From: a virus
IMG/VR virus record: IMGVR_UViG_3300033153_009192
Span: 1-30,413 of that record
Reading direction: 5' to 3' (one strand)
DNA length: 30,413 nt
This document shows, one piece after another, positions 1 through 30,413 of this stretch (within the stretch, counting starts at the first letter, position 1; each line of letters starts with the position of its first letter). The position numbers and the translations under genes are program-made. The notes beneath the pieces were generated by a model. That model ran no database searches and had not been told where the DNA came from. It saw only the letters and a list, made by a program, of their open reading frames with translations.

Positions 1-35
1 ATAACGGTTAAAGTAAACTTAAAAAATAACTCCAT
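1..35 (-). CDS. 5' end of a minus-strand gene leaving the window
   Basis: An ATG at 35 (minus strand) is preceded at good spacing by an AGGAG ribosome-binding site (complement of 42-46). It opens a frame of at least 11 codons beginning MELFFKFTLTV that runs off the left edge. The good ribosome-binding site and the position downstream of the 163-714 gene suggest it is the next gene of the same leftward operon. Too little is visible to assign a function. Confidence 0.5.
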   Translation of the reverse strand, partial: MELFFKFTLTV

Positions 36-46
36 AATAATCTCCT

Positions 47-166
47 ATGACTGAATTTATACGCGAAGCCAGTAATATTATTACTTCTTGGAACGATTGG
101 CTTTTACTTATGGCTGATTACAGATGGTCACGTAGAAAAAACTTAAAAGCTCACGGTTGGAATTAA
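47..166 (+). CDS. possible 39-aa plus-strand peptide
   Basis: A 39-codon frame with an ATG at 47 and a TAA at 164-166. The product is rich in Trp and basic residues (one stretch reads LLLMADYRWSRRK), a look often seen in small phage proteins. Its stop overlaps the stop of the converging 163-714 gene. No Shine-Dalgarno sequence precedes the ATG; the CTCCT there belongs to the opposite-strand gene starting at 35. It fills a gap that has no minus-strand frame, but it would be an isolated plus gene in a leftward operon, so the call is weak. Confidence 0.3.
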   Translation: MTEFIREASNIITSWNDWLLLMADYRWSRRKNLKAHGWN

Positions 167-714
167 CGACTTTTAGCACTACTACCTGCTGTATTCGTTA
201 ATTGTGGCCCACCACCATATCGTCCAGTCATTTGCTTATCAAACTTAGTACCGCTTGGTATTCCTTCAAGATTTTCATTTCGTACTCTTGACTCTAATTT
301 TCCCCAGTTAGCCTTACCACTTCCAAAAGCTGCCTTTTTCTTTTTAATCTTCTTTAACATCTGTGCTTTAGTGCTTTTACCAGCCTCAAAACTACGGCCA
401 CGATCATGAGCTACTGATGTTGAAACACCTGTTGCTGCTATAATATCCTTAGTTATAATAAAAAAACCATCCCGAGTATAGACAGCAGTACCAGGTCTAA
501 GGCCCTGATTCTTTAGCCATTTCTTTTTGACAATCCATCTAACTAAAGTTACATTATCGTTTCTTAATGCAACAAACTTTTTATAGACAGTTCTTAAATC
601 TACACCAAGATATTTTGCTAAGTTTGTTTGATCATATATAACACCATCAATCAAAGTTACAGTCGGAACATTCCTTTTATGCTCAATACTTATTTTCATT
701 TTAGAGCTTGCCAT
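163..714 (-). CDS. putative DNA-binding protein of unknown function, 183 aa
   Basis: I do not recognise a named family. Residues about 30-52 (TNLAKYLGVDLRTVYKKF) read like a helix-turn-helix, and the second half is very basic, with KKIKKKK near residue 120 and a Gly/Lys/Arg-rich tail. This suggests nucleic-acid binding. The start at 714 has a GAGGTGG ribosome-binding site about 8 nt upstream and overlaps the end of the 696-1088 gene by 19 bp, indicating translational coupling. It is the last complete gene of the long leftward operon. It could be a small regulator or a homing-type DNA-binding protein; no nuclease motif is evident. Confidence 0.7.
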   Translation of the reverse strand: MASSKMKISIEHKRNVPTVTLIDGVIYDQTNLAKYLGVDLRTVYKKFVALRNDNVTLVRWIVKKKWLKNQGLRPGTAVYTRDGFFIITKDIIAATGVSTSVAHDRGRSFEAGKSTKAQMLKKIKKKKAAFGSGKANWGKLESRVRNENLEGIPSGTKFDKQMTGRYGGGPQLTNTAGSSAKSR

Positions 715-1088
715 AAGTGATCCACCTCTGTCAAAGTTAGCTTACCCCTGTTAAATGTTACAACACCAAAGCGTGGGGTCCACTTGTTGTTGGATTTAAG
801 CCTACGCCAGCCTACAAATAGTAACTTGTGTTTCATAGATAACCAGAACTTAGCTCCCCAGGGATACTCAACACAAATCTTTCGTTGATGTTCTGTCCAT
901 GCTGATGAAAAACACTGGATACCTATAATAGTTTTTATTCCAGGTTTCATAGCCATAAGATCTATACAGGTTAAGAAGTCCTTTCTGACATTAGCATAAC
1001 TAATAAAACGCTCAACTATTTGAACTTCAAAACCTGCTTCTCTAAAGATTTCTGTTGTTCTTTGTGAGTATGTTTTTCCTTTAATCAT
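696..1088 (-). CDS. PD-(D/E)XK-fold, Holliday-junction-resolvase-like nuclease (putative)
   Basis: This 130-aa protein has the order expected of small restriction-like nucleases. An N-terminal helix carries a Glu (TTEIFREAGF, about residues 11-20), followed by RKDFLTCIDLMAM with the Asp of the active site (about 35-47), then a strand reading IIGIQCFSS in which Gln takes the place of the usual E-x-K (about 54-62). Many phages encode a similar small protein near the polymerase, thought to act on branched DNA. The fold assignment is by motif only; the Gln variant occurs in such families, but activity is not assured. Its stop overlaps the 163-714 gene and its start abuts the stop of the 1088-1447 gene. 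Confidence 0.55.
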   Translation of the reverse strand: MIKGKTYSQRTTEIFREAGFEVQIVERFISYANVRKDFLTCIDLMAMKPGIKTIIGIQCFSSAWTEHQRKICVEYPWGAKFWLSMKHKLLFVGWRRLKSNNKWTPRFGVVTFNRGKLTLTEVDHLWQALK

Positions 1089-1447
1089 TACCTCTTATCC
1101 CATTCACCTACTTCTTGCATATCAGGTACTTCAACAGCTTCCTTATAAAGTTTTTCCGCAAAAATACCTTCCATAAGAAAACCATATGTGATCCAGTCAC
1201 CGATTTTTTCATTGATTAATTCTTGAGTGACCTTACCGCCTTTACACATATCCCTGACACTGATTACATGCTTAGATACCATACCCCACAAGGCCTCTTC
1301 CGGAGTCTGGTTATTCATGGCAGCAACAGCCTTGAAGTTTGCAAACCGTTCCTCATCGTTGGCATACTCTTTAGCCTTACCGATAAGGGTTTTCTTTACA
1401 ACTTCCATACGCATTGTTACAATGTTGTTGAAATCATCTACTTTCAT
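1088..1447 (-). CDS. MazG-like all-alpha phage protein (putative), 119 aa
   Basis: An all-helical protein with the pattern KAKEYAND..RFANFKAVA in the first third, then SKHVISVRDM, then EKIGDWITYGFLMEG. The same ordering (KxxEY, nF, KH, D..Y) occurs in a common phage family that resembles all-alpha NTP pyrophosphohydrolases, which remove abnormal or surplus nucleotides. The E-x-x-E metal-binding signature of genuine MazG proteins is not clear, so activity is uncertain. Its stop codon overlaps the start of the 696-1088 gene (TAATG). Confidence 0.5.
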   Translation of the reverse strand: MKVDDFNNIVTMRMEVVKKTLIGKAKEYANDEERFANFKAVAAMNNQTPEEALWGMVSKHVISVRDMCKGGKVTQELINEKIGDWITYGFLMEGIFAEKLYKEAVEVPDMQEVGEWDKR

Positions 1448-1667
1448 TTTCTCTCCTTACAATAAACCAGTTAAATACTCTACGCCAGATATAAGATCGT
1501 ATAACTGACACAATAGTATAGATAAAGGTTATGGTCCACGATTGTTCTATACTCAATTGCAGATTAAACCATGTAGGAAAAAGATACTGTGTTAAGCACC
1601 AGGATACAATGAATCCTGTTCCTACATTTAAACTCACCTCGAATAAACTACCCTTCTTTGTTTGCAT
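1434..1667 (-). CDS. small two-span membrane protein (DUF7220-like)
   Basis: About 77 aa starting at ATG 1667 (MQTKKGSLFEV). A longer TTG-initiated frame exists, but it is covered by the preceding small gene. Two hydrophobic stretches lie at about residues 10-30 and 42-60, followed by the basic tail RSYIWRRVFNWFIVRR. The order 'S-L-x-E-x-x-x-N-V-x-x-G ... S-x-x-R-S-Y-x-x-R-R-x-F' matches a small phage membrane-protein family that I recall as DUF7220. It should sit in the inner membrane. Its role is unknown; position does not support calling it a holin. Confidence 0.65.
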   Translation of the reverse strand: MQTKKGSLFEVSLNVGTGFIVSWCLTQYLFPTWFNLQLSIEQSWTITFIYTIVSVIRSYIWRRVFNWFIVRRENESR

Positions 1668-1782
1668 GTTTTGGTGGTGTCCAACCAAGCTCTATAAGAG
1701 CTTTTTTAATTTCTTTTTCTCTTGTATCACAGACGAGTTTTATTACTTCTTTTGTTATTGAATCTCTAAGAATTGTGACCAT
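1648..1782 (-). CDS. 44-aa hypothetical phage protein
   Basis: An ATG at 1782 opens a 44-codon frame (starts MVTILRDSITKEV, ends with a helix and LGWTPPKHANKEG). The 'AL..LGW.PP' ending is common in short phage proteins. The frame overlaps the end of the upstream gene by 28 bp and the start of the membrane-protein gene by 20 bp, the tight overlap seen throughout this operon. The charged helix followed by a short proline-containing tail gives no functional hint. Confidence 0.6.
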   Translation of the reverse strand: MVTILRDSITKEVIKLVCDTREKEIKKALIELGWTPPKHANKEG

Positions 1783-2078
1783 TGTTCCAAAGAAAGCTCA
1801 ATAGTTTCGTCAATAAACAAAAACTTAAATTCAAGTCCTTGTATCCTATTAAGCTCATAGGACTTAAAGTATAATGCTCCTTTTCGATCTTTAACTTTAA
1901 CTATTTGTTGTGTAACATTAAACGTAATGTCACTACTTAATTGACAAAAATCATATAAATAGGGAACTACATACTTTCGATAGTACTTATCAGAACGTAC
2001 TATCATTAAAACATTAGTATCAGCCCTTTTTAAAAACTGCACTGTAGCTTGATGGTATACAGGAGGTGTACCATTCAT
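1755..2078 (-). CDS. 107-aa protein with an isolated Walker B-like motif
   Basis: The start is at ATG 2078 (MNGTPPVYHQ), which has GAAGGAAT upstream at good spacing. The longer frame reaching 2177 would run into the methyltransferase gene. The sequence contains VLMIVRSDKYYRKYVVPYL, then NRIQGLEFKFLFIDE (about residues 83-97). The latter resembles the 'RGxxFDxxxxDE' Walker B segment of terminase and helicase ATPases, but there is no Walker A loop. It may be a remnant or a non-catalytic relative of a P-loop ATPase. Function unknown. Confidence 0.6.
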   Translation of the reverse strand: MNGTPPVYHQATVQFLKRADTNVLMIVRSDKYYRKYVVPYLYDFCQLSSDITFNVTQQIVKVKDRKGALYFKSYELNRIQGLEFKFLFIDETIELSLEQWSQFLEIQ

Positions 2079-2100
2079 AGTAATTCCTTCTTTGTTTACA

Positions 2101-2784
2101 TTAAAACCAACGAGTTTGAGGTGAAGCACTTTTAAAATTCTTAACCGCCTTTTTAAAGTACTCTTTATTAATCTCACAGGCTGTTAGTTCACACTTAAAA
2201 TGATGACAGGCAACAGCAATACTCCCACTGCCAAGATGTGTATCAAGAACTTTGAAAGATGGTTCAGCAAATTGCTTTAATAACCACTCATACAATTCCA
2301 TAGGTTTTGCTGTTGGATGAAATCTTTTTTCGTCAACAGCTCTTTTCTTTTTCTTTATGGTTTCAATAAACCTTCTTGTATAACATCTTGCAGATTGATC
2401 AAAGCTTGTCCAGGCTAACTCGCAGTCAGCAAAGTCCATACCTCGAATTTCTTTATCCCATACTGCAAAGCAACGACAACCATTTACCCAAAGATTAGGA
2501 AAGTAGTTACCTCCCCATATAATCTGCTCACGGCTAACACGAAACAACTCATCAAAGTAAGCTTGATCAGGAATAGCATCATCCCATCCAATATTATCCT
2601 CATCATGCTTTACATTTTTCCTTCCTCCCATTTTCATCTTCATAACATTGATACCGTAGGGAGGATCAACAATGGCCAAGTCAAACCATTGATCAGGTAC
2701 CTGTTTCATCAAGTCCATATTATCACAGTTATACAACTTGATTTTATCGCTACCTTTTGGTTTACCAATTTTCTTAAGCTTCAT
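2101..2784 (-). CDS. DNA (adenine-N6 or cytosine-N4) methyltransferase, beta class
   Basis: This 227-aa protein has the catalytic motif IV D-P-P-Y at residues 40-43, a HPTAKP motif near 156-161, and the S-adenosylmethionine-binding motif I as LDTHLGSGS at 180-188, followed by ACEINKEY. With DPPY first and the SAM motif last, this is the beta-class order typical of stand-alone amino-methyltransferases. It should transfer a methyl group to the exocyclic amine of A or C at a short site, perhaps to evade host restriction. No restriction endonuclease lies beside it. It overlaps the polymerase stop by 4 bp (ATGA). Confidence 0.92.
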   Translation of the reverse strand: MKLKKIGKPKGSDKIKLYNCDNMDLMKQVPDQWFDLAIVDPPYGINVMKMKMGGRKNVKHDEDNIGWDDAIPDQAYFDELFRVSREQIIWGGNYFPNLWVNGCRCFAVWDKEIRGMDFADCELAWTSFDQSARCYTRRFIETIKKKKRAVDEKRFHPTAKPMELYEWLLKQFAEPSFKVLDTHLGSGSIAVACHHFKCELTACEINKEYFKKAVKNFKSASPQTRWF

Positions 2785-4799
2785 ATTTTAACCTCTGTTA
2801 AGTGTCCCCAGTTCTTACCTTTTTCAAAATCCATTATCAATGGAACTCTCATAGGTAAACAATTTTCCATAATATACTTCATTTCTTTTATAACTTTTTT
2901 ATCCTGTTTATAATTACAGGAGAAGTTTAATTCGTCATGAACAGTAATCTGCGGTGGTCCTCCTAACCTATCATAGATACCGGCTTCATAAGTATCTACC
3001 ATAAGCTTCTTCATGAAGTCAGCAGCAGTCCCTTGTAATACACTGTTTAATGCCTTATGAGTGAAGGCTCTTTGTATATTCCCTTCCCCAAACTTCTCGG
3101 ATGCTTGAGAGAAGGTGTATGAGTGCTCTCCCCAAGGTTCTTCCCACCGATGAAACCTGGCTCGTCTTCCCATAAGGGTAGTGACAAAACCATACAACTG
3201 AGCTCTTTCCATATAATAATCAAAGGTAGTTTTAACAAAAGGCACACCAGCATGGTAAGCAGTCATTAAATCCTTTGCTTTTGTTGTTGATAAACCTAAA
3301 CTTTTCTGAAGTTTTTTCTTTCCCATGCCATAAACTATACCAAAGTTAATTGATTTAGCAGGCTTACGTTCAAGCAATATATTAGTAATCTCATTGATTA
3401 ATTCAATAGTAGTTTGATGATAATCTGTGTTAGGATATTTCTTATATAGTTTACGGATACCTTTAGAGCCGTTACCTCTGGCAAAATGAGCAAGTCCTCG
3501 ATATTCAATTTGACTTGCATCAGTCTTTAACCAGTCAGAAAAGCCTTCATCAGGCACAAAACAGCCACGAATAAGAGGAGCGTATATCGGATCACGTGAG
3601 GGTATATTCTGTAAGTTCGGATTACGGGAACTGAATCTTCCTGTAATTGCTCCACCTGCATCTCCTTTGAGTTGTGTAAATTCACAATGTATCCTTCCAT
3701 TAACATTTTTTTCAAGTATGGCTCCTTCAATAAATGTAGCTCTAAGTTTAGCCATACCTCGTATTTGAACAATCAACTGTGCAATATCACTTGGATGATT
3801 TTCTAAAAACAACTTTGTAAATGAAGGTTGCCCTTCTGGATGAGTCTTTGAAGGCTTGGTGTAACCATAGTGTAAGTTGTTATTGTCAAAAGCTACTTTA
3901 ATAGTTGCGCTGGCATTGACATTTACCTCACTTCCGGCTATCTTGTTTAATTGTTGTTGTAGGGTATCTTCATTAGTTATTAACTGATCCCTGACCTGCT
4001 CAGCTTGGTTGAGATCAACTCGTACTCCTCTGAAACGCATGTCTAAGAGAAGCGGTATTAATCGTTGTTCAAGATCTAACACTTCATTGAGTTTTTGTTT
4101 GTCGATTAACTTTCTTTGTTTTTTCCAGATTTGATATGGTTGCCAAGCGTCGCCTTCTGCATAAGGTCCAACATACGAAACCGGAGCTCTGTAGATATTT
4201 GCTCTTTGATTACTACCAACCTGTCCTCCATAATACTCAGCGCACCATGAGTACAGCTTTTGAGATACCTTCCCCGTTTTAAGGTATTGTCTTGCAATTG
4301 AATCAAGGTTATAAGATCTTCTGTGCTCATTTAGTAGTGCCTCCACATGCTGAATGTCAAGATAAGGACCGGGAACATTAACTCCCTCTGCACGAAGTCC
4401 TCCAATATCGTATATAATGTTTGCCCCAACTTTTAAAGCATTAGTACAAAGATTATCCTTACACCAAAGTAACACTTTATCAGGATCACAATTAAGATTA
4501 CTTTCTATAGTATGCCTCATTGGAAGGTATAAGGTTTCTTTCTTACCTGTTCCAACAGATACACTTACACCAACAAGATGACTATCTCCTCTTGCCCATC
4601 CCGGTCCATGAGTGAGTAAACGGGGATCAAAAGTTTCCGTGTCTATTGATAGTATCTTTGCATGTTTAAAATTAGGCCATTTACTTGGTTTAAGTGGTTT
4701 CCAAGAACTATGTATTCTTGGTTGTATATTCTTCTTACTACCCTTTCGTTTCCGTGTATTTTTTATACGTGGAGTCCAGAAGAGGCCTGTTTCACCCAT
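2781..4799 (-). CDS. polA-like: family A DNA polymerase with 3'-5' exonuclease domain
   Basis: 672 aa. An N-terminal DnaQ-like proofreading domain carries SIDTETFD, with the acidic pair D53/E55 of Exo I. The polymerase domain has motif A as DASQIEYR (D427; the usual residue after the Asp is Tyr, here Ala), motif B with R-x3-K482-x7-Y490-G, and motif C as H621-D622-E623. There is no 5'-nuclease domain, as in T7-type replicative polymerases. It should be the phage replicase, working with the clamp-like protein upstream and the primase-helicase at 17.0 kb. The start (MGETGLFW) overlaps the HNH stop by 8 bp, so its ribosome-binding site lies inside the HNH gene. Confidence 0.97.
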   Translation of the reverse strand: MGETGLFWTPRIKNTRKRKGSKKNIQPRIHSSWKPLKPSKWPNFKHAKILSIDTETFDPRLLTHGPGWARGDSHLVGVSVSVGTGKKETLYLPMRHTIESNLNCDPDKVLLWCKDNLCTNALKVGANIIYDIGGLRAEGVNVPGPYLDIQHVEALLNEHRRSYNLDSIARQYLKTGKVSQKLYSWCAEYYGGQVGSNQRANIYRAPVSYVGPYAEGDAWQPYQIWKKQRKLIDKQKLNEVLDLEQRLIPLLLDMRFRGVRVDLNQAEQVRDQLITNEDTLQQQLNKIAGSEVNVNASATIKVAFDNNNLHYGYTKPSKTHPEGQPSFTKLFLENHPSDIAQLIVQIRGMAKLRATFIEGAILEKNVNGRIHCEFTQLKGDAGGAITGRFSSRNPNLQNIPSRDPIYAPLIRGCFVPDEGFSDWLKTDASQIEYRGLAHFARGNGSKGIRKLYKKYPNTDYHQTTIELINEITNILLERKPAKSINFGIVYGMGKKKLQKSLGLSTTKAKDLMTAYHAGVPFVKTTFDYYMERAQLYGFVTTLMGRRARFHRWEEPWGEHSYTFSQASEKFGEGNIQRAFTHKALNSVLQGTAADFMKKLMVDTYEAGIYDRLGGPPQITVHDELNFSCNYKQDKKVIKEMKYIMENCLPMRVPLIMDFEKGKNWGHLTEVKI

Positions 4800-5322
4800 T
4801 ACAATACTCCTTTATATATCTAAACGCAGAACTATCTTCATTACATTTGTTCCAGTTAAGACATTGTTCAGCAGCTAACCTATGCGCAACTCCTTCTGTG
4901 AAATCCTTAAAATAACCTAAATGAAGGTTCTTATAACTTACCATAATTCTAACAGACCATATATTATCTCTTTTATACCAAGTTATTCCTGTTATTCCAC
5001 TTGTATTACTCTTACTTAACTTTGAGTTTCTTGCGTTACATTGTCTTGATGTTTCTCTAAGCTTTTTCCATTTATTGTTACTTGAGTTTTTATCCTTATG
5101 GTCTATTTCATATTCAGAGAAGTAACCTTTTTTATACAGCCAGGCAAGTCTGTGTCCTAAATAGAGCTTTTTATTTAGTCTTATTTCCAAATAACCAAGT
5201 TTATTGTAACTACCTGCTATATCGTTTTTATACACATGAGAAGAAACTCTTTTTTTCCATATAAAAATACCTTTCTTCTTTTTATATTTTAACACCTTCT
5301 TTAATGTCTTTTGTGTTATCAT
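4792..5322 (-). CDS. HNH homing endonuclease with AP2-type DNA-binding domain
   Basis: 176 aa. The HNH core lies at about residues 57-99: GHRLAWLYKKGYF, then E-I-D-H-K-D at 72-77 and the Asn residues at 79, 82/83 and 96/99. The C-terminal half (about 105-165: SGITGITWYKRDNIW, then LGYFKDFTEGVAHRLAAEQ) is the AP2-like domain that usually follows in free-standing phage homing nucleases. It sits exactly between the clamp-like and polymerase genes with overlaps at both ends (TAATG upstream, 8 bp downstream), as a selfish element inserted without breaking either. It is clearly related to the 7461-8138 protein. Confidence 0.93.
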   Translation of the reverse strand: MITQKTLKKVLKYKKKKGIFIWKKRVSSHVYKNDIAGSYNKLGYLEIRLNKKLYLGHRLAWLYKKGYFSEYEIDHKDKNSSNNKWKKLRETSRQCNARNSKLSKSNTSGITGITWYKRDNIWSVRIMVSYKNLHLGYFKDFTEGVAHRLAAEQCLNWNKCNEDSSAFRYIKEYCNG

Positions 5323-6245
5323 TACATACGTCCCGCTAATATAGCAGTATAACCATTACCTTTAAAATAACATTTTTCTTTAGTAAAACAAACTTCATCA
5401 AACATATCTATTAATAGGTCAAGATTTACGGAGTCCATTCTACCCTTTCCCTTTAGCTTTACGTTTTTAATTGTTGCATTATCTGTGATAATCGTTCCTT
5501 TCTGCAAAACAATCTCAGCGTTCGTTGTCATTGCAATTGCCATTCTAAACGATTTTTTGTGTTCCGCATTACATATTGTGTATGAAATGTTATCGTTGAA
5601 AACAGCGGCAATAGCCGGTGCTTTTTCGGCAATTTTTGGCGTTTCAATCCAACCACCATGAGGATACATAATTGTAATACTGTGATCGTTTATCAGCAAA
5701 TGTTTTATAGGCTCGTTTACCTTGATTATAAGGTTGATTAGTGCCTTGGGTATAAGACAATCTTTCATTTTTAATTTTGTACGCACAACTACTATGTTGT
5801 TGGTGGCGTATGCAAAGCTCTCTGTTATAATTATTGCTTCGGCCCAGGCATTATCGCTGTCCTGTGTGGTAAATAAGCTAAGTTTTTTGATAGTATCTAT
5901 GAAATTTTTTGGAACTTTTATTCGTTTACCATCAATGATCTTTTTCTCAATATACTCGGTAGTGTACCTGAGTGTAGACATGAAATTACTACGTCTAATA
6001 CGCAAGTATTTTTTGTCATCTTTTTCAAATAACTTTATTTCTGGTTTCCATTCACATATCTCTAAGGCCTTTGTTAATCTATCAGCATCAATAGAAAAAG
6101 GTGTCTTTGAATACGTCTTAACCGGATAGGACATTGTGGCAATGCCGTTAAATGTCTGGATACACTTTTTACAGGAGTGTATCTTAGTAAAGTCATCATC
6201 AAAGATCTTGATCCCTTTGGATACAAAATTTATAGCATTTTTCAT
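5322..6245 (-). CDS. sliding-clamp-like DNA polymerase processivity factor (putative)
   Basis: 307 aa with the repeated strand-helix texture of a beta-clamp: FSIDADRLTKALEIC (about residues 50-64), the strand pair WAEAIIITESFAYATNNIVVVRT, IPKALINLIIKVNEPIKHLLINDHSITIMYPHGGWIETP, and a C-terminal segment VNLDLLIDMFDEV. This matches distant clamp homologues seen next to family A polymerases in other phages. It would encircle DNA and tether the polymerase encoded two genes downstream. The assignment rests on pattern and context. Two N-terminal Cys (SCKKC, about 24-28) are not typical of clamps. Confidence 0.6.
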   Translation of the reverse strand: MKNAINFVSKGIKIFDDDFTKIHSCKKCIQTFNGIATMSYPVKTYSKTPFSIDADRLTKALEICEWKPEIKLFEKDDKKYLRIRRSNFMSTLRYTTEYIEKKIIDGKRIKVPKNFIDTIKKLSLFTTQDSDNAWAEAIIITESFAYATNNIVVVRTKLKMKDCLIPKALINLIIKVNEPIKHLLINDHSITIMYPHGGWIETPKIAEKAPAIAAVFNDNISYTICNAEHKKSFRMAIAMTTNAEIVLQKGTIITDNATIKNVKLKGKGRMDSVNLDLLIDMFDEVCFTKEKCYFKGNGYTAILAGRM

Positions 6246-6424
6246 AATTTTACTTCAATCTCAAGAAACATATGAGCCCTATGGGTATCATTACCTATTA
6301 TATAATCTCTGTGTAAACAAACATCTGCTATAGTTATATTATACTTCTCTTGAAAACTTATAAGCATAGTAGTTATTTCACCTTGTAGATCAATCTTTGC
6401 GTTTTTCGCTTCTTCAATATCCAT
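6242..6424 (-). CDS. 60-aa hypothetical phage protein
   Basis: The sequence starts MDIEEAKNAKIDLQGEITTMLISFQEKYNI and ends with a beta-type segment HMFLEIEVKL. Small proteins with the pattern 'EAK..KI.LE..I..LI..FE...G..I..V.L.R' are widespread in siphoviruses; their role is unknown. The start codon overlaps the stop of the QueE-like gene, and its own stop overlaps the clamp-like start by 4 bp, so it is translationally coupled on both sides. Confidence 0.7.
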   Translation of the reverse strand: MDIEEAKNAKIDLQGEITTMLISFQEKYNITIADVCLHRDYIIGNDTHRAHMFLEIEVKL

Positions 6425-7002
6425 TATTTCAATCCTATAACTTTGTTGGCAGGGAAGGTGAAATAAAAACCAAAAAATAAAGTAATATTAACAGCAGCCT
6501 TACAATTCTTTTTGAATTGCTTTTTGTTGTTGTTCCATTCAGGCTCAACTATAATCTTGGTTCTATTTTTTGGAACATATAGCCCTGTGGGAAGTCCCTC
6601 TTTGGTTAGGTTGGTTTTGTCGTTTATAACATACCGGAAGGCTAAGGCCTTTTCAACCATTAAAGAATTAATTTTTGATGTTGTTGGAGTAACAACAACA
6701 AAAGTAGCCTGTGGTAGCCATGGAATATCAGGATTAAAAAACTCTCCGTTAGTCTCAATGAGGACGTACATACCAGCACGAATAATATCATTGACCAGTA
6801 ATGATATATCTTGGCCTATATTATCGTCTTTAATAACAACGAAATGAGAGGCAGAATCCTTAAGGATAGTTTCAATAATGGTTTTAACCTTTGTCTTTTT
6901 CTTACCTCCAAGCTCAAGAAAGTAACCTGGCCTTCCAGCCATTGGTGTTGTTGTTAGAATAGAAAAGTAACCTTCTTTTACTCTGATCTTTTTAGCACTC
7001 AT
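6424..7002 (-). CDS. QueE-like protein lacking radical-SAM cysteines (probable pseudoenzyme)
   Basis: 192 aa that align by eye along most of 7-carboxy-7-deazaguanine synthase (QueE). EGYFSILTTTPMAGRPGYFLEL (residues 10-31) stands for the family's 'E-x-F-x-S-x-Q-G-E-G-x-x-x-G-R-P-x-x-F-x-R-L'. SHFVVIKDDN (52-61) stands for 'xxVVITGGEP'. IETNG (82-86) is conserved, and VVVTPTTSKIN (102-112) stands for 'VxVSPKxxxxN'. The Cx3Cx2C loop that binds the 4Fe-4S cluster is replaced by GGKKKTK (32-38), and the GGEP SAM-binding motif by KDDN. It therefore should not perform radical chemistry, though it may keep the fold or ligand binding. The upstream neighbour looks like a similarly altered QueD. The family call is by motif order and moderately sure. 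Confidence 0.6.
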   Translation of the reverse strand: MSAKKIRVKEGYFSILTTTPMAGRPGYFLELGGKKKTKVKTIIETILKDSASHFVVIKDDNIGQDISLLVNDIIRAGMYVLIETNGEFFNPDIPWLPQATFVVVTPTTSKINSLMVEKALAFRYVINDKTNLTKEGLPTGLYVPKNRTKIIVEPEWNNNKKQFKKNCKAAVNITLFFGFYFTFPANKVIGLK

Positions 7003-7265
7003 TTGTTGAACTCCACATAGGATTCTTGAGTATTTCCAATACGAATAATTTGGATTTCTGGTTGCAGTTGAACACAGAATAGATGTAAGGTTTTAGCCAT
7101 TGTCGGCAGACTTAAATCGGAAAAGTCTTTATCCATTTTACTTAATGCTTCGATAAGTGTCAAATCCAATTGTCTTCGGTCCACAAGAGCCTGGTAAACA
7201 ATGATCTGAATAAAGTAAATTTTACCTTCAATAACTTTACGAAAGGTGTTCTTAACACGAAACAT
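6999..7265 (-). CDS. QueD-like (6-carboxytetrahydropterin synthase fold) protein without catalytic residues
   Basis: 88 aa, shorter than the usual 110-130. MFRVKNTFRK, then YFIQIIVYQALVDRRQLDLTLIEAL (17-41) stands for 'H-S-Y-x-V-x-V-x-V ... M-V-x-D-F-x-x-L-K'. KMDKDFSDLSLPTMAKTLHLF (43-63) stands for 'x-L-D-H-x-x-L-N-D-x-PT-x-E-x-L-A'. IIRIGNTQESYVEF (73-86) stands for 'V-x-V-x-E-T-x-x-x-x-x-x-Y'. The zinc-binding HxH becomes GKI, the LDH histidine becomes MDK, PTxE becomes PTMA and the E of ET becomes N. The scaffold positions match while nearly all functional residues are gone. It overlaps the QueE-like start by 4 bp (ATGA). The homology is inferred from pattern only. Confidence 0.5.
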   Translation of the reverse strand: MFRVKNTFRKVIEGKIYFIQIIVYQALVDRRQLDLTLIEALSKMDKDFSDLSLPTMAKTLHLFCVQLQPEIQIIRIGNTQESYVEFNK

Positions 7266-7269
7266 TGAC

Positions 7270-7449
7270 TTACTCCTTATTAATCCACTTTACGGCTTCG
7301 TCTAAAGTTTTATGATAGCTGGTTTTAATACCATGAAACCTGTTAGGAACGGCAGCAACAAAAGGTGTGCTTTTTGTTCTTAATGTTTTAACTGTGGTTT
7401 TATTGATGATGCCGATTAACTCATCTCGTGTGTTCTTTACTTGTCTCAT
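7270..7449 (-). CDS. 59-aa hypothetical protein
   Basis: The start is taken at ATG 7449 (MRQVKNTRDELIGIINK) because AGAGGAAG lies about 6 nt upstream; a longer frame would run into the HNH gene. The protein is basic with mixed alpha/beta character and ends in the helix HKTLDEAVKWINKE. The sequence 'STPFVAAVPN..HGIKTSYHKTLDEAVKWI' suggests a small beta-hairpin plus helix domain. No family was recognised. It lies 4 nt before the QueD-like gene. Confidence 0.65.
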   Translation of the reverse strand: MRQVKNTRDELIGIINKTTVKTLRTKSTPFVAAVPNRFHGIKTSYHKTLDEAVKWINKE

Positions 7450-7460
7450 GTTACTTCCTC

Positions 7461-8138
7461 TTAAAAATAGATTTTGGCTTTTTTCTTTAGATGACATCCT
7501 TTTTTGTTTTGGATTTTTGCAGGTATCTGTTTCTTAGGACCAGCAAAACTACAGTAATATTGTATAAAATAGGCGCAATCATGACAACCTCGTAATCCTT
7601 TTATTGGTTTTACTTTAAATAAATTCTTTTGAACATATTGATAAGCAGGACTTGATAAGTCACATCCTTCCCAATTAAGGGCTTGTTCTCCTGCAAGTCT
7701 AAGACAAACTGCTTCTAAAAAGTCTTTTGATTGTCCTAAAAAACATCTCTTTTTATTAATTAAAATTCTTACGTCCCAAAAACCTCTTTTTGTTTTATAT
7801 ATTCCTTTTACTCCAGAAGTATTATCTTTTGGGTTTCCAGTATTTCTTGAATTACAAGAGTGACTTACCTCTCTTAAGTTTTTCCATTTATTATTGTTTG
7901 GATTTCTATCTTTATGATCTATACAATATTCAGGAAAGTAACCTTTTACATATAACCAAGCAAGTCTATGTGCTTTATAACAAGTACCCTTAATAGTTAT
8001 ATAAATATATCCTGCTGGAGATATGCAGCCAGCAATTTTATTCTTTTTTGAAACACCTCCGATACTTTTTTTCCATATAAAAACACCCTTCTTCTTTTTA
8101 TACTTAAGTATTTTTTTGAGTTGTTTTTGTGTAAGCAT
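7461..8138 (-). CDS. HNH-AP2 homing endonuclease with an added Cys-rich tail
   Basis: 225 aa. Residues 1-170 closely parallel the 4792-5322 protein (MLTQKQLKKILKYKKKKGVF; HNH core at about 57-99 with C-I-D-H-K-D-R-N; AP2 domain at about 105-165). Residues 171-225 are additional and hold C185-x2-C188-x7-C196-x18-C215, a likely zinc-binding unit (GCHDCAYFIQYYCSF ... KGCHLKK). The tail resembles short stand-alone phage Cys-rich proteins, so the endonuclease may have inserted at the start of such a gene and captured its body in frame. Its ATG lies 2 nt past the nuclease stop codon, with AAAGGGA upstream. Confidence 0.9.
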   Translation of the reverse strand: MLTQKQLKKILKYKKKKGVFIWKKSIGGVSKKNKIAGCISPAGYIYITIKGTCYKAHRLAWLYVKGYFPEYCIDHKDRNPNNNKWKNLREVSHSCNSRNTGNPKDNTSGVKGIYKTKRGFWDVRILINKKRCFLGQSKDFLEAVCLRLAGEQALNWEGCDLSSPAYQYVQKNLFKVKPIKGLRGCHDCAYFIQYYCSFAGPKKQIPAKIQNKKGCHLKKKAKIYF

Positions 8139-8139
8139 T

Positions 8140-8964
8140 TTATCCCTTTATACAACTAAACTTAGAACAACCTCTATATTGCTGACTAAGTGATAAGTTT
8201 TTAGTATACTTCTTACATTTCCAACCACCTTTTTTTACTAACTCTACGTGACTACACATGCGACAGGTAGAAACTGGTTTATCTGTAGAAAAACATAAAC
8301 CCTTGAAATTGCAGAATGTGCAGATATAATACGTCTCTTCTTGGCTGCATCGTTTAGGAATTGTTGGTGTCATACACAGTTCTACAAATCGTTCCTGCAT
8401 TTCCATGTGGACTTGCTTATCTCTATCAATAAACTCTATGTAAAGGAGATCATTGTCTTTATTAACAGACATAAATAAGGCTTTGTTAACATTGAAGCCG
8501 TACATATATTCCTGGCACTGGGCGTAATATTGGAAGTTGGCTACCTTTACAGACTTAGCGCGGTTTAGTTTTAGCCATGATTTGTTGCTGGCTGTCTTGT
8601 ACTCAGCAACATGCCACTCATTGTTGATGTAAGTAAAACCATCTGAATGACCTCTGATATGTCCGTGGTGCTGGACTAACTCAAACTGTTTCTTAGTCTT
8701 TGGATCATTCATTAATGTAGGATACCCGGCACCTCTTAGGTAGTCTACAAACCTGAACTCCTCCGCATGACCTCGAGAGAACAAACGATATAACCTGGCT
8801 GGGAAAATCTCCGGTAATGCAAATCTCCAACTATAAAAGACGTGGCGTATACATTGATGACCGATAGCAGAGATACCAAGATAGTTCCTTGGAGGCTTAC
8901 GGTTAAGCTCCATTACATGAACGTCAATCTGCTTCTTTAAAGTATCAACATCAATTTCTTTCAT
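8140..8964 (-). CDS. Cas4/RecB-like PD-(D/E)XK exonuclease with Fe-S cluster motif
   Basis: 274 aa. The RecB-family motifs are RGHAEEF (65-70), GHSDG (105-109, metal-binding Asp108), AEYKTA (120-125, catalytic Glu121/Lys123) and QYYAQCQEY (145-153, QxxxY type). One Cys early (C38 in GHQCIRHVFY) and three late (C215-x2-C218-x5-C224) form the split 4Fe-4S signature of Cas4/AddB nucleases. A second set (C234, C237, C250, C266) looks like a zinc finger. It probably resects DNA ends for recombination with the RecA-like ATPase and ssDNA-binding protein encoded upstream. Confidence 0.9.
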   Translation of the reverse strand: MKEIDVDTLKKQIDVHVMELNRKPPRNYLGISAIGHQCIRHVFYSWRFALPEIFPARLYRLFSRGHAEEFRFVDYLRGAGYPTLMNDPKTKKQFELVQHHGHIRGHSDGFTYINNEWHVAEYKTASNKSWLKLNRAKSVKVANFQYYAQCQEYMYGFNVNKALFMSVNKDNDLLYIEFIDRDKQVHMEMQERFVELCMTPTIPKRCSQEETYYICTFCNFKGLCFSTDKPVSTCRMCSHVELVKKGGWKCKKYTKNLSLSQQYRGCSKFSCIKG

Positions 8965-8985
8965 GTGTTATAAGCCTTTAGTTAT

Positions 8986-9013
8986 GAACTGACAGGGTTT
9001 AACCTGCCAGTTC
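8986..9013 (-). other. intercistronic RNA hairpin
   Basis: Between the ssDNA-binding protein gene and the Cas4-like gene, arms 8986-8996 and 9003-9013 pair over 11 bp around a 6-nt loop. One position is A/C on the plus strand but G-U in the minus transcript, so the full stem forms only in leftward RNA. There is no U-run on the leftward side; a T5 run at 9014-9018 lies on the plus side. It may control mRNA processing, stability or relative expression rather than end transcription. Confidence 0.6.
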
Positions 9014-9029
9014 TTTTTAGATGATGCTA

Positions 9030-9542
9030 TTACTTCTTGTTCTTTTTCTTCTTCTTCTTTTTCTTCTTCTTGCCTTCGTCATCCCAAGGTGTGCTACCGG
9101 CACCAGTTCCTGCTTCCTTTGGCTCATCGTCTGTTGCCTTGGCCTTTGAGATGGGAACATACATGGAGATCTTGTTCCGGTCATCGTAACCTTCAGACTT
9201 CTGGGTGCTGACCTTTGCCTTGAACTCCTTGTTCATCAGGGGAGTCAAGTCCCATTTGTCATTCAGAGTCCCAACACCAATAGCCTCCATGAGGGCAGAC
9301 AACTGGCCTTCGGCAATGGACTGAGCCTTTTCGTTGCTGTTCTTCAGGTTAATGATCTCAAAGATCACTCGTTTAGCAAACTTGCCCTTGGTTACACTGA
9401 ACTGACAGTTCAGGTAGTAGTTACCGGATGTACTGGACTCCTTCCGTTCCGACTTGACCAAGTGCATTGTGTACTCGCCTGTCGGGATGGGGCTGAAATC
9501 CATTTGCTCCTGCTGATGATCCTTACTTTTAAACTTTCCCAT
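9030..9542 (-). CDS. DUF669-type ssDNA-binding protein with polylysine tail
   Basis: 170 aa. The first 130 residues (MDFSPIPTGEYTMHLVKSE, then NYYLNCQFSVTKGKFAKRVIFEI, then GQLSALMEAIGV) match the DUF669 family of phage proteins that lie with RecA/Sak4-type recombinases and are regarded as OB-fold ssDNA-binding proteins. It should coat ssDNA during replication and recombination. The C terminus is unusual: after a short linker containing WDDEG come ten consecutive lysines and then NKK. Typical ssDNA-binding proteins end in an acidic tip. It lies 29 nt after the RecA-like gene in the same unit. Confidence 0.8.
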   Translation of the reverse strand: MGKFKSKDHQQEQMDFSPIPTGEYTMHLVKSERKESSTSGNYYLNCQFSVTKGKFAKRVIFEIINLKNSNEKAQSIAEGQLSALMEAIGVGTLNDKWDLTPLMNKEFKAKVSTQKSEGYDDRNKISMYVPISKAKATDDEPKEAGTGAGSTPWDDEGKKKKKKKKKKNKK

Positions 9543-9571
9543 GGTTTTTCCTTTTGTTATGGGTTTGTGTG

Positions 9572-10231
9572 TTAGCCTTTCAGTTTCTTGAAAAGCTGTT
9601 TTAGGTTAGGTTGTTCTACCTTGTTGAGCTTACCGCTGCGATCCTTGGCATCTACTGTTGATGTTGGCTGAGTCTGAAGGTATCGGTAAGTATTGTCCTC
9701 ATCGTCCTCGTTAATACGGAGGCAAAGGAGTTCATCGAAGAAGAAGTCCAGATCATTGGTAAGCTTTTTTCCCGGCATACTTGGACGGAGAGACTGCATA
9801 CCAGCTGGATTCTCGTATGTCTCAGACTTGGCAATAAAGTAGGTGGTCTTGTTAAGATCTCTGAACTTACGGATCATCTCAGAGATGTTAGTGTTTAACT
9901 CACCATAAGCCTGACGACCATCTTTGTATTGCTTCTTCAAGTCAATCAGAATACTCTCGGCAATGTCGGATATAGAGTCTAAACAAATTGTTTTGAACTT
10001 CTTACCTTTCTTACTATTAACGAAGTCATAAGCATCGTGCAAGTCTTCCAGTGTCTGAATCTCGATAACCGGGAGGTCATACTCCTTAATGCTGAGAAGG
10101 CCGGACTCGGTGGAGATGATAATCGGACTCGGTGCTGTGGCAATGAGGGAGGTTTTACCTACTCCACTTCTGCCATACACTAATAGGTTAATACTCTCGC
10201 CTGCATCTTTGGTGGAACTGAACTTTAACAT
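9572..10231 (-). CDS. RecA/Sak4-like recombination ATPase
   Basis: 219 aa with Walker A GRSGVGKTS (20-28), a Walker B strand TICLDS (81-86), and the STESG and YGELN segments typical of the small phage RecA-like (Sak4, AAA_24) group. These proteins promote single-strand annealing or strand exchange with a phage ssDNA-binding protein, and here the likely partner is encoded immediately downstream. The ATG at 10231 has AGGAG upstream at good spacing. It is the first gene of a unit that begins with a structured leader and a clear promoter near 10.4 kb. Confidence 0.85.
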   Translation of the reverse strand: MLKFSSTKDAGESINLLVYGRSGVGKTSLIATAPSPIIISTESGLLSIKEYDLPVIEIQTLEDLHDAYDFVNSKKGKKFKTICLDSISDIAESILIDLKKQYKDGRQAYGELNTNISEMIRKFRDLNKTTYFIAKSETYENPAGMQSLRPSMPGKKLTNDLDFFFDELLCLRINEDDEDNTYRYLQTQPTSTVDAKDRSGKLNKVEQPNLKQLFKKLKG

Positions 10232-10260
10232 AGATTACTCCTATCCTGTTCTGTTGGATG

Positions 10261-10328
10261 AAACCCCTCGTTATCAGGCTTACAGCAACCTCACCAGGAA
10301 GGTGGGCTGGAATGATATTGAGGGGTTT
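10261..10328 (-). ncRNA. structured 5' leader RNA, candidate cis-regulatory element
   Basis: Within the roughly 145-nt untranslated leader of the RecA-like gene, outer arms 10261-10269 and 10320-10328 form a perfect 9-bp stem (AAACCCCTC/GAGGGGTTT). Inside it the minus RNA forms a second stem, CAGCCCACC with GGTGAGGTTG around loop UUCCU, leaving a 16-nt unpaired stretch. The placement between promoter and start codon suggests a riboswitch-like or protein-binding leader. No U-tract follows on the minus side. I do not recognise a known riboswitch class. Confidence 0.5.
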
Positions 10329-10383
10329 CTTGTATTTTGGTTTTATTTAATTATCCCTGCAATGGATTTTTAATTGATAAATA

Positions 10384-10412
10384 ATCATAACATACTTTGA
10401 TCAATTTGTCAA
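10384..10412 (-). promoter_or_regulatory. sigma70-type promoter for the replication operon
   Basis: On the minus strand, TTGACA (10407-10412) and TATGAT (10384-10389) are separated by 17 bp in very AT-rich DNA. Initiation near 10377 would give a leader of about 145 nt before the RecA-like gene and could serve genes down to the left edge. Confidence 0.75.
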
Positions 10413-10447
10413 TTAATATTTAATTTCAATTACCTAAGTATTACTAA

Positions 10448-11491
10448 TTACGGAAGCGGTGAGACCAGCTTAACAGTTCGCTCTGGTGTACCGTCGTTGT
10501 TTACTTCCATGTGAATCCCCTTAGTCCAGGTGATCGGAAGAGGCTCACCCTTGCCACCAACAAGAGCGTGAAGTGTCTTCTTCATACCTTCCACAGGCCT
10601 CTCCGGGAACTTCTCAGCCAGGGTATCGAGAATCTGATCAAGGGTCTTGGCCTTCTTGGAACAGGCTTTAAGGATGGTCCAGGTGATATTCCCTTCCTTC
10701 GGAAAAGATGGCTCGTTAGGAATGGCACGATCAGCCCTGGACGTCGCTCCACGAGTGGGCTTGGTCTTATCTTTGGGCTTTGCTGTGGCCTCGGTAGTCG
10801 TAGGATTTTCGGTCATAAGAAGTTTTAACGCCTTCTTAGCCTTCTTACGCTTTTTCTTTTTGTTGTTGGGATCATCAATGAACTTCTGGAGAACATCCAC
10901 TTCATCGGCCCAGGCTTCCCTGGCTTCCTGGTCAGCTGCTTGTTGAGCCTTCTCAGCTTTCTTCTCAGCCTTGGCTTCAGCCTTACGTGCCTTCTTCTCT
11001 TCTTTGCTCTCCTCGGCAAAGGCATCTTTGTCTTCGTTGATCACGACCTGGGCAGACATACCTTCGTTTTTCTTCATCTGTTTCTTGTACTTCTTAATGG
11101 CTTTCTTCTTCGGAACCTCGGGCAGGTCAACATCATAAGAGGCGAAGACATCAAACATACTGACTTCGCCCTTGGTGTACAGTTCCAGCGGATCAATGGC
11201 TGCCAGAGCTGCGTTAAGTGTCTGCACAATAACTGGTGTTGTCTTGCTCTTTACCCTGAGCAAGGGCTGCGGGTTAAGGGTGTCGTTGAATGTCTCAACT
11301 GCTTCCAATAAGGCGACTTTCGTCTGTTTAACTTCTGCCATGGTGGTATCCTCCACTTGTGGATTTTTTACTTCTTGTTGTAAGGCTTCATACTCCTCAT
11401 GAGTAATAGCCCTTCTTATTCGGAGACGTCCGTTATCCTTAGTCTCCAAAATTCTCACGTATCGGTTATCTCTACTTATTACTTTTATCAT
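10448..11491 (-). CDS. large charged coiled-coil protein, possible internal start
   Basis: 347 aa, not recognised. Residues about 130-230 are Lys/Glu/Ala-rich (KKKAIKKYKKQMKK, EEKKARKAEAKAEKKAEKAQQ) and should form a long charged helix. The C-terminal 80 residues (NITWTILKACSKKAKTLDQILDTLAEKFP) look like a small winged-helix domain. Two starts are credible: ATG 11491 (AGGAG upstream, overlapping the previous stop by 4 bp) and ATG 11341 (residue 51, with GGAGG nine bases upstream), so two isoforms are possible. It is the last gene of the 14.1-kb unit. Confidence 0.75.
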   Translation of the reverse strand: MIKVISRDNRYVRILETKDNGRLRIRRAITHEEYEALQQEVKNPQVEDTTMAEVKQTKVALLEAVETFNDTLNPQPLLRVKSKTTPVIVQTLNAALAAIDPLELYTKGEVSMFDVFASYDVDLPEVPKKKAIKKYKKQMKKNEGMSAQVVINEDKDAFAEESKEEKKARKAEAKAEKKAEKAQQAADQEAREAWADEVDVLQKFIDDPNNKKKKRKKAKKALKLLMTENPTTTEATAKPKDKTKPTRGATSRADRAIPNEPSFPKEGNITWTILKACSKKAKTLDQILDTLAEKFPERPVEGMKKTLHALVGGKGEPLPITWTKGIHMEVNNDGTPERTVKLVSPLP

Positions 11492-11706
11492 GGTCTTAAG
11501 AACTCCTTTTCTTTACGAGCCTGAAGAGCAAAGGCACAACTCTTTGTTTCAATAATATGAGGCTCATGTGAAACAACTGTAATCCAAAGCATACACTGCT
11601 CTTTAATACAAGGTACACCGGAATAAACAATCTCAATACCTTGATTGATTACATTTCCATTTGTCATTATAGGACAGATTTTTTGTGCTTGTTTTTTAGG
11701 TATCAT
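11488..11706 (-). CDS. 72-aa four-cysteine protein
   Basis: Cysteines at 11 (KICPIMTNG), 33 and 38 (PCIKEQCMLW) and 57 (CAFALQ) follow a spacing common in short phage and bacterial proteins that bind a zinc ion or a small Fe-S cluster ('CP...C....C.LW.....C'). The precise role is unknown. The start overlaps the stop of the SANT-like gene by 4 bp, and the stop overlaps the coiled-coil gene by 4 bp. Confidence 0.7.
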   Translation of the reverse strand: MIPKKQAQKICPIMTNGNVINQGIEIVYSGVPCIKEQCMLWITVVSHEPHIIETKSCAFALQARKEKEFLRP

Positions 11707-12170
11707 GCTGCTACCATTTCCCTGATGATCTCATTAGCATCAACAAGGGGAAGAAGCTCACAAGCCATCTTGATGTGGTGGAGGCGGAACTGACAGGCTG
11801 ACTGTGTACGTCCTAACTGCTCAGCAATGTAGTACCAAGGATCTCTGTTGTACCATAATTCACAAACCTTGATGGTGTCGGCCTCAGTCCATCTCTTGCC
11901 GTGGTTTTCAGGAAGGCTGGCTCTTGCTGCTGCTCTGGCTTTGTCAATGTTCTTCTGGTTCGGAAATAACTGACCGAAATTGGCAAACACTAAGCCTTTT
12001 AATTCAAGTGGATTGATGAAATAATTGTAGATGGCATGTTCAGAGTATGTTGTGTGGTCTACTCCCATTATCTGTTTGAGTGTGTCGATACTTACACCTG
12101 GATTGGCTTCAATATGCCTTAACAGAATACTGCTGATACGATTCTTATGTGTGGATATTTTTTTATTCAT
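11703..12170 (-). CDS. DNA-binding protein with winged-helix-like and Myb/SANT-like domains
   Basis: 155 aa. Residues about 10-65 (ISSILLRHIEANPGVSIDTLKQIMG) look like a winged helix-turn-helix. Residues 93-134 (RWTEADTIKVCELWYNRDPWYYIAEQLGRTQSACQFRLHHIK) match the 'rW-x-x-E-x-x-x-L-x-x-L-W-x-x-G-x-x-x-x-x-I-A-x-x-L-G-R-s' Myb/SANT pattern used in GcrA-type and phage regulators. It is likely a transcription factor of the early region. Its target is unknown; the shared promoter dyads at 14.08 and 16.78 kb are possible sites (inference). Confidence 0.7.
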   Translation of the reverse strand: MNKKISTHKNRISSILLRHIEANPGVSIDTLKQIMGVDHTTYSEHAIYNYFINPLELKGLVFANFGQLFPNQKNIDKARAAARASLPENHGKRWTEADTIKVCELWYNRDPWYYIAEQLGRTQSACQFRLHHIKMACELLPLVDANEIIREMVAA

Positions 12171-12207
12171 TATGTTACTCCTATGGTTATGCTTGTAGTT
12201 GTGGTTG

Positions 12208-12381
12208 TTACCGTTTCCCTTGACTTGTTAAGTGCCAGGTCTTACAATGCTTACATTTATAGTATGACCTTTCGTGTCTGTCCTTTCGGTGTGTGCTGCG
12301 AATGCGGTTCATTGCTTCCTGAACATCGCTTAATGTCTGAAAACATTGTTTACCGCACTCCCAACACTGTCCTTGGATCAT
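12208..12381 (-). CDS. 57-aa zinc-ribbon protein
   Basis: An ATG at 12381 starts a 57-codon frame. It has CWECGKQC near the N terminus and YYKCKHCKTWHLTS near the C terminus, a CxxC pair at each end. The ending 'Y.C..C..WHLTS' is a hallmark of a very common family of small phage zinc-binding proteins. The gene overlaps the stop of the exported-protein gene by 4 bp (ATGA). A longer plus-strand frame crosses this stretch but has no ribosome-binding site or phage-like features. Confidence 0.75.
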   Translation of the reverse strand: MIQGQCWECGKQCFQTLSDVQEAMNRIRSTHRKDRHERSYYKCKHCKTWHLTSQGKR

Positions 12382-12734
12382 TTCCGATTGACCTTAGTCT
12401 TTTGATGGTGTCCCCTGGAACCGACAGGACCTTGATCAATATAAATACCGTGCCTTTTTATATGATCTTGTCGCTGTTGATAGGTGTTGTTGAAGTCGAT
12501 TATAGACTGTTTGGCTTCTCTGTCTAATCGCCTTTCTTCATACTCCTGTTGTCTTTGATAAGCTTCCTTTACACACTTATGATAGTTAAGCTTATGTTGA
12601 TGTTTTGATACATCGGCTGTTCTTCTGTTATAGGTAACACAGGTTCGTTCTATGTCCCCATAAGCTGCTGCCATTGTCGGTGCCAACAACAATATAGCTG
12701 TAGCGGTAATGGCTGTTGCTGTTGTAGTTTTCAT
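12378..12734 (-). CDS. exported protein with signal peptide, 118 aa
   Basis: The N terminus MKTTTATAITATAILLLAPTMAAAYG is a Sec-type signal peptide with predicted cleavage after AAA near residue 24. The mature part is strongly charged and helical (KEAYQRQQEYEERRLDREAKQ), with two Cys (about 32 and 54) that could form a disulfide. It would act in the periplasm or on the cell surface. A phage early gene of this kind could affect superinfection or envelope stress, but that is inference. No lysis domain is visible. Confidence 0.65.
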   Translation of the reverse strand: MKTTTATAITATAILLLAPTMAAAYGDIERTCVTYNRRTADVSKHQHKLNYHKCVKEAYQRQQEYEERRLDREAKQSIIDFNNTYQQRQDHIKRHGIYIDQGPVGSRGHHQKTKVNRK

Positions 12735-12739
12735 TTTGA

Positions 12740-13039
12740 TTATACTCCTTCTGCGTTGAGGATATCTTTAAGTTTCTTTGAAGCCTTAAGGATATTGGTA
12801 ATGTCCTTTTTATTGAGTTGCATACTTTTCTTTGCTTCGAGAATAGTCTCCTTTGCTTTGAGGTAACGTGATTTGTTAGTCCACAGTGTACCAATTAAGG
12901 TCAATGGTGAAGGTGGTCTTCCACACTTTGAACAACCATCATAATGATACTGATTGAGTTCGATTGCTCGGATATACTCTTGTTGAGTAGATGATTTACA
13001 GTTACAAGTTTTAGTTTGTAATAGTGTTAGATTATCCAT
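12740..13039 (-). CDS. 99-aa protein with CxC/CxxC motif
   Basis: Unrecognised. Cys12 and Cys14 (KTCNCKS) and Cys36/Cys39 (GCSKCGRPPSP) form a probable zinc knuckle, followed by a Lys-rich helical half (KAKETILEAKKSMQLNKKDITNILKASKKLKDIL). The start overlaps the end of the 13027-13224 gene by 13 bp. The zinc knuckle plus basic helix suggests nucleic-acid contact. Confidence 0.65.
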   Translation of the reverse strand: MDNLTLLQTKTCNCKSSTQQEYIRAIELNQYHYDGCSKCGRPPSPLTLIGTLWTNKSRYLKAKETILEAKKSMQLNKKDITNILKASKKLKDILNAEGV

Positions 13040-13224
13040 TCTAATTCCTCTGGTTCTATTACCCTAAATACCAATTCCATCTTTGCTCCTTTTGGAATGG
13101 TTTTAGGTGCTATGATGGTGTGGTATACTGCCAAAGTACCTTCTTCATCAACAACAAGTGTATTGAAGAAGGGGCTAAGGTCAGTGTTTTTTGGAAGTCG
13201 ATGTACCTTCTCAAAACTTTTCAT
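13027..13224 (-). CDS. 65-aa hypothetical protein
   Basis: An acidic, beta-rich sequence (TDLSPFFNTLVVDEEGTLAVYHTII, then KGAKMELVFRVIEPEELEWII). No family was recognised. It sits 2 nt after the preceding gene's stop and overlaps the following gene, so it is part of the tightly packed 14.1-kb unit. Confidence 0.6.
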   Translation of the reverse strand: MKSFEKVHRLPKNTDLSPFFNTLVVDEEGTLAVYHTIIAPKTIPKGAKMELVFRVIEPEELEWII

Positions 13225-13226
13225 TG

Positions 13227-13616
13227 TTACAGCTCTTTGATGGTGATAGACAAAGGGCTGTCTTTAATGGTCAGGTGATCCGTGATAGCCTGCTTACACT
13301 TACCGCTGAGGCTGTTATATACGGCTGGTTTTAATTTGTAACTCGTAGTAAAGGCCTCATTGAAGGTGGTCTCTGGTATTCTGGTTTTGATGTCAGGGAT
13401 GCTTGCCTTCGGTATGGAGTAATTCTTGTTCCTGGTGAAGGTGACCTTCTCCTGTGTTTCTTCCAGTTGAATGATCATCTTATCATTGCCCAACTTGGTG
13501 AGTATGGCGTTGAGCTGTAAACGTAAATCTTGCTCCTTTGCCTGTACTCTTTGGAGCTTGCTCTTGGCTTTACGCCATTTGTTAGTGAGCTGCTGAATTT
13601 GTTTTTCGGTTTTCAT
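13227..13616 (-). CDS. 129-aa protein with N-terminal coiled coil
   Basis: Residues 1-45 form a clear heptad-rich helix (KQIQQLTNKWRKAKSKLQRVQAKEQDLRLQLNAIL). The remainder is mixed, with FTRNKNYSIPKASIPDIKTRIPETTFNEAF and a basic C terminus. The layout recalls small DNA-end or ssDNA-interacting phage proteins but gives no firm match. It lies 4 nt from the preceding gene. Confidence 0.65.
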   Translation of the reverse strand: MKTEKQIQQLTNKWRKAKSKLQRVQAKEQDLRLQLNAILTKLGNDKMIIQLEETQEKVTFTRNKNYSIPKASIPDIKTRIPETTFNEAFTTSYKLKPAVYNSLSGKCKQAITDHLTIKDSPLSITIKEL

Positions 13617-13620
13617 TGTG

Positions 13621-13866
13621 TTACTCCTTGGTTTTGTTGATGGTGTCGCCTAATGTAGGCCAAGAATTGAGGTTGTCTTTCTCTTCCTGTTCCAGTTCGT
13701 TTAACTCCCCCTGGATGTTGAAACATAAAGATTGCTTGCTATCCCCGTATTCCCAAGAATCCTCTAACGCTTTGTCTAGTTCTGAGATGGAGATGTACTC
13801 CTCTTCAAGAGCCTCTTTAATTATTGCTAAGGCTACTTCGATTTGAAACTTACTTGGCTTTTTCAT
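13621..13866 (-). CDS. 81-aa acidic helical protein
   Basis: A predicted all-alpha acidic protein (QIEVALAIIKEALEEEYISISELDKALEDSWEYG, then GELNELEQEEKDNL). Such acidic early proteins are often anti-host inhibitors or DNA mimics, but no specific match is seen. It follows the small membrane peptide gene by 4 nt. Confidence 0.6.
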   Translation of the reverse strand: MKKPSKFQIEVALAIIKEALEEEYISISELDKALEDSWEYGDSKQSLCFNIQGELNELEQEEKDNLNSWPTLGDTINKTKE

Positions 13867-13870
13867 GATG

Positions 13871-13993
13871 TTATTTCACTCCTGGTAATGGAAGGAGATT
13901 GATCCACCAATCTACTGATGATATGGCGAAAAGAATGAGCAGCATTATTACTGTTTGAGTAATGCTTCTCATTATGTCTGGTTTTCTCTGCAT
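13871..13993 (-). CDS. 40-aa single-span membrane peptide
   Basis: An ATG at 13993 is preceded by GGGAG at good spacing. A basic, polar N terminus (MQRKPDIMRSITQ) is followed by one hydrophobic helix (TVIMLLILFAISSVDWWINLLPL), predicting an inner-membrane peptide with the N terminus inside. It is the first gene after the strong 14.08-kb promoter, so it should be among the earliest and most abundant products. Holin-like or host-membrane-targeting roles are possible but unproven. Confidence 0.6.
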   Translation of the reverse strand: MQRKPDIMRSITQTVIMLLILFAISSVDWWINLLPLPGVK

Positions 13994-14062
13994 TTGAATG
14001 ACTCCCTGTAAAAGAGTTGAGATGTGTGGTTTGTTTTTGTGTCTTTCTTAACTGTATAAGTA

Positions 14063-14091
14063 ATTATAATTCATTTATTAGGGAATGTCAA
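14063..14091 (-). promoter_or_regulatory. consensus sigma70 promoter, minus strand
   Basis: A perfect TTGACA (14086-14091) and perfect TATAAT (14063-14068) on the minus strand have a 17-bp spacer. The spacer contains ATTC...GAAT inverted arms also found in the 16.78-kb promoter. Initiation near 14056 precedes the membrane peptide gene by about 60 nt. It should drive the genes from 13993 leftward to 10448. Confidence 0.85.
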
Positions 14092-14101
14092 CATTTAATT
14101 T

Positions 14102-14131
14102 CCGATGCCGGGATTTTATTTCCGGCACCGG
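14102..14131 (-). terminator. GC-rich hairpin separating two transcription units
   Basis: Arms 14102-14111 and 14122-14131 pair over 10 bp around a 10-nt loop. The single plus-strand A/C mismatch becomes G-U in minus RNA. It lies between the stop of the 14142-14723 gene and the -35 of the next promoter, where a terminator is expected. The following bases on the leftward side are AAATTAAAT rather than a U-run, so it may be factor-assisted. Confidence 0.5.
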
Positions 14132-14141
14132 GTTATTGATA

Positions 14142-14723
14142 TTAGTTACCATTCGTTATTTTTTTAGCAGCCAAGTCTGCAAACAAAGCCTCTGCTCTGT
14201 TAAAACGTCCAATGGCAGTTTCAAGAGCAAGGGTCACATGCAATCTTGCATCTTCCAAATCCGCTTTCATATCTTCTAAGCGATGTACTTCATCAACAAG
14301 TAAAGGTTGAGAATGTGCTATCTTATGAAGACGGTTGATTTTACTTGTACGTTTATTAAAACCAGTCTTTGACTGTTCTAATAATTTACGCATAAGCATT
14401 CTAATGTCATCAATTATACTGCATACCTGATAATTATCTCCTCCTATGTGTTGTATCTCATACGGTGTATCTGCTTCAGCAGCAAAGGTGGCGGATGACG
14501 CAAAGCGGTTCATTTGCGCTCGTAATGTTGCTCTGTCCCTAACATACTTTACCCAGGTTGCATCATTAGATCTTGTGTGCTTGTTGCTGGTGTTAGGTTT
14601 CTCAATGGCCTCATTTTCAATCATCCATTTTCCAAGTTTTTTTGCTGTTAATTTAGTACCTACTGGGAAGTCCTTTATGAACTCGTGTACTGTATTAATC
14701 AACCAGATATCTTTTGTTGCCAT
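14142..14723 (-). CDS. 193-aa hypothetical protein, possible winged-helix N terminus
   Basis: Not recognised. The N-terminal 65 residues (INTVHEFIKDFPVGTKLTAKKLGKWMIEN, then VRDRATLRAQMNRFASSA) look like a helix-turn-helix/winged domain. The C-terminal 90 residues are helical (LLEQSKTGFNKRTSKINRLHK, then DMKADLEDARLHVTLALETAIGRFNRAEALFADLAAK) and probably a coiled coil. A DNA-binding role with oligomerisation through the C terminus is plausible. It is the last gene of the 16.78-kb unit, 1 nt after the 64-aa gene. Confidence 0.65.
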   Translation of the reverse strand: MATKDIWLINTVHEFIKDFPVGTKLTAKKLGKWMIENEAIEKPNTSNKHTRSNDATWVKYVRDRATLRAQMNRFASSATFAAEADTPYEIQHIGGDNYQVCSIIDDIRMLMRKLLEQSKTGFNKRTSKINRLHKIAHSQPLLVDEVHRLEDMKADLEDARLHVTLALETAIGRFNRAEALFADLAAKKITNGN

Positions 14724-14724
14724 T

Positions 14725-14919
14725 TTACTTTCCTCCTTTAGTTTTAAAATGTGGTTTTAATCCACGCTCTTTTTGATCACTACAAAAAGGACAATCACAT
14801 TCTTCTACGCCTATGAAGTTATAGACTGCTTGTTTTGCTTCTTCATGTTCCTTTTTAGCCTTGGCTAAATTGATAATTGTCTTAGCCATGTCTTTAACAA
14901 GTTCATCTTGCGTCATCAT
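14725..14919 (-). CDS. 64-aa helical protein with C-terminal zinc motif
   Basis: An N-terminal helix (DELVKDMAKTIINLAKAKKEHEEAKQAVYNF) is followed by EECDCPFCSDQK, a C-x-C-x2-C arrangement likely to bind metal, and a basic tail. The start overlaps the ParB-like stop (TAATG), so the two are translationally coupled. Function unknown. Confidence 0.65.
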   Translation of the reverse strand: MMTQDELVKDMAKTIINLAKAKKEHEEAKQAVYNFIGVEECDCPFCSDQKERGLKPHFKTKGGK

Positions 14920-16433
14920 TACACCTCCACAACATCATCAACAAGATAGTTCAACTTATCTCCTAACATCTTACCTAAGATAAGTAGGGCGTTAGACATA
15001 GAACGTATATCTTGATTATATGTCAATACATTTAACATATCCTTTGTTGTTGGCTCTTCTGTGAGTAGCTTGGTGTATTCTGTTACTGCCTTTTCCATCT
15101 TACGGGAATAGTTACGCATATCTCCTTCAATACGAATTATTTTGTTTTCGATAACTTTTGACTCATCCTGTTTACGGAGCATATCCATTCTGGTCTTTTC
15201 TTCTGCCTGCATTTCTTTAGTCCAGATCTTACCATCACGTTCCATCTTAGAGAAGGCTTTGTTGATATACTCGGTGGTAACTTTGTTGTTCGGATTCTTC
15301 ACTTTACACCAGCGGATAATCGCATCAGCAAGGTTGACCTGTTGATCCTTGGCAAAAAGATCTATGTTATCCAAGAGTAACTTACGAAAAGTGTCTTGAT
15401 GGCCTGATTTTGTGAATAATCTTAGTGCATCAGGCTCAATCTTCTTTGCCAGTTTTTCCTTAGCAGCCTGTTGTGCCTTCTTACGATCTTCGGCTGCCTT
15501 TTTGTTGATGGCCTTTTGCTTCTTGGCTTTGGCCTCAGCTTCTATTTTGGCCTTTTCCTTTGCTGCTTCTGCTGCTTTACGTTTTGCCTCAGCCTTCTTC
15601 TTAGCTTTAGCATCTGCCTTCTTCTTAGTCTTCCGTGCCTTCTTACGAGCTTCTTCATCCTTGGCTGCTTTTAAGGCCTGTTCTTCCTCCTCCTTTGCAA
15701 CACGTTGAGCTTCGGCTTCTTCTTCCTCAGCAATACGGATAGCCTCTTCCTCTTCTACGATACGAAGTGCCTCAGCCTCTTCCGCTTCCTGTTGTAACCT
15801 GGCTTCTTGTTCTTCCGCTTCTCTGTCGAGTTTGTCAACAACGCGGTTAATGATGGTCAATACTTCACCATTGGCCTTGAGTGATCCGATGGCTTCTTTG
15901 ATAGCTCTTTTGCCTACTATTTCACCCGTAAAATTATGTATAAGATCAAGTCCTAAACCCTCTCCCTTATTAATCATTCCACGGGTTGTTTGCCATGCTT
16001 TTAACCCCTGTACAAATGTACCAACGTCCGACAATTCCGCAAACCGCGCATAATCGTTGTACCGCAACAACTCTTCCGCGATGTATTCGGTTGAGGCAGC
16101 CACGGCATCCTGAATGGCTGAAGGCCGTGTTCCTCTCTGAGTCATATTTTCTCTTGCCATAACACGAGTCATATTCAACTCATCAAGATCCATTATCTTG
16201 ACATCCACCTCTTTGTATCCTAACTGTTTCATCGCTTCCAGCCGATGGTGTCCACATGCTAACTGATACTTATTGCCGAATGGTCTTGCTGTTAAGGTTG
16301 AGAAATCTTTTAGCTCATCATAACTATTAGCTAACTCATTCACATGCTCAGGATCAATAGGATCAATCTCAAAGTTCCTGTGTGGATTAGGGAGAATGTC
16401 CTCTGTCTTTATCTTCTTTGCTACAGCCATCAT
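14919..16433 (-). CDS. ParB/Srx-fold protein with very long charged helix
   Basis: 504 aa. Residues 10-100 are a ParB/Srx nucleotide-binding domain: LPNPHRNF, the strand KYQLACGHHRLEAM with GHHR (61-64) in the position of the G-E-R-R C-motif, and ENMTQR (95-100) in the position of the phosphate-binding ENLQR motif. A HTH-like segment follows to about 200. Residues about 205-330 are an uninterrupted Glu/Ala/Lys helix, then a globular helical C terminus. ParB CTPases load onto DNA as clamps; phages use them for partition or transcription control. No ParA is visible. Of two adjacent ATGs, the second (16430) has better AGGAGG spacing. Confidence 0.8.
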   Translation of the reverse strand: MMAVAKKIKTEDILPNPHRNFEIDPIDPEHVNELANSYDELKDFSTLTARPFGNKYQLACGHHRLEAMKQLGYKEVDVKIMDLDELNMTRVMARENMTQRGTRPSAIQDAVAASTEYIAEELLRYNDYARFAELSDVGTFVQGLKAWQTTRGMINKGEGLGLDLIHNFTGEIVGKRAIKEAIGSLKANGEVLTIINRVVDKLDREAEEQEARLQQEAEEAEALRIVEEEEAIRIAEEEEAEAQRVAKEEEEQALKAAKDEEARKKARKTKKKADAKAKKKAEAKRKAAEAAKEKAKIEAEAKAKKQKAINKKAAEDRKKAQQAAKEKLAKKIEPDALRLFTKSGHQDTFRKLLLDNIDLFAKDQQVNLADAIIRWCKVKNPNNKVTTEYINKAFSKMERDGKIWTKEMQAEEKTRMDMLRKQDESKVIENKIIRIEGDMRNYSRKMEKAVTEYTKLLTEEPTTKDMLNVLTYNQDIRSMSNALLILGKMLGDKLNYLVDDVVEV

Positions 16434-16434
16434 A

Positions 16435-16707
16435 CTACCTCCTATGGTTTAATTGTTCTGCAATTTCCAGCATCATATCAATACTTGCTGGTGGTTCCAA
16501 CATCAAATGGTTCTTTGTCTGGTACTGTGGTATTTGTTGTTGTTGTTGTGATCTCCTTTTCATTAGGTATCTTGTTCTAAAGGCTACCTTTTGATACGCC
16601 TTTACCTCAGCCAATCCAATACAATCTACGCAAACAGGTAGATGATATTCGTTCGTGTACTCATGGTATTTGTTAGTGTATTTGTGACATTTTGAGCAGT
16701 AATACAT
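16435..16707 (-). CDS. 90-aa zinc-ribbon protein
   Basis: The start is taken at ATG 16707 (MYYCSKCHKYTNKYHEY), with GGGAGG about 10 nt upstream. A longer frame extends into the promoter and is unlikely. CSKC and, after about 22 residues, CVDC form a four-Cys zinc site. A basic stretch (TRYLMKRRSQQQQQ) with five Gln follows, then an acidic tail. It is the first gene of the minus-strand unit starting at the divergent control region, a position often held by an early regulator. Its stop is adjacent to the ParB-like start. Confidence 0.65.
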   Translation of the reverse strand: MYYCSKCHKYTNKYHEYTNEYHLPVCVDCIGLAEVKAYQKVAFRTRYLMKRRSQQQQQIPQYQTKNHLMLEPPASIDMMLEIAEQLNHRR

Positions 16708-16765
16708 TTTTCTGGTTCCTCCCATGGTTTTAGTTGTTCTTACATTTTCCGTATCAATTATTATA

Positions 16766-16794
16766 AATATACATTCTATGATTAGGAATGTCAA
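16766..16794 (-). promoter_or_regulatory. sigma70-type promoter, minus strand
   Basis: On the minus strand, TTGACA (16789-16794) and TATATT (16766-16771) have a 17-bp spacer. The spacer holds the dyad CATTC-N9-GAATG and matches the spacer of the 14.08-kb promoter (both read TTGACATTCC followed by TAAT). It drives the zinc-ribbon and ParB-like genes. Its -35 lies 22 bp from the first of three operators. Confidence 0.8.
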
Positions 16795-16815
16795 TATTTA
16801 AATTATGATTATTGA

Positions 16816-16873
16816 TGACAATCTTTGTCACTGGTAGTGACATTTTTTGTCAGTGAGGTGACAATTTTTGTCA
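16816..16873. promoter_or_regulatory. three tandem palindromic operators
   Basis: Three 15-bp copies of TGACAWTYTTTGTCA lie at 16816-16830, 16838-16852 and 16859-16873. Their centres are 22 and 21 bp apart, so they face the same side of the helix. The third extends to a 19-bp perfect dyad (GGTGACAA-TTT-TTGTCACC). A weaker copy (TGACAATGATTGTTA) at 16892-16906 overlaps the -35 of the plus promoter. Their position between divergent promoters indicates binding of a dimeric regulator controlling both directions. The regulator is not identified. Confidence 0.85.
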
Positions 16874-16890
16874 CCACTATATGTTGTGGA

Positions 16891-16919
16891 TTGACAATGA
16901 TTGTTACATGAGATATAAT
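16891..16919 (+). promoter_or_regulatory. consensus sigma70 promoter of the primase-helicase gene
   Basis: A perfect TTGACA (16891-16896) and perfect TATAAT (16914-16919) with a 17-bp spacer. Predicted initiation near 16926 gives a leader of about 100 nt that contains a small GC hairpin (GTAGC/GCTAC, near 16957-16970) before GGAGG at 17014-17018. The -35 overlaps a degenerate fourth operator. Confidence 0.85.
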
Positions 16920-17026
16920 ATCTATGTTGTGGACACTCTGGCCAGGGTGAGGAGCGGTAGCCCCGCTACTATCGCTTCGTTCCACTCCATTCTCTCTTAG
17001 CGCTAACCTGTGCGGAGGTTATTCCG

Positions 17027-19423
17027 TTGAAACAACAACAAATGTTGCATCTCAAAGCGTTGAAGTTAGCACCTGTCATAATACCAGAAGGTCAGAAAGG
17101 TCCGACGAAGCGGAAATGGAATAAAAAAGCAGCTAAATGGAAGAAGATTCGTCGGTTACTGCCTTCCATAAATGTCGGTATAATTCATAAGTTGTCTGGC
17201 ACATGCTGCTTTGATGTTGATAATTTGAAGAAAGCTAAAGAAGTACCTCTTCTGGTTAAGCATATTATGAATGGCAGTGGTCTGGAATACTCATCTGGTG
17301 TTCCAAATAAATTCAAAAGTCTTTATCGTTTACCTGCTGATGTTCCTTCTCGTTACTTTAAAACTCATAGTTTACCTGGTGGGTGTGGTCAATTCCGCTG
17401 TGGTAATGTTCAAGATGTCTTGCCAGGATCGGTACACCCATCTGGTTCAGTATACGCTTGGACTAATGGTGGTGCCTCTGCTACTGAGATTCCTGTTCTA
17501 CCCTCTTCGATTGTTTCATTGATGGTCGAAGAATATAAGGCTGGTCGGAAGGCTCGCAACAACAAAAAAGCTACAAATAGTTCTGGCCATGTTTTTATAG
17601 ATGTGTATAACAAGTGGTTCATGTCTGGTGGGGCTGGTTCATTGTTAGATAAAGTTCATGCTTTTGGAGGGTATGAATATGCTGGGTTTAATACTCTTCG
17701 TAGACTGGGTAGTGGGAATAAGCATAGTGTTGTTATGTATAATGATGCTGATGGTGTTTCTCGATGTTATAACTTCTCTGATACTGAAGGTAGTGGCCTT
17801 CTTCCAGGGGTAGGGACCTATGATCCTTATGGTGTACTTGGGGTTGAGATGGGCTTCGATGAAGCTCGTCGGTATGTTACGGTTGAGAATAAAGTACTAG
17901 CTGGGTTAGTGGATAAGGCGATGGGCGGGTTAGGTTCTTTGGAGGGGAAAGTAGGTGTGCCTGGGGTTGAAGGTTCGACGGCTGCTGAGAGTGGTGTGCT
18001 GTTTGATCCTGGTGGTGTGCCAATGCTGGCTGAGGAGTTCATGATGCCTCCTGGTTCTCGTTTTGCTAAATTAGTTGAATCGGTGATGTTTCACTCGAAG
18101 CAAGAGGCCAATCCTAATATGGCCTTCTGGTTTAGCTTAGTTCTGGTGGACTACCTGGCTGGTGGAGGCTATGACTCGTTTCAGAATGATGGTATGAATC
18201 CCCTGTATGTCTTCACATCTGGTTTAACATCTAACGGTAAAACACAGGTAATACAAAGTGGAGAAAAACATATTAGAGCTCTTCGTGGTGTTGGGAAGGT
18301 TGCTGAGGGTGGAGGCTTTACTTCAGAGGTTAGTGGGTCGGATTCTTCTTCTTCTTCTGAGCCCTTTGTTGCTGAGAAATTATTGAATAAGAAATTGATA
18401 GACGAGGTTGGATCAGTTCAAGGTATCATGGACGTTATCGGAAAGGAGCTTGGCCATGGCTGTGATATACTTTATACCCATGATGAGTGGGGTATAGAGA
18501 ATAAGCGTGGATCGGGCGGTGGTTCAGAAGATGCTGCCAGGACTAAGGCCTTCATTATGAAGATTAAGTCTATTGGTAGATCGACGTTGTATAAATATCG
18601 TTTGAAGGCTAAGAACAATGTAAAGAAGGGGGAAGAAGTAGGGCAAGATATTAGTTGCGTCCATTTTAACTATTTCACATCAGCAACAAATGAGTCATTA
18701 CGCGGTGTCTTGTCTGGGAAGGATGGAGATACTGGTTTTATACAGAGATTTATAGGTGGTCCGTCCATAACACCCTTGACTAAAGCCAGGGTGGACGTCT
18801 ACGGTAGTCCATCTCCTGGGTCTGGTGATAAGGTGTCGAGGAAGGTGTTGAAGATTTTAGGTGGGATAGTGGATATGTCCTCTTCGGTGCTGGGAGTAGA
18901 TAGGGAGACTGGCGGTGTTCGGATTGGATGTGGTCCTGGGGTGGTTGAGCGAATTGCTAATCTCTCTCGTGAGGTATTCGAGGCCAACAGGTCCGGAGAC
19001 ATATATAAGTCTAAGATGTTGGAAAATATACTGCCGGTTGCTCGTGCTCGTGCTATTATAGAATGCTCTGGTGTGCCGGTGGTTACGCTTGAGGTGTTGG
19101 GGTGGGCGGAGGCTGTGGTTCGGTTCTCAATAGTGTACTTTCGCTGGCTGCTTGGGGAGATTACTGATAAGCCTGTTGTGGAAGTAGGATTGTTGATAGA
19201 GAAATCGGTTATGAGCTTCTTGGAGAAATATCCCACCAACAATGTAAAAGGATTATGGACTCGTAGGGAGATGATACAACGATCAAATATAGCTAAATAT
19301 GGTGCTGCGGTATATGGTCCGATTATTGAAGCAATGGTTAATGAAGAATTGATTATGTTTGAAAAAGTGGATTTAGTGGGTTCTGGAAGGCCTAAAAACT
19401 GTGTTAGGTTGGCTAATGGGTAA
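17027..19423 (+). CDS. primase-polymerase / superfamily 3-like helicase fusion
   Basis: 798 aa. The N-terminal third is an archaeo-eukaryotic-type primase-polymerase: INVGIIHKLSGTCCFDVDN with the metal-binding D63-x-D65, then SSGVPNKFKSLYRL, then VLPGSVHPSGSVYAW (131-145). The C-terminal part has Walker A GLTSNGKT (399-406), a Walker B-like ILYTHDEW (D486/E487) and a sensor-like NYFTSATNES (about 548-557), as in phage D5/DUF3987-type helicases. It should prime and unwind at the origin. TTG 17027 is the best start, with GGAGG 8 nt upstream; the first ATG is 15 nt further and too far. The coding strand is unusually G/T-rich. Confidence 0.9.
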   Translation: MKQQQMLHLKALKLAPVIIPEGQKGPTKRKWNKKAAKWKKIRRLLPSINVGIIHKLSGTCCFDVDNLKKAKEVPLLVKHIMNGSGLEYSSGVPNKFKSLYRLPADVPSRYFKTHSLPGGCGQFRCGNVQDVLPGSVHPSGSVYAWTNGGASATEIPVLPSSIVSLMVEEYKAGRKARNNKKATNSSGHVFIDVYNKWFMSGGAGSLLDKVHAFGGYEYAGFNTLRRLGSGNKHSVVMYNDADGVSRCYNFSDTEGSGLLPGVGTYDPYGVLGVEMGFDEARRYVTVENKVLAGLVDKAMGGLGSLEGKVGVPGVEGSTAAESGVLFDPGGVPMLAEEFMMPPGSRFAKLVESVMFHSKQEANPNMAFWFSLVLVDYLAGGGYDSFQNDGMNPLYVFTSGLTSNGKTQVIQSGEKHIRALRGVGKVAEGGGFTSEVSGSDSSSSSEPFVAEKLLNKKLIDEVGSVQGIMDVIGKELGHGCDILYTHDEWGIENKRGSGGGSEDAARTKAFIMKIKSIGRSTLYKYRLKAKNNVKKGEEVGQDISCVHFNYFTSATNESLRGVLSGKDGDTGFIQRFIGGPSITPLTKARVDVYGSPSPGSGDKVSRKVLKILGGIVDMSSSVLGVDRETGGVRIGCGPGVVERIANLSREVFEANRSGDIYKSKMLENILPVARARAIIECSGVPVVTLEVLGWAEAVVRFSIVYFRWLLGEITDKPVVEVGLLIEKSVMSFLEKYPTNNVKGLWTRREMIQRSNIAKYGAAVYGPIIEAMVNEELIMFEKVDLVGSGRPKNCVRLANG

Positions 19424-19514
19424 TATGTGGTGATGGTAACGGTTGTAGGTGATGGTAAAGGCCTACTTCGCGTACAGGTTATTGATATGATTGGGAAAAA
19501 TGGATAATGATAGT

Positions 19515-19673
19515 GATAGTACGGAGGTGGCACTCACGGACGCAGAGAGCCGCTCTTCTTTTTAGAGCGGGTTTTACGAGCCTACGGTACTATCAATATA
19601 TATATATATAATAATAGACCTGATTACGGGAGGTTAAATGATAGTTTTAGCGTAGTACCATCGGCAGACTATC
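19515..19673. other. non-coding repeat-rich region, candidate replication origin
   Basis: The stretch 19424-19750 holds no convincing gene. It contains nested inverted repeats: GATAGTAC 19515-19522 with GTACTATC 19587-19594, and GATAGT 19640-19645 with ACTATC 19668-19673. Between them lies an alternating TA tract (about 19596-19616). Its position directly after the primase-helicase gene, between converging genes, suits an origin. Two overlapping frames of 24 and 21 codons near 19435-19566 were not called. Confidence 0.4.
19550..19575 (+). terminator. intrinsic terminator after the primase-helicase gene
   Basis: CCGCTCT (19550-19556) pairs with AGAGCGG (19564-19570) around loop TCTTTTT, followed by GTTTT. 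It lies about 130 bp past the stop codon and inside the larger 19515-19594 inverted repeat. Confidence 0.7.
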
Positions 19674-19719
19674 GTTTACACCATTACTACCGTTATTTGT
19701 TGCTGTTGGGAAAAGAGGA

Positions 19720-19743
19720 CCAGGGAACCGGCTGGCTCCCTGG
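19720..19743 (-). terminator. terminator for the 19.75-22.2 kb minus-strand block
   Basis: CCAGGGA (19720-19726) and TCCCTGG (19737-19743) form a perfect 7-bp stem with a 10-nt loop. In the leftward direction it is followed by TCCTCTTTT. It sits just past the stop of the 19751-20215 gene and converges on the primase-helicase terminator. Confidence 0.65.
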
Positions 19744-19750
19744 GTATTTG

Positions 19751-20215
19751 CTACCTATGGAAAAGATGATACCCGGCATACAAACAGAGGCTTGAAACTA
19801 CGAATATTGCTAAACAAACCCCAGGGCCTATGGACAAGCCTGCTCTGATCATTAAGTCATACCAGGCTGTTGAGCGTTCAATTATAAAGTTTAGATTACC
19901 AAGTACAGAGCCGAAGGGTGCTGCAACAAGAAACACCGCACACAAGGCTAACAGGGCTGCCAGTGGTTTAACACCTGGAATGAAACTAATCACCACTCCC
20001 TTGACAACCCGATCATTCTTTCTGAACCAGCCTCCTATATCCGTATTAATGTCAGGGGTAGCCTCCGGCTCGGCAGACTCCGGCTCAGGGCCTGGGCCTC
20101 CGTGTCCCCGTTCAACTGTCTCTCGCGGCCTCCCGTTCCAGTATTCCTTACCCTGGCTTTGTTTTTGTTGTTGTAATAGCTCTTCGTATTGTTTTTCCGT
20201 TAATCGCAATGGCAT
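19751..20215 (-). CDS. 154-aa membrane protein with two C-terminal spans
   Basis: Residues 1-25 are a Gln-rich helix (LTEKQYEELLQQQKQSQGKEYW). Residues 35-60 are a Gly/Pro/Glu-rich linker. Two hydrophobic spans follow at about 84-106 (AALLALCAVFLVAAPFGSVLG) and 128-149. It should be an inner-membrane protein with a soluble N-terminal arm. No lysis enzyme adjoins, so a holin role is not supported. A plus-strand frame over the same bases lacks a ribosome-binding site and is taken as a shadow. Confidence 0.65.
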   Translation of the reverse strand: MPLRLTEKQYEELLQQQKQSQGKEYWNGRPRETVERGHGGPGPEPESAEPEATPDINTDIGGWFRKNDRVVKGVVISFIPGVKPLAALLALCAVFLVAAPFGSVLGNLNFIIERSTAWYDLMIRAGLSIGPGVCLAIFVVSSLCLYAGYHLFHR

Positions 20216-20382
20216 TGTTCTACCTCTTCCAAATTATCTGCCACCAGGCAGCCTACGCAAATAAACACACCTCTTTTTATCTCTTCCGCTTCCCAGGGAT
20301 AATGCTCCTCCCCACAAACAGCGCAATAGATTAATGGATGGTCGGGCAATGGTGTTGCGGGATGGTCCGAAATATGTCTCAT
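20200..20382 (-). CDS. 60-aa zinc-ribbon protein
   Basis: YCAVCGEEHYPWEAEEIKRG, then FICVGCLVADNL, has two CxxC pairs about 22 residues apart, and the C terminus ends CHCD. It is a classical treble-clef/zinc-ribbon layout. The start has GAGGACATG upstream and the stop overlaps the next gene by 16 bp. Function unknown. Confidence 0.7.
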   Translation of the reverse strand: MRHISDHPATPLPDHPLIYCAVCGEEHYPWEAEEIKRGVFICVGCLVADNLEEVEQCHCD

Positions 20383-20447
20383 ATCATGTCCTCTTTTGCA
20401 ATCCCATGGAAAACATGGGGTAGGGCATACATTTTTTGTGTAATACG

Positions 20448-20472
20448 AAAAGAGGCCTCGTCACGGGGCCTC
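20448..20472 (-). terminator. hairpin with short U-run, minus strand
   Basis: GAGGCC (20452-20457) and GGCCTC (20467-20472) pair around a 9-nt loop. In leftward RNA the stem is followed by four U. It separates the 62-aa gene from the 60-aa zinc-ribbon gene. A second hairpin, CCCATG/CATGGG (20403-20418), lies between this and the downstream gene. Confidence 0.55.
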
Positions 20473-20485
20473 ATTCATGCCCTTT

Positions 20486-20674
20486 TTATGCCGGGTATGA
20501 ACCGTTTAGGTACAATTGGAATGAATCCAGGTTTACCTGTCCGGCAGATACCGTTTTGACCTTTCCCCAGCCTTCCTGTTCCAATTGTAACAAGGCCTCG
20601 TCTCTTTCCTGTCGTGCCAGCTCCTTGTCGGCTTTGTCCTGTGCCAGTACTGCCTTGGCTTCTTCAATATTCAT
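20486..20674 (-). CDS. 62-aa hypothetical protein
   Basis: The first half is an Ala/Glu/Asp-rich helix (NIEEAKAVLAQDKADKELARQERDEALLQLEQ), likely a coiled coil. The second half (GWGKVKTVSAGQVNLDSFQLYLNGSYPA) looks like a small beta unit. AGGGGA precedes the ATG. No family was recognised. Confidence 0.65.
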   Translation of the reverse strand: MNIEEAKAVLAQDKADKELARQERDEALLQLEQEGWGKVKTVSAGQVNLDSFQLYLNGSYPA

Positions 20675-20739
20675 TTTTGTATTGTCCCCTGTAAAAAGAA
20701 TTTGATGTTGCTACTTTCGCGGTACAATTACCACGACAG

Positions 20740-20768
20740 GGCTGACCGATCAAACTACCCGGCCAGCC
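20740..20768 (-). other. intercistronic RNA hairpin
   Basis: Arms 20740-20748 and 20760-20768 pair over 9 bp around an 11-nt loop. One A/C mismatch on the plus strand becomes G-U in minus RNA. It lies just past the stop of the 201-aa gene and has no U-run. Confidence 0.5.
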
Positions 20769-20786
20769 AGCCCCATCGTATTAATT

Positions 20787-21392
20787 CTACTCTTCGTCGA
20801 TCAGGATACCGTTCGTACAATGGTAATAGGGATTGAATTTAGTTCCTACCCTGATCTTCAGCGCTTCGCGCTTCTCCTCATCGGTGGCTTCCGGTTTGTT
20901 TTTGATGTCCGACAATCCGCACTCGTCCTCAACGAATGTCATCAAACCGACGATGGTAGCCTCTTCCCCTGCCTCAATCATGTAATTAATGGTGCAGCGG
21001 GATTCGTCACCGAAGGTAGCCTTTTTCGGAATAAACAACGCGTTGTCGGTCAGGTATTTACGAATGGCCTTCAATACCGACTTCGTACCCTTTTCAACAT
21101 CAACATTGACCTCGAATCGTTCGGCCAGCTCTTCGGCATATTCCACCATTTCGTTGAATGTATCAAACGAAGGCTCGTCTCCGGCCAGATGGGTTTTGAC
21201 CTCACCCAGGGCTGTGGTGCTGCTGGTTCCCGTGATCCCGGCTGCCTTTCGTGCTACCGTGATCATCTTCTGCGCCATACCAACCTTGAAAAGATCGTTT
21301 AATCCGTACAGGACTCGCAAAATACCATCTTGTGAGGTGTTCCCGGTTTTGATTTCGGCGTCGATCAATTTTTTTAATTCCTTACGTTTCAT
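20787..21392 (-). CDS. 201-aa hypothetical protein
   Basis: Not recognised. It is mostly helical and acidic (KRKELKKLIDAEIKTGNTSQDGILRVLYGL, then FNEMVEYAEELAERFEVNVDVEKGTKSVLKAIRKYL). The C-terminal third holds TFGDESRCTINYMIEAGEEATIVGLMTFVEDECGL and ends KFNPYYHCTNGILIDEE. The ATG has AGGAGG upstream. It is the largest protein of this minus-strand block. No catalytic motif was found. Confidence 0.7.
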   Translation of the reverse strand: MKRKELKKLIDAEIKTGNTSQDGILRVLYGLNDLFKVGMAQKMITVARKAAGITGTSSTTALGEVKTHLAGDEPSFDTFNEMVEYAEELAERFEVNVDVEKGTKSVLKAIRKYLTDNALFIPKKATFGDESRCTINYMIEAGEEATIVGLMTFVEDECGLSDIKNKPEATDEEKREALKIRVGTKFNPYYHCTNGILIDEE

Positions 21393-21453
21393 AATAGCCT
21401 CCTATGGCTTTTTTATGATTTACCCGTTGTTGGGCTGTTAATGGTTTTTTTAC

Positions 21454-21507
21454 CATATCCCTGCCGATCATGTCAATGATAATCGACAGGAATACATTAA
21501 AAATTAT
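21454..21507 (-). repeat. intergenic hairpin repeat, copy A
   Basis: This begins at the stop codon of the 21504-21794 gene and reads into the gap before the 201-aa gene. Arms 21460-21468 and 21482-21490 pair over 9 bp (with one G-U in minus RNA). The flanking text (CAT-R-TCCCTG ... CAGGAATAYAT ... AATTAT) is shared with copy B at 21831-21879. Confidence 0.6.
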
Positions 21508-21794
21508 CGGTGTGTTAACATATCGGCCATGTATGAAACGGCTATCTCGTCCCGAAATGCACTGTACAGGGCCCAGAAATCGCTCAATTTAACGATTTGA
21601 TCATCGACCAGCTCCATTGCGTCTTCACCGTTCCACGATGAGTAGGACTCGTTCCAATATTTAATAAACATGATACCGACGTTAGGCTCGTAATCGGCAT
21701 TTTCGGCCAGGGCCAGAACTACGGGTAGCCAATGGTCAGGAACATCTTTGTGGTTCATGGTGCGCATTGCATTACTGATTTCAACGTCCTTCAT
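21504..21794 (-). CDS. 96-aa hypothetical protein
   Basis: An acidic helical protein (KDVEISNAMRTMNHKDVPDHWLPVVLALAENADYEPN, then WNGEDAMELVDDQIVKLSDFWALYSAFRDEI). AAAGGAG lies upstream of the ATG. The high acidity and small size are typical of phage accessory proteins, but no match was recognised. Confidence 0.65.
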   Translation of the reverse strand: MKDVEISNAMRTMNHKDVPDHWLPVVLALAENADYEPNVGIMFIKYWNESYSSWNGEDAMELVDDQIVKLSDFWALYSAFRDEIAVSYMADMLTHR

Positions 21795-21830
21795 TGCATA
21801 CTCCTTTTGTTGTTGTCATGGTATTATTGT

Positions 21831-21879
21831 CATGTCCCTGGCCATCGGATATGATGGTCAGGAATATATCAATAATTAT
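21831..21879 (-). repeat. intergenic hairpin repeat, copy B
   Basis: A homologue of copy A, again starting at a stop codon (gene 21876-22079). Arms 21837-21846 and 21853-21862 form a 10-bp stem with a 6-nt loop; one position pairs as G-U on the plus strand and mismatches on the minus. The shared flanks show the two gaps derive from one element. Confidence 0.6.
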
Positions 21880-22079
21880 TTCAATGTTTTTGCTACCGTG
21901 TATACGATGTTTTTTAATTCCTTCTGTATTTCGGCAATTCGGTCAGCCTCTGGTGTATCAAATGCCGTGAGCCTCATCCTGTTTAATTCGTCAACATGGT
22001 ATTCCCAGGATTCAATGTATTTACGTCGTTTTATATCGGCTGCTGCCTGTTCGGCCATTGCGCATATATTCTCTCTCAT
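21876..22079 (-). CDS. 67-aa helical protein
   Basis: An all-helical charged protein (AMAEQAAADIKRRKYIESWEYHVDELNRMRL, then EADRIAEIQKELKNIVYTVAKTLK). The start overlaps the upstream stop by 4 bp. No family was recognised. Confidence 0.6.
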   Translation of the reverse strand: MRENICAMAEQAAADIKRRKYIESWEYHVDELNRMRLTAFDTPEADRIAEIQKELKNIVYTVAKTLK

Positions 22080-22228
22080 GACGTGGCTCCCCTGGCTACG
22101 ATAATTGCCTTTGCCAGATAAATTCGGATTTTATTGACCTCGCGCCTGGATAGGTTGAGAGCTGTGGCTACTGAATTATTGATGATTTCATCAATGTCTC
22201 GACGTTCGGCTGTGGTAATCGGTTTCAT
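22076..22228 (-). CDS. 50-aa helical protein
   Basis: The start is chosen at ATG 22228 because GGGGAG lies 8 nt upstream; a longer start at 22279 has a poorly spaced site. The sequence (TTAERRDIDEIINNSVATALNLSRREVNKIRIYLAKAIIVARG) is helical and reminiscent of a ribbon-helix-helix or dimerisation domain, without a confident match. It is the first gene of the minus-strand block. Confidence 0.6.
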   Translation of the reverse strand: MKPITTAERRDIDEIINNSVATALNLSRREVNKIRIYLAKAIIVARGATS

Positions 22229-22459
22229 GTTAGGCTCCCCTGTAATAGGATTGTTTTTTGTGGGATTGTTTTTGTTCATATCCCGTTGTTAGTATATATA
22301 TTGCATAGGGCGTGCCTGTTTGCATTTACCTCAACATTTTTATTGTGTGTTATTTACTCAATGATTTCGGTTAGTTAGTTGTTGTGTCAATTGATTGGCT
22401 TTGTTTCGTGTATATACCTGTATTATTTGTTGTACTATATATTTTAATTTGTTGTGTTT

Positions 22460-22492
22460 TTGTTGTTATCTCGTTGTTATATCGTTGTTATT
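22460..22492 (+). repeat. three 11-bp tandem repeats
   Basis: TTGTTGTTATC, TCGTTGTTATA and TCGTTGTTATT lie end to end at one helical turn per copy. This is an iteron-like arrangement for a DNA-binding protein, such as a replication initiator or small terminase. Confidence 0.65.
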
Positions 22493-22600
22493 TGTGATTC
22501 AATTTTTTATACTGAAGTTTAATTATTTGTATTTTGCTTGGATTTTATTTTTGTCGTGTCAATTTTTTGTTTCGAAAAAGGCGGGTGGGGCGTTTGATTC

Positions 22601-22616
22601 TGGCACGAGTCGTGCA
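22601..22616 (+). promoter_or_regulatory. palindrome resembling a sigma54 -24/-12 element
   Basis: TGGCACGAGTCGTGCA places GG and GC exactly 10 bp apart, close to the sigma54 consensus TGGCACG-N4-TTGCW with one mismatch. The same bases are a 13-bp perfect palindrome (22603-22615), so a dimeric protein or terminase site explains them equally well. No upstream activator site is visible. Confidence 0.4.
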
Positions 22617-22655
22617 GCATGAGACCGCTCGTCAAAAAAGCAAGAAAGAAAAAGC

Positions 22656-22684
22656 TTGACAAGCAATAACCAATACATTATAAG
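22656..22684 (+). promoter_or_regulatory. sigma70-like promoter abutting the first late gene
   Basis: TTGACA (22656-22661), a 17-bp spacer, and TATAAG (22679-22684). The -10 ends only 6 nt before the ATG at 22691 and that ATG lacks a Shine-Dalgarno sequence, so a transcript from here would be leaderless. Confidence 0.4.
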
Positions 22685-22690
22685 CAAGAC

Positions 22691-23296
22691 ATGAAACTTA
22701 AACTAAAAACTAATAAACGATGTTTTAAGAAATTATCCCCTGCACACCAGGAAAAGGTCATACAAATCACCAAACAATTCCAAAGATCGTTCCAAGAATC
22801 ATACCAAAAGAAAAATAAAAATAAAACCACACAGAAAACCAATAAAACCATCCAGAAAGCAAAAACACACATAAACAAATTTGTTGTTGCCGAGTACATC
22901 GAGGAGGCTCGATTCGCACTTAACTACAAACGAGCAATCACTCTAACCTTCTACATCAATCCAAACCAACTCACTAAACAGGAGCGTAAGTTCTTCAAAC
23001 AGTTATACCAAATCAGTGAAGCTAAACTCGTCAAGCTCTTACACCAGATACCCCTCCAGGACCCCAGGTATCATTCAAGTGTTAAGGTCGTAAGTGAGAT
23101 ACGTAAGATTATTCAAACAAAAGATAATAACCCTAACAATCCCAGCAACAATACTGCTACCAAGCTAAGCATTACCCTGGACCCTAACGCTACAAACCAG
23201 AAGAACAATCCCAAAGACACTGACAAAGACAATAACACACCAGATAACACCGACAAACCAGTGGAACGAAAGCCCTTAGTCCTGGTAAACCAGTAA
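22691..23296 (+). CDS. putative small terminase subunit
   Basis: 201 aa. The call rests mainly on position, directly upstream of the large terminase. The N-terminal 60 residues are basic and helical (CFKKLSPAHQEKVIQITKQFQRSFQESYQKKN), the middle (EEARFALNYKRAITLTFYINPNQLTKQERKFFKQLYQ) is helical, and the last 55 residues are low-complexity Asn/Lys/Thr/Pro/Asp. The coding strand is exceptionally A/C-rich and poor in G. No standard terminase small-subunit HTH is obvious. It would recognise the packaging site and recruit the large subunit. Confidence 0.5.
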   Translation: MKLKLKTNKRCFKKLSPAHQEKVIQITKQFQRSFQESYQKKNKNKTTQKTNKTIQKAKTHINKFVVAEYIEEARFALNYKRAITLTFYINPNQLTKQERKFFKQLYQISEAKLVKLLHQIPLQDPRYHSSVKVVSEIRKIIQTKDNNPNNPSNNTATKLSITLDPNATNQKNNPKDTDKDNNTPDNTDKPVERKPLVLVNQ

Positions 23297-23320
23297 AACC
23301 TAAACAGCCTAAGCTAAGTA

Positions 23321-24694
23321 ATGGAAATCCAATTAACCGTACCCCAGGCTGAATACTTCCAATCAACAGCTAAGGCAACTGCTGCTGTTGCAGGCTTCGG
23401 ATCAGGAAAGACCCAGGCTACGATGTATCGCTTGTTCACTACAATGATGCTGTATCCTACTGCTGATATGCTGTACTCAGCCCCGACTGTGCCACTCATC
23501 CGAGATATATTTTGGGCTAAACTGGAAGAGTTCTTACCTCAGCTTAACCTCAATTACCATATTAACAAGTCAGAAGGAATAGTCTACGTTCATGGACACG
23601 GCAAGATATTCTGCCGCTCTATGGATAATCCAGACCGATTAGTTGGATTCGAGGTGTTGGACTGCTTCTTAGACGAGTTAGACATCCTAACTACAGATAA
23701 AGCACTCAATGTATACCGTAAGTGTAAAGCCAGGATGCGTCAGAAGGCCTTTCCTAAAACAGCAACCACCAAGCAGATCAACCAACACCCAAGCAGATAC
23801 CGTAAGAAAAATCAGATGTTTGTCTCCACTACGCCGGAAGGATACAAGGCTACTTACGAGTTGTTCAAAAAGAATCCAATTAAGAACTCACACCTCGTAA
23901 AGATGTCCACGTACTCCAATCCTCATCTGCCGGACGATTATATTGAGGATCTCAGGGCCAGTTACCCACCACAACTTATTGAAGCTTATCTTAACGGAGA
24001 GTTTGTTAACCTCGTCGCCAGCCCAGTGTGGACAAGTTACGATGAAACAGCTAACATTATAATAAATCCAAAAACCCAACAGTACCAAGACATAATAAAG
24101 AAAAGAGAACCACTCCACATCGGCATAGACTTTAATGTAGGTAGAGGTTGTGCTGTTATATTCATTCAACGTACACTCCCTCCTAACCATCCTAACAATC
24201 CAACCAACAACCAGCAACCTTGGCCGATATTTATTGCTGTTGACGAGATCTATAACTCTTTCGATACGCCAGATACCATACGTCATCTTAACGAAAGATA
24301 CCCAGCCAACCTGTTCCCCCAGAGAATAGTCTACCCTGATGCAAGTGGAAAGAATCGTAAGTCAGTCAATGCAACTATATCAGACTTAACCCTTCTTACA
24401 CAAGCCAAGTTCAGGATTAAGAAACCAAATAAGAATCCACCGATTAAGGATCGTGTTGCTGCGACTAATGCAGCTCTATACAATTCAAAACAGGAAACAA
24501 GAACGTACCTATTAAAAGAAAAAACACCGAATCTCTCCGATGCTTTAGTTCAGCAGGTATATGATAACAATGGTTTACCAAAGAAAGGAGAAAGTGAATT
24601 CGATGATATGACTGATGCTTTCTCATATCCACACTCATACTTATATCCAATACGAAGACAAAGAATGTTTACCAGTGACCTTGGCGGAACTTAA
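23321..24694 (+). CDS. terL: terminase large subunit
   Basis: 457 aa. The packaging ATPase has Walker A GFGSGKT (25-31) and Walker B CFLDELD (D118/E119), followed by a coupling-type segment MFVSTTPEG. The RNase H-like nuclease has its acidic residues in HIGIDFNVG (D270), VYPDASG (D340) and FDDMTDAF (D428/D429/D432). It cuts concatemers and pumps DNA into the prohead through the portal encoded next. Both domains and all key residues are present. The start at 23321 has no strong ribosome-binding site. It follows the putative small subunit by 24 bp. Confidence 0.95.
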   Translation: MEIQLTVPQAEYFQSTAKATAAVAGFGSGKTQATMYRLFTTMMLYPTADMLYSAPTVPLIRDIFWAKLEEFLPQLNLNYHINKSEGIVYVHGHGKIFCRSMDNPDRLVGFEVLDCFLDELDILTTDKALNVYRKCKARMRQKAFPKTATTKQINQHPSRYRKKNQMFVSTTPEGYKATYELFKKNPIKNSHLVKMSTYSNPHLPDDYIEDLRASYPPQLIEAYLNGEFVNLVASPVWTSYDETANIIINPKTQQYQDIIKKREPLHIGIDFNVGRGCAVIFIQRTLPPNHPNNPTNNQQPWPIFIAVDEIYNSFDTPDTIRHLNERYPANLFPQRIVYPDASGKNRKSVNATISDLTLLTQAKFRIKKPNKNPPIKDRVAATNAALYNSKQETRTYLLKEKTPNLSDALVQQVYDNNGLPKKGESEFDDMTDAFSYPHSYLYPIRRQRMFTSDLGGT

Positions 24695-24724
24695 TCTAAC
24701 CTAACCAGTAACCAGGATAACAAC

Positions 24725-26281
24725 ATGGCTATTAAATCACCGAACCAGGCATATCTGGAAATGGACCCTTATTGGGATACAATGGATGATGCTACCAGCT
24801 CCCAGAAGAACATCCATGAGCAGGGAGTAAAGCATCTTCCTATATTGGACGATATGACAGAACCCCAGTACGAGGCATATCTGAAACGAGCAAGTTTCCC
24901 CCTCTTTACTAAACATGCACTCAGCACCTTCGTTGGAATGGTGATGAGGAAAAACGTAAAAACAGAAAATGTCCCGCCACTTTTCCTTAAGAATATGGAT
25001 GGCAGTGGTACAAGTCTCCAGAAATATGTCAATGATCTTACTGATGAGTTTCTAAAGAAGGGACGAGTAGCCAGTTTTGTGGATTATGGCAAAAGGCCTA
25101 AGATCCTACAATACAGTGCTAAGTCAATATTGGACTGGCGTACACAGACAATCAATGACACAGAACAGCTGGTCTTTGTTAAACTCAGAGAAATAGCAGC
25201 AGTAGAAGAATATTATTACCTGCCTTCTGATGATCCAAAAGAAATACAGGACCAAATAGAAGATGAGTTTGGAGACAGGGAGGAGAAATATCAATATCGT
25301 ATCCTTACTCTTGAGCCAACAACAAAACCAGATCCAACTAAGCCAGACGAAGTTCTAAAGTATCAGTATCGACAACGGTTATATGATGCTGAGGACAATC
25401 TCCTATTAAACATTTTACCACAGTCCAATTTCAAATCACTTCCATTTATTCCTATTGTAATACATGGAGGGAACGAGCCTGATTATCCACCCCTAATCAG
25501 TATTGCCGAAGAAAACTTTAACCATTACCGACTTGATGCTGACTACAAACACGGTCTACATTACGTTGCACTGCCTACCCCGTATACAACTGGTGTTGAT
25601 CCTGATGATCCTAAAGCACCCACAAGTATCGGACCTACGAAGTTATGGCATTTACCTGATGGTGCGACAGCTGGTATGCTGGAGTTTGAAGGAGCAGGTC
25701 TCAGCGCCATATCCAAGGCAAAAGAAGAAAGCTACGATAGTATTGTTGTTCTATCCAGTCGTGTCCTCGCTCCTCCATCAGCAGCAAATGAAACTGCTAC
25801 CGCTGCCAACATTCGTAATGCTGGTGAGACAGCATCCCTCGCCGAGATGATTAGCCAACTTAGTGAGGAACTCACTAAGGTTATGGAGATGGCTATCAAT
25901 TGGACTCAGGAGATTACTGATATTCTTATCAGTATTAACTCTGACTTCTTGCCGAATATCCTCAGTGGCTCTGATGTTGCTAGTTATACAGCCAGTCAGG
26001 ATAAGGGTGGAATGTCCTTCCAGACTCTGTTTGAGACTCTGAAACGCGGTGAGATTCAGGCAGGCGATCGTAATCTTGAAGATGAGATCAGAGATATTAA
26101 GAAGGAACAATTGGAAAAGATAGTCCTTCAAGTAACATTAGCTAAACAGATAGCAGAAATCGAAGCAGCAGCTAATCCTGAGCCAATCACAGCACCAAAG
26201 CCAGGAGACAAGGAGCCAGATATTAAACAGCAACCTGATGGGGAGCAGGTCAACAAAGGACAGGACTTCAAAGAGAATTAA
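24725..26281 (+). CDS. portal protein (DUF4055-like)
   Basis: 518 aa, within the usual size range. The pattern near the start (PYWDTMDDATSSQKNIHEQGVKHLPIL, YEAYLKRASFPLFTKHALSTFVGMVMRK, about residues 15-77) matches the portal family described as DUF4055. A central mixed region contains FIPIVIHGGNEPDYPPLISIAEENFNHYRL, and a long helical C terminus (LAEMISQLSEELTKVMEMAINW) corresponds to the stem and crown. It should form the dodecameric vertex through which terminase packages DNA. Its place between terminase and scaffold supports the call. Confidence 0.88.
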   Translation: MAIKSPNQAYLEMDPYWDTMDDATSSQKNIHEQGVKHLPILDDMTEPQYEAYLKRASFPLFTKHALSTFVGMVMRKNVKTENVPPLFLKNMDGSGTSLQKYVNDLTDEFLKKGRVASFVDYGKRPKILQYSAKSILDWRTQTINDTEQLVFVKLREIAAVEEYYYLPSDDPKEIQDQIEDEFGDREEKYQYRILTLEPTTKPDPTKPDEVLKYQYRQRLYDAEDNLLLNILPQSNFKSLPFIPIVIHGGNEPDYPPLISIAEENFNHYRLDADYKHGLHYVALPTPYTTGVDPDDPKAPTSIGPTKLWHLPDGATAGMLEFEGAGLSAISKAKEESYDSIVVLSSRVLAPPSAANETATAANIRNAGETASLAEMISQLSEELTKVMEMAINWTQEITDILISINSDFLPNILSGSDVASYTASQDKGGMSFQTLFETLKRGEIQAGDRNLEDEIRDIKKEQLEKIVLQVTLAKQIAEIEAAANPEPITAPKPGDKEPDIKQQPDGEQVNKGQDFKEN

Positions 26282-26321
26282 CTCAACCCAATTTCAACCT
26301 CAACTATAGGAGAAGACAGAC

Positions 26322-26534
26322 ATGGGAGAAGAGTTACTTATTTTTAAGATACTGAAGATGTGTGGTCTAACTGACATGGAAGAGATTAATCGTGTCATAA
26401 TAACTGTTACTGCAGATCACTTTAACGTAACCATTAATCGTAATGCTCGTACTCCCGACGGTAAATTAGTAGTGCAAGACAAGGCTCTTGTAGAGATAAC
26501 TGAAAAATTTGAATTGATCCAAATACAACCATAG
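26322..26534 (+). CDS. 70-aa small head-module protein
   Basis: MGEELLIFKILKMCGLTDMEEINRVIITVTADHFNV is followed by a short beta segment. AGGAG precedes the ATG. Small proteins of this size between portal and scaffold are common but variable. No family was recognised. Confidence 0.65.
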   Translation: MGEELLIFKILKMCGLTDMEEINRVIITVTADHFNVTINRNARTPDGKLVVQDKALVEITEKFELIQIQP

Positions 26535-26543
26535 GAGAAAAAT

Positions 26544-27179
26544 ATGGCTGATCCAACTTTCACAGATGACCAAACCGCTTTTATTATCACCAAAGTAAAT
26601 GATGCTGTCTCTGGGCTCAAAGACAAGAACACTGAGCTCATAGGTAAGCTTAAAAAGGCCACAACTCAACTTAATGGATTTGTTGATGTTGACCTTAAAC
26701 AGTTGGCAAAGGATTCTAAAACCCTAAAAGCCCTTCAGAAGAAGCAGGATGAGGCTGAGAATAACTACAAGAAATTGTATGGTCAGCAGACTGACCAGCA
26801 TAAAACTGATACAGATAAACTTACATCAGAGCGGGACACTGCAAGAAAAGAGGTAAAGACCCTTAAAAAGACAACAAAATTGCAGACTGCTCTGGTCGAG
26901 CATCATGTTGACCCTGTCATGATGCAAGCAGCTGAAGGCATGCTGCTGCCTGAAATCTTAAAAAGCTGGGCGGAAACCGATGTTGGCAAACGTTTTGTTA
27001 CTGATGGTAACTCAGGTGGCGGTGCTGGTGGTGATGGTGGTAGGCATCCTGCCAATGAAGCGAAGTACTTCGATAAAGCATCTAAGGAGTACAACTTGAC
27101 TAAGCAGGCAGCCATCAACAAAACTAATCCTGCATTGTACCAGAAGTTGGCTAAAGCCGCGAAATCACAACAGAAATAA
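26544..27179 (+). CDS. scaffolding protein (putative)
   Basis: 211 aa. It is a predicted coiled coil across residues about 20-120 (KVNDAVSGLKDKNTELIGKLKK, ALQKKQDEAENNYKKLYGQQ, TSERDTARKEVKTLKK), then a helix, a Gly-rich linker (GNSGGGAGGDGG) and a basic C-terminal helix (LYQKLAKAAKSQQK) suited to capsid binding. This is the classic architecture of a phage scaffold and it lies immediately before the major capsid gene. It should direct prohead assembly and then leave. TAGGAGAAAAAT precedes the ATG. Confidence 0.8.
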   Translation: MADPTFTDDQTAFIITKVNDAVSGLKDKNTELIGKLKKATTQLNGFVDVDLKQLAKDSKTLKALQKKQDEAENNYKKLYGQQTDQHKTDTDKLTSERDTARKEVKTLKKTTKLQTALVEHHVDPVMMQAAEGMLLPEILKSWAETDVGKRFVTDGNSGGGAGGDGGRHPANEAKYFDKASKEYNLTKQAAINKTNPALYQKLAKAAKSQQK

Positions 27180-27194
27180 ATAATTTTTTATTTC

Positions 27195-27224
27195 TTGACA
27201 ACAACGGCATATATGTAATATACT
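27195..27224 (+). promoter_or_regulatory. sigma70-type promoter upstream of the capsid gene
   Basis: TTGACA (27195-27200) and TATACT (27219-27224) have an 18-bp spacer and lie in the gap after the scaffold gene. Predicted initiation is near 27231, about 45 bp before a strong terminator hairpin. Confidence 0.75.
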
Positions 27225-27230
27225 AAAAGT

Positions 27231-27323
27231 ACAATAAGATAAGTGGGAAAGGCAAAGCCTGACCGCGTTCGATAAGGTCGTATCTACCGGAGAAAAGTTT
27301 CTTCATGTAGTACGACCTTTTTT
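27231..27323 (+). ncRNA. candidate small RNA or attenuated leader between scaffold and capsid genes
   Basis: The stretch from the promoter to the terminator would give an RNA of about 90 nt. It contains a GGC-AAA-GCC mini-hairpin (27251-27259) and GACC (27261-27264), which can pair with GGTC (27276-27279). That second pairing would compete with the 5' arm of the terminator, an arrangement typical of attenuators. No open frame fits. The GGCAAAGCC piece recalls part of the GEMM-I c-di-GMP riboswitch, but the rest does not match, so no class is assigned. Confidence 0.5.
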
Positions 27324-27340
27324 ATTTTTTTTTTTTTTTT
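27274..27340 (+). terminator. very strong intrinsic terminator before the capsid gene
   Basis: Arm 27274-27282 pairs with 27311-27319 over 9 bp, extended by CTAC/GTAG (27284-27287 with 27307-27310) after a one-base bulge. The stem is followed by T6, an A, then sixteen T (27325-27340). It would end transcripts from the promoter at 27195 and partly those from upstream, leaving the capsid gene dependent on read-through or another start. Confidence 0.85.
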
Positions 27341-27360
27341 AATCCATTTAGGAGAAAAAT

Positions 27361-28377
27361 ATGGCTTCAACAAAATTATCGGATCTTTATGATCCCACCC
27401 CTTTTGATGCTGCGGTAGATGAGGAAGCAATCGAACTTAATGCTTTCTTGAACTCTGGTATTCTTACACCTTACGATCAGCTGAGTGCGATGGCTGCCGT
27501 TGGTGGTTTTGTAGGCGAAATGCCTTTCTTCAAACCTCTGGATGTTTCTGCAGAGCCGGATTACACCAGTGACGATCCAACAAGTTTCTCAACTCCGGAT
27601 GTTATCACAACTGGTTTGCAGAAGTATCGTCTGGCCAAACTTCACAAATCCTGGTCCACAATGGACTTTGCTCGTGAGCTTACCTTGGCTAATATGGATC
27701 CGCTTGCTGCTATCACTCGTAAAGTCGGCAAATTTTGGGCCACCCAGGAAGAGAAACGGCTGATCAGTGCTTCCATCGGTGTTATGAACGACAACGTTTC
27801 CAGCGATGCTGGTGACATGGTTGTTAATATTTATGATGACATTGCAACTCCGCTGGCCGCAAATATTATCAGTGCTGAGGCTGTACTCGATGCCAGGCAG
27901 ACTGCTGGTGATCATCAGATGATGTTTACTGCTGTTGCCATGCATTCTGTTACTTTTACCAATCTTAATAAGCAGAACTTGATTGATTTCATCCCGGATG
28001 CTCGTGGTGAGATTAACTTTCCGACCTATTTGGGTATGGTAGTTGTTGTTGATGACAGTTTGGCTCCTGTAACTGGAACCAACTCTCCGTCTTATACGAC
28101 TGTTCTTTACGCTCCTGGTGCTTTTGGTTATGGTACTGGTCGTATGGAAGTACCTTCTGAATTGGATCGTGTTCCGAGTTCCGGTGATGGTGGCGGTGAA
28201 GATATTCTTCATACTCGTCGTAATCCGCTGATTCATCCTGCTGGTTTTCAGTTTACATCAACAACCGTTGCTTCTGCTACAACTGCAACGCTGGCAGAAC
28301 TCGAGTTGCTTGCTAACTGGACTCGTGTTATTGATCGTAAGCTTACCGGAATTGCTTATTTGGTACACAATAACTAA
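27361..28377 (+). CDS. major capsid protein
   Basis: 338 aa, the expected size for a HK97-fold coat protein made with a separate scaffold. Features include the N-terminal acidic arm, an extended segment PFFKPLDVSAEPDYTSDDPTSFSTPD, a long helix (DPLAAITRKVGKFWATQEEKRLI) for the spine, a second helix region (AEAVLDARQTAGDH) and GMVVVVDDSLAPVTG before the C-terminal domain with NPLIHPAGFQF. It forms the icosahedral shell. AGGAGAAAAAT precedes the ATG. Codon use is more G/T-rich than in the terminase genes. Confidence 0.9.
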   Translation: MASTKLSDLYDPTPFDAAVDEEAIELNAFLNSGILTPYDQLSAMAAVGGFVGEMPFFKPLDVSAEPDYTSDDPTSFSTPDVITTGLQKYRLAKLHKSWSTMDFARELTLANMDPLAAITRKVGKFWATQEEKRLISASIGVMNDNVSSDAGDMVVNIYDDIATPLAANIISAEAVLDARQTAGDHQMMFTAVAMHSVTFTNLNKQNLIDFIPDARGEINFPTYLGMVVVVDDSLAPVTGTNSPSYTTVLYAPGAFGYGTGRMEVPSELDRVPSSGDGGGEDILHTRRNPLIHPAGFQFTSTTVASATTATLAELELLANWTRVIDRKLTGIAYLVHNN

Positions 28378-28401
28378 TCAGTTGTTGTTATTAAGACTCT
28401 C

Positions 28402-28432
28402 AAGGTAGGAGTGTAAAAGCTCCTACCTTTTT
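28402..28432 (+). terminator. intrinsic terminator after the capsid gene
   Basis: AAGGTAGGAG and CTCCTACCTT pair over 10 bp (28402-28411 with 28420-28429) around an 8-nt loop and run into TTTTT. It is just downstream of the capsid stop and should raise capsid mRNA relative to the neck genes. Confidence 0.85.
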
Positions 28433-28457
28433 ACTTACCTATCACATAGGACATATC

Positions 28458-28601
28458 ATGGCCGACGAAAAGAAAGAACCAAAAGCCAAGAAAGCCAAAA
28501 AGGCTAAAACTGTGGCTCAGACTGCAATGCCGTTGCATGAACTTAATGCACTCGCTCGTAAAGGCGTTATTGCTCGCGCCAAGAAAGCCGCTCGAAAGTA
28601 A
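28458..28601 (+). CDS. 47-aa Lys/Ala-rich basic head protein
   Basis: An ATG at 28458 with AGGA upstream starts a 47-codon frame. Residues 1-20 are histone-tail-like (MADEKKEPKAKKAKKAKTVA); residues 25-47 form an amphipathic basic helix (LHELNALARKGVIARAKKAARK). The stop overlaps the next start (TAATG). Small basic proteins at this place in siphovirus head modules are usually of unknown function; binding to DNA or to capsid interior is plausible from charge alone. Confidence 0.75.
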   Translation: MADEKKEPKAKKAKKAKTVAQTAMPLHELNALARKGVIARAKKAARK

Positions 28602-29038
28602 TGAATAAGGCAATAATAACTCCCGCTGAGTCTGATGCTTATCTGGCAGTTTATGCTGATTGGCTTGCTCTTGATAATACTATAAAAGAGCAACATATCG
28701 AGAAAGCCAGTGTATATGTACAGACTCAGTGGACTTGTATTGATGTTGATTGGGACGATACACCAACTATTCCTGATAATATCAAAGAAGCGACTGCTTA
28801 TTATGCGTATGCCGACTTTAAAGGAACTCTTTATGGTGATCCTGGTGATACTACAGAACCCGGTCAGTTAAGGAGTAAACTTGTAACTGCTGGATCTGTT
28901 ACAGTCGCTAAAGGTTATTATAAAGGTTCGAATAACATTTATGGTTCAGCTGCTCCTTTTGGATACCCTGATTCATTGATGGAGCTTAGCTGTACATCGG
29001 CAAGCGGCTCGGGCGTCACTACTCTTATACGCGATTGA
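28601..29038 (+). CDS. head-tail adaptor, DnaT-like family
   Basis: 145 aa. The all-alpha pattern YLAVYADWLALDNTIKEQHIEKASVYVQTQW, then IPDNIKEATAYYAYADF, matches the head-completion proteins often annotated 'DnaT-like ssDNA-binding' in phage genomes (related to the gp6/gp15 connector group). It should bind beneath the portal after packaging. The C-terminal 45 residues are extended and Gly/Ser-rich. It is translationally coupled to the basic small protein before it. Confidence 0.8.
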   Translation: MNKAIITPAESDAYLAVYADWLALDNTIKEQHIEKASVYVQTQWTCIDVDWDDTPTIPDNIKEATAYYAYADFKGTLYGDPGDTTEPGQLRSKLVTAGSVTVAKGYYKGSNNIYGSAAPFGYPDSLMELSCTSASGSGVTTLIRD

Positions 29039-29039
29039 T

Positions 29040-29477
29040 ATGTTTCGTGGACTTAATGCTTTTAAAAGGGAGATGAAAGACTTTTCCCATGATGTACCAC
29101 GTGGTGGTCTAAAGGCTATAAAAAAAGTCTCACGTGAGTGGTTTGTTGAAGTTGTTAATATTTCTCCAGTATATACCGGCTTCTTTTCTTCGAAGTGGAA
29201 ATGGCAACGAAATCATCGTCCTGGGACCAGCTTAATTAAACACCCTTCTCCTGGACATGGACAATGGGGTGGAGCAAGGACACCAGCATTTACTACTTTA
29301 AGAGCTGATGATACACTGTACATTTATAATAATGTTGAATATGGTGCTCGTTTAGAACACGGATACTCCAAGAAAGCACCTGCAAATTTCTTTAACAACT
29401 CAGCACGAAGAGCCAACAGACGTCTTCGTAACGAATTCAAAAGGTTAAAATGGAAAGATGGCAAGCTTACGCGATGA
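29040..29477 (+). CDS. HK97 gp10-like neck/tail protein
   Basis: 145 aa. The pattern 'FKREMKDFSHDVPRGGLKAIKKVSREWFVEVVNISPVYTGFFSSKW' followed by YIYNNVEYGARLEHGYSKKAPANFF (about residues 98-122) is the recognised signature of the gp10-like family: a central 'SPV.TG..R.SW' and 'N...YA..LE.G.S..AP'. It forms part of the neck or tail-completion ring. The start is 1 nt after the previous stop, and its end overlaps the next gene by 20 bp. Confidence 0.85.
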   Translation: MFRGLNAFKREMKDFSHDVPRGGLKAIKKVSREWFVEVVNISPVYTGFFSSKWKWQRNHRPGTSLIKHPSPGHGQWGGARTPAFTTLRADDTLYIYNNVEYGARLEHGYSKKAPANFFNNSARRANRRLRNEFKRLKWKDGKLTR

Positions 29478-29841
29478 AATACAAGCAGATTTAGTCGAAG
29501 CTTTTCAAGTTGATCTTGACGATATTCCTCGTCCTTGCACATACACTTCTCTTGCTGGTGCCAATCCAAGTTATAACCCTGATAACGGTATTATAACTCG
29601 TCCACAAGATACTGTCTTTTATTTTGATCCTGTTTTTACTGGTATAGTAGAATCCCTTAAAGACGATGTTCCAGTACAAGAAAAAGATATGCTTATGATA
29701 TTTCCTTCGTCTTACATGACTATTGAACCGCGTATAAATGATACAGTACTCGATGAAAACAATGTAATCTTTGCTGTTGTTGCTGGTGTAAACGATCCAG
29801 CACAGGCGCATTATGAACTTCACATTCGCCCAATAAGTTAA
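29458..29841 (+). CDS. head-closure-type neck protein (putative)
   Basis: 127 aa, beta-rich: DDIPRPCTYTSLAGANPSYNPDNGIITRPQ, then VPVQEKDMLMIFPSSYMTIEPRINDTVLDENNVIFAVVAGVNDPAQAHYELHIRPIS. The size, place in the gene order and 'P...D.V......ijV......P' texture fit the stopper/head-closure proteins that follow the gp10-like gene. It overlaps the next start (TAATG). Confidence 0.65.
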   Translation: MASLRDEIQADLVEAFQVDLDDIPRPCTYTSLAGANPSYNPDNGIITRPQDTVFYFDPVFTGIVESLKDDVPVQEKDMLMIFPSSYMTIEPRINDTVLDENNVIFAVVAGVNDPAQAHYELHIRPIS

Positions 29842-30227
29842 TGTCAAATCAAATTGTAAATGACATCTTAGAAAAACGCCTTAATACAGAATGGGTTAAT
29901 AGAACACCTATTGCTTGGGATAATTTAGACTATACACCTGTTCGTGGTGAAGCTTTTATTCGAAGTATACTTGAAGCAATTGGTTCCGATCTAATGGGCA
30001 TAACTTGTTTACGTGTTGATTATTTATACACTATACAAGTATTTACGCCATCAAACGAAGGTGTAACAAGTAATTTAATACTTGCAGATTATGTAACAGC
30101 TATTTTTAAAAATTTCGGTGAAGGACATTTAACAGTACATCAGATAGCAACTCAGCGCGTAGGTGACGAAGAAGAGTGGCATCAACGCAATGTATTAATA
30201 GACGTAACCTACGATAACATAACATAA
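29841..30227 (+). CDS. tail terminator protein (putative)
   Basis: 128 aa. ILEKRLNTEWVNRTPIAWDNLDYTPVRGEAFIRSIL, then VDYLYTIQVFTPSNEGVTSNLILADYVTAIF, matches the DUF4128-like tail-terminator pattern ('R....W....pia..N', 'G....G.l.v.v..p...G......la..i...F'). It would cap the tail tube and join it to the neck. It lies directly before the tail-tube gene, the usual order in siphoviruses. Confidence 0.8.
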   Translation: MSNQIVNDILEKRLNTEWVNRTPIAWDNLDYTPVRGEAFIRSILEAIGSDLMGITCLRVDYLYTIQVFTPSNEGVTSNLILADYVTAIFKNFGEGHLTVHQIATQRVGDEEEWHQRNVLIDVTYDNIT

Positions 30228-30237
30228 GGAGTATACA

Positions 30238-30413
30238 ATGGGAGCTCAAGGTTCACAATCAAGTTTAGCAGTAATTGAAGAAGTCACCTGGGGAGTTACA
30301 CCCGCTGGTAACATGCAAGGTGTCAACTTTACGTCAGAAGATATGGCGATGAAGATTGACAATCAGGTCAGCGATAATATTCGTCCTGATCGTCAAACTG
30401 CTGATCTTGTTCA
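30238..30413 (+). CDS. tail tube protein, 5' part only
   Basis: An ATG at 30238 with AAGGAG upstream opens a frame that runs off the right edge after about 58 codons (MGAQGSQSSLAVIEEVTWGVTPAGNMQG, then NIRPDRQTADLV). 'S....I.E..WGVTP.......R' followed by a '...I.R.DRQ..D' element is the recognised N terminus of siphovirus major tail-tube proteins. It fixes the particle type as having a long tail. Confidence 0.8.
   Translation, partial: MGAQGSQSSLAVIEEVTWGVTPAGNMQGVNFTSEDMAMKIDNQVSDNIRPDRQTADLV

Follow-up and report, generated by a model that had tools for sequence, protein, structure and literature searches.

The window analysed here, a linear IMG/VR virus record of 30,413 bases with no tail genes in view, carries on its minus strand a run of genes in the order Sak4, DUF669 SSB, Cas4, HNH endonuclease, a 75-aa ORF, an 88-aa ORF, a 192-aa ORF, a 60-aa ORF, sliding clamp, a second HNH and Pol (Table 1). 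The 88-aa and 192-aa genes overlap by 4 nucleotides through an ATGA (AAATGA), and each is preceded by a ribosome-binding site. An initial annotation, made from the sequence alone, had described these two overlapping, intact reading frames, both of which are indeed present, and had read their products as catalytically dead proteins on the scaffolds of QueD and QueE, two successive steps of preQ0 synthesis. Elsewhere on the same strand, a 183-aa protein (163-714) has a weak match (E 7e-4) to phrog_16568, a family of Ren-like exclusion proteins, and a 140-aa protein (1755-2177) one (E 3e-5) to PDC-M43B, a family of candidate defence proteins.

Table 1. Features around the QueD-like and QueE-like genes of the window; L173 is the related phage record discussed in the text.
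Feature	Coordinates	Strand	Remarks
Empty site, 216 nt	10232..10447		L173 has QueC here, between a P347 homologue and Sak4
Sak4	10231-9572	-	
DUF669 SSB	9542-9030	-	
Cas4-type exonuclease	8140..8964	-	39-41% identical to L173, where the counterpart is the left-hand neighbour of the QueD-QueE slot
HNH endonuclease	7461..8138	-	C-terminal ~57 aa correspond to the Cys-rich small protein preceding QueD in L173 (42%)
75-aa ORF, no assigned function	7270..7497	-	Between Cys-rich gene and QueD-like gene; without counterpart in L173
Putative QueD-derived minimal T-fold protein, 88 aa	6999..7265	-	ββααββ (model); zinc loop deleted; RBS AAGGAG
QueE-derived pseudoenzyme, 192 aa	6424..7002	-	Radical-SAM partial-barrel fold kept (model); [4Fe-4S] loop deleted; RBS GGAG
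60-aa ORF, no assigned function	6242..6424	-	Fills the FolE and DpdA place of L173
DNA polymerase sliding clamp (phrog_947)	5322..6245	-	Adjoins the deazaguanine cluster in relatives
Second HNH	4792-5322	-	
Family A DNA polymerase	2781..4799	-	Identity 52-53% with L173 and 45% with Queuovirinae-like phages
DNA methyltransferase	2101..2784	-	Adjoins Pol; no match in the L173 record

The 192-aa protein is truly homologous to phage QueE, with a similarity beyond chance. It is matched by phrog_2076 ('QueE-like radical SAM', E 3.4e-6); a tblastn search recovered 93 phage records (best 2e-7), the matches listed being nearly all annotated as QueE and coming from Queuovirinae and similar siphophages; phmmer linked it to the QueE of phage NP1 at 4e-12; its hhalign profile alignment with QueE scored 98.7%; and its nearest relative is the QueE of L173 (BLASTP 6e-19). 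A sequence search of the PDB gave no match. The AlphaFold model (pLDDT 94) was built on an alignment of 69 functional phage QueE sequences, so that its fold is guided by these; in the PDB it comes closest to the QueE proteins of E. coli, B. subtilis and B. multivorans, with Z scores of 15.9-17.7 as against 12 for the next family. Homology and modelled fold alike thus uphold the QueE scaffold proposed earlier, and the alignment bears out the reported loss of the Cx3Cx2C loop and of GGEP. The 15-residue Fe-S loop CNLQCPxCDTDYT is cleanly missing, together with its CxxxCxxC ligands, and the SAM motif TGGEP reads IKDDN, with KDDN at the GGEP position. Further replacements convert QGEG to LTTT, FVRL to FLEL, SPK to TPT and QxHK to PANK, and the substrate residues Q13, E15 and R27 are gone; a G, IETNG, YV, GLP, a P and the C-terminal KxIG are kept.

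Recognition of the 88-aa protein comes from other sources. No QueD profile matched it, whether from Pfam (PF01242), PHROGs, NCBIfam (TIGR03367) or a 99-row HMM of phage QueDs, and its scores with the phage QueD profile and with all phage QueDs did not exceed those of its own shuffles. Profiles of QueD, FolE, QueC and DpdA likewise matched none of the 60-, 75- and 88-aa ORFs. NP1-type phages have hypothetical genes upstream of QueE, and the idea that the 88-aa ORF corresponds to these was also tested, and rejected. By contrast, an AlphaFold model made without an alignment (pLDDT 78, pTM 0.69, confident in only 3 of 5 models) shows the ββααββ strand order of the T-fold. Ranks 1-24 of its Foldseek matches in the PDB are all QueD/PTPS (top E 4.2e-4, probability 1.00), and VIA-align superposes the best PTPS chains with Z scores of 12.2 to 11.3 over 87-88 of the 88 residues, whereas other T-folds (QueF-like, FolX, dihydroneopterin aldolase) reach at most 9.3. 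Four uncharacterised viral proteins of 76-85 aa in BFVD (A0A6J5PAT0, A0A6J7WF63, A0A516LAL2 and A0A8S5ML66) are loosely similar to this model, and phages may encode further minimal T-fold proteins.

The QueD of L173, chosen as an alignment partner by its position, is the sole QueD that rises above shuffles when compared with the 88-aa protein (one-to-one global alignment, z 2.3-2.9, p 0.024-0.006). In this alignment HGH becomes EGK, DH becomes DK, PTAE is replaced after PT, and ET becomes NT. Scaffold neighbours are retained, while other residues stand in for the zinc histidines, the His of DH and the glutamates of PTxE and ET, just as the initial annotation had reported, in a site-by-site register that depends on this one alignment and is uncertain in detail. 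Irrespective of register, three zinc histidines are impossible in the 88-aa protein, because its sole His is H61, which lies in a predicted helix; the protein does not show the combination of zinc histidines, catalytic Cys, D-H dyad, and PTxE and ET glutamates seen in QueD/PTPS.

Both the claimed QueD scaffold and the proposed comparison of the two proteins with QueD and QueE profiles and structures therefore came out unevenly: QueE is recognized by profile and by model, QueD by modelled fold and by its slot in L173, but not by any significant profile match. The absence of a QueD profile match might also mean that the QueE assignment alone holds, the 88-aa protein being a small phage protein of other origin (Cas2-like, for instance) whose T-fold model is a coincidence. 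Cas2 profiles do match it weakly (PADLOC E 2e-4; TIGR01573 E 0.0037, at 17.5 bits below the 24.5 cut-off); Cas2 is not among the listed fold matches of the model. We consider this improbable, given that the 24 best PDB matches of an alignment-free model are of a single family, that the superposition spans the whole protein at a Z score well above that of other T-folds, that the gene has the exact slot and overlap of the L173 QueD and aligns with it above shuffles, and that Pfam gave no Cas2 hit at E<=10.

L173 (IMGVR_UViG_3300039098_000131, 50.9 kb) was the best match among 80 QueE loci in a search with the QueE alignment, and the two genomes are collinear throughout. Besides the identities given in Table 1, their terminases share 47%, portals 30%, primases 28%, Sak4 proteins 43%, SSBs 35%, clamps 23% and QueE proteins 26-28.8%. 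L173 carries the full set of QueC, QueD, QueE, FolE and DpdA: QueC lies before Sak4, and the Cas4 and Cys-rich genes are followed by QueD-QueE, FolE, DpdA, clamp and Pol. Its QueD scores above the NCBIfam QueD cut-off, its QueE has every cysteine and GGEP, and the two genes overlap by AAATGA, as does the window pair. Since the L173 QueD has the same place, order and overlap, the 88-aa gene occupies the QueD slot. An HMM search of all ORFs in the 30-kb window (the tail part lies outside the record) found no QueC, FolE or DpdA, confirming what the initial annotation had noted, and the place held by FolE and DpdA measures 2602 nt in L173 against 179 nt in the window. Because these three genes are absent, no modification is expected from the window locus.

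Some rearrangement is also seen around the pair. The methyltransferase gene (2101-2784, minus strand) lies between Pol and a small gene (1437-1691) that is 52% identical to a counterpart in L173; as that counterpart directly follows the L173 Pol, the methyltransferase was either gained in the window or lost in L173. The last ~57 residues of the HNH protein encoded at 7461-8138 (minus strand) are homologous to a free-standing Cys-rich protein of 75 aa in L173 (5289-5516), and, judging from this similarity, a homing-type HNH appears to have been fused onto the Cys-rich gene in the window. The two HNH genes (4792-5322 and 7461-8138, minus strand) have near-identical N-termini (ITQKTLKKVLKYKKKKGIFIWKK and LTQKQLKKILKYKKKKGVFIWKK) and flank the clamp and the region of the dead pair.

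In a wider survey, both the Fe-S loop and GGEP are kept in 176 of 178 phage QueE loci, the two exceptions being fragments at contig edges, and the window stands alone in this sample in its motif loss. QueD precedes QueE in 18 of the 154 phage loci that have both. The proposed search for syntenic pairs turned up, in L173, a collinear QueD-QueE pair with intact catalytic residues; the viral and genome contigs searched yielded no further example of a dead pair. Close relatives were sought with the QueE-like protein, in viral as well as genome contigs, and with the QueD-like protein, Pol and Cas4 singly; these scans returned nothing, as did a search of genome contigs with a Pol alignment, and we found no paper on dead QueD or QueE in phages. 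A QueE tree fails to place the window, whose branch is at maximum length and joins another long branch. A separate variation marks a large subfamily, roughly 54 of 120 distinct phage QueDs (L003, L008, L121, L197, L218 and others), where SHC...HGY replaces the HGH zinc motif and EHGANS replaces ETxxS; from these motifs, the proteins are predicted to have an altered metal or active site, within otherwise complete pathways.

The pattern of loss and the state of the reading frames bear on whether the pair is decaying or retained. The catalytic residues of E. coli QueE are Q13, E15, R27, C31, C35, C38, T40, G94, S136 and Q189 (PMC11142719). None of these 10 is kept in the window protein, as against 22 of 46 other positions that are at least 90% conserved (Fisher p 0.004); omitting the deleted loop gives 0 of 6 against 22 of 42 (p 0.025). 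A wider test of pocket motifs (p 6e-5) used a residue set picked after the alignment had been seen and is not relied on. Neutral drift simulated to equal retention, by substitutions only and starting from five functional genes, produced a mean of 6-7 stops and left the frame free of stops in 2 of 1500 runs; the actual gene has none. Its in-frame codon signal of 0.30 lies about 7 standard deviations above that of shuffled sequences (-0.04, sd 0.05). Furthermore, the window is the closest phage to L173 in Pol (53%) and Cas4 (41%) and ordinary in clamp, but in QueE it ranks as the most distant among 178 (28.8% versus a mean of 38.9, sd 2.3), which argues that the QueE gene changed selectively and yet stayed open.

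It might be held that the pair is a late-stage relic of a pathway that became useless or costly, with QueD and QueE drifting, still open by chance and held in place by their coupled position in the operon. The disappearance of QueC, FolE and DpdA, the extreme divergence of the window QueE and the shortening of both proteins all accord with this, and phages that escape GrwAB, a type IV restriction system, show that loss of modification is selectable (PMC12137116). We nevertheless regard such a relic as unlikely, because equal drift would leave about six stops where neither stops nor frameshifts are seen, the losses are concentrated at catalytic positions, and the codon signal is strong in genes with ribosome-binding sites of their own. 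The two dead enzymes seem, from the missing stops, to be retained for a non-catalytic role. Accordingly, the earlier view that loss focused on the active site makes repurposing likelier than decay is sustained by the residue test, the drift simulation, the QueD alignment and the comparison of 178 loci, and the view of two successive pathway steps, both dead yet encoded by intact, coupled genes, by the residue losses, the open frames and the ATGA overlap.

In our reading, the window lineage probably descends from a siphophage ancestor with a complete pathway for preQ0 in DNA (FolE, QueD, QueE, QueC and DpdA), like L173 and the Queuovirinae, from which QueC, FolE and DpdA were deleted while selection maintained the dead QueD and QueE for a function other than catalysis. 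The two would have stayed as a translationally coupled pair, losing metal, cofactor and substrate residues and keeping their folds. The chemistry may have been given up under modification-dependent restriction such as that by GrwAB, which targets Queuovirinae and whose escapers carry dpdA mutations (PMC12137116); the DNA methyltransferase that now lies by Pol would be consistent with a swap of protection. As the Fe-S, SAM, Mg and pterin residues have been lost, the old pockets are unlikely to bind small molecules or to carry out chemistry on them, which leaves protein contact as the best guess. On their residues, the pair should neither make nor bind deazaguanine intermediates, and the pterin- or nucleotide-binding pair suggested by the initial annotation becomes less likely, given that Q13, E15 and R27 of QueE and the pterin-anchoring Glu of QueD have disappeared. 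Selection would most likely keep both proteins as subunits that associate with one another and/or with another protein. The likeliest such partner would be an early host target or a replication protein of the phage, because the pair is expressed from a replication operon, between recombination nuclease and clamp and coupled to the latter, a setting that favours a partner in replication or early takeover over a late one. That the two form a pseudoenzyme complex, co-opted for replication or host takeover after deazaguanine modification was given up, is a serious candidate, if not quite a probable one.

Other roles for a retained pair were also weighed. QueD and QueE are oligomeric enzymes, and the joint survival of two successive steps as dead scaffolds could point to an inhibitor of host deazaguanine metabolism that poisons the host QueD and QueE or a deazaguanine-based (Dpd) system. 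At 10-21% identity to the solved bacterial QueD and QueE, however, mixed oligomers with host enzymes are implausible, which makes the dominant-negative complex put forward in the initial annotation unlikely in that form, and we attach very little weight to this proposal. Many phages inhibit the division of their hosts, and a dead QueE might serve as a division or host-takeover factor by blocking septation, as E. coli QueE does. The R27A form of the E. coli protein, with which no queuosine is made, still filaments cells (PMC11142719). But filamentation by the E. coli protein depends on C31, C35 and the region E45-W67 next to the Fe-S loop (PMC11142719), none of which the window protein has; the QueE proteins of P. 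aeruginosa and B. subtilis do not have the activity, and the retention of the QueD-like partner would go unexplained, making such a role highly improbable here. We thus continue to favour retention of the pair for protein contact.

Pathways of phage DNA hypermodification are usually read as present or absent. The comparison of the window with L173 shows a third outcome, in which the chemistry is gone and two proteins persist as dead scaffolds. If confirmed, this would mean that phage biosynthetic enzymes can carry or acquire structural roles, in parallel with the moonlighting of E. coli QueE, and the involvement of two small proteins makes the question of dead scaffolds a testable one. There is also a caution for annotation by homology, which would label the window phage a preQ0 producer.

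Set against known systems, the QueE-like protein shares with the QueE of Queuovirinae and L173 its full-length homology, modelled fold and syntenic place, along with ETNG, YV, GLP and the C-terminal KxIG, but differs in having no Fe-S loop, GGEP, or substrate or SAM residues, and in its length (192 versus ~235 aa). The 88-aa protein resembles QueD (6-carboxytetrahydropterin synthase, of the PTPS family) in its predicted ββααββ arrangement over 88 residues (Z 11.8 to E. coli QueD, 4ntm) and in its gene slot and 4-nt overlap with QueE; it is about 30 residues shorter, has no detectable profile similarity, and lacks the zinc histidines, catalytic Cys loop, DH His, PTxE Glu and ET Glu. With the 7-deazaguanine clusters of phages 9g, CAjan, NP1 and L173 the locus shares its place between the Cas4 exonuclease and clamp/Pol, where two of the genes remain, whereas FolE, QueC and DpdA are absent. 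Finally, although the window protein is without the cysteines and neighbouring region required for the moonlighting division inhibitor of E. coli, that system provides a precedent for a catalytically dead QueE that keeps a biological role (PMC11142719).

Follow-up and report, generated by a model that had tools for sequence, protein, structure and literature searches.

The 181-nt gap between the scaffolding protein gene and the major capsid protein (MCP) gene of a 30.4-kb virus record, here called the window (30,413 nt analyzed in full), is likely the 5' leader of an MCP gene that is transcribed on its own, and it likely acts as a transcription attenuator. Late genes in the window run in the order terminase, portal, a 70-amino-acid open reading frame, scaffold, MCP, and neck genes. 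The scaffolding gene (26544 to 27179, plus strand; phrog_206 head scaffolding protein, E = 2.9e-12) is the upstream neighbor, and the MCP gene (27361 to 28377, plus strand; phrog_247 major head protein, E = 1.2e-89) is presumably the controlled gene. The gap holds, in order, a promoter, a strong hairpin, a T6-A-T16 run, and a Shine-Dalgarno (SD) sequence, after which the MCP gene starts. Because the MCP gene has its own promoter and is followed by a terminator made of an 11-pair hairpin with a T-rich tail (28402 to 28429, plus strand), it can be a separate transcription unit. Placing a strong terminator downstream of a promoter but ahead of the gene whose protein is most in demand is sensible only when termination is regulated or leaky. 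The original prediction offered either a discrete small RNA or an attenuator. We favor the attenuator because relatives keep the terminator directly before the MCP SD, with its 5' arm shared with a competing fold in eight divergent phages and, more weakly, in a ninth. A free small RNA is less favored, and the discrete RNA of ~95 to 110 nt would be a terminated by-product, not necessarily a functional one.

The individual elements of the gap are as follows. A sigma70-type promoter on the plus strand (27195 to 27224) matches 11 of 12 consensus positions, with TTGACA at -35 (27195 to 27200), an 18-nt spacer, and TATACT at -10 (27219 to 27224), and from its position transcription would be expected to start near 27231. 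The terminator stem (27274 to 27319, plus strand; 5' arm, 27274 to 27287; 3' arm, 27307 to 27319) consists of 10 contiguous pairs, one unpaired base, and 4 more pairs, plus an upper stem. Thus, the hairpin predicted at 13 bp is indeed strong but has a different size, 14 pairs with one unpaired base. The U-tract (27318 to 27340, plus strand) is made of T6 (27318 to 27323), the first two of which pair within the stem, an A (27324), and T16 (27325 to 27340), and the SD AGGAGA (27350 to 27355, plus strand) lies 9 nt past it. Promoter, hairpin, T6-A-T16, and nearby SD were all confirmed as predicted, and the arrangement is not readily produced by chance: among 2,000 dinucleotide-shuffled gaps, 11 contained such a promoter, 8 contained a comparable terminator, and none contained both. 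The leader RNA has a folding energy of -33.1 kcal/mol (z = -3.9 versus shuffles). T16 is the sole A/T homopolymer of at least 8 nt within the window, and its exact length comes from one metagenome assembly, the sole other contig of this virus (L002) beginning inside the MCP gene. Slippage at T16, also proposed, is unsupported, as relatives carry T5 to T10 or interrupted U-tracts at the same position.

Plus-strand promoters scoring at least 11/12 number four in the window, versus 0.43 expected in shuffles. We note that a perfect TTGACA-17-TATAAT promoter lies on the minus strand of the early region (14063 to 14091). We also note a region of divergent promoters (16795 to 17026), with TTGACA-17-TATAAT on the plus strand at 16891 (12/12) and TTGACA-17-TATATT on the minus strand at 16794; the inverted repeats between them, TGTCACTGGTAGTGACA (16826 to 16842) and GGTGACAATTTTTGTCACC (16857 to 16875), resemble repressor operators.

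Upstream of the terminator, and partly within it, the leader can form a three-way junction on the plus strand. P1, obtained with a three-way-junction descriptor and a constrained fold, pairs AGATA (27237 to 27241) with TATCT (27281 to 27285). One unpaired A (J1/2, 27242), an A in all eight aligned members, leads to the P2 hairpin GTGG..AGG-CAAAG-CCT..CCGC (27243 to 27266), which also appears in the unconstrained fold. The linker J2/3 (GUU, 27267 to 27269; G(U/C)(U/A) in the eight members) is followed by the P3 hairpin (27270 to 27280), read as CGA-TAAGG-TCG or CGAT-AAG-GTCG. The same order, with P3 abutting the 3' strand of P1 without a linker, is found in the window and seven relatives. Across these eight leaders, P1 has 3 to 6 pairs (only a weak 3 in L047 and L073), P2 opens with a G-C pair, and P3 has 3 to 5 pairs and a loop either of 5 nt or of 3 nt closed by Y-G.

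The junction and the terminator are mutually exclusive, because the 3' strands of P3 and P1 make up the terminator 5' arm. The overlap measures 5 to 9 nt in all eight leaders (the window, L049, L053, L078, L225, L073, L026, and L047). When leaders were truncated before the terminator 3' arm, the unconstrained minimum was the junction in five (L049, L053, L078, L225, and L026), and when the 3' arm was added, the fold flipped to the terminator with a gain of ~11 to 16 kcal/mol. In the window, the preterminator RNA preferred P2 and P3 without P1 (-18.5 versus -17.4 with P1). A different antiterminator had been proposed, in which GACC (27261 to 27264) pairs with GGTC (27276 to 27279). That stem could form, but relatives do not keep it, and the conserved competitor of the terminator is instead P1 (AGATA/TATCT) plus P3 (CGAT-AAG-GTCG).

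IMG/VR, bacterial genomes, and phage records supplied loci encoding the same MCP family. Their scaffold-MCP gaps span ~2 to 35 nt in many isolates and contigs and reach 50 to 280 nt and more in others, many of the longer ones being structured. Since gaps of just 2 to 35 nt lack the element, it is dispensable in many phages of the same MCP family. Nine phages (the window, L047, L048, L049, L053 [= L006], L073, L078, L095 [= L026], and L225 [= L220]) mostly have a promoter-like sequence, then hairpins, and then a terminator shortly ahead of the MCP start. A GC-containing stem with an immediate U-tract lies between promoter and start codon in the window and the eight relatives. The U-tract begins 0 to 1 nt past the stem, as is typical of terminators, and the end of the stem is 26 to 42 nt from the MCP ATG in the eight phages measured. 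The ninth phage, L048, fits the shared-arm fold loosely, and its P1 is not clearly formed.

Helix sequences vary between phages while pairing is retained. In a structural alignment of eight members, built by hand from the folds and hence biased towards structure (MAFFT alone misaligns P2), 138 of 148 cells were paired, versus a shuffle mean of 108. Moreover, 12 of 19 pairs carried changes in both strands (shuffle mean, 6.2; a count that 2 of 2,000 shuffles reached), although the changes are not all independent, as five of the eight members have the GATA/TATC form of P1. The covariation score was 142, versus 27.9 +/- 9.4 in shuffles. The leader of the window itself had no close copy, either by exact search of IMG/VR or by DNA similarity against phage records, and the scaffold protein used as bait in IMG/VR led to no confirmed relatives.

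The element appears specific to this position. A 22-nt DNA pattern taken from J2/3, P3, and the 3' strand of P1 of three members was scanned across all of IMG/VR and matched six stretches, every one leading into this MCP gene. One match, L220, belongs to a phage absent from the pattern set and was found independently, as L225, through its MCP. In 2.4 Mb of sequence (redundant and counting both strands), a fold descriptor matched at 10 distinct places, of which 8 are MCP leaders and 2 lie elsewhere in GC-rich DNA; its recall is circular, since it was written from these eight leaders, but its near-absence elsewhere is not. No Rfam covariance model reached its gathering score in the window, and relaxed cutoffs (E up to 10 for the gap and up to 1 for 26 relatives) gave nothing relevant. 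Mu-gpT-DE RNA (RF03012) is named for its association with a phage head-protein gene, and its covariance model had no match over the cutoff in the window or seven relatives and none in the MCP gap.

Other leaders precede the same MCP gene. In a second group (e.g., L008, L012, L013, L018, L024, L083, and L099), a promoter and two hairpins, both with loops of UUUGG or near it and 20 to 33 nt apart, occur without a terminator. A third hairpin carries TTCTCC(A), a perfect 6- to 10-nt complement to the SD; in about a dozen leaders, this complement lies 33 to 52 nt ahead of the ATG, and variant SD flanks (AATGG, TTGG, and TAGG) are matched by the pairing partner. Because this hairpin is complementary to the SD, the output in the second group is likely translation. 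In a third group (L003, L009, L010, and L014), a gap of ~65 to 70 nt holds only two such hairpins. Prophage leaders have several hairpins sharing one loop each: UAAUG in Billgrantia (L136), CUGUG in Pseudomonas (L137 and L146), UGGUG in Lysobacter (L188), and UUGUG in Rhodobacterales (L144 and L254). A search of 780 genomes for prophage leaders gave three new loci: the first repeats a leader already known, the second (L254) adds a new leader with two UUGUG-loop hairpins, and the third has no such leader. Hairpin pairs with identical 5-nt loops occurred in 14 of 59 nonredundant gaps (shuffle mean, 0.15; maximum, 1). We infer that the second group, the third group, and the prophages carry the same element as the window, as position, spacing (mostly 20 to 23 nt), and loop type (Y-N-N-N-G) are shared, a likeness that falls short of proven homology.

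Several further features of these loci may be recorded. The same-loop hairpins number three to four before the MCP gene in prophages L136, L137, L146, and L188 (Billgrantia, Pseudomonas, and Lysobacter), and the MCP gene of the Lysobacter prophage may be broken, as it matches in two separate pieces. A long, operator-like inverted repeat overlaps the -35 and spacer of the MCP promoter in L013, L017, L024, L028, and L083, for example, CCAAACCAC-TTGACATATCTT-GTGGTTTGG in L083. In cultured relatives (L209, L210, L211, L212, and L216; Vibrio CA8, Pseudomonas PaMx25, Acinetobacter HD01, MiCath, and Alteromonas R7M), the MCP leader is of another type, its hairpins being closed as C-AUGG-G and some leaders also having a long CATGC/GCATG stem. 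Several of the phages with C-AUGG-G leaders belong to the Queuovirinae.

Could the two hairpins instead load a factor after which polymerase ignores this and later terminators, as at nut or PUT sites? Tandem short hairpins do precede a terminator close to a promoter, and their loops vary between phages as in boxB. The arrangement also recalls lambda Q at pR'-tR', nut, and HK022 put, where a promoter is followed within ~100 to 200 nt by a terminator to overcome. Sites of the nut/boxB type, however, stand at operon heads, usually more than one per genome, whereas the element here stands before a single late gene, away from the operon head. Moreover, identical-loop pairs in whole contigs G010 and G011 were found solely in the MCP leader (the contigs are incomplete, and single sites would escape the scan), and the contigs tested showed no repeat of the element outside that leader. 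Overlap of P3 and P1 with the terminator arm is not required by a processive system, and the second group has an SD-pairing hairpin in place of a terminator. We consider processive antitermination rather unlikely.

A discrete small regulatory RNA might merely be located in the gap while the MCP gene is transcribed from upstream, and promoter and strong terminator do bracket an RNA of the expected length. That account is quite improbable given that relatives keep the element so close to the MCP start, that other phages have an SD-pairing hairpin in the terminator's stead, and that upstream transcripts would be stopped by the strong terminator too. Finally, MCP must be highly expressed and a U-rich stretch before an SD can boost translation, but a constitutive leader in which hairpins guard mRNA ends, the U-run recruits ribosomal protein S1, and a leaky terminator trims MCP without any switch is very doubtful, as stability hairpins require no mutually exclusive partner, conserved A, G(U/C)(U/A) junction, or identical loops, and the U-tracts abut the stem as they do in terminators.

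How an attenuator would control capsid synthesis can be outlined. By default, RNA polymerase would complete the terminator and free the short leader RNA. Read-through into the MCP gene would occur when a trans-acting factor holds the P1/P2/P3 junction, and capsid synthesis could thereby be timed or matched to head assembly. Judged from sequence, the leader probably sets the timing or amount of shell protein made. Our guess is that the putative factor is most likely encoded by the phage, with scaffold or capsid protein as possibilities, because the element was found only before MCP and because loops tend to be alike within a leader yet vary from phage to phage, which suggests a binder that is phage encoded and coevolves with them. 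When the open reading frames of the window were compared by tblastn with eight related contigs (incomplete), mainly packaging, head, and neck genes were shared; packaging and head proteins being the most widely shared, scaffold or MCP is a natural candidate binder. A shared nonstructural regulator gene was sought in the same comparison, which is not decisive given the incomplete contigs, and was set aside. Separately, the minus-strand open reading frames at 4792 to 5322 and 7461 to 8138 both align to one stretch of contig G001, and likewise to one of contig G013, and so look like paralogues.

Attenuator leaders are already known as a kind, and the capsid-leader version appears new in that it matches no Rfam family and a search of open-license literature found no description of capsid-leader RNAs. 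Ribosomal-protein leaders (L10, L20, and S15) and riboswitch attenuators are similarly structured leaders just before a gene, with a mutually exclusive terminator or SD-sequestering output that is swappable between relatives; the element here differs in serving a phage capsid gene and in matching no Rfam leader or riboswitch model. Phage translational operators, such as the MS2 coat hairpin and the T4 gp32, gp43, and RegA sites, are short specific-loop hairpins before a phage gene, whereas here a double hairpin is set in a three-way junction with transcription termination as the predicted output. Our best reading is thus an undescribed capsid-leader RNA in the style of a riboswitch or ribosomal-protein leader, with a swappable output. 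We speculate, more tentatively, that it could represent a widespread and undescribed family in tailed phages, in which paired hairpins sense scaffold or capsid, outputs (terminator or SD capture) are interchangeable, and loops coevolve with a phage protein; such breadth is possible but doubtful.

The ratio of capsid to scaffold and its timing in tailed phages are mostly explained by gene order, promoter strength, or RBS strength. A conserved switch RNA for the capsid gene, if true, would be a direct regulatory input into head assembly. If scaffold is the binder, capsid output would be coupled to scaffold level, and a capsid-protein binder that stabilized the antiterminator would act by positive feedback, an unusual arrangement. 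The leader is small enough for reporter testing in a laboratory host. Ultimately, if the reading holds, one sensing fold would be coupled to different outputs, in riboswitch-like fashion, in phage structural genes.
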